Of a DNA stretch of 64,000 nucleotides, positions 1-64,000 are shown piece by piece. The position numbers and the translations under genes were made by a program. The stretch spans positions 515,914-579,913 of the forward strand of contig MKVL01000010.1 in the NCBI GenBank assembly GCA_001899205.1. The letters are read 5' to 3'. Position 1 is the stretch's first letter. Each line of letters begins with the position of its first letter. The notes below the pieces were generated by a model. The model worked only from the letters and a program-made list of their open reading frames with translations. It was not told the origin of the DNA and ran no database searches. The DNA is from Mesorhizobium sp. 65-26 (GTDB lineage Bacteria > Pseudomonadota > Alphaproteobacteria > Rhizobiales > Rhizobiaceae).

Positions 1-642
1 CTCGGCGCCTTCCGCGTCCAGACCTTCGCGCTGTCGACACTGTCGGCGGGGACAATCTTCAGGGTGGCGATCAATGCGACGCCCTTCCTGCTGCCCCTGT
101 TGTTCCAGGTCGGCTTCGGCCTCAGCCCGGTGGACGCAGGCGTTATGATCCTGGCCTATTTCCTCGGCAATCTCGGCATGAAGGCGGTGACGACGCCGAC
201 ACTGCGGCGCTTCGGTTTTCGGCGGGTGCTGATCGTCAACGGCGTGATCGCCTCGCTGTCGATCGCCGCCTGCGCGGCGATCTCGCCCTCGACGCCCTGG
301 CCGCTTCTGGTGGCGTTGATGCTGGTGGCCGGCCTGTCACGCTCCATGCAGTTCACCGCGCTCAACACGCTCGCCTTCGCCGATATCGCGGTGGCGCAGC
401 GCAGCTCGGCGGCGACACTCTCCTCGATGCTGCAGCAGGTGGCGATGCTGTTCGGCGTGGCGGTGGCGGCCGCCATCCTCAACCTGTCGCAGATCGCCCG
501 GGAGGGGACGGAGTTGGATCTCGCGGATTTCCGAATCGCCTTCCTGGTGATTGGCGCGCTCGGACTGGTGGCGGCATTCCGTTTCCTCGCTCTCGAGCCT
601 GGCGCGGGCGCAGAGGTGTCCGGCCACGCCAGGCGGAATTGA
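1..642 (+). CDS. MFS transporter, C-terminal part (cut by window start)
   Basis: The reading frame is already open at base 1 and runs 213 codons to a TGA, so the start lies outside the window. Hydrophobic stretches alternate with short basic loops. There is a membrane segment, then an arginine-rich cytoplasmic loop (LRRFGFRR), then three further segments, as in the second half of a drug/proton antiporter of the DHA2 (EmrB/QacA) type. The segment starting QQVAMLFGVAVAAAILN fits the late DHA2 helices. The likely role is proton-coupled export of small molecules across the inner membrane; the substrate cannot be read. It ends 270 bp before the ABC operon and is probably a separate transcription unit. 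Confidence 0.8.
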   Translation, partial: LGAFRVQTFALSTLSAGTIFRVAINATPFLLPLLFQVGFGLSPVDAGVMILAYFLGNLGMKAVTTPTLRRFGFRRVLIVNGVIASLSIAACAAISPSTPWPLLVALMLVAGLSRSMQFTALNTLAFADIAVAQRSSAATLSSMLQQVAMLFGVAVAAAILNLSQIAREGTELDLADFRIAFLVIGALGLVAAFRFLALEPGAGAEVSGHARRN

Positions 643-695
643 CGGCGCGATTCCGCAGCGAACGGGAACACCGATTGCGCGATGCGCGCTAGCCT

Positions 696-711
696 CGAAA
701 CGCGCGTTTCG
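696..711. repeat. 16-bp perfect palindrome after MFS gene
   Basis: CGAAACGCGCGTTTCG is its own reverse complement and lies 54 bp past the MFS stop codon. There is no following T-run, so it is at best a weak transcription stop or a protein site. The rest of 643-839 shows nothing I can name. Confidence 0.35.
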
Positions 712-839
712 CGAGACGGCGGATCGGCGCAATCGGGAGGCAAAAGCGCTTGCGTTTCCGCGCATTGCGCCAGTTCCGGCTATCGATGCGTCCACTCCGG
801 CAATATAGCGGCGAGCCACCGTTCTGAACGCGGATTCAT

Positions 840-868
840 TTGACGAGGCGGTGTTGAGCCGATTAGCT
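840..868 (+). promoter_or_regulatory. Candidate promoter of the sugar ABC operon
   Basis: TTGACG (840-845) is a good -35 hexamer. A 17-bp spacer leads to TTAGCT (863-868), a poor -10 hexamer. The position suits transcription starting near 875, just ahead of the palindrome at 878-895. The -35 is convincing and the -10 is not, so this is a tentative call. Confidence 0.35.
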
Positions 869-877
869 TCCGTTCGG

Positions 878-895
878 GATGGCAGCGCTGCCATC
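878..895. promoter_or_regulatory. LacI-type operator, 18-bp perfect palindrome
   Basis: GATGGCAGCGCTGCCATC is perfectly self-complementary, with the central AGCGCT typical of LacI-family operators. It ends 16 bp before the permease start and lies just downstream of the candidate promoter, where bound repressor would block initiation. An almost identical site lies at 27378-27393 in front of another sugar importer whose neighbour is a LacI-family repressor. Shared control by that repressor is an inference. Confidence 0.7.
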
Positions 896-911
896 GGGGT
901 GAAAGCAGACA

Positions 912-1898
912 ATGAACGCGATCGGTTGGCCGAATTTCAAGAGCCTTAACCAGGAAGGCATTGTCTTTGCCATAGCGGTGGTGCTGTTCGCCGCCGCCTC
1001 CGTCGGCCTGCCGGGTTTCTTCACCGCGGACAACCTCGTCGCCATCGTACGCTCGGTTTCCGTTCTGGGCATTCTGGCACTCGGCATGGCGGTGGTGATC
1101 ATCGGTCGCGGCATCGACCTGTCGGCTGTGGCGATCATGGCGATGTCGGTCGCCTGGTACCTGCAGCTCCTCAACATCGGCACGCCCGACGGACTGGCCT
1201 TCCTCTACGTACTGGCGGGCGTGCTGGCCATCGGCCTGCTCAACGGTTTCCTCGTCGCCTATGCCGACGTGCCGGCGATCTTCGTGACGCTCGCGACCGG
1301 GTCCTTCGTGTTCGGCTATGTGCGTTCCCAGCTCATCACGCAGGATGCCGTGCCGGTGCCGCAGGACCATTGGGTCGAGCGCCTCGGCGGTCTGCGCTTC
1401 CTCGATATTCCGATCGAGGTGTTCGTCTTCGCGGCGCTCGCTTTCCTGGTGTTCCTGTTCCTGCGCTACACCAAATGGGGCCGCTACATCTATTTCGCCG
1501 GCGACAATCCGGTGGCCGCGCGCAACATCGGCATTCCCGTGCGGCCGATGCTGGTGCTGCGCTATGTGCTGTCGGCGGTCGTGGCGTTCGCCGCCGGCCT
1601 GCTGACGGCCGCGAGCCTGCATTCGATCAACACCCGCGTGGTCAACTCGACGCTGCTCTACGACATCGTGCTGGTGGCTGTGATCGGCGGCATTGGCCTG
1701 TCGGGCGGCCGGGGCGGGGTGCGCAACGTGCTGGTCGGCGCCGCGCTGATCGGAATCCTGCTCAACGCCATGACCATTATCGACATTCCCTTGCTCTACC
1801 AGAACCTGATCAAGGCGGCGATCCTGCTCGGCGCCATCATCGTCGACGGCATCATCAATCCGCGCGACGAACAGACTGCACAGCAGGGCGACATTTAG
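912..1898 (+). CDS. Sugar ABC transporter permease (RbsC type)
   Basis: A 328-residue integral membrane protein with about nine or ten hydrophobic segments. It has the BPD_transp_2 signatures of ribose/xylose permeases: GMAVVIIGRGIDLSAVAIM near residue 60 and a GGIGLSGGRGGVRN cytoplasmic loop near residue 260. It would form half of the inner-membrane channel, paired with the permease part of the fusion protein downstream. This is the first gene of a plus-strand operon behind the palindromic operator. The loop after GIDLS reads SAVAIM rather than the usual SVGSI. Family is certain; the substrate is unknown, although the operon context suggests a sugar acid or lactone. Confidence 0.9.
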   Translation: MNAIGWPNFKSLNQEGIVFAIAVVLFAAASVGLPGFFTADNLVAIVRSVSVLGILALGMAVVIIGRGIDLSAVAIMAMSVAWYLQLLNIGTPDGLAFLYVLAGVLAIGLLNGFLVAYADVPAIFVTLATGSFVFGYVRSQLITQDAVPVPQDHWVERLGGLRFLDIPIEVFVFAALAFLVFLFLRYTKWGRYIYFAGDNPVAARNIGIPVRPMLVLRYVLSAVVAFAAGLLTAASLHSINTRVVNSTLLYDIVLVAVIGGIGLSGGRGGVRNVLVGAALIGILLNAMTIIDIPLLYQNLIKAAILLGAIIVDGIINPRDEQTAQQGDI

Positions 1899-1984
1899 AG
1901 CGGCTGGGCTAGCCCAGCTGCTCGGGGGTACCCGGCGCGGTCCATCCTGGCCGGCCGGCAATGATTGAAACCAGAGGACGTGAC

Positions 1985-3010
1985 ATGAGACTGATCAGAA
2001 CTTTGATGGCCGCGGCCACGGCGCTGGCCGTTTCCGCTTTCGCGGCGCAGAGCTTCGCGGCCGAGGATCCGGGTCCCGCCGCCTATGCCAAGGCGCTCAA
2101 CGGCAAGCGCGTCATGCTGGTGCCGCTGGCGATGGGCTTCGACCTCGCGCAGGGCTGGGCGCATTACCTCAAGAAGGAGGTCGAGGGTTGGGGCGGCACC
2201 TTCGAGACGCGCGACCCGAACTGGGTCGTCGATGCCGGCGCGCAGGCCATCACCGACGCCATTTCCTCCGACGCGCGACCCGACGTGCTGATCATCCACG
2301 CACCGGACCTCAATTCCTATTCCAAGCTGATGAAGAAGGCGCAGGCCGCCGGCACCTATGTCATGCTGGTCGACAATCCCGCCAACTTCCCCGCCGATGC
2401 CTTCGTGGGCAGCGACTGGGACAGGCTCGGTCAGCTCGAAGCGGAAGCGGCGATCAAGGGTTGCGGAGAGAACTCGTCCAAGAAGATCGGCCTTGTACAG
2501 GGCGACCAGGCGAACTCCTCCAGCCTCTACCAGTATGCCGGCATCATGAAGGTGCTGGAAAAGCATCCCGACTTCCAGGTGGTGGCCAAGCCTGACTCCA
2601 ACTGGGATGCGACGACCTCGCGCAACGTGACGACGACGATGCTGCAGCAGCATCCCGACATCTGCTCGATCATCGACTTCTGGGACGGTGACGCCTCCGG
2701 CGCTTCCGCCGCGATCCGCGATGCCAAGCTGGACGGCAAGGTGTTCCTCGTCACCACGGGCGGCGGCGAAAAGGCGGCCGACTGCGACAAGCTCCAGGAC
2801 GGCACCTATGGCGCTGTCGTCATGACCGACCTTGCTCGCCAGTCCGGCGACATGAACGCCATCATCAAGTTCCTGCTGCAGAGCGGCCAGCCGGCCGGCA
2901 CCTCGCACACCTATATCTACACGCTGGAGAAGGCGACGACGAAGGCCGATCTCAAGCCCGACAGCTGCTGGGACCTGAAGGCCCTGCAGGCCGAGGCGAC
3001 GGCGAAGTAG
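1985..3010 (+). CDS. Periplasmic sugar-binding protein
   Basis: A 341-residue ribose-binding-like protein (Peripla_BP_4 fold). The N-terminus MRLIRTLMAAATALAVSAF is a classical signal peptide with a probable cleavage at SFAA-ED. I chose ATG 1985, preceded by AGAGG, over the ATG 24 bp upstream because only this start gives a clean signal sequence. It lies 86 bp after the first permease and is followed 76 bp later by the fused permease. It should deliver the ligand to the two-permease channel. Two cysteine pairs could form disulfides. Binding residues are not diagnostic, so the ligand is not known. Confidence 0.88.
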   Translation: MRLIRTLMAAATALAVSAFAAQSFAAEDPGPAAYAKALNGKRVMLVPLAMGFDLAQGWAHYLKKEVEGWGGTFETRDPNWVVDAGAQAITDAISSDARPDVLIIHAPDLNSYSKLMKKAQAAGTYVMLVDNPANFPADAFVGSDWDRLGQLEAEAAIKGCGENSSKKIGLVQGDQANSSSLYQYAGIMKVLEKHPDFQVVAKPDSNWDATTSRNVTTTMLQQHPDICSIIDFWDGDASGASAAIRDAKLDGKVFLVTTGGGEKAADCDKLQDGTYGAVVMTDLARQSGDMNAIIKFLLQSGQPAGTSHTYIYTLEKATTKADLKPDSCWDLKALQAEATAK

Positions 3011-3086
3011 GACCCGATTCCGTCCGCGGAAATCAACGAGGTGGCCGGATTGTCCGGCCACCTCCTTCTCGTACAGCAGTGACCCG

Positions 3087-5210
3087 ATGACTTTTCGCGA
3101 ACGCCTCCAGTCCTGGCGCTACAATTTCGTGCCCGACCACCTGGTCGGCGAGATCCTGACCAAGCGCTGGACCGATAACGCCATTCCATTCCTGGCGCTG
3201 GTGGCGACGCTGGCCACCTTTGGCTCGATCATTCCCGGTTTCTTCAAGCTCTCCTCGCTGCAGGATTCGACCCGCCAGCTCGGCGAGTTCTCGATGGTCG
3301 TCACCGGCATGACCGTGGTGATGCTGGGCGGCGGCATCGATCTTTCGGTCGGTTCGATCTTCGCGCTCTCCTGCTTCTCGGCGGTCTATGTCTTCTTCAT
3401 CCTGGAGCAGTCGATATGGCTGGCGCTTGCCGCCGCCCTCTGCGCCGGATTGGTGTTCGGCGCGGTCAACGGTTACCTTATCGGCTATCTCAGGCTGCGT
3501 GCCTTCCTGACCACGCTGGTCACCTTCATCTTCGGCCGCGCACTGTTCGACATCCTTGTCACCACCTACGCCGCCGACGTGCAGCTTTCCAACGCCAGCT
3601 CCAACGTGCTCGACTTCATCGGTGACGGTACGTTCTGGGGGTTGTCGGTGTCGGTATGGGCAGCGATCATCCTTGCGGTCGTCACTCATGTCGCGTTGAC
3701 GCGCTCGCGCCCAGGCTGGCACGTGCTGGCGGTGGGCGGCTCGCGCCGGTCCGCGCACAATGCCGGCATCCGCGTGCGCCGCACCGTGTTCATGACCTAT
3801 GTCTTTTCGGGCTTCTGCGCCTCGATCGGCGGCTTCCTCATCGCCTGCCGCCTGAGCGGAGCGGGACCAGGCACCGGCCTCAACCTGGAAATCATGGCGC
3901 TGACGGCGGCCGTGGTCGGCGGCGTCAGCCTCGGCGGCGGCCGCGGCTCAGTAGTCAAGGGACTGATGGGCGCCATCATCGTGCTCACCATGACCAACGG
4001 GCTGATCCGGCTGGGCTACGGCACCGGCACCAACCAGATGGTGCTGGGCATCATGCTGGCGGTGGCCGTCACCATCGATATCCGCTGGCTGAAAAACCGC
4101 CACAAGGTGCTGAACGAGGTCTATGTCGCGCCGGTCTATCTCAAGATGGGCGAGACCCAGTCGGCCGTGCCGGGCTCGGGCACGCCCTATGCGCTCGACA
4201 ACCGCCTGTCGGCGGCCGACCATATCGGCCTCGGCGAGCTGGAGGGACCGGAAGACGTCATCCTCGATCGCGATGACCATCTCTATTGCGGCACGCGTCA
4301 CGGCGAGATCGTGCGGTTCCTGGCGCCGGACTACAAGCGCTCCGAAGTGTTCGCCCATATTGGCGGCTTCCCGCTCGGGCTTGCCTTCGACAGGGACGGC
4401 AATCTGATCAGCTGCGTCGGCGCCATGGGCCTCTATTCCGTCTCGCCGCAGCGCGAGGTAAAGCGGCTTTCGGCGGAGACGGCGCGTTCGTGGACATCGA
4501 TCGTTGACGACGCGCGGCTGCGCGACCCGAACGATTGCGATATCGCGCCGGATGGCCGCATCTACTTCACGGATTCGACCAAGCGCTACGACGCGCATGA
4601 CTGGGCTCTGGATTCGATCGAGAACCGCGCCACTGGCCGCCTGCTGGTCTACGACCCGAAGGACGGTTCGACGAAGACGCTGCTCGACGGCTACCGCTAC
4701 ACCAACGGCGTCTGCATGGCGCATGACGGCAAATCGCTGTTCTTCGCCGAAAGCTGGGCCTGCCGCGTCCATCGCTATTGGCTGGAGGGGCCGAAGGCCG
4801 GCACGGCAGAATGCGTCATCCGCGACATGCCGGGTTATCCCGACAACATCAATCGCGCCTCCGATGGAAACTACTGGATGGCCTGGCTCGGCATGCGCAC
4901 GCCGAGCTTCGACCTGTCGCTGCGCCACCCCGACATGCGCAAGCGCATGACGCGGCGCCTGCCGCAGGATGACTGGCTGTTCCCCAACATCAACACGGGC
5001 GGCGTGGTGAAGTTCAACGAGAAGGGCGGTATCGTCGAGACGCTGGGCGACCTGACGGGCACGGCGCATCCGATGGTCACCTCGATGCGCGAGCACAAGG
5101 GATATCTGTTCGTCGGCGGCATCCTCAACAACCGCATCGGCCGCTACAAGATTTCGGGCGCCGACCCCAACTGGACGAGTCCGGATTCGTATTGGGGAGG
5201 CAAGCGGTGA
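3087..5210 (+). CDS. ABC permease fused to a strictosidine-synthase-like beta-propeller
   Basis: A 707-residue protein of two parts. Residues 1-345 are an RbsC-type permease with GGGIDLSVGSIF near residue 90 and GGVSLGGGRGS near residue 280. Residues about 360-700 are a soluble six-bladed propeller of the SMP-30/strictosidine synthase/APMAP kind. Signs of the propeller are EDVILD, NDCDIAPDGRIYFTDST, TGRLLVYDP, YTNGVCM and FFAESWACRVHRYWLEGP. These folds commonly bind calcium and hydrolyse lactones or esters. RbsC permeases usually end in the cytoplasm, so the propeller is probably cytoplasmic and tethered at the channel exit (inference). The reading frame is continuous with no stop at the junction. 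The next gene overlaps its stop codon. Confidence 0.88.
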   Translation: MTFRERLQSWRYNFVPDHLVGEILTKRWTDNAIPFLALVATLATFGSIIPGFFKLSSLQDSTRQLGEFSMVVTGMTVVMLGGGIDLSVGSIFALSCFSAVYVFFILEQSIWLALAAALCAGLVFGAVNGYLIGYLRLRAFLTTLVTFIFGRALFDILVTTYAADVQLSNASSNVLDFIGDGTFWGLSVSVWAAIILAVVTHVALTRSRPGWHVLAVGGSRRSAHNAGIRVRRTVFMTYVFSGFCASIGGFLIACRLSGAGPGTGLNLEIMALTAAVVGGVSLGGGRGSVVKGLMGAIIVLTMTNGLIRLGYGTGTNQMVLGIMLAVAVTIDIRWLKNRHKVLNEVYVAPVYLKMGETQSAVPGSGTPYALDNRLSAADHIGLGELEGPEDVILDRDDHLYCGTRHGEIVRFLAPDYKRSEVFAHIGGFPLGLAFDRDGNLISCVGAMGLYSVSPQREVKRLSAETARSWTSIVDDARLRDPNDCDIAPDGRIYFTDSTKRYDAHDWALDSIENRATGRLLVYDPKDGSTKTLLDGYRYTNGVCMAHDGKSLFFAESWACRVHRYWLEGPKAGTAECVIRDMPGYPDNINRASDGNYWMAWLGMRTPSFDLSLRHPDMRKRMTRRLPQDDWLFPNINTGGVVKFNEKGGIVETLGDLTGTAHPMVTSMREHKGYLFVGGILNNRIGRYKISGADPNWTSPDSYWGGKR

Positions 5211-6262
5211 TCCTCGATCCGATCCTCGACATTTTCCGCGGCAAGGCGGTGACTATCCCGCCGCTCGACGGCGCATTCCGCCCCAACACGAAGCTGGACG
5301 ATGCGCCGGCATTCGCTGAACTGAGCGAGGCGGACAATCTGCTGACGGCCGGCGACAGGCTGCTCGCTTCCAGCGGCAACGCCGTCTTCGCGCTCGCCGC
5401 CGACGGTACGGTGACGGTGGTTGAGACCTTCCAGTCGCGGGTCACGGCGCTGGCGCTTTCGCCGAGCGGCGAGCTGACGGTCGGCCTGGAGACCGGGAAG
5501 CTGCTGACGAGCGGCAAGGAAGTCGCGTTGCCCGCCGACATCAACTGCATCACCGCGCTCGCCTATGGCCAGGACGGCACGCTGTGGCTGGCGAATGGCT
5601 CTGCCCGCCACGCGCCATCGCAATGGGCGGCCGACCTGATGGAGAAGGGGGCCTCGGGTTCGCTGTGGAAGCGCGAGCCGGCGGGCGGCGCGTTCCGGCA
5701 GGTCGCCGGCGGCCTGGCCTTCCCGTATGGCCTTCATCAGGTGGGCACCGACATCATCGTCGCCGAGAGCTGGCGTCACCAGCTCGTTCGCCATGATGGC
5801 GCGAGCGGTGCGGCCACGACCGTTCTGGCGCATCTGCCCGGCTATCCAGCGCGGATGGCGCCGGCTGCCGGAGGCGGCGCCTGGCTGGCGTTGTTTGCGC
5901 CGCGCAACCGGCTGATCGAGTTCATCCTGCAGGAGGTGCACTACCGCGAGGACATGCTGCGCGAGGTCTCGCCGGACTGCTGGATCGCACCGGCGCTCGC
6001 CTCCAACCGAAATTTCCTGGAGCCGCTGCAATGCGGCGCCATCCGCACCATGGGCATCCACAAGCCCTGGTCTCCCAGCCGTTCCTACGGGCTGGTGGCG
6101 CGGCTCGACGCCGATATGCGGCCTCGGTTCAGCATCCACAGCCGCGCCAACGGCACGCGCCACGGCATCTGCAGCGTGGCCGAACGGAGCGGGCGGCTGT
6201 TCGTCGCCTCCAGGGGCGGCGACTGCGTGTTATCGCTCGACGCCGCCACGGGAGGCTTCTGA
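5207..6262 (+). CDS. SMP-30/strictosidine-synthase-like propeller protein
   Basis: A 351-residue protein without signal peptide or membrane segment, so probably cytoplasmic. I chose GTG 5207: GGGGAGG sits 6 bp upstream and the codon overlaps the preceding TGA (GTGA), indicating translational coupling. Motifs match the propeller half of the preceding fusion, including FPYGLHQVGTDIIVAESWRH, LPGYPARMAPA and a late RHGICSVAERSGRLFVAS strand, so the two are paralogous. Lactonase or esterase activity is plausible for the family. The sequence around the usual metal ligands is divergent, so activity is uncertain. It is followed at once by the ATPase gene. Confidence 0.75.
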   Translation: MILDPILDIFRGKAVTIPPLDGAFRPNTKLDDAPAFAELSEADNLLTAGDRLLASSGNAVFALAADGTVTVVETFQSRVTALALSPSGELTVGLETGKLLTSGKEVALPADINCITALAYGQDGTLWLANGSARHAPSQWAADLMEKGASGSLWKREPAGGAFRQVAGGLAFPYGLHQVGTDIIVAESWRHQLVRHDGASGAATTVLAHLPGYPARMAPAAGGGAWLALFAPRNRLIEFILQEVHYREDMLREVSPDCWIAPALASNRNFLEPLQCGAIRTMGIHKPWSPSRSYGLVARLDADMRPRFSIHSRANGTRHGICSVAERSGRLFVASRGGDCVLSLDAATGGF

Positions 6263-7758
6263 TGGAACCGATCGTGCGGCTGGAGAACGTCACCAAGGCC
6301 TATCGTGGCGTGCCTGCGGTGAAGAACGTCAGCTTCGAGCTGCGCAAGGGCGAGATCCACGCGCTGCTCGGCGAGAACGGGGCGGGAAAATCGACGCTGA
6401 CCAAGATCATCGCCGGCGTGGTGGAGGCGACGTCGGGCAAGATGTTCCACAAGGGCGTGGAGACAGTCTTCGCCTCGCCGCATGCGGCGCTCGAGGCGGG
6501 TATTGCCATGGTGTTCCAGGAGACCAGCCTGGTGCCGTCGATGACGGTGGCGCAGAACCTCTATCTCGGCAGCGAGAAATTCCTCAACCGTCTGCGCGGC
6601 ACCTACATCTCAGCGCAGCAGTTCCTGCAGTCGCTCAACTTCCCCGTCGATCCAAATGCCCTGGTGGCGACGCTGGGCGCCGCCAAGCGGCAGATGGTGG
6701 AGATCGCGCGCGCCGTCCACCACAATGCCGAGATCATCATCTTCGACGAGCCGACAGCGACGCTGACGCCCGAGGAGAAACGGCATTTCTTCGCGCTTAT
6801 CCGCAGGCTGAAGGCCGGCGGCGTGTCCATCGTCTTCATCAGTCATGCGCTGGAGGAAGCGCTCGGCATCGCCGACCGCATCACCATCCTGCGCGATGGC
6901 GAACTCGTCATCACCGACGATACCTCGGCCTTCGATCGCGACCGGATCGTGGCGGCCATGGTCGGCCGCTCGCTGTCCGGACAGATCTATGGCCAGCGCG
7001 ACGAAGCTAAATTGCGCAAGCCTGGCAGAAAGGTGCTGTCGGTGCAGGACATCTCTATGAGCAATGTCGTGCGCAACAATTCCTTCTCGATCTTCGAGGG
7101 GCAGATCACCGGTGTGTTCGGTCTGATCGGCTCCGGTCGCACCGAGACGTTCAAGATCGTGTCCGGCATCTACAAGCGCGACTTCCTGCGCGGCGGCGCG
7201 ATCGAGCTCGACGACCGCCCGGTGCGTTATCTCGTGCCGTCCGAAGCGGTGGCCGACGGCATCGTCTACGTCACCGAGGACCGCAAGAGCGAAGGCATAT
7301 TCGAGACGATGGGCATCGCCGAAAATCTGTTCGGCGGCCTGCTGGCGGTCGGTCGCGAAAAGGCCTGGGTGATCAACCAGCAGGAGATGCGGCAGCTTTC
7401 GGCCGAATGGACCAAGACGCTGAACATCCGCGCCATCAACGACAATGCGCGCGTGGTGGAGCTTTCCGGCGGCAACCAGCAGAAGGTGGTGATAGGCAAG
7501 GGGCTGGTGCAGAAGCCGCGCATCGTCATCCTCGACGAACCGACGCGTGGCGTCGATGTCGGCGCCATCGCCGAGATCCACCAGATCATCAACCGGCTGG
7601 CCGACGAGGGGCTGGCGGTCGTCGTCATCTCGTCCTACCTGCCGGAGATCATGAACCTGTCGGACCGTATCCTCGTGTGCCGCCAGGGTCGCATCGTGGA
7701 AGAGTTCTCGCCGGCGGAGGCCACCGAGGAGAAGATCATGTACGCGGCGGTGCATTAG
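6262..7758 (+). CDS. Sugar ABC transporter double ATPase (RbsA/MglA type)
   Basis: A 498-residue protein with two tandem nucleotide-binding domains, which energises the importer encoded upstream. Domain 1 has Walker A GENGAGKST near residue 40 and Walker B IIIFDEPTA. Its signature loop is LGAAKRQMVEIARA instead of LSGGQ. Domain 2 has a degenerate Walker A (GLIGSGRTE) but an intact LSGGNQQKV signature and ILDEPTRGVDVGA. This asymmetry is normal for the family. ATG 6262 overlaps the previous TGA (TGATG) and follows GGAGG. It completes a set of two permeases, one binding protein and one ATPase. Confidence 0.92.
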   Translation: MEPIVRLENVTKAYRGVPAVKNVSFELRKGEIHALLGENGAGKSTLTKIIAGVVEATSGKMFHKGVETVFASPHAALEAGIAMVFQETSLVPSMTVAQNLYLGSEKFLNRLRGTYISAQQFLQSLNFPVDPNALVATLGAAKRQMVEIARAVHHNAEIIIFDEPTATLTPEEKRHFFALIRRLKAGGVSIVFISHALEEALGIADRITILRDGELVITDDTSAFDRDRIVAAMVGRSLSGQIYGQRDEAKLRKPGRKVLSVQDISMSNVVRNNSFSIFEGQITGVFGLIGSGRTETFKIVSGIYKRDFLRGGAIELDDRPVRYLVPSEAVADGIVYVTEDRKSEGIFETMGIAENLFGGLLAVGREKAWVINQQEMRQLSAEWTKTLNIRAINDNARVVELSGGNQQKVVIGKGLVQKPRIVILDEPTRGVDVGAIAEIHQIINRLADEGLAVVVISSYLPEIMNLSDRILVCRQGRIVEEFSPAEATEEKIMYAAVH

Positions 7759-7875
7759 ATTCAGGTGAGGCCGGCCTGCAAATGGCGGCTTCCTGCGCTT
7801 CCGGTGCTCACGTACTTCAGTACGCTCCGCTCCGGTTCTCGGAAGCCACCATTTTCGACTCGGCCTGACCTGAAT
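7759..7875. repeat. 117-bp imperfect palindrome (REP/RIME-like element)
   Basis: The ends ATTCAGGT and ACCTGAAT are complementary, and matching blocks continue inward: AGGCC/GGCCT, TGGcGGCTTCC/GGAAGCCaCCA and CCGG/CCGG. The symmetric centre is GTACTTCAGTAC at 7812-7823. Folded RNA or single-stranded DNA would make one long hairpin. It starts directly after the ATPase stop codon. It looks like a dispersed intergenic element of rhizobial genomes. It may act as a terminator or mRNA stabiliser between the importer and the AhpD-like gene. Confidence 0.75.
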
Positions 7876-7981
7876 CTCAGCGTCGGCGCTGGAAAAGTGA
7901 ATTGGGCAAGTGGATTGAGCGCGACGGCTCAGAGTCTGATTCAATACGTTGGCGAGACGATTCAAGCGAAAGGACCACGCC

Positions 7982-8389
7982 ATGGCCACCACGAAACTCC
8001 TGACCGACGCCGAGGTCGAAAAAATCCCGGCCGTGAAGGCGGTGTTCGACGACATACGCGCCACGCGCAAATCGGACATCGTCAACAATTTCTGGCGCGG
8101 GCTTGCCAATGATCCGGCATCGCTGAAGCGGGTGTGGGAACAGCTCAAGGCCGTCATGGTGGCGGACAGCGTCATCGATCCGCTGACCAAGGAGATGATC
8201 TACATCGCCGTTTCGGTCGCCAATGGCTGCTCCTACTGCATCCATTCGCACACGGCCGCCGCGAAGGCCAAGGGCATGACCGACGCGCAGCATGGCGAGC
8301 TGGTCTCCATCATCGGGCTCGCCGGTCAGACCAACCATCTGGTCACCGCGCTGCAGATCCCGGTCGACCCGCAGTTCGAGGTGAAATAG
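7982..8389 (+). CDS. AhpD-like carboxymuconolactone decarboxylase family protein
   Basis: A 135-residue all-helical protein. The core NGCSYCIHSHTAAAKAKGM (near residue 80) holds the CxxC and downstream histidine typical of AhpD-type peroxidase or disulfide-exchange proteins of the CMD family. ATG 7982 is chosen because AAAGGA lies 8 bp upstream and the product then has the normal family length. It is separated from the ABC operon by the 117-bp palindrome, so co-transcription is uncertain. A redox or detoxification role is likely; the substrate is unknown. It converges with the amidohydrolase gene, with 10 bp between stop codons. Confidence 0.82.
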   Translation: MATTKLLTDAEVEKIPAVKAVFDDIRATRKSDIVNNFWRGLANDPASLKRVWEQLKAVMVADSVIDPLTKEMIYIAVSVANGCSYCIHSHTAAAKAKGMTDAQHGELVSIIGLAGQTNHLVTALQIPVDPQFEVK

Positions 8390-8399
8390 GCCGGCGCGT

Positions 8400-9287
8400 T
8401 TACACCGGCCGATAGACCTTCTTGGCCGTGTTCCAGAAGATATCGGCCTCTGCCTTGGCGCCGTGCCTGGCTACGGCGTCGCGGTGTGCCTTGATCAGTT
8501 CGGCGTGGCTGGTCCACAGCTTCTCGATAGGGAAGTTCGAGCCGAACATAAGCCGGTCGCTGCCGAGTATGTCGATCGCGGTGTCGACGATGTAGGCGAT
8601 CAGTTCCGGATCGTTGCGATGCGCGAACGTGCCGAGCCCCGATAGCTTGGCGTGGAAATTGGGCGCGGCCGCAAGCGTGCGAAGGCCTGCCTTCCACGCC
8701 TCGGTGGTTTCCGGCTCCATGCCCGTCAGCATGCCCGCATGCGTGAGGATGAAGTTCGTCTCGGGGTTTTCACCCACCAGCGCCAGCCCGTCCTTCATCT
8801 GCGCCGGGAAGAGCTGCAGGTCGAACGACAGGCCATAGCCCTTCAGCCGCGCCACATTGGCGCGCACCCTGGGATCGATCACCTGGTCGGCCGACGCGGC
8901 GAAGCGGAACGCCGGCGTCTCGTGCCAGTGGAGCTGCATGCGCACGCCGCGCAGCAGCTTGTATTTCATCATCCGGTCGATCTGCGGGCGCACATCCTCG
9001 ACCGTCATGTCGGCATAGCCGACGATGGCGTGCGGCCAGCCGGTCTCCTCGGCGGTCCGTTGCAGGAAGGCGACTTCCTTCTCGAAGTCCTCCTTCGCCC
9101 AGTTGGTCTGGACATAGACGGCCTTTTCCACGCCGGAGCCCTTCTGGTCCTGGAGGAATTCCCCGATCGGGTAGTCGCGACGGATCGGCTCGTAGGGTCC
9201 GAAGATGCGTGGCACCATTGGCCCGACGAGCCAAGGCTGGTCCTGCCGACGCCAGATGTGGAAATGCGCGTCGATGGCTTTCTGCAT
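8400..9287 (-). CDS. Amidohydrolase_2 family metal-dependent hydrolase
   Basis: A 295-residue TIM-barrel hydrolase related to L-fuconolactonase and 2-pyrone-4,6-dicarboxylate lactonase. Motifs in order: DAHFHIW near the N-terminus (metal HxH), RGVRMQLHW, FILTHAG, AKLSGLG and RLMFGSNFPIEKL near residue 255. The last motif usually reads FGSDWP; Asn instead of Asp at the catalytic position is a recurring variant, so the mechanism may differ. ATG 9287 overlaps the upstream stop (TGATG); GTG 9290 is an alternative. As last gene of the molybdenum-hydroxylase cluster it may open a ring made by that enzyme (inference). Confidence 0.82.
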   Translation of the reverse strand: MQKAIDAHFHIWRRQDQPWLVGPMVPRIFGPYEPIRRDYPIGEFLQDQKGSGVEKAVYVQTNWAKEDFEKEVAFLQRTAEETGWPHAIVGYADMTVEDVRPQIDRMMKYKLLRGVRMQLHWHETPAFRFAASADQVIDPRVRANVARLKGYGLSFDLQLFPAQMKDGLALVGENPETNFILTHAGMLTGMEPETTEAWKAGLRTLAAAPNFHAKLSGLGTFAHRNDPELIAYIVDTAIDILGSDRLMFGSNFPIEKLWTSHAELIKAHRDAVARHGAKAEADIFWNTAKKVYRPV

Positions 9288-10435
9288 CACGATACCCTTT
9301 TCCAGATGGTTTCGGCGGAAGGCGCCGGGCGGGCGAGCGAGAGGATGAAGCCGGCGAGGCCTTCGATCGACGACCCGTCGACAAGGTCGTCGATCACCGG
9401 CAGGATAGCGCGAAGCGCCGCCGTCACCGGGCGGAACCGGGGATCGCCCGCAAGCGGTGTTGCCAGCGACAGGCGGAAGGCGCGTGCCGCAAGCCGGCGC
9501 ATCGCCACTTCCAGTTCGGCATGGCCGCCGCGTTCAAGCCCGTCGGAGAGAAGCACGATCGCGGCGCCGCGCGCGAAGGCGGAGAAACGCGGCACAGACA
9601 GGAAGGCAAACAAAGTGGGGCCGATGCGGGTGCCGCCGTCCCAGTCGTCGACCTGGCTCGCCGCGCGCGCCAGCGCCTGTTCGCGGTCGCGGATGCGCAG
9701 CGCCGGCGTGATGCGGGTAAGGCGGGTGCCGAAGGTGAAGACCTCGACGTTGTCGGCGCCCTGGACGGCGGCGTGCGCCAACTTCAGGTGATCGGCCGTG
9801 TGCAGCTTCATCGAGCCGGAAATGTCGATGAGGATGAGCAGGCGGCGCGGCACCAACTGGCGGCGGCGCAGGCGCGGCCAGGGAACGTCGCCATCGGCGC
9901 CGACGATCTCGCGCAGCGAGCGCCTGAGGTCGAGCGCGCCATGCGAGCGCGCGGGCGCGGTGCGGAAGGACCGGCGGGCGGGGAGGGCGCGGGCCAGGCC
10001 TCGGGAAAAGGAAGCAAGCTGGCTCGCCTCGCGCTGGAAGTCGCGGCGGCTGAGCTGTTCGGAGGCTGATGACAGCTCGCCACCTTTCTCCTGGCGGGCG
10101 GCCAGGCTTTCCTCCTCGCGCGCGCCGCCGTCATCCTTGACGCGCGTCTCCTCGTCTTCCTCGCCCTCGACGCCGGCGGCGCCCTCGCCATGGAAATAGC
10201 CGCGAAAATGCGCGTCGAATTCGGCGCGACGGTCGACGGGTGGCGCGAGCATGGCGAATGCCGCTTCGTAAACATCAGCCATCGAACGCGGCCCGAGCAA
10301 GGTCACGGCGCGCATGAAGCCGACCGCCTGCTCGGGGGCGACGGCAAAGCCATGGCGGCGCAGCAGGCGAGCAAAACCCTGGAAAGGGGCGGCGGCACGG
10401 GGCAGCGCGGGCGTCGGAGGTCCGTCGCGCGTCAC
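9287..10435 (-). CDS. CoxE-like von Willebrand factor A domain protein
   Basis: A 382-residue protein with a low-complexity acidic/basic linker around residues 85-150, then a VWA domain. The MIDAS metal site is visible: DISGS at 204-208, DGGT about 55 residues later, and LLSDG. Homologues (CoxE) act with a MoxR-type ATPase (CoxD) in maturing the molybdenum/copper centre of carbon monoxide dehydrogenase and related hydroxylases. The GTG start overlaps the moxR stop (GTGA), so the two are translationally coupled. The CoxD/CoxE pair next to a hydroxylase supports a cofactor-insertion role, which is inferred. Confidence 0.85.
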   Translation of the reverse strand: MTRDGPPTPALPRAAAPFQGFARLLRRHGFAVAPEQAVGFMRAVTLLGPRSMADVYEAAFAMLAPPVDRRAEFDAHFRGYFHGEGAAGVEGEEDEETRVKDDGGAREEESLAARQEKGGELSSASEQLSRRDFQREASQLASFSRGLARALPARRSFRTAPARSHGALDLRRSLREIVGADGDVPWPRLRRRQLVPRRLLILIDISGSMKLHTADHLKLAHAAVQGADNVEVFTFGTRLTRITPALRIRDREQALARAASQVDDWDGGTRIGPTLFAFLSVPRFSAFARGAAIVLLSDGLERGGHAELEVAMRRLAARAFRLSLATPLAGDPRFRPVTAALRAILPVIDDLVDGSSIEGLAGFILSLARPAPSAETIWKRVS

Positions 10436-11313
10436 GCCAGCGCGTCCTCGACGATGCGGTCGAATTCGGGCGCGATGTAGGAGAGATCCTCCTCGTCCTT
10501 GATCAGCACGCCGATGGCGCGACGGAAGGCCTCAGGCCAGGGACTGCCGCCCTTTTCGAGGATGGTCGCGGCGTTGGCCCATTCGACCGCCTCGGCAATG
10601 CCTGGCGGCTTGGCCAGGGGCCGCGCGCGGATGTCGCGCACGGCGTTGGCGACAGCTCGCGCGGTTGCCTGCGCAACGTCGCCGGCGCGCGCCATGATGA
10701 TGGCGGCCTCGCGCTCGGCATCGGGATAGCCGATCCAGTGATAGACGCAGCGCCGGCGCAGCGCTTCCGCCAGCTCGCGTGTCCGGTTCGAGGTCAGGAT
10801 GACCACCGGCTGCGTGAGCGCGCGCACCGTGCCGCGCTCGGGAATGCTGATCTGGAAGTCCGAGAGGAACTCCAGCAGCAGTGCTTCGAATTCGTGATCC
10901 GATCGGTCGATCTCGTCGACCAGCAGCACGCGCCGGTCGGGTGCCCGCAGCACCTGCAGCAAGGGGCGGGCGATCAGGAAGCGGTCGTCATAAATATCGA
11001 CTTCCTGCTCGCCGGCATGGCGGATGGCGAGAAGCTGGCGCTGGTAGTTCCATTCGTAGAGCGCGTGCGCCGCATCGACGCCTTCGTAGCATTGCAGGCG
11101 CACCAGCTCGCGGCCGAGAAGTTCGGCAACCGCCTTTGCGGCCTCGGTCTTGCCGACGCCGGGGGCTCCTTCGAGCAGCAGAGGCTTGCCGAGCCGGAGT
11201 GCCAGGAAGATCGCCGTCGCCAGGCTTTCGTCCGCCAGGTAGCGCGAGGCGGCAAGCCGCGCGGCCACGGCCTCGGGCGAAGCGGCAAGTGTTTCTGCGT
11301 CGGTCAATGCCAT
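10432..11313 (-). CDS. MoxR/CoxD-type AAA+ ATPase
   Basis: A 293-residue AAA+ protein. Walker A GAPGVGKT is at 49-56 and Walker B VLLVDEIDRSD around 129-139. A sensor-1 stretch VVILTSNRTRELAEALRRRC follows, with the arginines expected of the MoxR clade. CoxD, the best studied relative, is a chaperone ATPase needed to sulfurate the active site of CO dehydrogenase. The gene begins 5 bp after the molybdopterin C-terminal gene and overlaps the VWA gene, so it is in the same operon. No strong Shine-Dalgarno precedes ATG 11313, consistent with coupled translation. Confidence 0.88.
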   Translation of the reverse strand: MALTDAETLAASPEAVAARLAASRYLADESLATAIFLALRLGKPLLLEGAPGVGKTEAAKAVAELLGRELVRLQCYEGVDAAHALYEWNYQRQLLAIRHAGEQEVDIYDDRFLIARPLLQVLRAPDRRVLLVDEIDRSDHEFEALLLEFLSDFQISIPERGTVRALTQPVVILTSNRTRELAEALRRRCVYHWIGYPDAEREAAIIMARAGDVAQATARAVANAVRDIRARPLAKPPGIAEAVEWANAATILEKGGSPWPEAFRRAIGVLIKDEEDLSYIAPEFDRIVEDALA

Positions 11314-11318
11314 GACGG

Positions 11319-12323
11319 TCAGACCGTGCCTTCAGCCTTCAGCGCGCGCAGGATGCGCTCGGGGGTGATCGGCAACGTGTCGACGCGCACGCCGACGGCA
11401 TCGAAGATGGCGTTGGCGACGGCGGGGATTTGCGGGTTTGCGCACATCTCACCCGGTCCCTTGGCGCCGTAGGGGCCGTCCGCCGAGGGCCGCTCCAGCA
11501 CGATGATCTCGGTGTCGGCGAGATCGCCTGGCCCCGGCATCAGATACTGGTTGAAGTCGGTACCGCCATGGTCGCGGCTGGGATAGTAGGGCTCGGTCGT
11601 TTCGTAGAGCGCGTGGCTGATGCCCATCCACGAGCCGCCGACCAGTTGCTGCTCGACCATCTTCGGGTTGAGCGCGCGGCCGATCTCGAAGATGTTCTTC
11701 ACCGTCAGTACGGTGACCTCGCCGGTCTCGTCGTCGACCTCCACCTCGGCCACGGTACAGGCGTGCGCATAACAGGTGGAGGGCTTCATCGCGCCCGTTT
11801 CCTTCTCGGGATAGGAGCGCGGGATAAGGAACATGCCGCGTCCCGAGATCGAGCGGCCGCGCTTGAAATGCGCCGACAGCGCGACGTCGAAGATCGAGAT
11901 CGACTTCTGCGGCGCGCCCTTGACCAGTATGTTGCCCTGGCCGTCGGTCTCCAGATCGCGGGCGTCGACCTCCAGTTCCTCGGCGGCCACCTCGAGCATC
12001 ACCTGGCGGGCTTCCCTGGCCGCCTGGATGACGGCGTTGCCGGCGCGGTGCGTGCCGCGCGAGGCGAAGGTGCCCATGCAGTGCGGGCCGGTATCGGTGT
12101 CGGCGGTATCGACGACGACGCGGTCGGTCGGCACGCCGATCGTCTCGGCGCAAATCTGCGCCATGATCTGCTTCATCCCCTGGCCGAGATCGACGCTTGA
12201 GAGCGTGACCATGAAATTGCCGGTGGGCGTCGAATGCACCAGGGCCTGGGTCGGGTCGCCACCGAGATTCATGCCGGTCGGATAGTTGATCGCGGCGACG
12301 CCGCGTCCGCGTCTGATGGCCAT
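11319..12323 (-). CDS. Molybdenum hydroxylase molybdopterin subunit, C-terminal half
   Basis: 334 residues matching the second half of xanthine-dehydrogenase-family large subunits. It carries the cofactor-binding motif SSVDLGQGM (near 43-50), the SRGTHRAGNAV segment (89-98) and the catalytic glutamate in AKGPGEMCANP (E292). It begins with its own ATG one base after the stop of the N-terminal half (TGAGATG), in a different frame, with AAGGA about 10 bp upstream. This is a separately initiated, coupled gene rather than an obvious sequencing slip. Nicotinate dehydrogenase of Eubacterium barkeri has the same split (NdhL/NdhM). The substrate is unknown. Confidence 0.85.
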   Translation of the reverse strand: MAIRRGRGVAAINYPTGMNLGGDPTQALVHSTPTGNFMVTLSSVDLGQGMKQIMAQICAETIGVPTDRVVVDTADTDTGPHCMGTFASRGTHRAGNAVIQAAREARQVMLEVAAEELEVDARDLETDGQGNILVKGAPQKSISIFDVALSAHFKRGRSISGRGMFLIPRSYPEKETGAMKPSTCYAHACTVAEVEVDDETGEVTVLTVKNIFEIGRALNPKMVEQQLVGGSWMGISHALYETTEPYYPSRDHGGTDFNQYLMPGPGDLADTEIIVLERPSADGPYGAKGPGEMCANPQIPAVANAIFDAVGVRVDTLPITPERILRALKAEGTV

Positions 12324-12324
12324 C

Positions 12325-13692
12325 TCAAGCTTCCTTTTCGTAGGAGGACATCGCCATGTATTTCTCGGCCACCGGCCAGTTGGCGGCGCGCGAGGCTTCC
12401 TGCATGCACTCGATGAGCGCCGCGCCCTCCGTCGGCTGGCGATGCGCCTTCATGTCTCCGTCGCGATAGGCGTTGATGAAGCGGAACTCGAGCGGGTCCA
12501 TGCCGATCAGCCGCGCCAGCTTGTCCATCTGCACTTCCAGCGCGAAATCGCCGATGGTGACGCCGAAGCCGCGCATGGCCGATGACGGCGTGCGGTTGGT
12601 GTAGACGCAGTAGGTGTCGATCCAGACGTTCGGGATGGTGTAGGGGCCGGGATAATGCCCGGCACCCTTCTGCGCGCCGTAGGGCGAGTGGCGCGAATAG
12701 GCGCCGGCATCGGTGTAGCCAGTGACCTTGCGCGCGGCGATGCGCCCATCTTTCATGACGCCGTCCTTGATGACGACCTTTTCGGCGGCGCGCGGCGAGG
12801 AGATCTGCATCTCTTCCTCGCGGCTGTAGACGAAGGAGACAGGGCGACCGGTGAGCTTGGCGGCGAGGATGGCGATCGGCTCGACGATCACGTCGACCTT
12901 GCCGCCGAAGCCGCCGCCGACGGTGCCGCCGACGAAGTGCAGCTTCGAGCCCGGCATCTGCAGGATGATCGACGTGTTGTCGAGGGTGAAGAACATCGCC
13001 TGCGTGTTGGTGTAGCAGGTGAAGCGGTCATTCCCCTCGGGCGCGACCACGCAGCCTGTCGTCTCCGTCGGCGCGTGCTCGATCGGAGAGGACTGGTAGC
13101 TCTGTTCGAGTATGTGGTCGGCCTGGGCAAAGCCTGCCTCGACATCGCCGAAACGCACCTTGCGGCATTCGCCGCTGTCGTAGAGGTAGTAGTTCTGGCC
13201 GTGATATTCGTTGACAAGCGGCGCGCCTGGCTTCAGCGCTTCCTCCATGTCAAAGACGGCGGGCAGCACTTCGTAGTCGACCTTCACCTTGGCGGCCGCC
13301 TCCTGGGCGGCGCGCTCGGTCTCGGCCAGAACGGCCACCACCGCCTCGCCCCTCCAGCGCACCTTGCCGTCGGCGAGCACGGTTTCGTCCTCCGGGCCGA
13401 TCTGGATGAGGATCAGGATGGTGTAGACGTTGTGCGGCACATCCCTTGCAGTCAGGATCCGCACCACACCGGGATGCTTTTCGGCCTCCGACGTATCGAT
13501 GGAGCGGATGCGGGCATGGTGGTGCGGGCTGCGCACCATCTTCAGGTGCAGCATGCCGGGAAAATTATGGTCGGCGAAAAAGGCGGTCTTGCCGGTGACG
13601 TGGCCAGGTGAATCGAGCCGTGGCCTCGGCTGGCCGATCTCATGCAGATCGTCCTTGCGGACATCGGCGAAATAGCTCTTGCGCAGTTCCAT
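12325..13692 (-). CDS. Molybdenum hydroxylase molybdopterin subunit, N-terminal half
   Basis: 455 residues matching the first half of xanthine-dehydrogenase-family large subunits. The order is an ab-hammerhead domain (residues 20-140, with GHVTGKTAFFADHN), then the first molybdopterin domain with GGTVGGGFGGK at 255-265 and SAMRGFG at 371-377. The loop reads AMRGFG and lacks the AYxCSFR of true CO dehydrogenase, so this is not CoxL. It ends in EKEA-stop, where most relatives continue for another 330 residues; the missing part is encoded immediately downstream. Together the products should form one catalytic unit with the FeS and FAD subunits. Confidence 0.87.
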   Translation of the reverse strand: MELRKSYFADVRKDDLHEIGQPRPRLDSPGHVTGKTAFFADHNFPGMLHLKMVRSPHHHARIRSIDTSEAEKHPGVVRILTARDVPHNVYTILILIQIGPEDETVLADGKVRWRGEAVVAVLAETERAAQEAAAKVKVDYEVLPAVFDMEEALKPGAPLVNEYHGQNYYLYDSGECRKVRFGDVEAGFAQADHILEQSYQSSPIEHAPTETTGCVVAPEGNDRFTCYTNTQAMFFTLDNTSIILQMPGSKLHFVGGTVGGGFGGKVDVIVEPIAILAAKLTGRPVSFVYSREEEMQISSPRAAEKVVIKDGVMKDGRIAARKVTGYTDAGAYSRHSPYGAQKGAGHYPGPYTIPNVWIDTYCVYTNRTPSSAMRGFGVTIGDFALEVQMDKLARLIGMDPLEFRFINAYRDGDMKAHRQPTEGAALIECMQEASRAANWPVAEKYMAMSSYEKEA

Positions 13693-13702
13693 GCTGGTTT
13701 CC

Positions 13703-14185
13703 TCAGGCGACGTTCTGCGAGTTGGAGCGGGCAGCCGTCAGCACCGCCTGAATGATCGGCTCGTAGCCGGTGCAGCGGCAGATATTGCCGGAGAGCGCCT
13801 CCACCACGTCCTCGCGGCTGGGATCGGGCGTGTGGTCGAGCAAGGCCTTGGCGGCCATGATCATGCCGGGCGTGCAGAAACCGCACTGGCTGGCAAAGGC
13901 GTCGAGGAAGGCGCGCTGCAGCGGGTGGAGCACGCCGCCCTCGGCAAGGCCGGCCGTCGTGATGATGGCGGCGCCGCTGCAGGTCTCGGCGAGCGTCAGG
14001 CACGACAGGCGCAATTCGCCATCTATGATGACCGAGCAGGCGCCGCAGGTGCCCTGGTGGCAGCCGCCCTTGGGGGAGGTGTCGCCGACCTTGTCGCGAA
14101 GCGCGTTGAGCAATGTCGCGCCGCTTTCGACGAACTCGGCCTTTTCGCTGCCGTTCAGCGTGAACTGGATGGGAACCTTGGCCAT
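13703..14185 (-). CDS. Molybdenum hydroxylase 2Fe-2S subunit
   Basis: 160 residues with the two iron-sulfur motifs of this family. The plant-ferredoxin-type cluster uses Cys 42, 47, 50 and 62 (GCHQGTCGACSVIIDG, then SCL). The helical [2Fe-2S] domain uses Cys 101, 104, 136 and 138 (QCGFCTPGMIM and NICRCTGY). All eight cysteines are present. It would relay electrons from the molybdenum site to FAD. ATG 14185 was chosen over an upstream in-frame start because AAGGAGGAG sits 6 bp ahead of it. It lies 10 bp before the molybdopterin genes. Confidence 0.93.
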   Translation of the reverse strand: MAKVPIQFTLNGSEKAEFVESGATLLNALRDKVGDTSPKGGCHQGTCGACSVIIDGELRLSCLTLAETCSGAAIITTAGLAEGGVLHPLQRAFLDAFASQCGFCTPGMIMAAKALLDHTPDPSREDVVEALSGNICRCTGYEPIIQAVLTAARSNSQNVA

Positions 14186-14259
14186 GTTTCTCCTCCTTGC
14201 GCCTCCGGCCGGAGACGTGCCCGTGATGGGCAATCCTTTCGTTTCGCGCGTCGGCCGGC

Positions 14260-15054
14260 TCAGCCGAGCAGCAGACGGCCGAGATGGACCGGCAGTACTT
14301 CCGCGCGGTACCAGGCGCTGGCGATCGGGTCAGTGGCGGGATCGATACCGACGCAGACGGCTGCGAGTGCCGGCGCGATGCCGTCCGCCGTCAGCCTTGC
14401 GCCAACCAGAGCTTTTTCCGCCACGCTCGCCCGCATGGGGCGGTCGGCCATGCAGCCGAGCGCGATGCGCGCCGAGGAGACCGTGCCGTCCGACGCATGA
14501 CCGAGGACGGCCGCGATGCTGAGCACCGAAACGCCCTTCGGCTTGACGCGCGACACTTTCAGGAAGCGGAAGCCGGCAAGCGCGGCGAGGTCGAAGCTCA
14601 CCGACGTGACGATGGCGTGGCTGTCGTCACGTCCTGTCAGGAACGCCTCGATGGGCATTGTGGTACCCCCGGCTTCGACACTGGCGCCGAGTGCCAGCAG
14701 CGCGACCGCGAAATCGCCATAGGGCGAAGGCGCGAAAAGGTTGCCGCCGACGGTCGCCATGTTGCGGATGGCGGGGCCGCCGACGGCGCGCGCGGGGCGC
14801 GCCAACGGAGCAAGATCAGGGTGGCGTGCGACGGCCGCCATGGTCACCGCGGCGCCGATCCGGACCTTGCCGCCGGAGATGTCGATGCCGGTAAGCGCAG
14901 GATCCGTCGAGCGTACCAGCGTGCAGACGCCGACATCGCCCTCATTGGCGGCGCGCACCACCAGGGTGCCGCCGCCGAGGTAGCGGGTGCCCGCGGCCTT
15001 GAGCGCCGTCTCGGCGTCCTCCACCGTCGCATAGGTCTGCAAAGCAAGCGCCAT
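14260..15054 (-). CDS. Molybdenum hydroxylase FAD-binding (medium) subunit
   Basis: 264 residues of the CoxM/XdhB family (FAD_binding_5 plus CO_deh_flav_C). Visible FAD motifs are AGTRYLGGGTLVV near residue 27 and ATVGGNLFAPSPYGDFAVALLALGA around 100-125. The usual T(I/L)GG pyrophosphate loop is present as TVGG. ATG 15054 is supported by GGGGGGAG 8 bp upstream. At about 265 residues it is slightly shorter than the usual 280-290. It passes electrons from the iron-sulfur clusters to an external acceptor. It is the first enzyme subunit gene of the operon. Confidence 0.9.
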   Translation of the reverse strand: MALALQTYATVEDAETALKAAGTRYLGGGTLVVRAANEGDVGVCTLVRSTDPALTGIDISGGKVRIGAAVTMAAVARHPDLAPLARPARAVGGPAIRNMATVGGNLFAPSPYGDFAVALLALGASVEAGGTTMPIEAFLTGRDDSHAIVTSVSFDLAALAGFRFLKVSRVKPKGVSVLSIAAVLGHASDGTVSSARIALGCMADRPMRASVAEKALVGARLTADGIAPALAAVCVGIDPATDPIASAWYRAEVLPVHLGRLLLG

Positions 15055-15077
15055 GGCGGACTCCCCCCGGGGTTGAA

Positions 15078-15521
15078 TCAAGCCTTGGCGGCGAAATGGG
15101 CTTTCAGGGCATTGAAGCCGCCCTGGAAGACATTGGCGCCCATGCCCTCGGCCAGCTTGTCGGCTTCCTCGGGGGCTGCGTCGAAGCGGGCGGTCCACTC
15201 GGCATAGGTCCGGTCGCCATCGGTGACGCGGCGGAGCTGCAGCGTCGCCGTGTGATTGGTGAGCGGCTGCGGCGTCTCGAGGATGGAGTAGCTGACGAGG
15301 AATTTCTCGTCGGAGAAGTCGACGAGCTTTTCGCGCAGGCGCGCACCGCTCACCAGCTTGAAGTTGCGCACGCAGCCAATCGACGTGGCGTCTTTCCCGT
15401 CTTCGATGTGGCTCTCCACCATGCGCGGGTGCCAGGATGGTAAGCCGTTGAAGTCGCGGATCAGGCCCCAGACCTTTTCGACCGGCGCGTCGATGACACT
15501 GGAGATGATGACGTCAGCCAT
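15078..15521 (-). CDS. SRPBCC (START/polyketide cyclase-like) family protein
   Basis: 147 residues beginning MADVIISSVIDAPVEKVWGL, the typical first strand and helix of the helix-grip fold, with SWHPRMVESHIEDG soon after. Such proteins bind hydrophobic ligands in a deep cavity. CO dehydrogenase operons also carry an SRPBCC member (CoxG), but similarity here is only at fold level. ATG 15521 follows GAGGGAA and gives the normal family length. It lies 23 bp upstream of the FAD subunit gene and is probably the first gene of the hydroxylase operon. A ligand-handling or membrane-anchoring role is a guess. Confidence 0.78.
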   Translation of the reverse strand: MADVIISSVIDAPVEKVWGLIRDFNGLPSWHPRMVESHIEDGKDATSIGCVRNFKLVSGARLREKLVDFSDEKFLVSYSILETPQPLTNHTATLQLRRVTDGDRTYAEWTARFDAAPEEADKLAEGMGANVFQGGFNALKAHFAAKA

Positions 15522-15724
15522 TGGAATGTTCCCTCGTGAAATCAGTATTGCCGCGAGGGTAGGGCTGGCGGCCGGCGGCCGCTTATCAATGCGTCTTGAG
15601 GGCCTATCAATGCGTCTGAAAAACCATTCGGCTTCAAGGGCCCGAGGCGTCAGGCATGCCGCGACCGTCACCGGTCAAGTGTCCGCCGACGGAGCGAATG
15701 CCGGGATGGGCGGTGACGATTGCC

Positions 15725-16552
15725 TCAGGAAACGGCCCGCGCCGCCTCGCGGTAGAGCGTCGGCGGCACGCCGACATGGTCGCGGAAGAACCGCGAGAAA
15801 TTGCCCTGGGTTGTGAAGCCGAGATTGCATGCCACCGAGATCAGCGGTTCGCGCGACCACTGGAGCTGGCGCACCGCCTCCTCCATGCGCAGCGTGTTCC
15901 AGTAGACGTTCGGCGTCAGGTTGGTCTGTTCCTTGAACAGGGCGAAGAAATGCGGCCGCGACAGGCCGACGCTGCGCGCCACGTCGTCGAAGGAGATGCG
16001 CTCGCAGACATTGGCCTTCATGAGCTGGATGGCCTTGCGCACCCGGAAGTCCAGCATGGACGGCAGATGGATGCGCGGTTCCGCCGGGGCGCCGGCGTCG
16101 GCGGCGTCGAGCACGCTGTCGATGAAACGCTCGATCTCGTAGTTGGCAACCTCGTCTATGCTTTCATTGTCGCTGAGGTGGTCGAGCAGGTTGGCGGCGG
16201 CTTGGTGAAGCCAGGGCTCCAGCGCGATGGCGGGGGTGGAGAAGAGCGGTGCGCCGGCCGGCAGGTCGCGGCGCCGGCGCGCCCAATCCGGATCGATGTA
16301 GAAAGCCAGGAACAGCCCGGGCCGTCCATCGCGGGAAAGCGCGTGGCTGTGCGGCTGGAACGAATTGATGCCGGCGGCCGTGCCGGGGCCGAGCCGAACC
16401 GTTTCACGGCCGATGGTCATCTCGCCGGCGGTTCCCTCCAGCCAGATGATGAGGTGCGCCTCGACATGGGCATGGGTGACGAAGTCGCTGGCGACGTTCA
16501 GGACAGAAACATGGCCGAACCGGCCCCAATAGAGCCTGATCGCTTCCGTCAT
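15725..16552 (-). CDS. AraC-family transcriptional regulator
   Basis: 275 residues. The N-terminal half is a cupin-like sensing domain (HAHVEAHLIIWLEG, LGPGTAAGINSFQPHSH). The C-terminal about 100 residues form the double helix-turn-helix, with FDDVARSVGLSRPHFFALFK as first HTH and ISVACNLGFTTQGNFSRFFR as second. ATG 16552 is supported by GGGGAGG. It lies upstream of the hydroxylase operon on the same strand, with 203 bp between its stop and the SRPBCC gene, enough for a regulated promoter. It is the probable activator of the cluster, responding to a small ligand; this is inferred from position. Confidence 0.87.
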   Translation of the reverse strand: MTEAIRLYWGRFGHVSVLNVASDFVTHAHVEAHLIIWLEGTAGEMTIGRETVRLGPGTAAGINSFQPHSHALSRDGRPGLFLAFYIDPDWARRRRDLPAGAPLFSTPAIALEPWLHQAAANLLDHLSDNESIDEVANYEIERFIDSVLDAADAGAPAEPRIHLPSMLDFRVRKAIQLMKANVCERISFDDVARSVGLSRPHFFALFKEQTNLTPNVYWNTLRMEEAVRQLQWSREPLISVACNLGFTTQGNFSRFFRDHVGVPPTLYREAARAVS

Positions 16553-16773
16553 GGGTATTTCCTCCCCGCGGACGATCGGCCTCCCTGATCGCCTGCAATG
16601 GGATTGTGCTGCCGTGTCCGGCCGTGCGTCAAGGCGCTGCACCCAGGCCTTGCCGTTCGGCAGGGCGCATTTTCAGACTGAGCGATAGGAAGTGAAACGA
16701 ATAGCGGTTGGAATCCTTCAGCCGCCAGGCCGGCGGTTGCCCAGCCCGACGCCGGCAAGGGCAACGGCCTTTC

Positions 16774-17541
16774 TCAAATCGACGCGGTTATGCCGCCATC
16801 GACATAGAGCGTGTGGCCGTTGACGAAAGACGATCCGTCAGAGGCGAGGAACACGGCCGCGCCCACCAGCTCGTCGACGTCGCCCCAGCGGCGGGCCGGC
16901 GTCCTCTTCTCCAGCCAGTCGGAGAATTCGGCGTTTTCGACAAGCGCGCGGTTCAGTTCGGTGCGGAAATAGCCGGGGGCCAGGGCATTGATCTGCAGGC
17001 CGTGCCGTGCCCAGTCCGCGCACATGCCCCGCGTCAGGTTGCGAATCGCGCCCTTGGTCGCGGAGTAGGGCGCGATCGTTTGCCGGGCCAATTCGCTGTT
17101 GACCGAGCCGACATTGATGATCTTGCCGCGCCCGCGCGGGATCATGCGGCGCGCCACCGCCTTGGCGACATGGAAGGTACCGGTGACGTTGGTGCGGAAT
17201 AGCCGCTCCCATTCTTCTTCGGGAAATTCGTCCAGCGGCGAGCGGAACTGCACGCCCGCATTGTTGACCAGGATTTCGATAGGGCCGATCTCGGCTTCGA
17301 TCCGGGCGACGTCGTGCTCGACCGCTTTCTGGTCGGTCACGTCGAAGGTCGAGACATGGGCGACCAGGCCCGTTTCGCGCAGGCCTGTCGCCGCCCCCTC
17401 GACCCTGGCCCGGTCACGGCCGTTCAGCACCACGGCGGCGCCGTGCTCGGCAAGCCCCTTCGCCAAGGCAAGGCCGATGCCCTGGCCTGAGCCGGTGACA
17501 AGCGCCAGGCGACCCTCGAGGCTGAACAGATTTTTCCTCAT
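16774..17541 (-). CDS. idnO: Gluconate 5-dehydrogenase-like SDR
   Basis: 255 residues of the classical short-chain dehydrogenase family. The cofactor loop TGSGQGIG is at 16-23, NNAG near 94, and the catalytic Ser146, Tyr159 and Lys163 are present. The C-terminal part (TRGMC, LAPGYFRTE, WLEKRTPARRWGD, FVNGHTLYVDGG) follows the gluconate 5-dehydrogenase/IdnO pattern closely as I recall it. That enzyme interconverts gluconate and 5-keto-gluconate. It lies 96 bp downstream of a sugar permease gene on the same strand and likely acts on the imported compound. The exact substrate could be another aldonate. Confidence 0.85.
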   Translation of the reverse strand: MRKNLFSLEGRLALVTGSGQGIGLALAKGLAEHGAAVVLNGRDRARVEGAATGLRETGLVAHVSTFDVTDQKAVEHDVARIEAEIGPIEILVNNAGVQFRSPLDEFPEEEWERLFRTNVTGTFHVAKAVARRMIPRGRGKIINVGSVNSELARQTIAPYSATKGAIRNLTRGMCADWARHGLQINALAPGYFRTELNRALVENAEFSDWLEKRTPARRWGDVDELVGAAVFLASDGSSFVNGHTLYVDGGITASI

Positions 17542-17637
17542 CTTCCGGTATCGCTCCGCCTGCCGCAGTTCCGCCGGGAATGCGCGGCGGGTGCGGGCAT
17601 ATCCCTCTTTGCGCCTACCATCAACGCCAAAGCCGCC

Positions 17638-18636
17638 TCAGTCGCTGCGCCGGAAATTGCGGGCGCGGTCGAACAGCACGGCGAGCAGGATGGCGCCGCC
17701 GATGAAGGCACCTTGCCAGAACGCGTTGATGCCGAGCAGGCCGAGGCTGTTGCGGATGACCTCTATAAGGGCCGCGCCGACGATGGCGCCGAAGGCGGTG
17801 CCGACGCCGCCGGCGAGATTGGCGCCGCCGATGACCGTGGCGGCGATGACCTGCAGCTCCATGCCGGTGCCGATGTTGGTTGTGACGGCGCCCAGCCAGC
17901 CGGTCTGGATGATGCCGGCAATGCCGGCCGAGAGCGCCGAGATCATGTAGACGGCGACCTTGATCTGGCGCACCGGAACGCCGGTCAGCGTCGCCGCGTG
18001 CTCGTTGCCGCCGATGGCGAAGATGTGACGGCCGAACTTCGTCCAGCGCAGCACGAAGCCGGTGATGAGCGCCAGCACGATGGTGTAGAGCACCGGGTTG
18101 GCGATGCCGAACAGCCAGGCACCCCCGCCCAGGGCCAGCAGCTTGTCGTGGTCGGGACCGAACTGGAAGACGACCGTGTTGTTGGAAGCGACCATCGCGA
18201 GGCTGCGGGCGATCGACAGCATGCCAAGCGTCACCACGAAGGGTGGGAAGCCGAGATAGGCGATGAGGATGCCGTTGAAGGCTCCGATGATGAGCGCGGT
18301 CAGCAGCGAGGCCGCGATGCCGGTGCCGATGCCGTAGCCGGCATGCATGGTCACCGCCAGCACCATGGAGCACAGGCACAGCACCGAGCCGACCGACAGG
18401 TCTATGCCACCGGTGATGATGACGAAGGTCATGCCGAGCGCGACGATGGCGACGAAGGTGACGTTGCGCGTGATGTTGAACAGGTTCTTCGACGTGGCGA
18501 AGGCATCCGTGGCGAAGGACAGGAACAGGCAGGCGAGGATGACGGCGATCACCACCCAGAAGGTCTGGCTGGAGAGCAGCCGCGACAGGAAGGTGTGTTG
18601 CTTGTGGGCGATCGTCTGGTCAAGTGTCACTGCCAT
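17638..18636 (-). CDS. Sugar ABC transporter permease (RbsC/FrcC type)
   Basis: 332 residues with about ten membrane segments. Hallmarks are GMTFVIITGGIDLSVGSVL near residue 75 and VIGGANLAGGVGTAFGAIVGA near 270. The start is ATG 18636, preceded by GGGAAAGG; GTG two codons upstream is possible. It follows the ATPase gene on the same strand by 53 bp, and the SDR gene follows it. No second permease is present, so this importer probably uses a homodimeric channel, as FrcBCA does. Its binding protein is encoded divergently at 19898. Confidence 0.9.
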   Translation of the reverse strand: MAVTLDQTIAHKQHTFLSRLLSSQTFWVVIAVILACLFLSFATDAFATSKNLFNITRNVTFVAIVALGMTFVIITGGIDLSVGSVLCLCSMVLAVTMHAGYGIGTGIAASLLTALIIGAFNGILIAYLGFPPFVVTLGMLSIARSLAMVASNNTVVFQFGPDHDKLLALGGGAWLFGIANPVLYTIVLALITGFVLRWTKFGRHIFAIGGNEHAATLTGVPVRQIKVAVYMISALSAGIAGIIQTGWLGAVTTNIGTGMELQVIAATVIGGANLAGGVGTAFGAIVGAALIEVIRNSLGLLGINAFWQGAFIGGAILLAVLFDRARNFRRSD

Positions 18637-18689
18637 TGTCACCTTTCCCGCCGGCGGCCAGGCGCCCGGCTGTCATGGATTGCGAACGG

Positions 18690-19451
<762 letters not shown>

Positions 19452-19897
19452 GTCTCGCGGCCATTTTTGTTCCCGTTCGATACGGGAGGGCCGTCGCGCC
19501 GCTCTCCTCGGCTCCTCCCGGAGACAGCGGCGGTTCATTTACGCAAATGCCGGAGCGGGCGTCAATTGTCTGATGAATGGCGAATTCGTAATTGTCTGAT
19601 GAATTGCAGAAGTCCATTTCGAAAAATCCGTTTTGTAGGACAAATAGCGGTTGACCTTGCCGCTTGGGCGTTATTAGCTGGGAACCGGAGGAAGATGCGC
19701 TGACTTTTAGAAGCCGGGTCTGCCGGCGAGGTCGCGCAAGATGACCGGCATGGCCGACCCGTCGGCGGCCGGACGTATCTGAAATGCTTGTCGACCTGGC
19801 GTGCCGGCGGAGCGTTTGCGTCCAGAAGCTCCGTCACCTGTCGGGCCGATCTGTATGGCGGGCACGCCGTGTCCGTCCGTTCGAAGGGAGGACTGAC
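19452..19897. promoter_or_regulatory. 446-bp divergent regulatory region with three operator-like sites
   Basis: This region separates the divergent ATPase and binding-protein genes. Within 80 bp it holds AATTGTCTGATGAAT (19564-19578), AATTGTCTGATGAATT (19590-19605) and TTTGTaggACAAA (19632-19644). The first two share a 15-base core, and all resemble the perfect site TATTGTCTGACAATA at 22910. The spacing between the first two centres is about 26 bp. They are probable operators for one or both FadR-type regulators encoded at 21063 and 23943. No convincing -35/-10 pair was picked out. Confidence 0.6.
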
Positions 19898-20887
19898 ATG
19901 AGGAAAACCTTACTGCTCGCCGCCGCTGCCGTCCTGGCATTCGGCGCCGGGCCAGCCTTTGCCAAGAAACAGCTCGTCATCGTCGTGAAGGGGCTCGACA
20001 ACCCGTTCTTCGAAGCCATCCATCAGGGCTGCGAGAAGTGGAACAAGGAAAACGCCAGCTCGGAGTATGAGTGCTTCTACACCGGCCCGGCCTCGACCTC
20101 GGACGAGGCGGGCGAGGCGCAGATCGTGCAGGACATGCTGAGCAAGCCGGATACGGCGGCGATGGCGATCTCGCCGTCCAACGCGCCGCTGATCGCGCAG
20201 ACGATCAAGAGCGCCAATCCGTCGATCCCGATCATGACGGTCGACGCCGACCTTGCCAAGGAAGACGCTGCGCTGCGCAAGACCTATCTCGGCACCGACA
20301 ACTACCTGATGGGCAAGAAGATCGGCGAGTACATCAAGAAGGCCAAGCCCAATGGCGGCACGATCTGCACCATCGAGGGCAATGCCGCCGCCGACAACAT
20401 CCTGCGCCGCGCGCAGGGCATGCGTGACGCGCTGTCGGGCAAGGAAGGCCTCGCCGCGCTGAAGGGCGAGGGCGGCTGGACCGAGGTTGCCGGCTGCCCG
20501 GTCTTCACCAATGACGACGGCGCCAAGGGCGTGCAGGCGATGACCGACATCCTCGCCGCCAATCCCAAGCTCGATGCGTTCGGCATCATGGGCGGCTGGC
20601 CGCTGTTCGGCGCGCCGCAGCCCTATCGCGACCTGGTCGGACCGCTGAAGGATCGGCTGGCCAAGAACGACTTCGTCATCGGCGCCGCGGATACGATCGG
20701 CGACGAGGTGGCGATTGCTCGCGACGGCCTTGTCACCGCGCTGGTCGGCCAGCGTCCGTTCGAGATGGGCTACAAGGCGCCCTCGGTGATGATCGACCTC
20801 ATCAAGGGCACCAAGGTTGCCGATCCGGTCTTCACCGGTCTCGACGAGTGCACCAAGGATACGGTCGACACCTGTATCCAGAAATAG
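19898..20887 (+). CDS. Periplasmic sugar-binding protein
   Basis: 329 residues of the ribose-binding-protein class. The signal peptide MRKTLLLAAAAVLAFGAG ends near AFA-KKQ, and the mature part opens with VIVVKGLDNPFFEAIHQG, the usual first strand of the Peripla_BP_4 fold. ATG 19898 follows AAGGGAGGA at good spacing. It is the ligand receptor for the permease and ATPase encoded divergently at 17638-19451. Paired cysteines in YECFY, TICTI and GCPVF and near the C-terminus may form disulfides. Ligand unknown; a sugar acid is suggested by the neighbouring SDR and dehydrogenases. Confidence 0.88.
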   Translation: MRKTLLLAAAAVLAFGAGPAFAKKQLVIVVKGLDNPFFEAIHQGCEKWNKENASSEYECFYTGPASTSDEAGEAQIVQDMLSKPDTAAMAISPSNAPLIAQTIKSANPSIPIMTVDADLAKEDAALRKTYLGTDNYLMGKKIGEYIKKAKPNGGTICTIEGNAAADNILRRAQGMRDALSGKEGLAALKGEGGWTEVAGCPVFTNDDGAKGVQAMTDILAANPKLDAFGIMGGWPLFGAPQPYRDLVGPLKDRLAKNDFVIGAADTIGDEVAIARDGLVTALVGQRPFEMGYKAPSVMIDLIKGTKVADPVFTGLDECTKDTVDTCIQK

Positions 20888-20896
20888 GACGCGATC

Positions 20897-20981
20897 GCGG
20901 GGCGTCCGCGAGAGGCGCCCCGCTCCTTCATAAAGGCTTTGCCGACAATGTGCGGCCCCGCGGAGCGAGGCGCTCCGCGGG
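20897..20981 (+). terminator. Two hairpins after the binding-protein gene
   Basis: Hairpin 1 pairs GCGGGGCG (20897-20904) with CGCCCCGC (20916-20923) and is followed by a short pyrimidine run. Hairpin 2 pairs CCCGCGGAGCG (20957-20967) with CGCTCCGCGGG (20971-20981) around a 3-base loop. Neither has a real U-tract. They lie between the binding-protein gene and the regulator gene and may terminate or stabilise the upstream message. Confidence 0.5.
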
Positions 20982-21062
20982 CTTATGCGCGTTGTCTGGA
21001 TCTTCGGCTGCCAGGAGCGGATCAGTCCCGGGTTCCGGGAGGATGGACGCATTGGAGCGCAG

Positions 21063-21839
21063 ATGCCTGACGGAAAATCAGACGGGCGATCAGCGGGCAG
21101 GGGAAAAGCCCGGGCGGCACGCGCCGTTCGCCGCGCCCACGCCGCGCACTTCCCTGGCGCCAGCGTGCATGCCTCGCTGGCCAGCGAGATCGGATTGAGG
21201 ATCGTGCGCGGCGACTATCCGCCAGGCACCATCCTGCCCAACGAGATCCAGTGGTCGCGAACCTTCGACGTCAGCCGCTCGGCGGTGCGTGAGGCAATCA
21301 AGATGCTGGCGGCGAAAAGCCTGCTGGCGTCGCGCCCCAAGATCGGCAGCTGGGTCGAGCCCAAGGAGCGCTGGAACCTTCTCGACCGCGAGGTGCTCGC
21401 CTGGTACGCGGCGTCGCCGGATCGTGAGGATTTCCTGCGCACCGTCCAGGAATTTCGCCACATCATCGAGCCGGAGGCCAGCGCCTTCGCCGCCATGCGC
21501 CGCAGCGAGGAGCAGATGGCCGAGATCAGCCTGGCCTGCCGCGAGATGGGCGAGGCGGCGAACCTGCAGGAACGGACGCGCGCCGACACGCGCTTCCACC
21601 TTGCCATATTGCGGGCCTCGGGAAACGACCTGCTGGTGCCGCTCGGCGTGCTGATCGAATCCGCGCTCGACCACCTGTTCATCTTCACCACGCGCCAGGT
21701 GGGCGACCAGCGGCTGGCGCAAAGGCTGCATGAGGCGATCGAGAAGAATATCCGCCTGAGGCGGCCGGCCGCCGCCCGCAACGCGGTGCACAGGCTGCTG
21801 GAGAATACCGACGAGGGCATCGGCCTTGCCGGCCGCTAA
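21063..21839 (+). CDS. FadR-type GntR-family regulator (FCD domain), copy 1
   Basis: 258 residues. A basic, disordered-looking extension (1-30, rich in Arg, Lys, Gly) precedes a winged helix (GLRIVRGDYPPGTILPNE, then VSRSAVREAIKMLAAKSLL). An all-helical FCD ligand domain follows, with the metal-binding pattern D...H...H (TRADTRFHLAILRASGND, then LHEAIEKNI). Such proteins usually repress sugar-acid catabolism and release DNA on binding the acid. ATG 21063 is chosen for GGAG 5 bp upstream. It is strikingly similar over its whole length to the protein encoded at 23943. Likely targets are the TTGTC-N-GACAA sites nearby. Confidence 0.9.
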   Translation: MPDGKSDGRSAGRGKARAARAVRRAHAAHFPGASVHASLASEIGLRIVRGDYPPGTILPNEIQWSRTFDVSRSAVREAIKMLAAKSLLASRPKIGSWVEPKERWNLLDREVLAWYAASPDREDFLRTVQEFRHIIEPEASAFAAMRRSEEQMAEISLACREMGEAANLQERTRADTRFHLAILRASGNDLLVPLGVLIESALDHLFIFTTRQVGDQRLAQRLHEAIEKNIRLRRPAAARNAVHRLLENTDEGIGLAGR

Positions 21840-21878
21840 GCACCGGGCGCACCGATGACGACGTTTACGGACGAACCC

Positions 21879-22817
21879 TCAGATCGTCTGCTTCACGCCA
21901 TCCCTGGTCGGCATCAGGTCAACGCCGTTGACCTTGCCGATATGGGTCGCCAGCATCGGCACATACTGGTCGGACGGGCCCGCCGCGAAGGCTCCGGCGA
22001 AGGAATTCTTGGCGGCGTTGCCGAGCGGATTGGCGATGCCGGCGGCGCCAGCCATCGACTCGAGATAAGTCAGGTCCTTGAAGGCGTTGGCGATGGAGAA
22101 CTTATGCGCGTCACGATCGCCCTCCAGCGTCCAGCGCATGAAGGTCTGGTAGAAGGGGCAATCCATGCGGCCGTTGCGGATGACGCTGTCGAAACGGTCG
22201 GGCGAGATGCCGACCTTCGCCGCCAACGCCAGCGCCTCGGAATAGATCGCGGCGTAGCCCAGCGAGATGAAATTGTTGAGCAGCTTCATGCGGTGGCCGT
22301 CACCGGTGTCACCGATGTGGACGATGCGGCCCGCCCAGGTGTCGATCACCGGTTTGACCCGGGCGAAGACCGCGTCGGGCGCGCCGACCATTGCGTCGAG
22401 CGAGCCTTCCCAGGCTTCCTTCGGCGTGCGGCTGAGCGGCGCGTCGACATAGTCGACGCCGAGATCGCGAAGCTCCGTTGCCAGTGCCACGGTCGAAACC
22501 GGATCCGATGTCGAGCAGTCGACCACGACCTGGCCCTTCCGGAGGCCTTCCTTCAATCCGCCGGGGCCGCGCACGATGGCCTCCACCTCACGCGAGCCGG
22601 TCACGCAGATGAAGACGATGTCGGTGGCCTCGGCCACCGCGCGCGGGGTCGCCGCCTCTTTCGCGCCGCGCGCCAGCAGGTCATCCGCCGGCTTGCGGTT
22701 CCTGCGGCCGAGAAAGGTGAGGGGATAGCCCTTCTCCACGATGTTCTTGGCCATGCCATGTCCCATCATGCCCAGGCCGATGAAGCCGATACGTTCGCGC
22801 GCGGCGGTCTCGTTCAT
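21879..22817 (-). CDS. 3-hydroxyisobutyrate/2-hydroxy-3-oxopropionate dehydrogenase family enzyme
   Basis: 312 residues of the beta-hydroxyacid dehydrogenase family. It has N-terminal NAD(P) loop GFIGLGMMGHGMAKN (GxGxxG), substrate motif VDAPLSRTPKEA near residue 125, and catalytic lysine in GHRMKLLNNF near 175. Enzymes of this family interconvert beta-hydroxyacids and their semialdehydes, including tartronate semialdehyde in glucarate degradation (GarR). SRTPKEAWEG replaces the usual VSGG(x)xGA, so the substrate may be unusual. ATG 22817 follows AGGAT/AAGGGAAG. The frame is open far upstream but that part overlaps the divergent gene and is not coding. It shares the operator at 22910 with that gene. 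Confidence 0.87.
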   Translation of the reverse strand: MNETAARERIGFIGLGMMGHGMAKNIVEKGYPLTFLGRRNRKPADDLLARGAKEAATPRAVAEATDIVFICVTGSREVEAIVRGPGGLKEGLRKGQVVVDCSTSDPVSTVALATELRDLGVDYVDAPLSRTPKEAWEGSLDAMVGAPDAVFARVKPVIDTWAGRIVHIGDTGDGHRMKLLNNFISLGYAAIYSEALALAAKVGISPDRFDSVIRNGRMDCPFYQTFMRWTLEGDRDAHKFSIANAFKDLTYLESMAGAAGIANPLGNAAKNSFAGAFAAGPSDQYVPMLATHIGKVNGVDLMPTRDGVKQTI

Positions 22818-22909
22818 ATCCTGCTCTTCCCTTGTTGCGGCGGTCGCCGGCGGCGTCGCCTTTTCCGCGGATTTCGCCACTCTTCGCGACGCGCGATTGC
22901 GTGAAATGA

Positions 22910-22924
22910 TATTGTCTGACAATA
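22910..22924. promoter_or_regulatory. Perfect 7-1-7 palindrome, candidate FadR-type operator
   Basis: TATTGTC-T-GACAATA is a perfect inverted repeat with one central base. It sits in the 138-bp gap between divergent dehydrogenase and epimerase genes, 32 bp before the epimerase start. The TTGTC half matches the repeated sites at 19564-19644. FadR-type regulators commonly bind short palindromes of this shape, and two such regulators flank the site. Confidence 0.65.
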
Positions 22925-22955
22925 CACATGAACAGGTGCAAATGTGGAGAGCAAA

Positions 22956-23852
22956 ATGACCAAGCGCATCATGTTCACCGGCGGCAGCGGCAAGGCCGGA
23001 CGCCACGTCGTGCAATATCTGGTCGAACATGGCTGCCAGGTGCTCAACATCGACACCAGGCCGCTCGACAATCCCAAGGTGCGCACGCTCATCACGGACA
23101 TCACCGATGCCGGGCAGGTGTTCAACGCCCTGTCGAGCTACATGGGCCTGCATGAATTCGACCCTTCGCTGCGGGCTCAGCCAGTCGATGCGGTGGTTCA
23201 CTTCGCAGCGATCCCCCGCATCATGATCGCGCCGGACAACGAGCTGTTCCGCATCAACGCGCTCGGCACCTACAACGTCATCGAGGCTGCGGTGAAGCTC
23301 GGGATCAGGAAGGTCATCATCGCGTCCAGCGAGACGACCTACGGCCTGGTCTTCGCCAACGAACCGCGCAACCCGACGCATTTCCCGCTCGACGAGGATT
23401 ACGATGTCGACCCGATGGACAGCTATGCCCTGTCCAAGGTGGTCAACGAGAAGACGGCACGCGCCTTCGCGTTGCGCAGCGGCTTCGACATCTACGCGCT
23501 TCGCATCGGCAACGTGATCGAGCCGCACGAATATGAGCTGTTTCCGAAATGGTTCGCTGATCCCGGTTTCCGCAAACGCATCGCCTGGAGCTATGTCGAT
23601 GCCCGCGACCTCGGCCAGATCACCCTGCGCGCCATCGAGAAGGATGGGCTCGGCTTCCAGGTGTTCAACGCTGCCAATGACGATACCTCGTCCGACCTGC
23701 CGACGGCGGAGCTCCTGAAGCGCTTCTATCCTGGTGTTCCGGTAAGCCGAGAGCTAGGCGAATACGAGACGCTGCTGTCCAACCGCAAGGCGCGCGACGT
23801 GCTCGGTTTCCGGCCGGAGCACTCCTGGCGCAGATACGTCAAGCCGGCCTGA
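22956..23852 (+). CDS. NAD-dependent epimerase/dehydratase (extended SDR)
   Basis: 298 residues. The cofactor loop is FTGGSGKAGRHVV (GGxGxxG) at the N-terminus; acidic DTRP after strand 2 suggests NAD preference. HFAAIPR, the active-site SSSET-type serine/threonine region (ASSETTYG) and YALSK (Tyr/Lys pair) are all present. Relatives include UDP-glucose 4-epimerase and uronate dehydrogenase, which oxidises uronates to aldarolactones. The latter fits the sugar-acid context, but I cannot separate the two. ATG 22956 has GGAG upstream; a GTG 12 bp earlier is less likely. Confidence 0.85.
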   Translation: MTKRIMFTGGSGKAGRHVVQYLVEHGCQVLNIDTRPLDNPKVRTLITDITDAGQVFNALSSYMGLHEFDPSLRAQPVDAVVHFAAIPRIMIAPDNELFRINALGTYNVIEAAVKLGIRKVIIASSETTYGLVFANEPRNPTHFPLDEDYDVDPMDSYALSKVVNEKTARAFALRSGFDIYALRIGNVIEPHEYELFPKWFADPGFRKRIAWSYVDARDLGQITLRAIEKDGLGFQVFNAANDDTSSDLPTAELLKRFYPGVPVSRELGEYETLLSNRKARDVLGFRPEHSWRRYVKPA

Positions 23853-23942
23853 CTGGCGCGGCGGCCGGGCAGGTCTCGCGTGGCCTGTGGTCTGGCCCTT
23901 CACACGCTTGACACATTCCGAAATCCAGACTTTGTGGAACGC

Positions 23943-24728
23943 ATGCGGGACGGCAACAAAAAGACAGCCAAGGCGCCGGGCAAGAAGGCGCCTGCAACCC
24001 ATGCGGCGGAGCCGCCGGCCGTTCGCCGCGTCGACGCGGCGCGCTTCGCCGGGGCGAGCGTGCATGCCTCGGTGGCGAACGAGATAGGCCTGCGGATCGT
24101 GCGCGGCGACTATCCTCCGGGCACCATCCTGCCCAACGAGGCCAAGTGGTCGCAAACCTTCGATGTCAGCCGTTCGGCGGTGCGTGAGGCGATCAAGATG
24201 CTGATGGCCAAGAGCCTGCTGGCATCGCGCCCCAAGATCGGCAGTTGGGTCGAGCCGAAGGAGCGCTGGAACCTTCTCGACCGAGACGTGCTTGCCTGGT
24301 ACGCGACGTCGCCCGACCGCGAGGTGTTCCTGAAGACGGTGCAGGAGTTTCGTCACATCATCGAGCCGGAAGCCAGCGCCTTCGCCGCCATGCGGCGCAG
24401 CGAGGAGCAGATGGCCGAGATCAGCCAGGCCTGTCGCGAGATGGGCGAGGCGGCGAACCTGCAGGAGCGAACGCGCGCCGACACGCGCTTCCACCTCGCC
24501 ATACTGCGGGCTTCGGGCAACGACCTGCTGGTGCCGCTCGGGGTGCTGATCGAATCGGCCTTCGACCACCTGTTCGTCTTCACGACGCGGGAGGCGGATG
24601 ACCTCCAGCATGCCCAGAAACTGCACGAGGCGATCGAGCGCAACATCCGGCTCAAGCGGCCGGACGCGGCGCGCAACGCGGTGCGCAGGCTCCTCGCCAA
24701 CACCGACGCGGTGATCCGCTCCCGCTAG
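23943..24728 (+). CDS. FadR-type GntR-family regulator (FCD domain), copy 2
   Basis: 261 residues, a close paralogue of the protein at 21063. Both share the winged helix (GLRIVRGDYPPGTILPNE, VSRSAVREAIKML) and nearly all of the FCD domain; differences concentrate in the basic N-terminal extension, which is Lys/Pro/Ala-rich here. The DNA is also conserved over most of the gene, pointing to recent duplication. ATG 23943 is preceded only by GTGGAAC, a modest ribosome site. It follows the epimerase gene by 90 bp and may be co-transcribed. It may bind the same operators as copy 1 or divide the ligand range with it. Confidence 0.9.
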   Translation: MRDGNKKTAKAPGKKAPATHAAEPPAVRRVDAARFAGASVHASVANEIGLRIVRGDYPPGTILPNEAKWSQTFDVSRSAVREAIKMLMAKSLLASRPKIGSWVEPKERWNLLDRDVLAWYATSPDREVFLKTVQEFRHIIEPEASAFAAMRRSEEQMAEISQACREMGEAANLQERTRADTRFHLAILRASGNDLLVPLGVLIESAFDHLFVFTTREADDLQHAQKLHEAIERNIRLKRPDAARNAVRRLLANTDAVIRSR

Positions 24729-24737
24729 GCGACCCTT

Positions 24738-24807
24738 CTAATCCGCCTGGGGCTCCTGTTGCATGAGAGGGGCGCCATCTTCCTGGATGTCTGGAGCCAC
24801 GGATTAG
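24738..24807. repeat. 70-bp imperfect inverted repeat
   Basis: CTAATCCG...GGCTCC on the left pairs with GGAGCC...CGGATTAG on the right, at the two ends of a 70-bp span. It starts 9 bp after the stop of the second FadR-type gene. It could be a terminator-like hairpin or a degenerate dispersed palindrome. The rest of 24808-24942 holds a TTGACA (24879-24884) without a good -10. Confidence 0.5.
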
Positions 24808-24942
24808 GCCGTCGTGGCGCTGCTCGGCGGGGCCGATGCGCCGCTACTGATGCGAAATCGTCCATGCGGGCGTCTGATTTGACAGCATTCCTACGACGCG
24901 GGTGAGTGCGTCTGGCCGGGGGATGCTCTGGGAGGAAGCGCC

Positions 24943-26172
24943 TTGACTTCAATCGCGCAAGGCCGGGCTGGTGGCATAGACAGCACCTACGCCTGGACGC
25001 GGCTTGCCGTTTCGGTGCTGCTGGCGACCATCGGCGGCGCCGGCATGTGGGCCGTGGTGGTCGTGCTGCCGGCGGTGCAGGCGGAGTTCGGAGTCGATCG
25101 CGCCGCTGCTTCCATACCCTACACCGCTACCATGGTGGGCTTCGCCGCGGGCAATGTGCTTGTCGGTCGCGCCATCGATCGGGTGGGCTATTGGATTCCG
25201 GCGTTGATTTCGTCGCTGGTGCTGTGCGCGGGCTTCCTGCTGGCGTCGCTCTCGACCTCCATCCTCACCTTCGCGCTGGCCCAGGGCGTCTTCATCGGCG
25301 TTGGCACGTCGGTCATTTTCGGGCCGCTGATCGCCGACATCTCGCACTGGTTCAACCGCCGGCGCGGCGTCGCGGTGACAGCGGCCGCCTCCGGCAACTA
25401 CCTTGCCGGGGCGCTGTGGCCGACGCTGATGTCCTACACGATGGAGAGCCATAGCTGGCGCTTCACCTACGCGGCGATCGGCATCGTCTGCCTGGTCACG
25501 ATGGTGCCGCTGGTGCTCATGCTGCGCCGGGGCGCGCCGCATGAGGCCGGCCCCGGTGCCAAGGCCAGTCGCCCGGTGCAGCCCGTCTCGTTGTCGCCTG
25601 GGGCATTGCAGACGCTGCTGGTGATCGCCGGGTTCGGCTGCTGCATGGCAATGGCCATGCCGCAGGTCCACATCGTCGCCTATTGCATGGACCTCGGCTA
25701 CGGCGTCGCGCGCGGCGCCGACATGCTCTCGATCATGCTGGTCGCCGGCGTGGTGAGCCGCATCGGCTCCGGCTTCCTGGCCGACCGCATCGGCGCAGTG
25801 CGCACGCTGCTCCTCGGCTCGGTGATGCAGGGCCTGTCGCTGTTCTTCTACATCCCCTTCGACGGGCTTGCTTCGCTCTATGTCGTGTCGCTGGTGTTCG
25901 GCCTGTCGCAAGGCGGCATCGTGCCCTGCTACGCCATCATCGTGCGCGACTACATGCCCGCGAAGGAAGCCGGGCAGCGCGTCGGCATCGTCATGATGGC
26001 AACGATCTTCGGCATGGCGGTGGGCGGCTGGATGTCGGGCTGGATCTACGACCTCACCGGCTCCTACACGGCAGCATTCCTGAACGGCATCGCCTGGAAC
26101 CTGGTGAACCTCGGCGCCATCCTGCTGCTCATCTGGAAGGCGCGCGGCAGCAGGCAGGCCGTGCCGGCCTAG
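24943..26172 (+). CDS. MFS transporter (monocarboxylate/oxalate-formate antiporter-like)
   Basis: 409 residues with twelve predicted membrane segments. The loop after helix 2 reads GRAIDRVGYW and the equivalent in the second half ADRIGAVRT, both variants of the MFS A-motif. HWFNRRRGVAVTAAASGNYLAGALWP in helix 5 is typical of the monocarboxylate porter/oxalate-formate group. The start is TTG 24943, with GGGAGGAAG 4 bp upstream; no in-frame ATG has a comparable site. It precedes the LacI-family gene in the same direction and may move an organic acid related to the sugar-acid pathway (inference). Confidence 0.85.
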   Translation: MTSIAQGRAGGIDSTYAWTRLAVSVLLATIGGAGMWAVVVVLPAVQAEFGVDRAAASIPYTATMVGFAAGNVLVGRAIDRVGYWIPALISSLVLCAGFLLASLSTSILTFALAQGVFIGVGTSVIFGPLIADISHWFNRRRGVAVTAAASGNYLAGALWPTLMSYTMESHSWRFTYAAIGIVCLVTMVPLVLMLRRGAPHEAGPGAKASRPVQPVSLSPGALQTLLVIAGFGCCMAMAMPQVHIVAYCMDLGYGVARGADMLSIMLVAGVVSRIGSGFLADRIGAVRTLLLGSVMQGLSLFFYIPFDGLASLYVVSLVFGLSQGGIVPCYAIIVRDYMPAKEAGQRVGIVMMATIFGMAVGGWMSGWIYDLTGSYTAAFLNGIAWNLVNLGAILLLIWKARGSRQAVPA

Positions 26173-26253
26173 CATCTGCCACCCGCGACTTGACAAGGAC
26201 AGGTACCTGCGCGACCCCAGACCGAGACGCAACGGCCGGGGAGGGAGGCAGGA

Positions 26254-26307
26254 ATGCGGATCGTCGTTTCGGGATCGCGCCGGGCAGGGCCGAGGGCAAG
26301 GCGTTGA
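26254..26307 (+). other. Possible 17-codon leader ORF ahead of the LacI gene
   Basis: ATG 26254 follows a very strong purine-rich ribosome site (GGGAGGGAGGCAGGA) and encodes MRIVVSGSRRAGPRARR. Its TGA (26305-26307) overlaps the TTG start of the LacI gene (TTGA). The overlap looks like termination-reinitiation coupling. It could also be chance, since the LacI gene has a second purine stretch of its own. Confidence 0.4.
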
Positions 26308-27332
26308 TCAAGCCGCGCCCGCGCCGTGGCGGTGGCCGCCCCACGCTTGCAGACGTGGCGCGCAAGGCGGGCGTTGGCGCCATCACGGTGTCGCGCGCGC
26401 TGCGCGAGCCGGAGCGGGTTTCGGAAGACCTTCGCCGCCAGATCCAGGCCGCCGTCGACGAACTCGGCTATCTTCCCGATCCGAATGCGCGCGCGCTTGC
26501 CTCGGCGCGGGCCGAGGTGTTCGGCGTTCTGGTGCCGTCGCTGACCAACAACGTCTTCGCCGAGGTGGTGCGCGGTATCTATGACAGCCTGTCGGCCGGC
26601 CCGTTCCGGATCCAGCTCGGCAACACGCACTATTCCGGCCTGGAGGAAGAGCGGCTGCTGCAGGTGTTCGGGCCGCAGCGCCCGGCGGCGCTGATCGTGG
26701 CCGGCATCGACCAGACGGCCGCCTCGCGCCACCTGTTGGAAAAGGCCGGGTGCCCGGTCGTTCAGGTGATGGAGATTGGTTCCGATCCCGTCGACATGAT
26801 GGTGGGCTTCTCGCATTTCGAGGGCGGCAAGGCGGCGGCCGAACATCTGATCGAGGCCGGCTACCGGCGCATCGGCTTCCTCGGGGCGCGCATGGATCCG
26901 CGCTCGCAACGCCGGCTCGCCGGCTACCGGGCAGCCATGGAAGCCGCGGGCTTGTTCGACCCGCGCCTCGTCACCACGACGCCGGTGCCGTCCAGCGTCA
27001 CGCTCGGCCGCGAGCTGTTTCGCGACGCGCTTGCCAAGGCGCCGACGCTCGATGGCGTCTTCTGCAACAATGACGACATCGCGCTCGGCGCGCTGTTCGA
27101 ATGCCATCGCGCCTCGATCGCGGTGCCGAAGACGATCGGCATCGTCGGCTTCAACGATCTCGACATGATGGAGGTGGCATTCCCTTCCATTACCAGCGTC
27201 CGCACCCACCGCTACGAGATCGGCCGGCGCGCTGTCGCCATGGCGCTGGCGGCTATTGCCGGGGAGAGGCCTGCCGAGCGCGTCGTCGACCTCGGCTTCG
27301 AACTCAGGCGCCGCGAGAGCACGGCACGTTGA
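26304..27332 (+). CDS. LacI-family repressor, gluconate-repressor (GntR) type
   Basis: 342 residues. The helix-turn-helix and hinge read TLADVARKAGVGAITVSRAL...VSEDLRRQI...LGYLPDPNARALAS. The periplasmic-binding-like core has features I recall from E. coli GntR: SLTNNVFAEVVRG, VGFSHFEGGKAA, FLGARMD, LDGVFCNNDDIALGALFEC and a terminal DLGFELR. TTG 26304 is chosen because it gives the normal family length and follows GAGGG; the open frame upstream lies inside the MFS gene region. The gluconate transporter-like operon and gluconokinase follow. It likely represses them through the operator at 27378 and releases on gluconate or its phosphate (inference). Confidence 0.87.
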   Translation: MIKPRPRRGGGRPTLADVARKAGVGAITVSRALREPERVSEDLRRQIQAAVDELGYLPDPNARALASARAEVFGVLVPSLTNNVFAEVVRGIYDSLSAGPFRIQLGNTHYSGLEEERLLQVFGPQRPAALIVAGIDQTAASRHLLEKAGCPVVQVMEIGSDPVDMMVGFSHFEGGKAAAEHLIEAGYRRIGFLGARMDPRSQRRLAGYRAAMEAAGLFDPRLVTTTPVPSSVTLGRELFRDALAKAPTLDGVFCNNDDIALGALFECHRASIAVPKTIGIVGFNDLDMMEVAFPSITSVRTHRYEIGRRAVAMALAAIAGERPAERVVDLGFELRRRESTAR

Positions 27333-27364
27333 TATCGAGTGCGGCAAGGGTGAGGGGCCCGCGC

Positions 27365-27393
27365 TTTACACTGAAAAATGGTAGCGCTACCAT
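27365..27393 (+). promoter_or_regulatory. Promoter with embedded LacI-type operator
   Basis: TTTACA (27365-27370), a 17-bp spacer and TACCAT (27388-27393) form a reasonable sigma-70 promoter. The perfect 16-bp palindrome ATGGTAGCGCTACCAT (27378-27393) covers the spacer and -10, so bound repressor would exclude RNA polymerase. The core AGCGCT and flanking ATGG/CCAT match the site at 878-895. The 212 bp from here to the binding-protein gene include a second possible promoter element TTGACG (27395) and an AT-rich TTTATTATACAT stretch. Confidence 0.65.
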
Positions 27394-27604
27394 CTTGACG
27401 TGACAGGCACTCGGTGCAACGATCTGGGCCTGTTTATTATACATAAGCGACAACAAATGCGCTTCCCGCGACGCGGGGCGAACAAGGGAGGATCAGGACC
27501 GGCGATCGACCGTCCGACGAGGAATGCGTGCGCCCGGGCTGGAGGAGCCGCGCACGCTTGAAGTCAGCGAGTTGGAAATCTGAACGCAATTGGGAGGAAT
27601 ACCG

Positions 27605-28732
27605 ATGATCAAGTCACTTGCCGGCGGCATACTTGCCGCCACCGCATTCGTCATGCTCAGTTCCGCCGCCCATGCCGCCGGCCCCGAGATCGTATCCGGA
27701 CCTGCCGCCCAGGCCGACTGCTTCGCGCCCTGGTCGGCGGACACAAAGTTCTTCAAATACCCCAAGAAGGAAGGCCCGTTCCGCATCGCCTTCGCCAATG
27801 GCTACATCGCCAACACGTGGCGCATCCAGATGGTGCAGACAGCGAAGGCTTATGCTGCTCAGCCCGACGTGAAGGCGAAGATCAAGGAATTCAAGGTCGT
27901 CTCGACTGGCGAGGACGTGCCCGCTCAGATCTCGGCGATCAACAATTTCATCGATTCCGGCTATGACGCCATCGTCACCGACGCGCAGAACCCGACAGCC
28001 TTCGGTCCGGTCATCAAGCGCGCCAAGGAAGCCGGGATCGTGCTGGTCGCCTTCGACAACATCCTCGACACCAAGGACGCCATCAACGTCAACGTCGACC
28101 AGAAGGGCCTTGGCGAGTTGTGGGCCAAGTGGCTGGTCGAGAAGGTGCCGAACGGCGGCAAGATCCTGGAAGTGCGCGGCGTTGCCGGCACGTCCGTCGA
28201 CACCGACCGCCACAACGGCATCCACGAGGTGCTCGATGCGTCCGGTAAGAAGTGGGACGTCACCGAGGTCGCCGGTAAGTGGGACGACGGCGTGGCGCAG
28301 AAGGTGACGGCCGACGCCATCGCCACCAACGGTCCGTTCGACGGTATCACCGGCCAGGGCGGCGACACCGGCATCGTGCAGGCGATGATCGACGCCAAGC
28401 ACCCCTTCGTGCCGTTCGGCGGCGAAACCGAAAACGGCTTTCGCAAGTTCTGCGCGGCCCATTCGGCCGACGGCCTGAAGTGCACTTCGGCGGGCTCGGG
28501 CCCGGCGCAGGTGGCGGTCGCCATCAAGACCGCGATCGCCGCGCTCGAAGGCGAGGTCGTGCCGCAGGAGGTGAAGCTGCCGCTCGCCATCGCGTCCGAC
28601 CCGAACATGAAGGAAGGCACGGACTACTTCCCGAAGGAATCCGACAATTTCTTCGTCGGCAACTCCTTCCCGACCTGCGGCATCAATTTCAGCGCGCAGG
28701 AAATCATGGGCCAGACCAAGGAAAACCAGTAG
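27605..28732 (+). CDS. Periplasmic sugar-binding protein (probable aldonate/gluconate)
   Basis: 375 residues, larger than a typical ribose-binding protein. The signal peptide MIKSLAGGILAATAFVML ends near AHA-AGP. Conserved strands FRIAFANGYIANTWRIQMV, YDAIVTDAQNP and ITGQGGDTGIVQAM fit the Peripla_BP_4 fold. ATG 27605 has a textbook GGGAGGA 8 bp upstream. A cysteine near the mature N-terminus (ADCFAPW) and CAAHSADGLKC near the C-terminus suggest disulfides. It is the first gene of the repressor-controlled importer operon. Gluconate as ligand is inferred from the adjacent GntR-like repressor and gluconokinase. Confidence 0.87.
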   Translation: MIKSLAGGILAATAFVMLSSAAHAAGPEIVSGPAAQADCFAPWSADTKFFKYPKKEGPFRIAFANGYIANTWRIQMVQTAKAYAAQPDVKAKIKEFKVVSTGEDVPAQISAINNFIDSGYDAIVTDAQNPTAFGPVIKRAKEAGIVLVAFDNILDTKDAINVNVDQKGLGELWAKWLVEKVPNGGKILEVRGVAGTSVDTDRHNGIHEVLDASGKKWDVTEVAGKWDDGVAQKVTADAIATNGPFDGITGQGGDTGIVQAMIDAKHPFVPFGGETENGFRKFCAAHSADGLKCTSAGSGPAQVAVAIKTAIAALEGEVVPQEVKLPLAIASDPNMKEGTDYFPKESDNFFVGNSFPTCGINFSAQEIMGQTKENQ

Positions 28733-28800
28733 CCTGATAGGCTGGGTCGGTGTCGCGGGCTTTGTCGCGACACCGCTTCCATACAAAATCTGGAGGGCCG

Positions 28801-30333
28801 ATGGACGGCGCGGTTCCGCTTTTCCGCATGGAAGGGATTTCCAAGCGCTACGGCGGCGTGCGGGCGCTGGAGAAGGCCGAGCTGTCGGTCGAGGCCGGCA
28901 GCATCCACGCCATCCTCGGCGAGAACGGCGCCGGCAAGTCGACGCTGATCAAGGTCATGTCGGGCGTCGTCGCGCCCGACGAGGGCCGCATGATGCTTGA
29001 CGGGCGCGAAGTGGCCTTCGCCTCGCCAGGCGCGGCCAACAAGGCCGGCATAGCCTGCATCTTCCAGGAACTGTCGCTGGTTCCGGACCTCAGTGTCGCC
29101 GACAACATCGTCATCTCGGACCCGCCGAAACGCTTCGGCATGATCGACCGCAAGGCGCAGCGCCGCCTTGCCGAGGAGGCGCTCGCGCGCGCCGGCGCCG
29201 AGGACATCCACCCGCTGGCGCTGGTCAAGGACCTGCCTTTGTCCCGGCGCCAGATGGTCGAGATCGCCAAGGCATTGGCGCGCAAGCCGCGCATCCTCAT
29301 CCTGGACGAGGCGACCTCGGCGCTGACGGCCGCCGATGTCTCGAAAATCTTCGCCGTGCTCAAGCGCCTGCGCGCCGAAGGGCTGGCGCTGCTCTACATC
29401 TCGCACCGGATGAACGAGATCGCCGAGCTTGCCGACCAGTGCACCGTTTTCCGCAACGGCCGCAATGTCGCCAGCTATCCGGCCGGCACGAAGAGCGACA
29501 ACGAGGTGGTCGAGCTGATGATCGGCCGCGAATACAGCCATGTCTTTCCGCCAAGGCCGCCGGCGACGGTGCCTTCTGCGCCGCCCGTTCTGGAGGCGCG
29601 AGCCCTTTCCTGGAACGAGCGGCTGAACGACATCTCGCTGTCGATCCGCGCCGGCGAGGTGGTCGGGCTGGGCGGCCTCGACGGCCAGGGCCAGCGCGAA
29701 TTGCTGCTCGCCTTCTTCGGCGTGCTGCGAGGCCTTTCCGGTCAGGTGCTGATCGATGGCAAGCCTGTTTCGATCGCAAGCCCCGCCGCTGCTCGGCGCG
29801 ACGGCATCGGCATGGCGCTGATCCCGGAGGATCGCAAGACCGAAGGGCTTATGCTGCCGATGACGGTGCGCGAGAACCTGTCCTTCGCCGCGCTCGACCG
29901 GCTGTCGAGGGGCGGCATAATCGATCGTGCCGCCGAGCAGCGGTTGATCGACGACATGGTCGGCCTGCTGGCGATCAAGACGGCCGGGCTCGACGCCCCC
30001 GTCGGGGCGCTTTCCGGCGGCAACCAGCAGAAGGTGGTGATCGCCAAATGGCTGATGCGCCAGCCGCGCATCATCCTGCTCAACGATCCGACGCGCGGCA
30101 TCGACGTCGGCACCAAGCAGGAGATTTACCAGCTCATGCGCAAGCTGGCCGACCAGGGCGCGACGATCCTGTTCTATTCGACCGACTATGACGAGTTGAT
30201 CGGCTGCTGCGACCGCGTTCTGGTGCTCTACGACGGAGCGGTGAAGCGCGAACTGGTCGGCGCCGAGATCACCGAACGGGCGCTGATATCGAGCGCGCTG
30301 AACATCGACGCGCGGCAGGGAGCGGAGGCATGA
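28801..30333 (+). CDS. Sugar ABC transporter double ATPase with altered second Walker B
   Basis: 510 residues with two nucleotide-binding domains. Domain 1 has Walker A GENGAGKST and Walker B ILILDEATS, with LPLSRRQMVEIAKAL in the signature position. Domain 2 has a degenerate Walker A (GLDGQGQRE), an intact LSGGNQQKV signature, and ILLNDPTRGID where ILDEPTRG is normal. The Walker B aspartate is thus Asn and the catalytic glutamate Asp. ATP hydrolysis may rest mainly on one composite site. ATG 28801 follows GGAGGG. It overlaps the next gene by 4 bp (ATGA). Confidence 0.9.
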   Translation: MDGAVPLFRMEGISKRYGGVRALEKAELSVEAGSIHAILGENGAGKSTLIKVMSGVVAPDEGRMMLDGREVAFASPGAANKAGIACIFQELSLVPDLSVADNIVISDPPKRFGMIDRKAQRRLAEEALARAGAEDIHPLALVKDLPLSRRQMVEIAKALARKPRILILDEATSALTAADVSKIFAVLKRLRAEGLALLYISHRMNEIAELADQCTVFRNGRNVASYPAGTKSDNEVVELMIGREYSHVFPPRPPATVPSAPPVLEARALSWNERLNDISLSIRAGEVVGLGGLDGQGQRELLLAFFGVLRGLSGQVLIDGKPVSIASPAAARRDGIGMALIPEDRKTEGLMLPMTVRENLSFAALDRLSRGGIIDRAAEQRLIDDMVGLLAIKTAGLDAPVGALSGGNQQKVVIAKWLMRQPRIILLNDPTRGIDVGTKQEIYQLMRKLADQGATILFYSTDYDELIGCCDRVLVLYDGAVKRELVGAEITERALISSALNIDARQGAEA

Positions 30334-31310
30334 AGGACTGGCGCTACTGGCTGGCCGAGCAGCGCGGAACGCTGCTGGCGTTCGCCATCTTCATCGTGAT
30401 GTTCGTCATCTACACCTCGAACCATCCCGCCGGCTTCAACGCCAATGTGGTGCAGACCGCCGCCAACAAGGGTGTGCTGCTTGCCTTCGTGGCGATGGCG
30501 CAGACGCTGGTGGTGATCACGGCCGGCATCGATCTCTCGGTCGGCATGATCTTCCTGCTCACAAACTGCCTGGCCTCCTGGCTGGTGGTGGGCACGCCGG
30601 CGCAGACGGCGCTCGGCGTCATCGCCGTGCTGGCGGCGGGTGTTCTTTGCGGCGCGATCAACGGCGCGATCGTTATCTATGGCCGCCTTCAGCCAATCGT
30701 CGCCACCATTGCCACGGGCGCGGTCTACTACGGCATCGCGCTCCTGCTGCGGCCGTTTCCCGGCGGCTCCGTCAACGAGGACCTTGCCGATGCTCTCACC
30801 GGGCGCGTGTTGGGCGTTGTGCCGGCGAGCCTGGTGGTGCTGCTCGTCATCGTGCTGGTGGTGTGGGTGCCGTTCAGCCGCTCGGTTCTGGGCCGCGCCG
30901 CCTATGCGTCGGGCTCCTCGGAGACGGCGGCCTACATGTCCGGCGTGCCGATCCGGCGCGGCAAGTTCGCCGCCTATACGCTGGCCGGCCTGCTGTCGGC
31001 CATTGGCGGCCTGTTCCTCACCTTCTTCACCTATACGGGGGAGGCGGCCTATGCCAGCGGTAATTCCTACACGCTGTTCTCGATCGCCGCGGTCGTGCTC
31101 GGTGGCGTCTCGCTGTTCGGCGGCAAGGGCAGCGCCATCGGCGCCATCTTCGGGGCGCTTGCCTTCCGCACCATCGGCGACCTGCTGTTCGTGTTCGACT
31201 TCGATCCGCTCTGGCAGCCCTTGTTCCAGGGGGGTATCCTGCTGCTCGCGGTCAGCCTCGGCGCCTTTGCCCTGTTCCGGGTCCGCAACCGGCTGGAGTG
31301 GTTCCTGTGA
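30330..31310 (+). CDS. Sugar ABC transporter permease 1 (RbsC type)
   Basis: 326 residues, about ten membrane segments, with AQTLVVITAGIDLSVGMIF near residue 60 and VLGGVSLFGGKGSAIGAIFGA near 255. The ATG overlaps the ATPase stop (ATGA) after GCGGAGG, showing translational coupling. It pairs with the permease encoded immediately downstream to form a heterodimeric channel. Ligand as for the operon's binding protein. Confidence 0.92.
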   Translation: MKDWRYWLAEQRGTLLAFAIFIVMFVIYTSNHPAGFNANVVQTAANKGVLLAFVAMAQTLVVITAGIDLSVGMIFLLTNCLASWLVVGTPAQTALGVIAVLAAGVLCGAINGAIVIYGRLQPIVATIATGAVYYGIALLLRPFPGGSVNEDLADALTGRVLGVVPASLVVLLVIVLVVWVPFSRSVLGRAAYASGSSETAAYMSGVPIRRGKFAAYTLAGLLSAIGGLFLTFFTYTGEAAYASGNSYTLFSIAAVVLGGVSLFGGKGSAIGAIFGALAFRTIGDLLFVFDFDPLWQPLFQGGILLLAVSLGAFALFRVRNRLEWFL

Positions 31311-32293
31311 GCGAGACGACATCCGGCGGCATTTCCGGCCGCATGCCCGCTTTCCTGCGCCGCGCCGATCCCGCGGTGGCGGCCGCTTTTGCCTGCATCG
31401 TGGTGCTGCTCCTGCTCGGCAGCCTCTATTCACGCTCCTTCCTGTCGCCTGAATATCTCCTGCAGCAGCTCAAGGTGGCCTCGTTCCTCGGCGTCATCGC
31501 GACCGGCATGATGCTGGTCATCCTGCTCGGCCAGATCGACCTGTCGGTGCCCTGGGCGGTGGCGGTGGGCGCGATGATGGCTTGCGCGGCCGCGGCCTTC
31601 GGTCCGGCCGGGGTGGCGCTCGCGATCCCCTTCGGTGTGCTGTGCGGCGTGGCGATCGGTATCGTTAACGGTTTCGGCGTCGCCTATCTGCGCATACCCT
31701 CGATGATCATCACGCTCGCCACAAACGCGGTCGCGCAAGGGCTGATGGTCGTCTATACGGGCGGCTTCTCGCCACAGGATTCGGCCACCGCCGCCATGCG
31801 CTACCTCGCCACCGGCTTCTTCATTCCGGGCCTGCCCAACGCCGTCATCATCTGGGCGCTGATCGGCGCGGCGATGGTCTTCGTGCTGACCCGCACTGGC
31901 TTCGGCCGCGCCGTCTACGGGATCGGCAACCGCGAGCGCGCCGCCTACCTGTCGGGCGTCGATACGCGTCGCGTGGTGATGATCGCCTTCGCCGTGTCCG
32001 GCGGTCTTTCCGCCTTCGGCGGCGTGCTGCTCGCCGGTTACGCCTCCAAGGCCGCGCAGTCGATGGGCGATGCCTATCTGCTGCCATCCATCGCCGCGGT
32101 GGTGCTCGGCGGCACTTCCATCCTCGGCGGCCGCGGCTCCTATCTCGGCACGGTGGCCGGCGTCATCCTGATCACGCTGCTGCAATCGATCCTGTCGGTC
32201 ATGCAGATGCCCGAGGCCGGACGGCAGATCATCTATGGCGTCGTCATCGTGGCCATGCTTCTCCTCTACGGCCGCGCGCCGGCGAGCCGCTGA
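31307..32293 (+). CDS. Sugar ABC transporter permease 2 (RbsC type)
   Basis: 328 residues, about ten membrane segments, with TGMMLVILLGQIDLSVPWAV (the usual G-GIDLSVG changed to QIDLSVP) and VLGGTSILGGRGSYLGTVAG. GTG 31307 overlaps the stop of permease 1 (GTGA) and has GGAG 8 bp upstream; a GTG nine bases earlier is less likely. It forms the second half of the inner-membrane channel. It is followed after 6 bp by gluconokinase, tying transport to phosphorylation. Confidence 0.9.
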   Translation: MSETTSGGISGRMPAFLRRADPAVAAAFACIVVLLLLGSLYSRSFLSPEYLLQQLKVASFLGVIATGMMLVILLGQIDLSVPWAVAVGAMMACAAAAFGPAGVALAIPFGVLCGVAIGIVNGFGVAYLRIPSMIITLATNAVAQGLMVVYTGGFSPQDSATAAMRYLATGFFIPGLPNAVIIWALIGAAMVFVLTRTGFGRAVYGIGNRERAAYLSGVDTRRVVMIAFAVSGGLSAFGGVLLAGYASKAAQSMGDAYLLPSIAAVVLGGTSILGGRGSYLGTVAGVILITLLQSILSVMQMPEAGRQIIYGVVIVAMLLLYGRAPASR

Positions 32294-32299
32294 CCGCCG

Positions 32300-32839
32300 A
32301 TGACGGAGACACGGGCGGCGCATCGGCCGATCAATGCGACATCGGCCATCGTGGTGATGGGCGTCGCCGGCTGCGGCAAGTCGGCCGTGGGCGCCGCGCT
32401 GGCGGCGCGTCTCGGCTTCGATTTCGTCGAGGGCGACAGGCTGCACCCGCCGGAGAACGTGGCGAGGATGGCGAGCGGTCAGCCGTTGACCGATGAGTTG
32501 CGGGCAGGGTGGCTCGACGCGATCGGGGCCCGCATTGCCGAGACACGCGCAGCCGGGCGCGGTGTGATCGCCACCTGCTCGGCCCTGAAGCGCGGCTATC
32601 GCGATCGCCTGCGCGGCTTCCGCTCCGATATCGTCTTCCTCTATCTGGAGATCGACCCGGCGACTGCCAGCCGGCGCGTGGCGGGCCGCAAGGGTCACTT
32701 CATGCCGGCAAGCCTCGTCGAGAGCCAGTTCGCCATACTGGAGCCGCCCGACGCGGATGAGCTCGCCTGGACGATGGACGCCAGACGTCCCGTCGCCGCA
32801 ATCGTAACGGCGACATTGAAGCGGCTTCGTCAGGGCTGA
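32300..32839 (+). CDS. gntK: Gluconokinase
   Basis: 179 residues, the normal length for GntK/IdnK-type thermoresistant gluconokinases. Walker A GVAGCGKS is at 21-28, then FVEGDRLHPPENVARMASGQPLTDELRAGWL, then TCSALKRGYRDRLR, a family hallmark; YLEIDPATASRRVAGRKGHFMPASLVESQFAILEPP follows in sequence with the HFMP motif. The enzyme phosphorylates D-gluconate to 6-phosphogluconate for the Entner-Doudoroff or pentose phosphate route. It is the last gene of the importer operon, only 6 bp after the permease stop, without a strong ribosome site of its own. This gives the best functional anchor for the operon. Confidence 0.94.
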   Translation: MTETRAAHRPINATSAIVVMGVAGCGKSAVGAALAARLGFDFVEGDRLHPPENVARMASGQPLTDELRAGWLDAIGARIAETRAAGRGVIATCSALKRGYRDRLRGFRSDIVFLYLEIDPATASRRVAGRKGHFMPASLVESQFAILEPPDADELAWTMDARRPVAAIVTATLKRLRQG

Positions 32840-32879
32840 AGCGATCGTGGCGGATGGCGCCGCCTGGACGTACGGGTCG

Positions 32880-33329
32880 TCAGATTTGCGAAGTCAGCTC
32901 GACCGGGAAATCGTCGTTGTCGGCATCGCGCATGGCCGCGAGGCTGCGGTTGTCGAGCACTTCGGCGATCGCCTGGCGTACCTCGAGCATCATGTGGCGG
33001 ACCTGGCAGGTCGCCTCGTCGCAATCCTCGCAGCGCTGGTATTGCGTGCGGCTGGCGCAGGGGATCGGCGCCAGCGGCCCGTCCAGCACGCGCACGACAT
33101 GGCCGATCTTGATCTCGGATGCCGGCCGGGCGAGGCGGTAGCCGCCCTCCTTGCCCTTGCGGCTCTGCACGAAGCCGGCATTGCGCAACTCGCCCAGGAT
33201 GGCGTCGAGGAACTTCTTGGGAATGTTGTTGGCCACGGCGATGTCGTTGACGAAAGCCAGCTGGCCGGGCGGCAGGCTCGACAGATGCACGAGGGCCTTG
33301 AGGCCGTATTTGCCTTTTTTCGTCAGCAT
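32880..33329 (-). CDS. Rrf2-family transcriptional regulator with C-terminal cysteines
   Basis: 149 residues. The N-terminal winged helix begins MLTKKGKYGLKALVHL, with IPKKFLDAILGELRNAG and the wing SRKGKEGGYRLARP, all standard Rrf2. Cysteines 91, 100, 103 and 108 lie in the region where IscR/NsrR/RsrR bind an Fe-S cluster, although spacing differs from IscR. CymR, another Rrf2 protein, controls cysteine and sulfate genes without a cluster. The gene is followed upstream (with 392 bp between) by sulfate importer genes, so control of sulfur uptake is plausible (inference). Confidence 0.87.
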   Translation of the reverse strand: MLTKKGKYGLKALVHLSSLPPGQLAFVNDIAVANNIPKKFLDAILGELRNAGFVQSRKGKEGGYRLARPASEIKIGHVVRVLDGPLAPIPCASRTQYQRCEDCDEATCQVRHMMLEVRQAIAEVLDNRSLAAMRDADNDDFPVELTSQI

Positions 33330-33721
33330 GCCCGAGTCAACCCATGAAGCCCCAACAGCACCGCATCTGCCGGCTGTTTGTGTGCAAATGATGACGATCG
33401 CGTCGCGATACGCTTCTGGCGACGATAGATTCGTTCAATGGCACGATAGGCACAAACGCGTTGATTCTTTGTAACGTTTTAGACGCACAGCGCCGGGATT
33501 CAGCATAAGAGCGGTCTAACGGCCCCGTGGCAGGCGGCAAAGCCGGCAAAAAGCATGGGACGTGTCATGTCCGCCTGTGGAAAAACAGCCGGACAACTTG
33601 GGCGACTTGCCGTCGGCGCGTGGCGTGTCGGAATGGATTCAGATGATCGGCTCGCGCTGGACTCCTTGCGAGCCTGCCGCATGCCCCGAATCGATCGGGG
33701 CATGCGAGAACGCAATCCAGG
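33330..33721. other. 392-bp intergenic region between regulator and sulfate genes
   Basis: No credible gene. Near the regulator there are two direct CGATAG repeats about 20 bp apart (near 33425-33450) that might be regulatory. The far end carries the hairpin at 33678-33706. Short open frames here lack ribosome sites and family features. Confidence 0.4.
33678..33706 (-). terminator. 12-bp stem hairpin after the sulfate-binding protein gene
   Basis: CGCATGCCCCGA (33678-33689) pairs perfectly with TCGGGGCATGCG (33695-33706) around a 5-base loop, 16 bp past the stop of the minus-strand binding-protein gene. There is no U-run, so it is either a Rho-assisted terminator or a 3' stabiliser. Confidence 0.6.
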
Positions 33722-34708
33722 TCAGCGGCTGCCGTAAGTCTGGTCGAGCAGCCCGCCGGCGGCAAAGTGTTCCTTCTGCACCTTGTCCCAGCCACCGAAG
33801 ACGTCTTCCACCGTCAGCAGCTTCACTTCCGGAAAGTCGGCCTTGTATTTGTCCGCGACGGCCGCGTCTCGGACGCGGTTGCCATTGCGGGCAAGGATAT
33901 CCTGGCCCTCGGGCGTGTAGAGGAAATCGAGATAGGTCTTGGCGAGCTCGCGCGTGCCGTGCTCCTCAGCGACCTTGTCGACGATGGCCACGGGGAATTC
34001 GGCCAGCAGGCTGACCGAGGGGGTGACCTGTTCGAACTTGTCGTCACCATACTCCTTGCGGATGCCGCGCGTCTCGGACTCGAAGGTGATCAGCACGTCG
34101 CCGATCTCGCGCTGCACGAAGGTGGTGGTGGCCGCGCGGCCGCCTGTGTCGAAAATCGGCACGTTGTTGAAGAGCTTGGTGATAAACTCCTTCACCTTGG
34201 CGTCGTCATTGTTGAAGGCCTGCTTGGCGTAGGCGGTCGCGGCCAGATAGGTGTAGCGCGCGTTGCCCGAGGTCTTCGGGTTGGGGAAGATCACCTGCAC
34301 GTCGTCGCGCACCAGGTCGTTCCAGTCCTTGATGTGCTTGGGGTTGCCCGCGCGGACCAGGAATGAGGGCAGTGAGTAGAACGGCGAGGCGTTGTCCGGG
34401 AAATCCTTCTGCCAGTCGGCCGAAACCAGGCCTTTCTTGACCAGGAAGTCGACGTCGGTGACCTGATTGAAGGTGACGACATCGGCGCCGAGGCCCTCGG
34501 CGATGGCGCGCGCCTGGGCCGAGGTGCCGGCATGTGACTGGTCGATGCTGACACCCGGGTGCTTGGCAAGGAAGGCCTTGTTCACTTCCACGAACAGCTC
34601 GCGCCCGACGTCATAGGACGCGTTGAGAAGCTTGTCGGCCGACCAGGCCTGGGACGACGCAACGGCGAGGACGGCCGCGCTGGCGAGGCCGAGAAGAAAT
34701 CGCTTCAT
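33722..34708 (-). CDS. Sulfate-binding protein, second copy
   Basis: 328 residues of the SBP/CysP family. The signal peptide MKRFLLGLASAAVLAVASS is cleaved near AWS-ADK. Signature stretches are LLNASYDVGRELF, DQSHAGTSAQARAIAEGL, DVQVIFPNPKTSGNARYTYLAATAY and VQREIGDVLITFESE, all typical of sulfate/thiosulfate receptors. ATG 34708 is chosen because it gives the signal peptide. It lies 184 bp after cysA on the same strand, so it may be the last gene of the sulfate operon or have its own promoter. It is clearly a paralogue of the protein at 37783 but diverged, for example DQSHAGTS against KQSHGGSG. Confidence 0.92.
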   Translation of the reverse strand: MKRFLLGLASAAVLAVASSQAWSADKLLNASYDVGRELFVEVNKAFLAKHPGVSIDQSHAGTSAQARAIAEGLGADVVTFNQVTDVDFLVKKGLVSADWQKDFPDNASPFYSLPSFLVRAGNPKHIKDWNDLVRDDVQVIFPNPKTSGNARYTYLAATAYAKQAFNNDDAKVKEFITKLFNNVPIFDTGGRAATTTFVQREIGDVLITFESETRGIRKEYGDDKFEQVTPSVSLLAEFPVAIVDKVAEEHGTRELAKTYLDFLYTPEGQDILARNGNRVRDAAVADKYKADFPEVKLLTVEDVFGGWDKVQKEHFAAGGLLDQTYGSR

Positions 34709-34892
34709 GAAAATGGCTCCGATGCAATGAAATGCGAAGGCCCAGAACCTAGCCGCGCCATACCTCGAGGCGCGAGGCACGGGCATGATCGAAATGCGGG
34801 GCGACGAGAAAAAACGCCGCCCAAACAGCCCGTTGTTAGGATTTTCTTTCAGTCGGAATCATCCGCTGAAACGCAGGCCGCCAAAAGGCGCC

Positions 34893-35930
34893 TCAAGCCG
34901 GGAAAAGCTTCCAGCGCCGTGGACGAAAAGCCACGCGGCTTTTCTGGGCGGCGGGATGGTCGACGGGCAGCTCGATCTCGACGCGCTGGCGTTCGCCACC
35001 GATCTCCAGCTCGACGCGGCGCGTGCCCGCGACCCGGCGGCTGGCGGCGACAGTGCCGGCTATGCAGCCGCTGCAGCCGTCCAGAAGGTCGATGTCATGC
35101 GGACGGAAGAACAGCTTTGCCGGGCCGTCGGCCGCATCTGGCGCCGGGAGGCCGATCGGGCGGTCGGCGATCCAGACTTCTCCGCCCTCGACCTTGACCG
35201 GCAGCGTGCTCGACTCGCCGATGAAGCCATAGACGAAGGGTGAGTTCGGGGTATCGTAGATCTCGTCGGCGGTGCCGACCTGCTCGATGCGGCCCTGGCT
35301 CATCACCACGACGCGATCGGCAAGCTCCAGCGCTTCCTCCTGGTCATGGGTGACGAAGACGGTGGTGTGGCCGGTGGCGTCATGGATCTCGCGCAGCCAG
35401 CGGCGAAGCTCGCGGCGCACCTGGGCGTCGAGCGCGCCGAACGGCTCATCGAGCAGCAGCACCTTGGGCTCGATCGCCATGGCGCGGGCCAGCGCCACGC
35501 GCTGGCGCTGGCCGCCGGAAAGCTGCGCGGGATAGCGCTTCTCCAGCCCCGAGAGCTGGACGAGGTCGAGAAGCTCGGAGGCGCGGCGGCGGATCTCCTG
35601 CGCTGGCGGGCGCGCCGCGCCGTGCCGCACCTTGAGGCCGAAGCCGATGTTGTCGGCGACCGTCATGTGCCGGAACAGCGCGTAGTGCTGGAAGACGAAG
35701 CCGACATTGCGCTGCTGGATTGACTTCTGCGAAGCATCCTCGTCGCCGAAGAAGATCTTGCCGCGCGTCGGCCGCTCCAGGCCAGCGATCAGCCGCAGCA
35801 GCGTCGTCTTGCCCGAGCCGGACGGGCCGAGCAGAGCGATGAGCTCGCCGGACCTGATGTCGAGCGACACGTCGTGCAGCGCCGGAAACCGGTCGAACTC
35901 CTTACGCACGTTGGCAACGCGAACTTCCAT
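34893..35930 (-). CDS. cysA: Sulfate/thiosulfate ABC transporter ATPase CysA
   Basis: 345 residues. It has Walker A GPSGSGKT at 35-42, signature LSGGQRQR at 137-144, Walker B VLLLDEP at about 157-163 and the switch VFVTHDQEEA. These are followed by a C-terminal TOBE-like regulatory domain (from about 240) with LFFRPHDIDLL. It energises sulfate uptake with CysT and CysW. ATG 35930 has AAGGGG upstream; a TTG one codon earlier is unlikely. A 104-bp gap separates it from cysW. Confidence 0.94.
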   Translation of the reverse strand: MEVRVANVRKEFDRFPALHDVSLDIRSGELIALLGPSGSGKTTLLRLIAGLERPTRGKIFFGDEDASQKSIQQRNVGFVFQHYALFRHMTVADNIGFGLKVRHGAARPPAQEIRRRASELLDLVQLSGLEKRYPAQLSGGQRQRVALARAMAIEPKVLLLDEPFGALDAQVRRELRRWLREIHDATGHTTVFVTHDQEEALELADRVVVMSQGRIEQVGTADEIYDTPNSPFVYGFIGESSTLPVKVEGGEVWIADRPIGLPAPDAADGPAKLFFRPHDIDLLDGCSGCIAGTVAASRRVAGTRRVELEIGGERQRVEIELPVDHPAAQKSRVAFRPRRWKLFPA

Positions 35931-36034
35931 CAATTACCCCTTCTTATCGTTGCCTGCCCGGAACGGTCGGGCACCTGGCGGCAACATCTCTTTCGCTTCG
36001 CATGCCGCTGTCCCAAATGGGTGGCAAGCTTTGT

Positions 36035-36919
36035 TCAATGGCCGCGCGCGGCCGCGATCTCGGCGCCGTAGCGCATCTCGAGCAGCGTCTTCAGGACCAG
36101 CGTCACCAGCGCGAGCCCGGCGAGCAGCGATGCCACAGCGAATGCGCCCACAGCGTTGTATTCGTTGTACAGGATCTCGACATGCAGCGGCATGGTGTTG
36201 GTAAGGCCGCGTATGTGGCCGGAAACCACCGACACTGCGCCGAACTCGCCCATGGCGCGCGCGTTGCACAGAAGCACGCCATAGAGCAGGCCCCATTTGA
36301 CGTTCGGCAGCGTCACGTACCAGAAGGTCTGCCAGCCATTGGCGCCCAGCGACAACGCCGCCTCCTCATCGCCGGTGCCCTGTTCCTGCATCAGCGGGAT
36401 CAGCTCTCGCGCGACGAAGGGAAAGGTGACGAAGACGGTGGCCAGAACGATGCCCGGCACGGCGAACAGGATGACGATGCCGTTGGCCTTGAGCCATGCG
36501 CCGAGCAGCCCCTGCGCGCCGAACAGGAGCACGTAGACAAGACCGGATATGACCGGCGAGACCGAGAAGGGCAGGTCGATCAGCGTGATCAGGAAGGCCT
36601 TGCCCTTGAACTCGAACTTGGCGATCGCCCAGGCGGCGGAAATGCCGAATATGATGTTGAGCGGCACCGAGATGGCGGCGACCAGCAAGGTGAGGCGGAT
36701 GGCCGAACGCGTGTCGGCATCGGCCAGCGATTGCAGGTAGGTGCCGACGCCCTTGGCGAACGCCTCCTTGAAGACGACGATCAGCGGCAGCAACAGGAAG
36801 ATGCCGAGGAAGGCGAAGGCCAGGAGCATCAACGCCGCCCGCGCCGGCCGGCTTTCGGTCACGGCGGCGGAGTGGCTCTCGTGGTGCGGCTCGTAGGATT
36901 TGATCTCCGGATCAGCCAT
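36035..36919 (-). CDS. cysW: Sulfate ABC transporter permease CysW
   Basis: 294 residues, six membrane segments. The cytoplasmic EAA coupling loop reads QEQGTGDEEAALSLGANGWQTFWYVTLPNVKWG, and the tail NARAMGEFGAVSVVSGHIRG is diagnostic for CysW. It forms the channel with CysT. Its start overlaps the cysT stop by 8 bp, showing coupled translation. Confidence 0.94.
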   Translation of the reverse strand: MADPEIKSYEPHHESHSAAVTESRPARAALMLLAFAFLGIFLLLPLIVVFKEAFAKGVGTYLQSLADADTRSAIRLTLLVAAISVPLNIIFGISAAWAIAKFEFKGKAFLITLIDLPFSVSPVISGLVYVLLFGAQGLLGAWLKANGIVILFAVPGIVLATVFVTFPFVARELIPLMQEQGTGDEEAALSLGANGWQTFWYVTLPNVKWGLLYGVLLCNARAMGEFGAVSVVSGHIRGLTNTMPLHVEILYNEYNAVGAFAVASLLAGLALVTLVLKTLLEMRYGAEIAAARGH

Positions 36920-37763
36920 AGCGCTTGCGGCTCCACGATTGCGCGAGGTTCACCACCAGCAGCATGAGGAAGGAGAGCCCGAGCATGACGGCGGCGATCG
37001 CGGTCGCGGCGGGGTAGTTGTACTCCTCCAGCCGGATGACGATCAGCAGCGGCGCGATCTCGGATTTGTAGGGAAGGTTGCCGGCAATGAAGATCACCGA
37101 GCCGTATTCGCCGACGCCGCGCGCGAAGGCCAGTGCGAAGCCGGTGACAATGGCCGGCGCCAGGCCTGGAAACAGGACGCGGGTGATGGTCTGGAAACGG
37201 CTGGCGCCCAGCGTCGCCGCGGCCTCTTCCACTTCCCTGTCCATCTCTTCCATGATCGGCTGCACCGTGCGCACGACGAAGGGAAGGCCGATGAAGACGA
37301 GCGCGATGACGATGCCGAGCGGCGTGTAGGCGACCTTGATGCCGAGCGGCGCGAGCAGATGGCCGATCCAGCCGTTCGGTGCGTAGAGCGTGGTCAGCGC
37401 AATGCCGGCCACTGCCGTCGGCAACGCGAAGGGCAGGTCGACCATGGCGTCGACGATGCGCCGGCCGGGAAAGCTGTAGCGCGCCAGCACCCAGGCGACG
37501 AGCGTGCCGAACACAACATTGACGGCAGCAGCCACAATGGCCGTGCCGAAGCTGATCCGCAGGGCGTTGAGGGTGCGCCGGTCGGTGGCGATGGCCCAGA
37601 AATCGGTCCAGCCCAGCGCGGCCGAGCGCCAGACCAGCCCCGATAGGGGGATGAGGATGATGAGGGTGAGGTAGGCAAGCGAGAAGCCGAGCGTCAGTCC
37701 GAAACCCGGAATGACGCTCGGCTGTCTGAACCGCCACCCCCCTTGCGTGGGGGCTATGCTCAT
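36912..37763 (-). CDS. cysT: Sulfate ABC transporter permease CysT
   Basis: 283 residues, six membrane segments, with EEMDREVEEAAATLGASRFQ as EAA loop and AFARGVGEYGSVIFIAGN as the CysT signature. ATG 37763 was chosen over an upstream in-frame start that would run into the preceding gene's tail. It lies 19 bp after the binding-protein gene and overlaps cysW. Confidence 0.94.
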   Translation of the reverse strand: MSIAPTQGGWRFRQPSVIPGFGLTLGFSLAYLTLIILIPLSGLVWRSAALGWTDFWAIATDRRTLNALRISFGTAIVAAAVNVVFGTLVAWVLARYSFPGRRIVDAMVDLPFALPTAVAGIALTTLYAPNGWIGHLLAPLGIKVAYTPLGIVIALVFIGLPFVVRTVQPIMEEMDREVEEAAATLGASRFQTITRVLFPGLAPAIVTGFALAFARGVGEYGSVIFIAGNLPYKSEIAPLLIVIRLEEYNYPAATAIAAVMLGLSFLMLLVVNLAQSWSRKRYG

Positions 37764-37782
37764 GTCGTCTCGATCTTGGTTG

Positions 37783-38811
37783 CTACTGCGCCGGCTTGTA
37801 GATTTGGTCGAATATACCACCATCGCCGAAATGATAGGGCTGCGCCTTCTTCCATCCGCCGAAAAGCGGATCGTCGATGGTCACGAGCTTGATCTCGGGC
37901 AGCTTGGCGAGATCTTCGGCCGGCACGAGGTCCGGCTTCGCCGGGCGATAGTGGTTCTTGGCGATGATGGTCTGGGCTTCCTTGGAATAGAGCCAGGACA
38001 GATAGGCCTCGGCGACCTTGCGCGTGCCCTTGGCGTCGACATTGGAGTCCACCACGGCCACCGGCGGCTCGGCCAGGATCGAGGTCGGCGGATAGACGAC
38101 GTCGAAATTGTCGGCGCCGAACTCGTCGAGCGCCAGATAAGCCTCGTTTTCCCAGGCGAGCAGCACGTCGCCCAGGCCCTTCTGCGCGAAGGTCACGGTG
38201 GAGCCGCGCGCGCCGGTGTCGAGCACCGGGACATTGGCATAGAGCTTGCCGACGAATTCCTTGGTCTTGGCCTCGTCGCCGCCGTCATTGGCGTTGGCGT
38301 AGGCCCAAGCCGCCAGATAGTTCCAGCGGGCGCCGCCAGAGGTCTTGGGATTGGGCGTGATGACCTGCACGCCATCCTTCACCAGGTCGCCCCAGTCGTG
38401 GATGGCCTTCGGGTTGCCCTTGCGCACGAGAAACACAATGGTCGAGGTGTAGGGAGCGGAGTTGTTCTCGAACTTCTTGCGCCAGTCAGGGGCGATCTTC
38501 TTGGTCTTGTCTGCGATGGCGTTGATGTCGCCCTCGAGCGCCAGGGTGACTACGTCGGCATCGAGCCCGTCGATCACGGCGCGGGCCTGCGCGCCCGATC
38601 CACCATGCGACTGCTTGATCGTGACAGTCTCACCGGTCTCGGCCTTCCAGTGTGCCGCGAAGGCGTCGTCATAGGCCTTGTACAGTTCGCGCGTCGGATC
38701 ATAGGACACGTTGAGGATGGTGGTGTCGGCGAACGCGAAGCCGAGCGTGCCGAACTGGACCGATGTGGCGACCAGCGCGGCGAGCAGTTTCCTGAAACGA
38801 GGTTTGGTCAT
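37783..38811 (-). CDS. Sulfate-binding protein, first copy
   Basis: 342 residues of the Sbp family and the first gene of the sulfate operon. The signal peptide [20 protein letters not shown] runs to about GFA-FAD. Signatures are [58 protein letters not shown] and [17 protein letters not shown]. It captures sulfate or thiosulfate for CysTWA. GGAGAGG precedes ATG 38811. The promoter side carries repeated GAGTT/AACTC elements that may be regulatory. Confidence 0.94.
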
Positions 38812-38826
38812 GTCCGCCTCTCCATT

Positions 38827-38851
38827 GAGTTGGCGGTAACTCTACCGAGTT
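38827..38851. promoter_or_regulatory. GAGTT/AACTC repeat cluster before the sulfate operon
   Basis: Within 25 bp the plus strand reads GAGTT-N6-AACTC-N4-GAGTT, giving two overlapping inverted repeats, the second being AACTC-TACC-GAGTT (38838-38851). It lies 16-40 bp upstream of the first sulfate-binding gene, where a repressor or activator would bind. The Rrf2-type protein at 32880 is a candidate partner; this is inference. Confidence 0.45.
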
Positions 38852-39078
38852 GATAGAAATTAGATGCATTGAATGTTGCCTTTTTCGGGCGTGGCGGGCA
38901 AATTTTCGTTGCGGAAAGGCCTGTTCGAGAAATTTCTTCCTCATGAGATCCATGTCACCTTTTTGCCGGCGGCACGAACTTGCCGCTACAACCCCGTATG
39001 AATCAGCGGTCAGGCGCGACGGGTGATCGCGGTCGGCCATCCAGGCAAAAGCAAGAATTGCGAATCCCTTGCCGGGCG

Positions 39079-41169
39079 CTATTCAACGAACACTTTCACA
39101 CTCGCCGCGCGGCCGGCGTCGTCGATCACGGTCAGCGTCGAATAACCCTTTCCGTCGGGCTGCCAGGTGGCGGTGCGCCGGCGGTCCAGACCGACGAGCG
39201 GCTTGCCGTTGGCCAGCCAGCGGAACGGCGCGCGCCCGCCTTGCAGCTTCAGCACCAGCGGGGTGGCGTCGGCGGATGCGACGCCGAGATCGACGCGCGC
39301 GCCGTTGGGCGGGAAGATGATGGTCGGCGCCGGTTCGCTCGGGGTCGCCTGCACCAATCCGTCGGCGCCGGAGCCGAAACGGGCCAGCGTGACCGGCAAC
39401 TCGTCGCGACCGAGGCGCTGAACACCCGGCGGCTTGCCGGGCAACTGCACGGCGGCGATCCCGGAGCGCGCGAAGCCCTCGAACAGGATCGGTGCCGCCG
39501 ACACGTAGCCGGAGAGGCCCGGCACAGCGCTGGCATCGGCACGCCCGACCCAGACACCCAGCACGTGCCGGCCGTCGAAGCCGATCGACCAGGCGTCGCG
39601 ATAGCCATAGGAGGTGCCGGTCTTGTAGGCGATACCGCGCTGCGGGGCACCTTCGGGCGGCTTCACCCCGGAGAGGATGTCGATGATCTGCCAGTTGGCC
39701 TGTCCGTCGAGGATGGTGGCGCTCGCCCGCTCGGCGCCGGCGGGTTCAGTGCCGTCGTGCAGTGTGTTGGTCCTGCCGCCATTGGCAAGGCCGGTGTAGA
39801 GCTGAACAAGGTCGCGCAGCGTGATACCGACGCCGCCAAGGCCGATGGCGAGGCCCGGCGGCTGGTTTGCCGGCAGCACCGGCGTCACGCCGGCCTGGCG
39901 GAAGCGCGCCATCAGCCGCGCCGGGCCGACCGCGTCGAGCACGCGCACGGCCGGCACGTTGAGCGACAATTGCAGCGCCTGCCTGACGCTGACGTCGCCC
40001 TGGTAGCCCATATCGAAGTTCTTCGGCCGGTAGCCGGCAAAATCGGCGGGGCTGTCCTCGATCAGCGTCTCCTGCGCCACCAGTCCCTGCTCGAAGGCGA
40101 GGCCGTAGATGAACGGCTTCAGCGTCGAGCCCGGCGAGCGCACGACCCTGGTCATGTCGATCCAGCCCGAACGGCTGGCATCGAAGAAATTGGCCGAACC
40201 GACTTCGCCCAGTATGTCGCCGGTGCGCGCATCGGCCATCACCATGGCGACCGAAAGGCGGGGGCCCAGTCTCGCGGCTGCGCCGCGGGCGACCTGCTCC
40301 AGGCCTTCCTGGACGCTCTTCTTGATGGTGAGGCGCAGCGGCTCGCCCGGCACCGCCCGTGGCAGCAAGGCATAGGCCGCGTGCGGGGCAAGCGCCGGCA
40401 GCCGGCGGCGCAGGCCGGAAACGTCGTCGAGCGCGGCGCGCGCGGCCTCGCGCTCGCCGATCAACCCGGCCGAGACCATGCGCGACAGCACGCGGTCGCG
40501 GGCGGCGTGGGCGATGTCGAGGTTGCGGTCGGGCCGGCGCCGCTCCGGCAGTTGCGGCAGCGCGACCAGAAGCGCCGCCTCCGAGACGGTCAGGCGTTTC
40601 GGCTCCTTGCCGAAATAGGCGAGCGAGGCGGCGCGCACGCCCTCCAGATTGCCGCCGTAAGGCGCAAGCGTCAGGTAGCGCGCGAGGATGTCGCGCTTCG
40701 ACAGCCGCCGCTCGATCTGGATGGCGCGCAGCATCTGCTTGACCTTGGAGGCGAGGCTGCGGCTTTCGCGCGGCTCGATCAGTCGGGCAAGCTGCATCGA
40801 CAGCGTCGAGCCGCCCGACACGATATGGCCGCTGGTGGCGAACTGGAGGGCGGCCCGGCCGATTGCCAGAACGTCGACGCCTTCGTGATCCCAGAAGCGC
40901 TTGTCCTCGTAAGTGACCAGCATGTCGACGAACTGCTTGTCGACCTGGTCGAGCCGGGTCTCCAGCCGCCAGTAGCCGTCCGGCGTGGCGAAGGCGCGAA
41001 GCAACTGGCCGTCACGATCCTGCACCTCGGTCGACACGGTCAGTCTGGCGGGCAGGGGAGGCGGGAAGGCGCGATCGAGCTCCCACAGGGCGGCGATTGA
41101 GATGGCCGCGAGACCAGCGAGGGAGGCGATGGTTATGGCTGTTCGGCGAATAAATCTGCTGGAGAGCAT
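39079..41169 (-). CDS. pbpC: Penicillin-binding protein 1C
   Basis: 696 residues. A membrane anchor near the N-terminus (AITIASLAGLAAISIAALW) is followed by a GT51 transglycosylase domain (EDKRFWDHEGVD near 88, GGSTLSMQLARLIEP). The transpeptidase domain has the SxxK box in SPGSTLKPF near 347, SLN and KTGTS near 515. A BiPBP_C beta-sandwich lies at the C-terminus. It polymerises and possibly cross-links peptidoglycan in the periplasm. ATG 41169 abuts a palindromic element that supplies its AAGGG ribosome site; GTG 41184 is an alternative. It is paired with the alpha-2-macroglobulin gene upstream, as in E. coli yfhM-pbpC. Confidence 0.93.
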   Translation of the reverse strand: MLSSRFIRRTAITIASLAGLAAISIAALWELDRAFPPPLPARLTVSTEVQDRDGQLLRAFATPDGYWRLETRLDQVDKQFVDMLVTYEDKRFWDHEGVDVLAIGRAALQFATSGHIVSGGSTLSMQLARLIEPRESRSLASKVKQMLRAIQIERRLSKRDILARYLTLAPYGGNLEGVRAASLAYFGKEPKRLTVSEAALLVALPQLPERRRPDRNLDIAHAARDRVLSRMVSAGLIGEREAARAALDDVSGLRRRLPALAPHAAYALLPRAVPGEPLRLTIKKSVQEGLEQVARGAAARLGPRLSVAMVMADARTGDILGEVGSANFFDASRSGWIDMTRVVRSPGSTLKPFIYGLAFEQGLVAQETLIEDSPADFAGYRPKNFDMGYQGDVSVRQALQLSLNVPAVRVLDAVGPARLMARFRQAGVTPVLPANQPPGLAIGLGGVGITLRDLVQLYTGLANGGRTNTLHDGTEPAGAERASATILDGQANWQIIDILSGVKPPEGAPQRGIAYKTGTSYGYRDAWSIGFDGRHVLGVWVGRADASAVPGLSGYVSAAPILFEGFARSGIAAVQLPGKPPGVQRLGRDELPVTLARFGSGADGLVQATPSEPAPTIIFPPNGARVDLGVASADATPLVLKLQGGRAPFRWLANGKPLVGLDRRRTATWQPDGKGYSTLTVIDDAGRAASVKVFVE

Positions 41170-41170
41170 G

Positions 41171-41297
41171 GCGCTGCCCTTCACCCTTGCCCTCTCCCCG
41201 TGAAGTACGGGGAGAGGCGCGCGCCAGCGCCGGAGCTTCTTCCTTCTCCCCGTCGTTGACGGGGAGAAGGTGCCGGCAGGCGGATGAGGGGCAGCGC
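41171..41297. repeat. 127-bp rhizobial palindromic element (RIME-like)
   Basis: Its ends GCGCTGCCC and GGGCAGCGC are inverted repeats. Inside are two perfect hairpins: CCTCTCCCCGT/ACGGGGAGAGG (41191-41217) and CCTTCTCCCCGTC/GACGGGGAGAAGG (41242-41270). The flanking text (TGCCGGCAGGCGGATGAGGGG) resembles a repeat I recall from many rhizobial genomes. It fills the space between the alpha-2-macroglobulin and pbpC genes. Confidence 0.8.
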
Positions 41298-41317
41298 AAT
41301 CGTCATATCCGTTATCC

Positions 41318-44300
41318 TTACGGCGCCTTCACCTCCATCATGCCGGTGGCGGTGCGGGCCGAATATTGCGGCCGGTACATGTCCTCCACGGTCGCCGCCG
41401 GATGGGCGTAGGTGCCCGGCGTCACGGCGCGCACGACATAGGCCAGCATGATGTTGCGGTCGCCGTCGCCCTCATTCGGGTTGAAGGCCGCGACGAAGCG
41501 GTCGTCACGGAATTCGAGATGCGCCGCGTCGGTCTGCGCCAGCCACGAGAAGTTGGACAGTTGGGCGCTGGAGACGAGGCCCGGATTGTCGATCTCGAAG
41601 CCGGCCGGCAAGAGATCGGTGATCAGCAGGCGGGACGGCCAGGAGTTCTGCTCGTAGACCTTGAGCACGACCACGTAGCGTTCGTTCTGCTTGACCTCGG
41701 TCACGTTGGCCTCGGTGCCGTCGAGCTTGTAGTAGGTGCGCTCGATGGTGAAGCCGTTCCCGCTCGCCGGCAGCGGCTGCACCGGCGCCGCGACCGCCGT
41801 GACGACCGCCTGCAGCGGCGTCTTGCCGGTGTTGGCGACGGTCAGCGGGCTGTCGACCAGTTCGCTGCCGGACATCTGCTGCGAATAGACACCGGCATGC
41901 GGCGCGCCGTTGATGGTCAGCGCGATCGAGTCGTTGCCTTCCTTAAGCGCGCGCGCCGCCAGCAGCATCCAGGCTTCGTCCTGGGTGCTGGTCCAGTCGG
42001 CCGCCGCGCGCTCCTTCGTCACCAGCTTGACCAGTTCCGGCACGATGCTCGACACCGGCTTCGATTCCGCGGCCAGTGATAGCATCGCGGCCCCGTCGCG
42101 CAGGGGCGAGCCGTAGTCGGAGCGGTAGTAGTCGTAGTCGGAGGTCGACTTGGCCAGCCGCAGCGCCGCCTGGAAGGTTGCCTCCGAACGCTGCGTGTCG
42201 CCGTAGAGCGCGAGGCTCGCGGCAAGCTGGGCCACCGCCATCGGGCTGGTGAAGGCTTCGAGCTGCGTGTCGGCATAGTAACGCAGGTCGCCGATCGAGG
42301 CTTTCTTGTTGCGGGCGAGCACATAGAGCGCGTAGGCGATCTCGCTGCCACGGTCCTGCACGCTCTGGTCATAGCCAATGGAGTTCTGCAGGTTGTTCAG
42401 CGCCTGGTTCATGGCCAGCGCCGGCACGTCGTATTTCTGCTCGCGCGCCCGGGTCAGGAATTCGCTGACATAGGCGTCGAGCCACAGGTCGCCCGAGCCG
42501 GGTCCCCAGAGGCCGAAGCTGCCGGCTGAAGCCTGATAGCTCAGCACCTTGTAGATGGCGTCCTGGACGCGGCCGTGCAGGTCCGCGTCATTCGCCATGC
42601 CGAGGCCGGCCGCCATGTCGTTGACATAGAGCAGCGGCATGGCGCGGCTGGTGGTCTGCTCGGCGCAGCCATAGGGGTAGCGGTCGAGCGTCATCAGCAA
42701 CGAGGGCACGTCGAAGGCGGCCGCCTGCGAAACGCCGACGCTGACCGAGGCGCCGTCCAGCAGGCTTGCCGCCAGCAACTCCTTGTCGATATGCAGCGCG
42801 CCGCCATTGCCCTTCAGGTCGACGACCGTGCGCGTGGTGACAGGCAATTGCGCCGGCCGCACCGGCAGGTACAGCGTCTGCTCGACACTGACGCCATCCG
42901 CGTGGGCGAGCTTGATTGTGATCGAGGCATCGCCTGCCGTCTGCGCGACGAGCGGTACAGTCACGGATTGCCGCTTGCCGGGCTCCAGCGTCAGCTTGGA
43001 GGGCAGCGGCGCGTTGCCGGTTGACAGGTCGCCGGTTGTCTCGACGGACAGGGCGTAGTCGCCCGCGGGCCCGTCAGTGTCGGCGACGTCGAGGCGCATG
43101 ACGGCGCTGTCGCCGGGCGCCATGAAGCGCGGCAGGCCGGCGGTGATCACCACCGGATCGCGCACGATGACGTCGGTCTGCGCATGCCCGACCGCTTCCT
43201 TGGTCCAGGCCACCGCCATGACTCGGACAGTGCCGTTGAACTGCGGAATGTCGAAGTCGATGCGCGCCTTGCCGTCGGCGTCGAGCTGGACCGGGCCGGA
43301 GAAGAAGGCGACCAGCTTTTCGGTGGGCGGGCTGCCCTGCGTCTGCATGTTGGCGCCGTCGCCACCGGTGCGCAGCTTGCCGGCGACGCCGAGCGAACCA
43401 TCGATCAGGCGGCCGTAGAGGTCGCGCACCTCCATGCCCAGCATGCGCTGGCCGAAGAACCAGTTCTCCGGGTCCGGCGCCTTGTAGTTGGTCAGGTTGA
43501 GGATGCCGACGTCGACGGCCGCGACCGTGACATAGGCGTTGGAGCCGGGCGCCACGCCCGCCACCGCGACCGGGATCGACAATTGCTGGCGCGGCATGGT
43601 CTTTTCCGGTGGCGTCAGCGTGACGGCGAGCTTCTTCGAGCCGGGATCGACCTTCAGCCATTTCACGCCGATGGCGCGGGCCGGCATGCGCGATTCCTGC
43701 GCATCGCCGGGCCGGAACAGCGTCGCCGTTATGTAGGCGCCGGCGCCCCAGTCGTCGCCGACGGGGATGTCGACCGTGCCACCGCCGGCCGGAATGCTGG
43801 CGGTGACGGTCTTCAGCAGCTTGTCGGCGCCGATGGCGACGAGAAGTTCGCCGGCAAAATGCGGCGAGACCTTCAGCTTGGCCACTTCGCCGGCGGCGTA
43901 AGTATCCTTGTCGAGCGCGATCTCGAGGCCGTCGGGCGTCTCGGTCGTGGTCGAGGAAACGTACCAGCCGGCATCGAATTCATAGCTGGTCGCCGGCCCC
44001 TCGGCATCGGCCGTCTCGACTTCCAGGCGGTAGCGTCCCCAGTCGACTGGCAGAGACACTGTCGCCTCGCCGTCGGCGGAAAGGTCGACCTGGCCATTGG
44101 CCACCGACTTGGTGAAGGCGACGGCTTCGTAGTTCCACGAATTGTTGGAGCGGTACCACTGATAATTGCGCTCGACCTTGACCAGCGACCATTGCGCGCC
44201 CTTCAGCGTCTCGCGCTTGCCGTTGGGATCGACGGCGATCAGGTTGAACTTTGCGGTGCCGCCTTGCGGCACCTCGTCGCCGTCGAAGTTCGGGCGGATG

Positions 44301-46798
44301 CCGATCATCTCGCCCTGCGGGCGGACGCCGATATTGAGCGAGCGCTCGACGGCGCGGCCGCCGGTCTCGCGCATGCGCACCGTAACCTTGGCGTCGACCA
44401 GCTTTGTGGTCGAGGGCAACTGGTCGACGGTCACGGGGAAAGTCGCCTTGCCGTTGTCGCCGACGACGGGCAGGTTGGTGAAAGGCGTTACCGAGGGCTC
44501 GGCCGACTGCTCGTCGGCAAGGCCGAAGGAGTAGCCCTTGAAGCGGTCCCAGGTCCTGGTCGTGGACAGCGTCAGTTCGCCCTCCAATGCCAGGCCGGCG
44601 GCCGGGGCGCCATAGAGGAAGCGCCCGTCGACGGTGACGTTGGCGCTCTCGCCGCGCGCGATCTCCTGCTTGTCGGCGGTGAGGTCGAACTCGATGCGAT
44701 CCGGCACGAAGTCCTCGACGAGGAACATCTGGCTGGCCACGGCCGGCTGCTTGGGATCGGTGTGGATCGCCACGGTCCAGGTGCCGCGCATGGCGTTGGT
44801 TTCGAGCGGCAGGTCGACGGCATGGCCGCCCGCCGAGACGCCATCGCTGACGATGCGGCGGTCCTCGACGCCGTCGGGGCGGGTGAAGATGAAGGTGAGC
44901 GGCAGGTTGTCCACCGCCTTCGCCGCGCTGTCACGGGCAAGTGCCGCAACATGCACCTCCTCGCCGGCGCGGTAGATGCCGCGCTCGGTCCAGGCATAGA
45001 CGTCGAGCGCGCCGGGCGCGGCGCGCCCCGTCACACCACGGTCGGACAGGTCGAAGCCGGCGCGACCCATGTCGAGGAAGACGAAATCGCTGTCGCCCTG
45101 CTTGGCCATCAGCACGGCCGGCACCATGCCGCCTTCACCGCGCGTCAGGCCGGGATTGAAGACGGCGCGCCCCTCGGCGTCGGTCTTGGCCGTGCCGAGG
45201 ATCTCGTTGTTCCTGGCAAGCAGCGTCAGTTCGGCGCCGGCGATCGGCTTTGCGCTGCCGAGCGAGCGGGCAAAGACGTTGAGCCCGTCCTGGCCGGTAT
45301 AAGTGGACAGGCCGATGTCGGAGACGACGAACCATTGCGTGGCGCGCGAGTTGTAGCTGTCGCTCTTGTCGTTGGCGGGCTGCGCGGTGAGCACATAGAC
45401 GCCGGGCTTGCGCTGCGGCAGCGCTTCGTCGACGGGGAAGGAGGTGGTCACCTCCTTGTTGAGGTCGTTGCCGACCTCAAGTTTGCCCTGCCAGATCGGC
45501 TCGCCCATCTGGTCGGAAATGGTCGAGATGTCGTAGCCGTCGAGCTGGCGCAGGAACTGGTAACCGGAGAGAAGCTGCGCCAGCGAGCGGTCGCCGATGC
45601 GGTAGAGCTTCATGTCGGCGGCGTCCATGTTGACGGTGACGACCGGGATGCCGCGCCGCGCGCCAGCCGGCAGCACGAAGCTATCGCCGGTGAAGCGCAC
45701 CGAGGCGGCGCGGTCCTGCACATAGATCGACAGCGTGGTCGGCACCGCCGTGACCTCGCCGATGGCGGCAGGCAGGCCGGCGCGGAAGGTCACGTCATAA
45801 TGCTGGCCGTGCTCAAGTCCCTCGACGCAGATCTGCTTGTCCTTGGCCTCGACGCCCTTCGGCGCCGCATTGTCGACGGTGACGAACTGGGCATAGTCGA
45901 CGCCGCTCTTCACCAGCTCTTCCGAGAACTGGGCGCAGATGCGTGGCGCACTGGTGTCGGCGTCGACGGAATGGTCGATGACGCGGAAGCCCTTGCGCGA
46001 CTTCAGGTCCTCATACTCGGCCCGCACGGCCGGCGAATTGACCAGCCCCAGGCTCGCCTCATAGGCCTGCAGGGCCGGGCGGAAGAGGTCGCGGCGGTCG
46101 AGGCCGGCGGCGATCAGCGCCAGCACCTCGGCGCGCGCCGATTTCGTGCGCGACAGCTTGTAGGCGTTGAAACCGGCGGAGGTGGCATTGGCCGGCAGGG
46201 TGGAGGCTTCGTTTGTGTTGGCGGCCGGCTGGACTGCAAGTGTCTCGCGCGCCAGGGCGAGCCAAAGCTTGCCGTCGTCCGGCAACAGCGAGACGGCGCC
46301 CTCGTAGCGCAGCATGGCGGAGCGGTGGTCGCCGGTCAGCGCCGATTGCTCGGCCGCAGCCTCCAGCGAAGCGAGCCCGTCGGTCGGCTTCACATAGGCC
46401 GGCCCGGTGAGCTTGTCCTTGTACTGCTGGGCCTGGTCGGCCATCCAGTTGGGGAAGAAGGTGATTGCCGGCGGCGCGCCGATGTCGGGCTCGCCGTCCA
46501 CATTGACCACCTTGCCGGCAACTGCGCCGGCAAAGGGTTTCATCTGGTTGTAGTCGGATTTGAGGAAACACCATTTGGCCTTGGTGTTGTAGGTGAAGGC
46601 GCGACAGCTGGGATCGCCGAGACAGGTCGTCTTGCACTGATCGAGGCTGACGTTCTGGTCGGACCGGAGATCGAAGCCGAAATAATCCGAGTTGTCCGAC
46701 GTCACCACCCGCCGTGCCTCGGCTCCCTGCGCGGCGCCATTCAACGCCATCAGCAGAAAGACCAGCACCGACAAGCCACGAACCGCGTGCATTGCCAT
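41318..46798 (-). CDS. Alpha-2-macroglobulin family protein with N-terminal PAN domain
   Basis: 1826 residues. The signal peptide (MAMHAVRGLSVLVFLLMALN) lacks a lipobox cysteine, so the protein should be free in the periplasm, unlike E. coli YfhM. Residues about 30-85 are a cysteine-rich PAN/Apple domain (CKTTCLGDPSCRAF, KWCFLK). A helical, TPR-like segment follows, then a string of MG domains. The thioester motif YPYGCAEQTTS is near residue 1378, inside an alpha/alpha toroid. The thioester would trap incoming proteases covalently. ATG 46798 has GGGAGG. Pairing with PBP1C suggests protection or repair of damaged envelope. Confidence 0.93.
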   Translation of the reverse strand: MAMHAVRGLSVLVFLLMALNGAAQGAEARRVVTSDNSDYFGFDLRSDQNVSLDQCKTTCLGDPSCRAFTYNTKAKWCFLKSDYNQMKPFAGAVAGKVVNVDGEPDIGAPPAITFFPNWMADQAQQYKDKLTGPAYVKPTDGLASLEAAAEQSALTGDHRSAMLRYEGAVSLLPDDGKLWLALARETLAVQPAANTNEASTLPANATSAGFNAYKLSRTKSARAEVLALIAAGLDRRDLFRPALQAYEASLGLVNSPAVRAEYEDLKSRKGFRVIDHSVDADTSAPRICAQFSEELVKSGVDYAQFVTVDNAAPKGVEAKDKQICVEGLEHGQHYDVTFRAGLPAAIGEVTAVPTTLSIYVQDRAASVRFTGDSFVLPAGARRGIPVVTVNMDAADMKLYRIGDRSLAQLLSGYQFLRQLDGYDISTISDQMGEPIWQGKLEVGNDLNKEVTTSFPVDEALPQRKPGVYVLTAQPANDKSDSYNSRATQWFVVSDIGLSTYTGQDGLNVFARSLGSAKPIAGAELTLLARNNEILGTAKTDAEGRAVFNPGLTRGEGGMVPAVLMAKQGDSDFVFLDMGRAGFDLSDRGVTGRAAPGALDVYAWTERGIYRAGEEVHVAALARDSAAKAVDNLPLTFIFTRPDGVEDRRIVSDGVSAGGHAVDLPLETNAMRGTWTVAIHTDPKQPAVASQMFLVEDFVPDRIEFDLTADKQEIARGESANVTVDGRFLYGAPAAGLALEGELTLSTTRTWDRFKGYSFGLADEQSAEPSVTPFTNLPVVGDNGKATFPVTVDQLPSTTKLVDAKVTVRMRETGGRAVERSLNIGVRPQGEMIGIRPNFDGDEVPQGGTAKFNLIAVDPNGKRETLKGAQWSLVKVERNYQWYRSNNSWNYEAVAFTKSVANGQVDLSADGEATVSLPVDWGRYRLEVETADAEGPATSYEFDAGWYVSSTTTETPDGLEIALDKDTYAAGEVAKLKVSPHFAGELLVAIGADKLLKTVTASIPAGGGTVDIPVGDDWGAGAYITATLFRPGDAQESRMPARAIGVKWLKVDPGSKKLAVTLTPPEKTMPRQQLSIPVAVAGVAPGSNAYVTVAAVDVGILNLTNYKAPDPENWFFGQRMLGMEVRDLYGRLIDGSLGVAGKLRTGGDGANMQTQGSPPTEKLVAFFSGPVQLDADGKARIDFDIPQFNGTVRVMAVAWTKEAVGHAQTDVIVRDPVVITAGLPRFMAPGDSAVMRLDVADTDGPAGDYALSVETTGDLSTGNAPLPSKLTLEPGKRQSVTVPLVAQTAGDASITIKLAHADGVSVEQTLYLPVRPAQLPVTTRTVVDLKGNGGALHIDKELLAASLLDGASVSVGVSQAAAFDVPSLLMTLDRYPYGCAEQTTSRAMPLLYVNDMAAGLGMANDADLHGRVQDAIYKVLSYQASAGSFGLWGPGSGDLWLDAYVSEFLTRAREQKYDVPALAMNQALNNLQNSIGYDQSVQDRGSEIAYALYVLARNKKASIGDLRYYADTQLEAFTSPMAVAQLAASLALYGDTQRSEATFQAALRLAKSTSDYDYYRSDYGSPLRDGAAMLSLAAESKPVSSIVPELVKLVTKERAAADWTSTQDEAWMLLAARALKEGNDSIALTINGAPHAGVYSQQMSGSELVDSPLTVANTGKTPLQAVVTAVAAPVQPLPASGNGFTIERTYYKLDGTEANVTEVKQNERYVVVLKVYEQNSWPSRLLITDLLPAGFEIDNPGLVSSAQLSNFSWLAQTDAAHLEFRDDRFVAAFNPNEGDGDRNIMLAYVVRAVTPGTYAHPAATVEDMYRPQYSARTATGMMEVKAP

Positions 46799-47193
46799 GA
46801 CACCCTCCCGACAATCTGCCTTCGCGCCGCCCGATACCCGAATCGTTTCAAGGGTTAAAGCGCGAGTATTCCCAAGTTCCGTAACGCCTGGATGCGCCCG
46901 GATGGCCGCATATCGCTCCAGTGCCCAAGTTTGTTCAAGCTTCAGTCAGGCTTGTCAACGCAAGGGCGCGACGGGGAACCGCCCGTCGACGGTTTCTTTT
47001 CCGGCCAAGGACCGGTATGGGACAGTCGTTTCACGGGATTGGGGATCACACTTTCTTGCGGCGACGCAAAAGGTGTGAATTCCAAGCCCGTCCTATTTCA
47101 GACAATTGGATTGTGGCCCCTTTACGAGCGCTTCAGAACTTCATTCCAATTTTAGTTTTGCGAATTAGGTTGCGGTCGAATTAGGTTGTTTTA
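46799..47193. other. 395-bp divergent intergenic region
   Basis: It separates the divergent alpha-2-macroglobulin and tamA genes and must hold promoters for both. The tamA side contains a 12-bp direct repeat CGAATTAGGTTG at 47161-47172 and 47177-47188, ending 5 bp before the first ATG. I could not fix clear -35/-10 pairs, and no small gene is supported. Confidence 0.5.
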
Positions 47194-49122
47194 ATGCCCG
47201 TGCGTGAAGAGCAGATGTCAGGAAGGGCCGCGCCAGGGCGCGTGCTTCCGCGCGTCCTGCTCGCCGCCGCACTGTGCGCGACCACGCTCGCCGTTGAATC
47301 GAAGGCTGCCGCTGCTTTCGAGATTTTCGGCATCAAGCTATGGGGATCCTCCAAGAACGAGGATGCCGATATCGTCGATCCGCTGCGCTATTCGACCTCG
47401 ATCACGTCGTCGGACGCGGACAAGGACCTCATCAAGAAACTGGAGAACGCTTCGGCGCTCAAGGGCGACGAGGATCATCCGGTTTCCGGCTCGCTTGGCC
47501 TGCTGGCCAAGGCGCGTTCCGATCGCGAGCAACTCGTGGCGGCGCTCTACGCCGACGCACGCTATGAGGGCATCGTCAACATCTCTATTGCTGGCAAGTC
47601 GCTGGACGAATTACCGCCCGACGCGGAATTCAAGGGACCGCAGCCGATCCCGGTCGAGATCAACGTGACCGCGGGACCGAGATTCACGCTTGGCAACATC
47701 CACCTCAAGGGCGACGCGGCGGGGCTGATGAGCGCCGACTACGGTCTGATCGCCGGCGGCGACGCGGGTTCAGGCGCCGTGCTCAGGGCCGAGGCGCTGA
47801 TCGTGCGGACCTTGAAGGAACAAGGCAGGCCACTGGCCAAGGTCACGGATCGCGAGATCGTCGCCGACCACGCCACCGCGACGCTCGATGTGACGCTGAC
47901 GGTCGCGGCCGGCCCGGTGGCCGGCTACGGCGCCACCACCGTCGAGGGCACCGACAAGGTGGATCGCGACTTCACCGAATACATGACCGGGCTGAAACGG
48001 GGCCGGCAGTACTCGCCCCAGGAGATCAGCGACGCGCGCGACCGGCTGCTGGCGCTCGAAGTGTTCAACAGCGTCACCTTCAAGGAGGCCGACCAGCTCG
48101 ACGCCGACGGCAACATCCCGATCGATGTCCGGGTGAGTGAGCGCAAGCCCCGTTTCTTCGGTGTCGGCGGTACCTATTCCACCATCGACGGGCTCGGGCT
48201 CGAGGGGTACTGGGGCCACCGCAACCTGTTCGGCCACGCCGAGAAACTGCGCATAGACGGCGCCATCAGCGGCATCGGCACCAACAGCGTCAGCAAGCTC
48301 AACTACAATGCCGGCATCATGTTCGAGAAGCCCGGCGTGATCGGGCCGGCGTCGAAGTTCTTCGCCAACGTCAAGACGGTGTTCGAGCACCCGGACGCCT
48401 ACGACCACTTCTCGATCAAGGGCGGCGTCGGCCTGTCCTATGAACTGGACAAGAAGCAGACGGTGTCGGCGGAAGTATCGCTCGACTATTCCAGGATCCA
48501 CGACGCTTTCGGCGAACATCGCTACCTGATCGCCAGCGTGCCGCTGCAGTATGTCTACGACAACCGCGACAATCGGCTCAACCCGACGAGAGGCTTCCGT
48601 GTGCTTGCCTATGCCGAGCCGAGCTACGACTTGCTGAGCGGCGCGACCTTCCTCAAGCTGCGGGGTGAGGGCTCGGCCTACCAGTCGCTGGACAGCGCCA
48701 GCAAGTTCGTCTTCGCCGAGCGCGTCGCCATCGGCTCGATCGTCGGCACCGATCTCGAACATGTGCCCGCCGATCGTCGCTTCTATTCCGGTGGCGGTGG
48801 CTCGGTGCGCGGCTATGCCTATCAGGGCATCGGTCCGAGAGACAGCACCGGGCAACCCACCGGCGGCCTCTCCTACTTCGAGACCTCGGTCGAGATGCGC
48901 ATGGCCGTCACAGATACGATCGGCATCGTGCCGTTCATCGATGCCGGCACAGTTTCAATCCGGCAGACGCCGAGCTTCTCCAACCTCAAGGTCGGCGCCG
49001 GCGTCGGCCTGCGCTACATCACACCGTTCGGGCCGCTGCGCATCGACGCGGCCGTTCCGCTCAACCGCGATCCTGGCGATCCGCGTTTCGGTATTTATGC
49101 CGGCATCGGGCAGGCGTTCTGA
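47194..49122 (+). CDS. tamA: TamA outer-membrane assembly protein (BamA family)
   Basis: 642 residues. A signal peptide (core RVLLAAALCATTLA) leads to POTRA domains at about residues 80-330 and a 16-stranded bacterial surface antigen barrel to the end. The barrel has the conserved SVRGYAYQ loop-6 motif near 545 and a terminal phenylalanine (GIYAGIGQAF). With TamB it moves proteins and probably phospholipids to the outer membrane. Two starts are possible: ATG 47194 and ATG 47215; the latter has GAAGAG upstream and gives a shorter signal peptide. tamB follows after 2 bp. Confidence 0.92.
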   Translation: MPVREEQMSGRAAPGRVLPRVLLAAALCATTLAVESKAAAAFEIFGIKLWGSSKNEDADIVDPLRYSTSITSSDADKDLIKKLENASALKGDEDHPVSGSLGLLAKARSDREQLVAALYADARYEGIVNISIAGKSLDELPPDAEFKGPQPIPVEINVTAGPRFTLGNIHLKGDAAGLMSADYGLIAGGDAGSGAVLRAEALIVRTLKEQGRPLAKVTDREIVADHATATLDVTLTVAAGPVAGYGATTVEGTDKVDRDFTEYMTGLKRGRQYSPQEISDARDRLLALEVFNSVTFKEADQLDADGNIPIDVRVSERKPRFFGVGGTYSTIDGLGLEGYWGHRNLFGHAEKLRIDGAISGIGTNSVSKLNYNAGIMFEKPGVIGPASKFFANVKTVFEHPDAYDHFSIKGGVGLSYELDKKQTVSAEVSLDYSRIHDAFGEHRYLIASVPLQYVYDNRDNRLNPTRGFRVLAYAEPSYDLLSGATFLKLRGEGSAYQSLDSASKFVFAERVAIGSIVGTDLEHVPADRRFYSGGGGSVRGYAYQGIGPRDSTGQPTGGLSYFETSVEMRMAVTDTIGIVPFIDAGTVSIRQTPSFSNLKVGAGVGLRYITPFGPLRIDAAVPLNRDPGDPRFGIYAGIGQAF

Positions 49123-49124
49123 CG

Positions 49125-52100
49125 ATGAAGACTTTCTGGCGCATCCTTCGCATCCTTTCCTATACGCTGCTCGTCGTCCTGGCCGCGGCGATCGGTGCGC
49201 TTGTCGTGCTGACCAAGACCGAGCGCGGTCGCGCCAATCTCGCCAACATGGTCTCGAGCCTCGCCTCCACACCGGACCGCAAGGTCACGGTGAGCGGCCT
49301 GGACGGTATCTGGTCGGGAGCGCTGCGCGTCGACCACGTCGTTCTGGAAGACCGTGAAGGCGCCTGGCTGGTGGCGCGCGAGGTTGCTGTCGACTGGTCG
49401 CCCCTGGCGCTTCTTTCCAGGAATTTCAGTGCCGACCGCATCGGCGTCGGTCGCATCGAGCTCGCGCGTCTGCCGGTGGCCAGCACCACGCCAAGCCAGA
49501 GCAGCAGCGGCGCGACGACCTTGCCTGTTTCGCTCGACATCAAGCGCATCGAAATCCCCGAGATCGCTCTCGGGCAGGCTCTTGCCGGCAGTGGCGTCGC
49601 CGAGCTTTCGGCGACGGGTTCCGCCAAGGTCGACGCCGCGCCGCTCGCCGTGGACACGGTGCTCAACGTCAGCCGCCATGATGGCAGGCAGGGCGCGGTG
49701 GACGCCAAGGTCCATTTCGCGCCCGCCGACAACAAGCTCGACCTCGACGTCAGGGCGTCCGAGCCTGCGGGCGGCATCATCGCCAATCTGCTCCAGCTGC
49801 CGGACGCGCCGCCGGTCGACATCCAGGTGTCGGGCAGCGGGCCGCTGGCCAATTGGAGCGGCAACGGCACCTTCGCCGTCGACGGGCAGGTGGTGACGAG
49901 GCTTTCCGCCCGCAACCAGCAGACCGACAAGGGCAACCATGTCGAAGCCAGCGGCGATGGCGACTTCGAACGTTTCCTGCCCGAGAACTTCAAGCCTCTG
50001 GTTGCCGGCAAGACCAGCTTCGACGTCGCCGCCACGGTGCTGGCGACCGGCGGTATCGAGGTGCGTCGCGCCAATCTCGAGAGCGATGCCGTGCATGGCA
50101 CGGTCAAGGGCATCGTCGATCCGGCCGGCGCCTCCGACCTGGCTGTCGACCTCGCCGCAAAGGGCGCGCCGGTGGTGATCAGCGTCGGCTCGAAGGCACA
50201 ACCGATCACGCTCGCCATAAAGGGCGCCACAGCGCGGGCCTTCGGCGATGGCAAGGCGCCGATCATCGACGTCGGCGCTTCGCTCGTTTCAATCGTCGCC
50301 GGCGGCACGCGGCTCGATGACCTCAGCGCCGAGGTTCATTCAGACGCCTTCGACATCCAGAACCGCAGCGGGCCGGTCAATATCAAGCTGGCGGCCGGAG
50401 GCCTCAAGACCGACCTCGCGACGCTGGCGCCTCTGGTCACCGGCAAGGTGACGGCCGACCTCGCGGGTGCCATCGGCAAGGACCAGGTGACGCTCGACAA
50501 GGGCACGCTGCGCTCCGACGCACTCAACGCCTCGCTCACCGCCGCCGTTGCGCTCGCGGACCTGTCGATGACGTTGAAGATGAACGCCGACGCGGTATCG
50601 ACGGCACTGCCGCCGCAGATCAGCTCGCTGCTGGGCGAGCGCGTGCAGTTCTCGGCCACCGCCACGCGCGACCCGAAAGGCGCCTTTGCCGCCAATTCGC
50701 TGGAATTCACCTCCGGCTCGGTCAGCGCCAGCGGCACCGCCAGCATGCATGGCACCGATATTCAGGCCGACATCAAGGGCAAGCTCGGCGACGTGTCGAC
50801 CCTTTCCTCGCTGGCGGGCGTGCCGCTCGCCGGCGCGATCGATTTCGCGCTGTCGGCGAACGGCGCCAGCACGGCGCCTGACTTTAACGTCTCGGCCACC
50901 AGCGACAGCCTGACGGCGTCCGGGCGCACCGTAAAGGCGGTCAAGCTTGCCGCTTCCGGCAAGGCAGATATCAACAATCCAGCCGCCAACGTCTCGCTGA
51001 CCGGATCGGCCGAGGGGCAGCCGCTCGACATCCGGGCGGCATTGGTGACCAACGAGGGCAAACGCTCCATCAAGGGCCTCAACCTGTCGCTCGGCGACAG
51101 CAAGGTGTCGGGCGATCTCGCGCTCGATGACAGCTTCCTGCCCCTGGGAACGTTGACGCTGCAGGTGCCCGACCTCGGGCCGCTGGCGGCTCTCGGCGGG
51201 CAGACCGTGACCGGCGATATCAACGGCACGATCGGCTTCGCCAAGGATGGCGATGCGCCGACGATCTCGATCGACGCCAGGAGCACGGCTATCGCGCGCG
51301 AGGCGGTGACGGCCAAGGCCATTTCCGTCAACGCCCTGATCGCGAACTACCTCAAGGCGCCGGCGATCGCCGGCTCGATCAAGGCCGACGGTGTCACGTC
51401 CGGCAGCACCGAGATCAGCGGCATCGGCGTCGACCTCAAGCGTGATGGCGATTGGACCAACTTCACCGGCGGGGCAACGATATCGGGGATACCGGCGACG
51501 GCATCCGGTCGAGTCAAGATCGCCAGCGGCACCACCAGCGTCGAGATCGGTTCGGGCGAAGCCACCGTGCACGGCATCAAGGCGGCAATCGCCGAGCTGT
51601 CCTCACTCGCCATCGCCAACGGTACCGCCACCATCGAGAAGCTGGCGCTCGACCTGGGCGGTGGCTCGGTGACCGTATCGGGCAGCGCCGGCCAGGCGCT
51701 CGACGTGACAGCGGTGATATCGGCGCTGCCGGCTGCGCTGGCCAACGAATTCTCCCCTGGACTCGGCGTAGCCGGCACGCTGGACGGCACGGCGCGGGTG
51801 ACCGGCTCGCCGTCGGCACCCGACGTTCAATTCGGCGCGCGGATGGTGGGCGTCGAGACGAACCAGACGCGCCAGGCCGGGCTCGGTCCGCTCGCGCTCG
51901 ACGCGGCCGGCAGCTACACGCCGGCCGGCGGTGTGGTGGTCGACAAGGCGACGCTCTCCGGCGAAAAGATCGCCGGCACCGCGCATGGCACCATCAATCC
52001 CAACGGCGCGAACGACTTCTCGCTCGACCTTGCATCGAAGGACGGCGCCAGCCTGCCGCTCGCCTTTGGCGATCCAACGAACCCGACCAAGATCGAACTC

Positions 52101-55100
52101 GGGACGCTTTCGGCGAAGGCGACCGGCCCGGCTGCACAGACGCGGCTTGACGTCACCGCCGCGCTGCCGTCGCTGGTGGCCGGCCCAGCCACGGCAAAGG
52201 CGGTTTCGGTGCTGCTGCATTCCGACGGTTTCGACGTCACGAAACGGGCAGGACCTGTTTCCGCCACGGTTTCCGCCGACCGGATCGACCTCGCCAACGC
52301 GTCGCTGGCGCCGCTTCTCGCCGGCAAGGTCGTGGCGCAGGTGGCCGGCAACCTCACGCCCGACGCGTTCGGCATCGAGAACGGCTCCTTGCGCAGCGAC
52401 GCGTTGAATGCCGGCCTCACCGGCAAGGTCTCGCTGGCCGACGGAGCCGTCGACCTCAACCTCAAGGCGGATGCGGCCGCGAGTGCTTTGCCGGCAGCGG
52501 CGCGCGGACTGCTGGGCGAGCGTGCCACGCTGAATGCCGCACTCAAGCGCGACGCGGGTGGCGACATCACCGTCAATCCGATCAGGCTGGCTTCCGGTCC
52601 GCTCAGTGCGGATGGCCAGGCCAGTGTCACCGACAACAAGGTCAGCGCCGTCATCAAGGGCGTGCTTGCTGATATTTCGGGCTTGTCGAAGGACGCCAAG
52701 GGCGCGATTTCCTTTTCGCTCAACGCTGACGGCCCGGTGGCGGCGCCTGATCTCTCCATGACGGTAGGAAGTGACCGGCTGACGGTCGCGGAGCGCGAGA
52801 TCACCGGGCTGAAGCTCACCGCCACCGGCAAGGCCGACGCGGCAAACCCGGCCGCCAACGTCCAGCTTACCGGTAACGTCGCGGGCCAACCCCTGCAGGG
52901 GAGCGCGGTGCTGGCGACGACCAACGGCCAGAGCGCGATCAACGGACTGTTGCTGTCCTTGGGCAAGAACCGGATTTCGGGCGATCTGGCCCTGGATGAG
53001 AAATTCGTGCCCGCGGGCACGATCGCCATCGACCTGCCCGACATCGGGCCGCTGGCGGCGCTGGCGCTCCAGAAGGCGGCGGGCGACGTGCGCGGCACGA
53101 TCGTCTTCACCAAGAAGGGAGACGCGCCGCAGGTAGCCGTCAGGGTCAACACCGCCATGCTCACGCGCGGCGACCTGCAGGCGAAAGCGGTCTCGATCGA
53201 CGCGCTTGTCGCCAACTATCTCGCGGCTCCAGTCATCTCCGGCAAGATACAGGCCGACACCGTCACCTCGGGCGGCACGGTAATCAGCGGCATCAATGTC
53301 GACCTCAAGCGCGACGGCGACTGGACCGGCTTTTCGGGCGGCGCCACGGTCAAGGGCATTCCGGCCAAAGCGGCCGGCAGGGTCAAGGTTGCCGGCGGCG
53401 CGACGACGATCGAACTCGCTTCGGGCCAGGCCACCGTGCAGGGTATCAAGGCGGCGATCGCCCAGGCCTCGACGATCTCGATCGCCAACGGCAACACCTC
53501 GTTGGACAAGCTGGTCCTCAACCTCGGCGGCGGCACCGCCACGGTGACCGGCAAGGTCGGCCAGTCGCTCGACATCAACGCAGCACTTGCGCGCGTGCCG
53601 GTCTCGCTCGCCAACAGCTTCTCGCCGGGCCTCGACGCCGCCGGATCGATCTCGGGCACGGTCAAGGTGACGGGCGCTCCGGCCAATCCGGCTGTCGCCT
53701 TCGACCTCAACGCCAGCGGCATACAGACGTCGCAGACGCGCGGCGCAGGTCTCGGTGGGGTCGCGGTTTCGTCGACCGGAACGTTCGGCGGCAACAGGCT
53801 GACCTTCCAGGCCAATCTCAGCGACGGCGCCGGCCTTGGATTGAAGGGCGGCGGCTCGGTCACGATGGCGGGAACGCCGGATCTGGCACTCGATTTCAAT
53901 GGCAAGGTCCCATTCGGTTTCCTAGCCGCAAAGCTAGCCGCGCAGGGTCTGGCGCTGACTGGCGCCGCCAACGTCAACGTGCAGGTGCGCGGCCCCGCGA
54001 CCGCGCCGGTGATCAGCGGCACGGTCTCGACATCGGGAGCCCGGCTGGTCGACGCGCGCTCCGGCCTCGCCGTCAACAATCTCGCCGCCGACGTGTCGAT
54101 CGGCGGCGGCGTGGCCAGGATCAACCGGCTGACCGGCACGCTGTCGACGCGCGGCAGCATCTCTGCCAGCGGTACGGTCGGCATCGATCCGGCGCAGGGC
54201 TTCCCGGCCGATCTTTCGATCAAGCTGGTCGACGGCCGCTACACGGACGGCAGGGTGGTGACCGCCAATCTCGGTGGCGACCTGACGATCAAGGGGCCGC
54301 TGGTTTCCGCGCCGGCCATCGCCGGCACCGTCAACCTGGCCCGCACCGTCATCACCGTGCCGGAGAAGCTGCCTGGCTCACTCTCGGCGCTCGACGTGCG
54401 GCACAAGAATGCCTCGGCCGCGGTGCGGGCCCAGGACAAGGCGCTGCGTCCGGCCCAGGCAAGCGGCGGCTCCGGCTCCGGCGGAAGCGGCCTTACCCTC
54501 GACATCACGGTCAACGCGCCGAACCAGATCTTCATCCAGGGCAGGGGCGTCGATGCCGAGCTCGGCGGCTCACTGAAATTGACCGGGCCGGCCTCGTCGC
54601 CGCAGGCCGTCGGCACATTCACGCTGCAGCGTGGGCGGCTGTCGATCCTCGGCAAGCGGCTGACCTTCACCGAGGGCACGGTCGGCTTCTCCGGCTCGCT
54701 GGTGCCGACCCTGAACCTGACGGCCGAAACCACCACCACCAGCGCTACGGTCACCATCGTGGTGTCGGGCGAGGCGACCAATCCGAAATTCACCTTCAGT
54801 TCGGTGCCGGCCCTGCCGGAGGACGAGATCCTGGCGCAGCTCATCTTCGGCCGCTCGATGTCGAACCTGTCGCCGCTGCAGATCGCGCAACTCGCCGAAG
54901 CCGCGGGCCAGCTCGCCGGAGTCGGCGGCTCGACTTCCTTGCTGGAGAACCTGCGCAACGCCATCGGTGTCGACGATCTCGACGTGACGACGGACGACAA
55001 GGGCGGTACCTCGGTTTCGGCCGGCAAGTACCTGAACGATCGCACCTATGTGACGATCCAGAAGGGTGACAAGCCAGGCTCCGGCAAGGCGACGATCAAC

Positions 55101-55190
55101 CTCAATGTCGGACGGGGCGTCAAGCTGCGTGGCGAGGCCAACGATGCGGGCGAGGCCAAGGGCGGCGTGTTCTACGAGAAGGAATACTAG
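49125..55190 (+). CDS. tamB: TamB translocation/assembly module protein
   Basis: 2021 residues, longer than the 1250-1500 common in proteobacteria. One N-terminal inner-membrane anchor (residues about 5-28) is followed by a very long beta-taco region and the conserved C-terminal TamB (DUF490) domain. The latter includes NQIFIQGRGVDAELGGSL, ILAQLIFGRS and a final GVFYEKEY. The extra length comes from a tandem duplication of about 627 residues. It spans the periplasm as a hydrophobic groove linking to TamA. ATG is 2 bp after the tamA stop. Confidence 0.93.
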   Translation: MKTFWRILRILSYTLLVVLAAAIGALVVLTKTERGRANLANMVSSLASTPDRKVTVSGLDGIWSGALRVDHVVLEDREGAWLVAREVAVDWSPLALLSRNFSADRIGVGRIELARLPVASTTPSQSSSGATTLPVSLDIKRIEIPEIALGQALAGSGVAELSATGSAKVDAAPLAVDTVLNVSRHDGRQGAVDAKVHFAPADNKLDLDVRASEPAGGIIANLLQLPDAPPVDIQVSGSGPLANWSGNGTFAVDGQVVTRLSARNQQTDKGNHVEASGDGDFERFLPENFKPLVAGKTSFDVAATVLATGGIEVRRANLESDAVHGTVKGIVDPAGASDLAVDLAAKGAPVVISVGSKAQPITLAIKGATARAFGDGKAPIIDVGASLVSIVAGGTRLDDLSAEVHSDAFDIQNRSGPVNIKLAAGGLKTDLATLAPLVTGKVTADLAGAIGKDQVTLDKGTLRSDALNASLTAAVALADLSMTLKMNADAVSTALPPQISSLLGERVQFSATATRDPKGAFAANSLEFTSGSVSASGTASMHGTDIQADIKGKLGDVSTLSSLAGVPLAGAIDFALSANGASTAPDFNVSATSDSLTASGRTVKAVKLAASGKADINNPAANVSLTGSAEGQPLDIRAALVTNEGKRSIKGLNLSLGDSKVSGDLALDDSFLPLGTLTLQVPDLGPLAALGGQTVTGDINGTIGFAKDGDAPTISIDARSTAIAREAVTAKAISVNALIANYLKAPAIAGSIKADGVTSGSTEISGIGVDLKRDGDWTNFTGGATISGIPATASGRVKIASGTTSVEIGSGEATVHGIKAAIAELSSLAIANGTATIEKLALDLGGGSVTVSGSAGQALDVTAVISALPAALANEFSPGLGVAGTLDGTARVTGSPSAPDVQFGARMVGVETNQTRQAGLGPLALDAAGSYTPAGGVVVDKATLSGEKIAGTAHGTINPNGANDFSLDLASKDGASLPLAFGDPTNPTKIELGTLSAKATGPAAQTRLDVTAALPSLVAGPATAKAVSVLLHSDGFDVTKRAGPVSATVSADRIDLANASLAPLLAGKVVAQVAGNLTPDAFGIENGSLRSDALNAGLTGKVSLADGAVDLNLKADAAASALPAAARGLLGERATLNAALKRDAGGDITVNPIRLASGPLSADGQASVTDNKVSAVIKGVLADISGLSKDAKGAISFSLNADGPVAAPDLSMTVGSDRLTVAEREITGLKLTATGKADAANPAANVQLTGNVAGQPLQGSAVLATTNGQSAINGLLLSLGKNRISGDLALDEKFVPAGTIAIDLPDIGPLAALALQKAAGDVRGTIVFTKKGDAPQVAVRVNTAMLTRGDLQAKAVSIDALVANYLAAPVISGKIQADTVTSGGTVISGINVDLKRDGDWTGFSGGATVKGIPAKAAGRVKVAGGATTIELASGQATVQGIKAAIAQASTISIANGNTSLDKLVLNLGGGTATVTGKVGQSLDINAALARVPVSLANSFSPGLDAAGSISGTVKVTGAPANPAVAFDLNASGIQTSQTRGAGLGGVAVSSTGTFGGNRLTFQANLSDGAGLGLKGGGSVTMAGTPDLALDFNGKVPFGFLAAKLAAQGLALTGAANVNVQVRGPATAPVISGTVSTSGARLVDARSGLAVNNLAADVSIGGGVARINRLTGTLSTRGSISASGTVGIDPAQGFPADLSIKLVDGRYTDGRVVTANLGGDLTIKGPLVSAPAIAGTVNLARTVITVPEKLPGSLSALDVRHKNASAAVRAQDKALRPAQASGGSGSGGSGLTLDITVNAPNQIFIQGRGVDAELGGSLKLTGPASSPQAVGTFTLQRGRLSILGKRLTFTEGTVGFSGSLVPTLNLTAETTTTSATVTIVVSGEATNPKFTFSSVPALPEDEILAQLIFGRSMSNLSPLQIAQLAEAAGQLAGVGGSTSLLENLRNAIGVDDLDVTTDDKGGTSVSAGKYLNDRTYVTIQKGDKPGSGKATINLNVGRGVKLRGEANDAGEAKGGVFYEKEY
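50051..53760 (+). repeat. Tandem duplication inside tamB, two units of about 1.88 kb
   Basis: Unit 1 (from about 50051) and unit 2 (from about 51931) encode matching stretches in the same order. Examples are LRSDALNA, SSLLGERV/RGLLGERA, KADINNPAANVSLTG/KADAANPAANVQLTG, VSGDLALDDSF/ISGDLALDEKF, ISGIGVDLKRDGDWT/ISGINVDLKRDGDWT and EFSPGLGVAG/SFSPGLDAAG. The offset is constant at about 627 codons. The beginning of a third, degenerate unit may follow at 53760. Confidence 0.85.
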
Positions 55191-55560
55191 GCGGGATCAG
55201 TTCAAGCCGAGCCAAGCATCTCGCTCTATCCATTTGATTTGGCAGCCATTGTGAAACGCCGCCTGTTTGAGCCTGGGGCAGCGGGTGTTCCCGAGGCGGC
55301 GGCTCTCCTGGCCCCACATCACGCTTGCGTTGGCGCTGTCATCGCCGGCGCGAAGGGCTCATTGTAGGCGCCCTTTCCCATGGTGTGGAATCTGCGCGCA
55401 ATAGCAAATTTGCGTCAAGACTGTCGCTATCGCGCGAACCGCCTCCATCCCAAAGTTGCACATTCTCCAGTCTGTTCTCCATTCATGCCGTCGTCTTTGA
55501 CATCGCGGCATGGATGCGGAATGTTAAATGGCGGAAAGCCAACAATGGGAGCGAATAATC
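55191..55560. other. 370-bp intergenic region before the peptide transporter
   Basis: It follows tamB and must hold the promoter of the peptide importer. TTGACA (55497-55502) is a good -35, but the -10 region (AATGTT at 17 bp) is poor. It overlaps an inverted pair ATGCCG/CGGCAT (about 55485-55511) that could be an operator. No gene is supported here. Confidence 0.4.
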
Positions 55561-57219
55561 ATGGCAATCTATAAAAGCAACGGCGACCGTGTGCCCGATC
55601 ACATCCGGGACATGGCCGCGAAAGCCCGGGCGGGCGAGGTGGACCGTCGCGAGTTCCTGGCGCTTGCCAGCATCTTCGGCGCGTCGACGGCTATGGCTTA
55701 CGGCATGTTGGGGCTTGCCGCGCCGACGCCGGCCAAGGCCGATGAAGTGCAGGGCAAGAAGGGCGGCGTGATCAAGGTCGCGATGTCGGTGAAGGATCCT
55801 AAGGATCCGCGCACGGCCGACTGGTCGGAAATCGCCAACGCCGAACGCCAGGCGCTCGAGCCGCTGGTGAAGTACACGCACCAGTACACGTTCGCGCCGT
55901 ATCTGCTGGCGGGCTGGGACATCAATGACGACGCCACCGAATACACGCTTCATGTGCGTCCGGGCGTCGAGTGGAACAATGGCGACAAGTTCACCGCCGA
56001 CGACGTGATCTACAATTTCACCCGCTGGGCCGACAAGGCGGCCGAAGGCAACTCGATGCCGGGCCGCCTGGGCAGCCTCGTCGACGAGAAGACCAAGAAG
56101 CTGAGCGAAGGATCGATCGTCAAGGTCGACGACATGACGGTCAAGCTGAAGCTCAGCAAGCCCGACATCGCCCTCATCGCCAACCTGACCGACTACCCGG
56201 CGCTGGTCGTGCACAAGACCTTCGATGAGAAGGGCGCCAACTTCAAGAACTGCCCGATCGGCACCGGCCCGTTCGAACTCGTCTCCTACGATGTCGGCCA
56301 GAAGGTGGTCTACAAGCGTCGCGAGACCGGCAAGTGGTGGCAGGGCGACGTGTTCCTCGACGGCGTCGAGTTCATCGACTACGGCACCGATCCGGCCGCG
56401 ACCGTCTCGGCCTTCGAGTCTGGCGAGGTGCAGACCAACCACGAGACGACCGCCGACTACGTCAAGATCATCGAAGGCGTCGGCGCGCCGGTTTCGGAAG
56501 TGGTGACCGCGGCCACCGTGGTGTCGCGCTTCAACATCACCCACAAGCCCTATGACGACCAGAAGGTTCGTCAGGCGATGCTGCTTGCCGTCGACAACGC
56601 GACCGTGCTGCAGCTCGGCTACGGCAATGCCGGAACGGCGGCCGAGAACCACCACGTCGCGCCGATCCATCCGGAATATGTCAAGCTGCCCGAGGTCAAG
56701 CGCGACATCGCCAAGGCCAAGCAGATGCTGACGGAAGCCGGCGTCATCGACTTCGAGCACGAGCTGATCTCGAACGACGAGGACTACCACAAGAACACCA
56801 CGGACGCGATCGCGGCCCAGTTGCGCGAAGCCGGCATCAAGGTAAAGCGCACCGTGCTGCCGAGCTCGACCTTCTGGAATGACTGGACGAAGTACCCGTT
56901 CTCGGAAACCAACTGGAACATGCGTCCGCTGGGCATCCAGGTCATCGCTATCGCCTACCGCACCGGTGAAGCCTGGAACGAGACGGCCTATGCCAATCCG
57001 GACTTCGACAAGAAGGTCAACGAGGCGCTCGGCATCGCCGATGCGGAGAAGCGCAAGGTGGTGATGAAGGATATCGAGCAGATCTTGCAGGATTCCGGCA
57101 TCATCATTCAGCCCTACTGGCGCAAGCTCTACATCAACATCAAGCCCGAGGTTAAGAACCACTCGATGCACCCCACCTACGAGCACGACTTCGGCAAGGT
57201 CTGGCTCGACAAGGCGTGA
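55561..57219 (+). CDS. Peptide/opine ABC transporter binding protein with Tat signal
   Basis: 552 residues of the SBP_bac_5 family (DppA/OppA class). The N-terminus carries a twin-arginine motif, DRREFLALA with Arg29-Arg30, followed by a hydrophobic segment and cleavage near AKA-DEV. It is therefore probably exported folded by the Tat system. Family signatures are [20 protein letters not shown] near 135 and [14 protein letters not shown] near 235. ATG 55561 follows GGGAGCG; an in-frame TTG or ATG upstream is less likely. It is the first gene of a four-gene importer. Ligand not determinable. Confidence 0.9.
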
Positions 57220-57234
57220 CGTTTTGCTCGGCGC

Positions 57235-57292
57235 AGGCGCGGGGGCTCAGCCCCGCGCCTCTGCCAGCGTTGCCGCCGCCTGTCGCGGCGGC
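57235..57292 (+). terminator. Two hairpins between binding-protein and permease genes
   Basis: AGGCGCGGGG (57235-57244) pairs with CCCCGCGCCT (57251-57260), and GCCGCCGC (57272-57279) pairs with GCGGCGGC (57285-57292). No U-tract is present. In such operons hairpins at this position often protect the abundant binding-protein message and lower expression of the membrane genes. Confidence 0.55.
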
Positions 57293-57365
57293 GGCGTGAC
57301 GTCGCAAGGTTTTTCGACACAGGGTTGATTGCATTTGACCCCAACCCGGCCGGCAGGGGGGCGCA

Positions 57366-58400
57366 ATGTTCACATTCATAGCCAGACGCATCGGCACGAT
57401 CTTGCTGACGATGCTGTGCCTGACCATGGTCGTCTTCTTCCTGGTCAACCTCGAGCCGAACCTGAAGAAGCTGGCGATCAGCCAGACCGAAATGCACACG
57501 CCCCCCGATCAGCTCGAAAGCTGGCTGGTCAAGAACGGCTACCGCCAGAATTTCTTCCTGCGCTACGGACAATGGCTCGGCGTGCTGCAGAAAGCGCCGC
57601 TCGCCGACCCGGCGACGGGCAAGGTCCAGCCACGTTTCAGCTTCTGCAAGGAGCCGATGGAACCCACCTTCTCGGGCGTCCTGCAGGGCGATTTCGGCTG
57701 CTCCACCAAATTCAAGACAACGGTTTCGGCAAAGCTCTTCCCGGCGCTCGCGGCCACCGGCACGCTGATGTTCTGGGTTCTGATGGTCATGGTGCCGATA
57801 TCGCTGCTCATCGGCATCCTGGCCGGCATGCGCGAAGGGTCCCGAACCGATCGCGTCCTGTCCGTCGCCTCGATCGCCACGACGGCGACGCCTGAATACG
57901 TCTCCGGCGTCATCTTCACCGTCATCTTCGCGTCGTGGCTCGGCTGGCTGAACGGTTCCGCGGCCTCGGCCAGTCAGGGTATCACCTTCTACAATTTCAC
58001 GCTGCCGGTGATCACGCTGGCCATCTACGGCATCGGCTACATCGCGCGGATGACACGTGCATCGATGGTCGAGGTGATGACGCAGCAATATATCCGCACC
58101 GCGCGCCTCAAGGGGCTTTCCTTCGGCAGCGTAGTGGTCAAGCACGCGCTGCGCAACGCGCTGATCGCGCCGTTCACGGTCATCATGTTGCAGTTTCCCT
58201 GGCTGCTCACCGGCGTCGTCATCGTCGAGGTGATGTTCCGCTACCAGGGCTTCGGCTACACGCTGGTCGAGGCCGCCGGCAACAACGACATCGACCTTCT
58301 GCTCGGCTGCTCGCTGGTCTCGGTGTTCATCGTGCTGATCACCCAGCTCATCTCCGATGTCGGCTACGCCTACCTCAATCCGCGTATCAGAGTTCAGTAG
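57366..58400 (+). CDS. Peptide ABC transporter permease (DppB type)
   Basis: 344 residues with six membrane segments of the BPD_transp_1 family. The EAA coupling loop is TRASMVEVMTQQYIRTARLKGLSFGSVVVKHALRNAL near residue 225 (quoted by its ends, MTQQYIRTARLKGLS central). The first periplasmic loop (about 30-130) is longer than in most DppB proteins and contains two cysteines (FCKEP, FGCSTKF). GGGGGGCGC precedes ATG 57366. It forms the channel with the next gene's product. Confidence 0.9.
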   Translation: MFTFIARRIGTILLTMLCLTMVVFFLVNLEPNLKKLAISQTEMHTPPDQLESWLVKNGYRQNFFLRYGQWLGVLQKAPLADPATGKVQPRFSFCKEPMEPTFSGVLQGDFGCSTKFKTTVSAKLFPALAATGTLMFWVLMVMVPISLLIGILAGMREGSRTDRVLSVASIATTATPEYVSGVIFTVIFASWLGWLNGSAASASQGITFYNFTLPVITLAIYGIGYIARMTRASMVEVMTQQYIRTARLKGLSFGSVVVKHALRNALIAPFTVIMLQFPWLLTGVVIVEVMFRYQGFGYTLVEAAGNNDIDLLLGCSLVSVFIVLITQLISDVGYAYLNPRIRVQ

Positions 58401-58411
58401 GAGGACGGGAG

Positions 58412-59569
58412 ATGCAGGTCCAATATCTCAGCGCCTTCCAGGTGGTGCTCGAAGTTCTGGCGCGTTTCTGGCCGGTGTGGGTGGCGCTCTTCATCGTCAT
58501 GGGGGCGAGCTTCGTCTACAAGAAGAAGCTCGCGCTCTATGGCCAGCTCTTCGACAGCAGCGTCGGCATCGCCGGCGTCGCCATCTGCCTGTTCTGGCTG
58601 TTCACGGCGATTTTCGCCTCGACGATCTCGCCCTTCGATCCGCTGGCTCAGGTGCCTGCCATGAAGGACACGCTGCCAGGCGCGGTCGAGGCGCAGTCAG
58701 GCCTGGCCTATCTCTTCGGCGGCGACAAGCTCGCCCGCGACGTGTTCTCGCGCATGGTCTATGGCAGCCAGATCGTGCTGATCATCGCGCCCGCCGCAAC
58801 CGGCTTCGCGCTGATGGTGGGCATCACGCTCGGCCTGCCTGCCGGCTACTATGGCGGCAAGATCGATACGATCCTGTCCTTCCTCGCCAACCTGGTCCTG
58901 GCCTTCCCGGTCATCCTGCTGTTCTACCTGCTGGTGACGCCGGGCATCATGGACACGCCGATCCCCTATGCCATGGCCGGCCTGTTCTTCCTGTTCCCGA
59001 TCATCTTCTTCTCGGTGCTGTTCTGGACCCGCTACAAAAACCGTCCCGACCGGATCTACATCCTGCTCGGACTCACGCTGGTGATTGGCGGCTGGATCTA
59101 TGCCGGCCTGGTTTTCGACAAGGACCCGCTGAAGATCGTCCACATCGATCCCAACCAGCTCAACATCTTCGTGGCCGTGGTGTTCGCGTCCAGCCCGGGC
59201 GTGTTCCGCATCGTGCGCGGCCTGACCATGGACATCAAGACGCGCGACTACGTGGCCGCGGCGCAGACGCGTGGTGAATCGCCCTGGTACATCATGCTGT
59301 GGGAAATCCTGCCCAACGCACGCGGCCCGCTGATCGTCGATGCCTGCCTGCGCATTGGCTACACCACGATACTGCTTGGCACGCTGGGCTATTTCGGGCT
59401 GGGCCTCGCGCCCGAAAGCCCGGACTGGGGCACGGCGATCAAGGATGCGAGCCGCCTGCTGCGCTCCTTCATCCATCCGGCGCTGCCGCCGACGATCGCG
59501 CTGATGTCCTTCGTGCTGGGACTGAACCTGTTGGCCGACTCGCTGCGTGAGCAATCGATGAAGGATTGA
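58412..59569 (+). CDS. Peptide ABC transporter permease (DppC type), enlarged
   Basis: 385 residues, about 80 more than usual DppC. The EAA loop DYVAAAQTRGESPWYIMLWE and the end GLGLAPESPDWGTAIKDA are standard. The extra part is in the middle (about 175-250). It adds a hydrophobic segment, a charged loop (WTRYKNRPDRIYILLG), another membrane segment and a periplasmic stretch with VFDKDPLKIVHIDPNQLN. ATG 58412 has GAGGACGGGAG upstream and lies 11 bp after the DppB stop. The open frame upstream of 58412 overlaps DppB and is not coding. Confidence 0.9.
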   Translation: MQVQYLSAFQVVLEVLARFWPVWVALFIVMGASFVYKKKLALYGQLFDSSVGIAGVAICLFWLFTAIFASTISPFDPLAQVPAMKDTLPGAVEAQSGLAYLFGGDKLARDVFSRMVYGSQIVLIIAPAATGFALMVGITLGLPAGYYGGKIDTILSFLANLVLAFPVILLFYLLVTPGIMDTPIPYAMAGLFFLFPIIFFSVLFWTRYKNRPDRIYILLGLTLVIGGWIYAGLVFDKDPLKIVHIDPNQLNIFVAVVFASSPGVFRIVRGLTMDIKTRDYVAAAQTRGESPWYIMLWEILPNARGPLIVDACLRIGYTTILLGTLGYFGLGLAPESPDWGTAIKDASRLLRSFIHPALPPTIALMSFVLGLNLLADSLREQSMKD

Positions 59570-59570
59570 T

Positions 59571-59591
59571 GATGGGGCTTTCGGCCCCATC
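59571..59591 (+). terminator. Short hairpin between permease and ATPase genes
   Basis: GATGGGGC (59571-59578) pairs with GCCCCATC (59584-59591) around a 5-base loop, directly after the DppC stop and 29 bp before the ATPase start. It is probably an intra-operon attenuator or stabiliser rather than a full stop. Confidence 0.5.
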
Positions 59592-59619
59592 TTCCAGGAA
59601 ACAAGGATTGGAGCGACCC

Positions 59620-61953
59620 ATGAACGAGGCAGTTCGAGATCCAGCCAAGTCGACCAATGCGCCGATCATCGAGATCGAGAACCTGTCGATCTCCTTCTTC
59701 ACCCGCAAGGGCGAGATCCCGGCCGTCATGGATTTTTCCTGCACGGTCATGCCGGGCGAGGCGATGGGCATCGTCGGCGAGTCCGGCTGCGGCAAGTCGA
59801 CCGTGTCGCTCGGAATCATGCGTGACCTCTCCAACATCGGCAAGATCGTCGGCGGCCGGATCAAGTTCCAGGGCCGCGACATGGGCGAAATGTCCGACGA
59901 AGAGCTTCGCGCCATCCGCGGCAACAAGATCGCCATGATCTACCAGGAGCCGATGGCTAGCCTCAATCCGGCGATGAAGGTCGGACAGCAGCTCATGGAA
60001 GTGCCGCTGATCCACGACAAGGTGTCGAAGGAAGAAGCTTACAGCCGGGCGCTCGAAATGGTGCGCGCCGTGAAGCTGCCCGATCCCGAGCGCATGATGC
60101 GTTCGTATCCGCACCAGCTTTCGGGCGGCCAGCAGCAGCGCATCGTCATCGCCATGGCGCTGCTGTCGAAGCCGGCGCTGCTCCTGCTCGACGAGCCAAC
60201 GACGGCGCTGGACGTCACGGTCGAGGCGGGTATCGTCGAACTGGTCAAGGGACTGGGCGAGAAGTTCGGCACCTCGATGATCTTCGTGTCGCACAATCTC
60301 GGCCTGATCCTGGAAACCTGCGACCGCATCACGGTCATGTATTCAGGCGAGGCGGTGGAGACGGGCAAGATCGAGGACGTCTTCGATCGCATGCGCCATC
60401 CCTACACGCAGGGCCTTTTCCGCTCGATACCGCTGCCCGGCGCCGACAAGAATTCCCGCCCGCTGGTTTCGATCCCCGGGCAGTTGCCCTTGCCGCACGA
60501 GCGGCCGAAGGGCTGCAATTTCGGGCCGCGCTGCCACCATTTCGTCGAAGGCGTCTGCAACGCGGCCGAGATTCCCATGGTGCCGGTCGAGGGGCATGAC
60601 GGGCACTTCTCGCGCTGCGTCCGCTTCAACGAGATCGACTGGGAGGCGCTCCCGCCCGGAGCCAAGCAGGCCAACGAGCGCGTCGAGCCCGGCCAGCCGG
60701 TGCTCAAGATCGACGACCTGAAGAAATACTACCGGGTCGGCGGCAGCGAGGTGTTCGGCTCCAGCGAGGCACGCGTCGTCAAGGCCAACGAGACGATCTC
60801 GTTCACCGCGCGCGAATCCGAGACGGTCGCCATCGTCGGTGAATCCGGTTGCGGGAAGTCGACGCTCGCCAAGGTGCTGCTGGGACTGGAAACGGCGAGC
60901 GCCGGCAAGGTGCTGCTCGCCAACAAGGAGATCCAGGCGACCGGTATTGAAAACCGCAGCGTCGACACCGTGTCGGCCATCCAGATGGTGTTCCAGAATC
61001 CGTTCGACACGCTGAACCCCAGCCATACGGTCGGCTCGCAGATCGTTCGCACGCTGGAGAAATTCAAGGTCGGCAAGACCGTCGCCGAACGACGTCAGCG
61101 AATGCTGGAACTACTCGACCTGGTCAAGCTTCCGCGCGCTTTCGCCGATCGCAAGCCACGCCAGCTCTCCGGTGGCCAGAAGCAGCGCATCGGCGTCGCG
61201 CGCGCCTTTGCCGGCGATGCCAAGGTGGTGGTGGCCGACGAGCCGGTCTCCGCGCTTGACGTGTCGGTTCAGGCGGCGGTGACCGAACTGCTGATGGACA
61301 TCCAACGCAAGAACAAGACGACGATGCTGTTCATCAGCCACGACCTTTCCGTCGTGCGCTACATCGCCGACCGCGTCGTCGTCATGTATCTCGGCTACAT
61401 CGTCGAGCAGGGCACGACCGACCAGATTTTCTCGCCGCCCTATCACCCCTATACTGAGGCGCTGCTGTCGGCCATTCCGATCGCCGACACCAGCGTGGTC
61501 AAGAAGCGCATCGTGCTGGAAGGGGACATTCCCTCGGCGATGAACCCGCCGACCGGTTGTCCGTTCCAGACGCGTTGCGGCTACAAGCACCTGGTGCCCG
61601 ACAATCTGTGCGAGACCAAGGTGCCGCCGGTGAAGAACCTCGGCGGCGGCCACACCAGCCTGTGCTGGCTCTCGGACGAGGCACTGGCCAAGATGGAGCC
61701 GGTGATCCGGTTCGATCGGGACCACGCGGCGCATGAGGGCGTGCCGGACGACGCGCCGCAGGGCACCGGGCCGGGCCTGACCGGAACCGCGCCCAACCGG
61801 CCGCGTGGCAAAACGGGCAGCCCGGAAGCCGACCAGATCGGGGACGCCGTGGAGCAGGACGAGGCTGGCATGCGCGCCCGCCGCCACCAGGTCCGTGACG
61901 ACGTATCCGAAACTGGCGTCTCAAAGCCGAAGGACACCACAAGGCGGCACTGA
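59620..61953 (+). CDS. Fused double peptide ABC transporter ATPase (DppD-DppF)
   Basis: 777 residues carrying two complete ATPases. Domain 1 has Walker A GESGCGKST at 53-61, signature LSGGQQQR, Walker B LLLDEPTTALD and an oligopeptide C-terminal cysteine patch (KGCNFGPRC). Domain 2 has Walker A near 406-414, LSGGQKQR, VVADEPVSALD and its own patch (TGCPFQTRC). Both sites look catalytically intact. About 70 polar residues follow at the C-terminus (rich in Arg, Asp, Pro) with no family match I recognise. ATG 59620 follows GGAGCG. Fusion keeps a 1:1 ratio of the two ATPases. Confidence 0.92.
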   Translation: MNEAVRDPAKSTNAPIIEIENLSISFFTRKGEIPAVMDFSCTVMPGEAMGIVGESGCGKSTVSLGIMRDLSNIGKIVGGRIKFQGRDMGEMSDEELRAIRGNKIAMIYQEPMASLNPAMKVGQQLMEVPLIHDKVSKEEAYSRALEMVRAVKLPDPERMMRSYPHQLSGGQQQRIVIAMALLSKPALLLLDEPTTALDVTVEAGIVELVKGLGEKFGTSMIFVSHNLGLILETCDRITVMYSGEAVETGKIEDVFDRMRHPYTQGLFRSIPLPGADKNSRPLVSIPGQLPLPHERPKGCNFGPRCHHFVEGVCNAAEIPMVPVEGHDGHFSRCVRFNEIDWEALPPGAKQANERVEPGQPVLKIDDLKKYYRVGGSEVFGSSEARVVKANETISFTARESETVAIVGESGCGKSTLAKVLLGLETASAGKVLLANKEIQATGIENRSVDTVSAIQMVFQNPFDTLNPSHTVGSQIVRTLEKFKVGKTVAERRQRMLELLDLVKLPRAFADRKPRQLSGGQKQRIGVARAFAGDAKVVVADEPVSALDVSVQAAVTELLMDIQRKNKTTMLFISHDLSVVRYIADRVVVMYLGYIVEQGTTDQIFSPPYHPYTEALLSAIPIADTSVVKKRIVLEGDIPSAMNPPTGCPFQTRCGYKHLVPDNLCETKVPPVKNLGGGHTSLCWLSDEALAKMEPVIRFDRDHAAHEGVPDDAPQGTGPGLTGTAPNRPRGKTGSPEADQIGDAVEQDEAGMRARRHQVRDDVSETGVSKPKDTTRRH

Positions 61954-61966
61954 CCGGAACCGGACG

Positions 61967-62557
61967 TCAGTTACCGCATTGCTGCAATTGCGCCGCGTAG
62001 CTGCGTGCCATCTCGTCGGTGGCGCGGGCATAGCCCTGCACGCCGGCGTCGCCGCGATTACCGCGTCCATAGGCGCTCCAGCCGAGATAGTAGGCGAGGT
62101 AGAGATTGTAGGTGTCGGTGCGGGCGACGCCATAGCTGTCGGCCGTCTTGGAATGATACCAGCCGACAAAGTCTATGGCGTCGGCGAAGCTGGTGCGACG
62201 CGCTGCCCAGTTTCCTGTCTCGGACTGATATTGCGACCAGGTGCCGTCTAGTGCCTGTGAAAAGCCGGTAGCGCTGGAGGGCCGCTTCCACGGAATGAAG
62301 CCAAGCAGCTTGGTGCGCGGCGGCCGGGCATTGCTCTTGAAGCCGGATTCCTTGCGGACGGTGGCCATCAGCACCGGCACCGGCACGCCATATTTGCGCT
62401 CGGTGCGTTCGGCGGAACTGCGCCAGTTGTTGAACCAGCCGTCATTCTGGTCGAAGACGGCGCAGACATTGTTGATATGGCTGGGCGCCGTCGCGCAGGC
62501 CGATAGCGCCATGAGCACGCAAACCGCGACAATTTTACTAAAACTCGACCTACGCAT
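61967..62557 (-). CDS. Small lytic-transglycosylase-like lipoprotein
   Basis: 196 residues. The signal sequence ends in the lipobox LSAC at about residues 18-21, so it is a predicted lipoprotein. The core VLMATVRKESGFKSNARP contains the glutamate-serine pair of the SLT/GH23 lysozyme fold; SATGFSQALDGTWSQY and YNLYLAYYLGWSAYGRG follow. It would cleave peptidoglycan at the membrane face. ATG 62557 is chosen because it opens the signal peptide; the frame extends 21 codons upstream without function. It converges with the ATPase gene, 13 bp apart. Confidence 0.85.
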   Translation of the reverse strand: MRRSSFSKIVAVCVLMALSACATAPSHINNVCAVFDQNDGWFNNWRSSAERTERKYGVPVPVLMATVRKESGFKSNARPPRTKLLGFIPWKRPSSATGFSQALDGTWSQYQSETGNWAARRTSFADAIDFVGWYHSKTADSYGVARTDTYNLYLAYYLGWSAYGRGNRGDAGVQGYARATDEMARSYAAQLQQCGN

Positions 62558-62754
62558 GGCGTGAGCTTTAGGCTGAAATCTTAAAGGGAGTCTTGCTGTC
62601 GCCGTTAACGGGCGTGGCATCTCCGAGGCGGATGCGACCTGATGTGTCGCTTTTTCTAAAATGATCGCCTGAATATGCCGCCTGGGCTAAAATCACGCCC
62701 GCCGATGACGTATTTTTGACAGCCTTGCCGATTTACCACGGCTTTGATGCCCAC

Positions 62755-64000
62755 ATGAGCGAGCAAAGACGCAGACGCGGCCCGGAACGCGCCGCACACC
62801 GGGGGCCATCGGCGATCCCGCAATTGCCGACGCGGCGGGTGCGCAACCCGTATCCGCAGATGGCGCTGCTGTCCGCGGACCAGGTGGAGGCGATCCATCT
62901 GGCCTCGATGCACATATTGGAGAATTTTGGCATCGAGGTGATGAACGCCCGGGCGCTGGCGCTGTTCGAAAGGGCCGGCGCCAAGGTCGATCACGCGACG
63001 ATGAACGTGCGTGTCGATCGCGGCATGGTCGAGGAAGCGCTGAAGACGACACGCGCCGCCTACACGCTGACGCCACGCAACCCCGCCAATACCATCCATC
63101 TCGGCGGCGACACGATCAATTTCACGCTTGTCGCCGGGCCGGCCAATGTCCACGACATGGAGCGCGGGCGCCGCGCCGGTAATTTGCGGGACTACCAGGA
63201 CCTCGTGCGGCTGGCGCAGCATTTCAACTGCATCCACATGCTTGGAAACCAGGTCTGCGCGCCGATCGAGCTGCCGGCCAACTCTCGTCATCTCGACACC
63301 TATTTCGCCAATTTGACGCTGACCGACAAATGCTTCCATGTCTCGGCCATCGGCCGGGGCAGGGCGCTCGACGGCATCGAAATGATGGCGATCGCGCGAG
63401 GGCTCAGCCTGGAGGAGATGGCGGCATCGCCCGGTGTCACCACCATCATCTCGGTCAACTCGCCGCGGCGCTTCGACGAGATGATGGCCGAGGGGCTGAT
63501 GACCATGGCCGAGCATGGCCAGTCGGTGGCCGTGACGCCATTCACGCTGATGGGCGCGATGAGCCCGGTGACGCTCGCCGGCGCGCTGGCGCAGCAGAAT
63601 GCCGAGGCGCTGTTCGGCGTGGTGCTGACGCAGCTCGTACGGCCGGGCGCGCCGGTCATGTATGGTGCCTTCACCTCCAATGTCGACATGAAGTCAGGAG
63701 CACCCGCCTTCGGCACGCCCGAGAACACCAAGGCCAACGTCGCGTCGGGGCAATTGGCGCGGCGCTACAATCTTCCTTATCGCACGACGCCCGGCTCGGC
63801 CTCCAATGCGGCGGACGCGCAGGGCGCCTATGAAACGATGATGGCCCTGTGGGGCGCTGTGCTCGGCCACGGCAATCTCGTCTATCATGCCGCCGGCTGG
63901 CAGGAGGGCGGGCTTACCGCATCGCTGGAGAAGTTCATCATCGACGTCGAGATGATCCAGCATATCATGGAGTTCCTGAGGCCGATCGCGGTCGACGAGG
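62755..64000 (+). CDS. Trimethylamine methyltransferase (MttB) family protein, 5' part
   Basis: 415 codons are visible and the frame is open at the window end. Typical MttB stretches are QVEAIHLASMHILENFGIEV near residue 42, FTLVAGPANVHDMERGRR, VSAIGRGRALDGIEMM, TLMGAMSPVTLAGALAQQNAEALFG (quoted by its ends) and YGAFTSNVDMKSGAPAFGTPE. The position equivalent to pyrrolysine in archaeal MttB (around 334) has no TAG, so this belongs to the non-pyrrolysine group, which includes glycine-betaine methyltransferases. It would transfer a methyl group from a quaternary amine to a corrinoid protein; the partner genes are outside the window. ATG 62755 has no strong ribosome site. Confidence 0.88.
   Translation, partial: MSEQRRRRGPERAAHRGPSAIPQLPTRRVRNPYPQMALLSADQVEAIHLASMHILENFGIEVMNARALALFERAGAKVDHATMNVRVDRGMVEEALKTTRAAYTLTPRNPANTIHLGGDTINFTLVAGPANVHDMERGRRAGNLRDYQDLVRLAQHFNCIHMLGNQVCAPIELPANSRHLDTYFANLTLTDKCFHVSAIGRGRALDGIEMMAIARGLSLEEMAASPGVTTIISVNSPRRFDEMMAEGLMTMAEHGQSVAVTPFTLMGAMSPVTLAGALAQQNAEALFGVVLTQLVRPGAPVMYGAFTSNVDMKSGAPAFGTPENTKANVASGQLARRYNLPYRTTPGSASNAADAQGAYETMMALWGAVLGHGNLVYHAAGWQEGGLTASLEKFIIDVEMIQHIMEFLRPIAVDE

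Follow-up and report, generated by a model that had tools for sequence, protein, structure and literature searches.

We found that a 64,000-nucleotide stretch of the Mesorhizobium sp. 65-26 genome (the window) encodes an ABC importer in which one permease subunit continues into a strictosidine-synthase-like (SSL) beta-propeller and is followed by a second, free propeller. The genes form a five-gene unit in the order permease, binding protein, permease::propeller, free propeller and double ATPase, with the fusion as the third gene (Table 1). We read this unit as an ABC importer of the CUT2/RbsC type that carries its own cytosolic SSL-type hydrolase, together with an obligate sister propeller that is not catalytic, and put the probability of this reading at about 0.4. 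The original prediction had covered only the fusion and the free propeller; the unit reaches past them by two genes upstream (912-3010) and one downstream (6262-7758). As predicted, the fusion is a single uninterrupted ORF, and its stop codon is overlapped by the free propeller gene, whose ORF ends at 6262. The GTG at 5207, which gives a four-base overlap, is the likelier start of this gene than the listed TTG at 5192, since ATGA, GTGA or TTGA stands at the junction in 124 of 134 distinct loci.

Table 1. Features of the importer unit and its flank, in window positions.
Feature	Position	Strand	Basis or occurrence
First permease subunit, BPD_transp_2, without propeller	912..1898	+	Pfam; gene 1 of the conserved order
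Binding protein, Peripla_BP_4; start possibly 2006	1961..3010	+	Pfam
Permease::SSL-propeller fusion, 707 aa	3087..5210	+	ORF, Pfam, AF2 model
Permease domain (residues 1-345) with 10 membrane segments; charge bias puts both ends inside	3087..4121	+	
Fused propeller, residues about 360-700	4164..5186	+	Pfam, PDB sequence and fold matches
Glu389 codon, ligand position 1	4251..4253	+	Glu in 64/65
Asn482 codon, ligand position 2	4530..4532	+	Asp in 43/65, Asn in 20/65
Asn540 codon, ligand position 3	4704..4706	+	Asn in 63/65
Asn587 codon, ligand position 4	4845..4847	+	Asn in 64/65; falls on TGW6 Asn-272 (hand-mapped)
GTGA: fusion stop overlaps likely GTG start of free propeller	5207..5210	+	
Free propeller, ligand site lost; listed ORF starts at TTG 5192	5207..6262	+	
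Double ATP-binding subunit, AraG/RbsA type, two ABC_tran stretches	6262..7758	+	Pfam, equivalog models
AhpD/CMD-family gene, associated, outside the invariant unit	7982..8389	+	Relatives in 75/92 loci

The genome survey that had been proposed for the fusion yielded 134 distinct loci from many assemblies (141 ORFs less seven repeats, each a locus reached twice, by way of two collections or of overlapping stretches). The free propeller directly followed the fusion in all 134, each examined with its flanks, and the complete five-gene order was present in 125; the other nine comprised eight contig ends and one inverted first permease. Of 65 non-redundant members, 63 carried the full unit. The free gene had seemed absent in four cases in one locus set and three in another, but these proved to be artefacts of gene calling or length filtering, the free ORF being present in each. 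Among 198-199 family genomes, the two propeller types shared one set of 37, where they formed 62 adjacent pairs with fusions and free propellers matched one to one (62:62), overlapping or at most 90 bases apart; one of the scans gave one further genome (G687) with just a 78-bit match. Relatives also come from the soil isolate Mesorhizobium ciceri WSM1271 (L040) and from Pantoea sp. At-9b (L017). The window's own genome holds six fusions. With 134 distinct loci in many assemblies and these six, a frame error or chance read-through is ruled out. Propeller identity to the window was at least 90% in 57 of 91 loci (one copy counted twice, as L157 and L158). In a scan of one genome collection there were up to 533 matching places, of which the best 80 were taken; the remainder may include ordinary permeases. 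No description of a permease::propeller fusion was found in the non-subscription literature searched for it.

Each propeller type formed one group in a quick tree. A branch with an SH-aLRT of 96 set the fused propellers apart, and the values were 100 for the free propellers and 67 for the SSL group (28 rows of each type, 15 SSL and one SMP-30; no bootstrap; one free row on a long branch). Repeated independent fusions thus find no support in the sampled set. In four identity bins, the fused propeller against its own permease domain stood at 94.8/92.8, 85.7/80.0, 67.9/55.1 and 57.0/49.3%, and over all pairs of the 65 members it was 59.8% against 50.5%. Being more conserved than its permease domain, the fused propeller is under constraint of its own. 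An ordinary gene fusion without special function is therefore scarcely credible: propellers joined to other enzymes do occur, but one group in the tree, a wide spread, a propeller better conserved than the permease and an obligate second propeller all argue against it. One example is the Deinococcus Cu/Zn-SOD::beta-propeller lactonase, a precedent for attaching a calcium-site propeller lactonase to another function, though it is no transporter (PMC12362111).

Distances among fused and free propellers correlated at 0.813, the best of 1000 label shuffles reaching 0.295. Together with the one-to-one pairing, the four-base overlap, a conserved insertion near free residues 262-298 and 20 positions that are at least 95% conserved across the 65 fused propellers yet shared by no more than 20% of 15 stand-alone SSL proteins, this would suit a scaffold, in which a heterodimer of fused and free propeller clamps the asymmetric permease pair and the ATPase or recruits downstream enzymes. 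We regard a scaffold as rather improbable. Co-inheritance in an operon yields such a correlation without contact, and retention of the ligand site in the fused propeller would be left unexplained.

The predicted relationship of the fused propeller to SSL and SMP-30 proteins was borne out by Pfam, with SSL_N (367-411), SGL (405-602) and Str_synth (482-568) all above cut-offs. That the propeller is complete and six-bladed depends on an AF2 model (pLDDT 78.4, pTM 0.56), to which the best matches in the PDB are propellers with six blades; the placement of the two domains in it is unreliable at that pTM. The fused model drew on 26 rows, the window's and those of 25 of the 26 relatives listed, a partial sequence (L073) being left out. 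The best match in both PDB sequence and fold was rice TGW6 (PDB 8kg3), ahead of the lactonase RPA3624. TGW6 has the same ligands as the window (E, N, N, N) but only 26% identity in the structural alignment, and its pocket His-192 falls on Trp506 of the fusion (hand-mapped; Trp in 63/65), so the substrate likely differs. Mapping of TGW6 numbering also replaced Asp586 with Asn587 as ligand 4. Function as a strictosidine synthase was rejected, as T665 (Thr in 64/65) aligns with the catalytic Glu309 of the Rauvolfia enzyme.

Mapped through TGW6, the SSL four-ligand set E-(N/D)-N-N was kept in 63 of the 65 fused propellers. The 15 stand-alone SSL proteins had E in 15, D/N in 15, N in 14 and N in 13 at the same positions. 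Most SSL proteins retain all four of these ligands and are predicted to be hydrolases (PMC4215206). The original claim of a lactonase on a permease is half supported, in that the fused propeller has a hydrolase-type site that may act on lactones. The window's own set, however, is E-N-N-N, with a single acidic ligand, and metal binding by it is doubtful. TGW6, whose set this is, hydrolyses an IAA-glucose ester, and its crystals showed no Ca2+ (PMC10958001). Moreover, L203 and L204, which score lowest of all members for the propeller, have lost the site (A-A-T-G and E-S-S-N) yet keep the whole unit, indicating that catalysis is not needed everywhere.

The free propeller, a paralogue in the original prediction, is not a further enzyme of this type, as its residues show. 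Its four positions read D48, T121, Y179 and R221 in the window, and across 65 members D in 60, T in 54, a variable third residue (N in 8) and Arg in 63; the four metal-ligand positions of SSL/N6P hydrolases were not retained in this set. K291, S317, R318 and H324 were invariant in it (65/65). Its profile matched a WD40 propeller best among PDB sequences (5yzv, 2.6e-12), with TGW6 second (1.2e-10), and the insertion mentioned above was poorly predicted. The free model drew on 40 rows, the window's and those of 39 of the 73 relatives listed. The free sister is probably an obligate partner without catalytic function.

Such features would also fit a cytosolic sensing module, in which one or both propellers recognise the product once it is inside and damp transport by trans-inhibition, without turnover. 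A sensor is possible, although we consider it unlikely. The propeller module is better conserved than the permease, alongside a variable binding protein, the free propeller keeps invariant residues of its own, Arg221 at the old ligand position would suit a carboxylate ligand, and L203 and L204 retain the unit without the site. Regulatory domains are known on ABC importers, for example MetN and ModC, but these sit on ATPase subunits and not on permeases. The complete hydrolase-type ligand set in 63/65 fused propellers would likewise not be required of a mere sensor.

The permease half was predicted to be a complete RbsC-type permease. This was upheld, as positions 11-317 of the 321 in the RbsC model align to residues 23-331, and BPD_transp_2 matched residues 67-327 above cut-off. 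The operon also has the double ATP-binding subunit and sugar-type binding protein of CUT2/RbsC-type systems (AraG, xylose and RbsA models on top; Peripla_BP_4). It thus resembles RbsABC, AraFGH and XylFGH in its 10-segment permease, double ATPase and binding protein, but its two permeases are unlike, one of them running on into a propeller, and there is an extra free propeller. An unfused counterpart was an operon of Rhizobium tumorigenes (L023) in which two RbsC-type permeases adjoin an SMP-30-type propeller gene; there the propeller gene is separate and single, with 26.7% identity over part of the protein.

Hydropathy and charge bias across 26 relatives gave 10 hydrophobic segments with a K/R bias for a cytoplasmic C terminus; the helices also appear in the AF2 model, and K336, N337, R338 and K340 after the last segment were invariant in 12 aligned fusions. 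No signal sequence or membrane segment was visible by reading at the N terminus of the free propeller. Both propellers are thus predicted to be cytosolic, in agreement with the original prediction for the fused one. These signals speak against a periplasmic propeller processing the solute before uptake, which we judge very improbable. It would follow the stand-alone SSL proteins, in all 15 of which a hydrophobic stretch precedes the propeller (19-residue means 1.59-2.66), implying an extracytoplasmic propeller, though that of L121 is more like a lipoprotein signal. APMAP, for instance, has an N-terminal membrane anchor and an extracytoplasmic propeller. The fused propeller shares the Str_synth, SSL_N and SGL domains and the E-(D/N)-N-N set of these APMAP-type SSL/N6P hydrolases; unlike theirs, it follows a ten-segment permease and is predicted to be cytosolic.

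The name sugar permease did not hold beyond class resemblance. Every listed sugar-permease equivalog scored far below cut-off (best 146 bits against 398), and the flanks lean to acyl-CoA and organic-acid enzymes. Among 115 of 125 downstream proteins we counted CMD 19, AMP-binding 9, Aldedh 7 and ECH 6 (first 25 of 85 families), and among 109 of 120 upstream proteins CoA_transf_3 6 and adh_short 6 (first 25 of 78), some short or very long proteins having been dropped by hand. As a control, 20 stretches around other permease genes of the window's own genome were taken, nine of which gave 10 usable RbsC-type blocks with 40 neighbour proteins: Peripla_BP_4 9 (the filter admitted binding proteins), SDR 3, MR_MLE 3, GFO_IDH_MocA 2, galactarate dehydratase 1 and ROK 1. 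CMD, AMP-binding, ECH and CoA_transf_3 were absent among the 25 families listed, of 45, in this small, single-genome control; SDR genes, present in it, do not discriminate. The neighbours thus suggest that the solutes are organic acids rather than sugars. The CMD neighbour was not used as a 'lactone decarboxylase' in support of lactones; it scores above the AhpD-core cut-off.

For the importer-hydrolase reading, computation shows the architecture, its strict conservation across the loci examined, the single group formed by either propeller type and the keeping or loss of the ligands; the cytosolic side, contact between the proteins, hydrolysis and substrate class are what we infer. In this reading the binding protein would catch a solute, which the two permeases then let through. 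The tethered propeller would hydrolyse an ester-like bond of the arriving solute (an acyl or glycosyl ester, or a lactone) and leave an acid for the neighbouring CoA-type catabolic genes, whilst the free propeller, which has Arg where a metal ligand once stood, may stabilise or regulate the complex as a partner. Since ATPase subunits occupy the cytosolic exit of ABC importers, the propeller can lie only beside it. Hydrolysis had been proposed to make uptake one-way, a weak rationale given that ATP-driven ABC importers already are; a stronger one would be the trapping of esters or lactones that permeate the membrane. The binding protein falls to 36.5% identity where the propeller is still at 57.0%, which is odd for a substrate-specific enzyme unless the cleaved bond is common to all substrates. 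Tentatively, then, the unit may represent a new class of ABC importer, joining uptake and the first catabolic reaction in one machine, in which an obligate pseudoenzyme sister holds and controls a permease-tethered cytosolic esterase or lactonase. Its cargo could be conjugated organic acids (for example plant-derived acyl-sugar or lactone forms), the variable part read by the diverging binding protein and the constant bond cut by the conserved propeller.

Current annotation conceals the unit. Where plasmid records name the feature, the fusion appears as 'SMP-30/gluconolactonase/LRE family protein', 'ABC transporter permease' or RbsC; its free partner is a 'hypothetical protein' in five of six regions and 'strictosidine synthase' in the other. 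Soil bacteria offer many hosts in which to study the fusion, given the up to 533 matched places in one genome collection, some of which may be ordinary permeases. An active propeller would make this an ABC importer whose cargo is converted chemically at the membrane. Chemical coupling to uptake is known for PTS transporters, and we know of none for ABC importers. The pairing of a site-keeping with a site-lost propeller offers a natural case in which to study how a pseudoenzyme comes to be an obligate partner.

Window positions 3087-5210 hold a stop-free frame of 707 residues (ORF reading), bearing out the original prediction that one continuous frame joins a permease to a beta-propeller. In Pfam, BPD_transp_2 was matched at residues 67-327, followed by Str_synth, SGL and SSL_N, each of the four exceeding its cut-off. 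The NCBIfam ribose permease model aligned almost to its end, indicating that the RbsC-type permease part is complete, as had been claimed. The second, stand-alone propeller gene said to overlap the stop codon of the fusion most likely starts at GTG 5207, within a GTGA overlap. This free-propeller ORF, ending at 6262, had no Pfam match at E 0.001. A profile of 40 relatives matched propellers, with a WD40 protein best and TGW6, a rice IAA-glucose hydrolase (PDB 8kg3), second. Strictosidine synthases were the best matches to its predicted fold, and a comparison of profiles matched it to the fused propeller with a probability of 100 (E 1.2e-40).

Features of the five-gene unit and its surroundings in the window
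Feature	Position	Remark
RbsC-type permease 1	912-1898	upstream of fusion
Peripla_BP_4 binding protein	1961-3010	upstream of fusion
Insertion relative to fused propeller	5975-6085	free-propeller residues about 262-298, numbered from TTG 5192
Double ATPase, AraG/RbsA type	6262-7758	downstream of free propeller
AhpD/CMD-family gene	7982-8389	behind ATPase gene

The unit opens with permease 1 and continues with the binding protein, the permease::propeller fusion, the free propeller and, last, the ATPase. This order was shared by each of the six annotated plasmid regions around full-length fusion matches (Pantoea, Shinella, Paraburkholderia, Celeribacter, Sulfitobacter and Paracoccus). Surveying genomes for the same fusion, as proposed with the original prediction, we examined 141 fusion ORFs with their flanks (the window, six plasmids, the best 80 of one genome-contig scan, and the remainder from this and other genomes), 134 of them distinct and many of these closely related. 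The free propeller came next after the fusion in all 134 distinct loci. The full order was found in 125; eight were cut by contig ends, and in locus L245 permease 1 (4346-5263) is inverted, the sole unit found with this gene on the opposite strand. Among 65 fusions below 90% identity, with a lowest pairwise identity of 34.4%, the order was full in 63, cut in one and altered in L245. The divergent loci L203-L207 retain it.

The fusion was present in 7 of 289 genomes of a class sample (matches above 600 bits), 11 of 398 of a phylum sample and 37 of 199 of a family sample. When 198 family genomes were searched with a free-propeller profile, the same 37 were found, plus one with a 78-bit match. 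Comparison of the two family match lists by script gave 62 fusions against 62 free propellers; 60 pairs were spaced by 0 to 90 bases and two overlapped, by 2 and 4 bases. The window's own genome carries six fusions and six free propellers, and such per-genome counts may be low because only part of the first-look candidates was scored in each genome. Its contig C27 carries two of these paralogous systems (L157 and L158), about 9 kb apart. Genes for CoA-transferase and aldehyde dehydrogenase flank both, and a nitronate monooxygenase was confirmed next to the first. Of 800 matching records in a plasmid search, 15 covered 80% or more of the query at a single site.

In a quick tree comprising 28 propellers of each kind together with 15 stand-alone strictosidine-synthase-like (SSL) proteins and one SMP-30 protein, a single branch (SH-aLRT 96) set the fused propellers apart from all other sequences, and another (SH-aLRT 100) did so for the free propellers. 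Fused- and free-propeller identities correlated at 0.813, against a maximum of 0.295 in 1000 label shuffles, which fits genes travelling together. Identity to the window was averaged over 91 loci in four bins (n = 57, 23, 4 and 7; the last counts one copy twice, and single genes are absent at some contig ends). It was 94.8, 85.7, 67.9 and 57.0 for the fused propeller, on which the bins were built, slightly in its favour. The corresponding means were 92.8, 80.0, 55.1 and 49.3 for the permease domain, 94.2, 82.3, 66.7 and 63.9 for the ATPase, 92.9, 74.9, 46.8 and 36.5 for the binding protein, and 74.8, 58.7, 44.1 and 43.6 for the free propeller. All pairs of the 65 fusions agreed (propeller 59.8, permease 50.5, free 40.3).

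The metal ligands to which the original prediction had looked in both propellers were kept in one. At positions 389, 482, 540 and 587 the fused propeller retains E-(D/N)-N-N in 63 of 65 (E-D-N-N 43, E-N-N-N 20; also E-S-S-N 1, A-A-T-G 1), and the free propeller has lost the set (D in 60/65, T in 54/65, variable, R in 63/65), so on sequence it lacks such a metal site. Stand-alone SSL proteins have E in 15/15, D/N in 15/15, N in 14/15 and N in 13/15. PMC4215206 describes the four ligands as conserved in most SSL proteins, which likely hydrolyse. TGW6 has the same four residues as the window protein and showed no calcium in anomalous data (PMC10958001), which makes a ready-made calcium site less likely in the window protein. 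The lowest-scoring fusions, at L203 (5734-7773) and L204 (5874-8006), have both lost ligand positions of the fused propeller and kept the whole unit.

We favour, at a probability of roughly 0.4, a hydrolase tethered to the transporter as the fused propeller, with the free propeller as its obligate, non-catalytic sister; this accounts for retention of the ligand site. A product-sensing module formed by the propellers, which we rank second, would explain why the two lowest-scoring members have lost the site and why the propeller is uniform despite varied binding proteins. That the pair serves as a scaffold is less likely than either. The free propeller has another invariant set of its own and a conserved, poorly predicted insertion, in which W264, P267, E277, P278, Q280, K291 and S298 are invariant among 40 aligned relatives. 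With a block pLDDT of about 48-67 in the monomer model, this insertion is a candidate docking element.

Averaged hydropathy of 26 relatives gave ten segments in the fusion permease. In an N-in model, mean K/R was 4.9, 0, 2.0, 6.3 and 1.0 in inside loops and 1.4, 0, 0.7, 1.0 and 0.8 in outside loops, and the tail after the segments opens with conserved positive residues. The cytoplasmic end originally proposed is thus favoured, at the level of prediction. No signal or hydrophobic segment was seen at the free propeller's N terminus, by reading of the sequence alone. In each of the 15 stand-alone SSL proteins the propeller is preceded by a hydrophobic stretch, so fusion was probably accompanied by a move to another compartment.

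Neighbouring genes were also compared. Among the 25 of 85 downstream families listed, CMD/AhpD was commonest (19 of 115 flanking proteins), and AMP-binding, class IV aminotransferase, aldehyde dehydrogenase, enoyl-CoA hydratase and SDR families were frequent; upstream, among 25 of 78 listed, LysR (11 of 109), CoA-transferase III and SDR were frequent. Relatives of the window's AhpD/CMD-family gene occurred in 75 of 92 loci, wherever placed. Own-genome copies lie near CoA-transferase, acyl-CoA dehydrogenase, GMC oxidoreductase and aldehyde dehydrogenase genes. A small control of ten ordinary RbsC-type blocks from this genome had a different mix among the families listed, with some sugar-acid enzymes; SDR was found in both. 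The window copy lies near an amidohydrolase resembling L-fucono-1,5-lactonase (102 bits, where the cut-off is 400). On the opposite strand, 9287-15054 reads, by sequence rather than family search, like a cluster of a VWA protein, a MoxR-type ATPase and molybdenum-hydroxylase subunits.

The description as a sugar permease was not supported: the importer fits none of the named sugar equivalogs against which it was tested, and its neighbours suggest that it more probably carries organic acids, or conjugates of these, than free sugars. A literature search of open-licence papers found no permease fused to such a propeller. An unfused parallel exists in Rhizobium tumorigenes (L023, 4583-7407), where two ordinary permeases have a separate SMP-30 gene right behind. 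The two-propeller importer is CUT2 (RbsABC-type) by architecture and works like a CUT2 importer. Whether its propellers hydrolyse or sense, it is a distinct, conserved machine.
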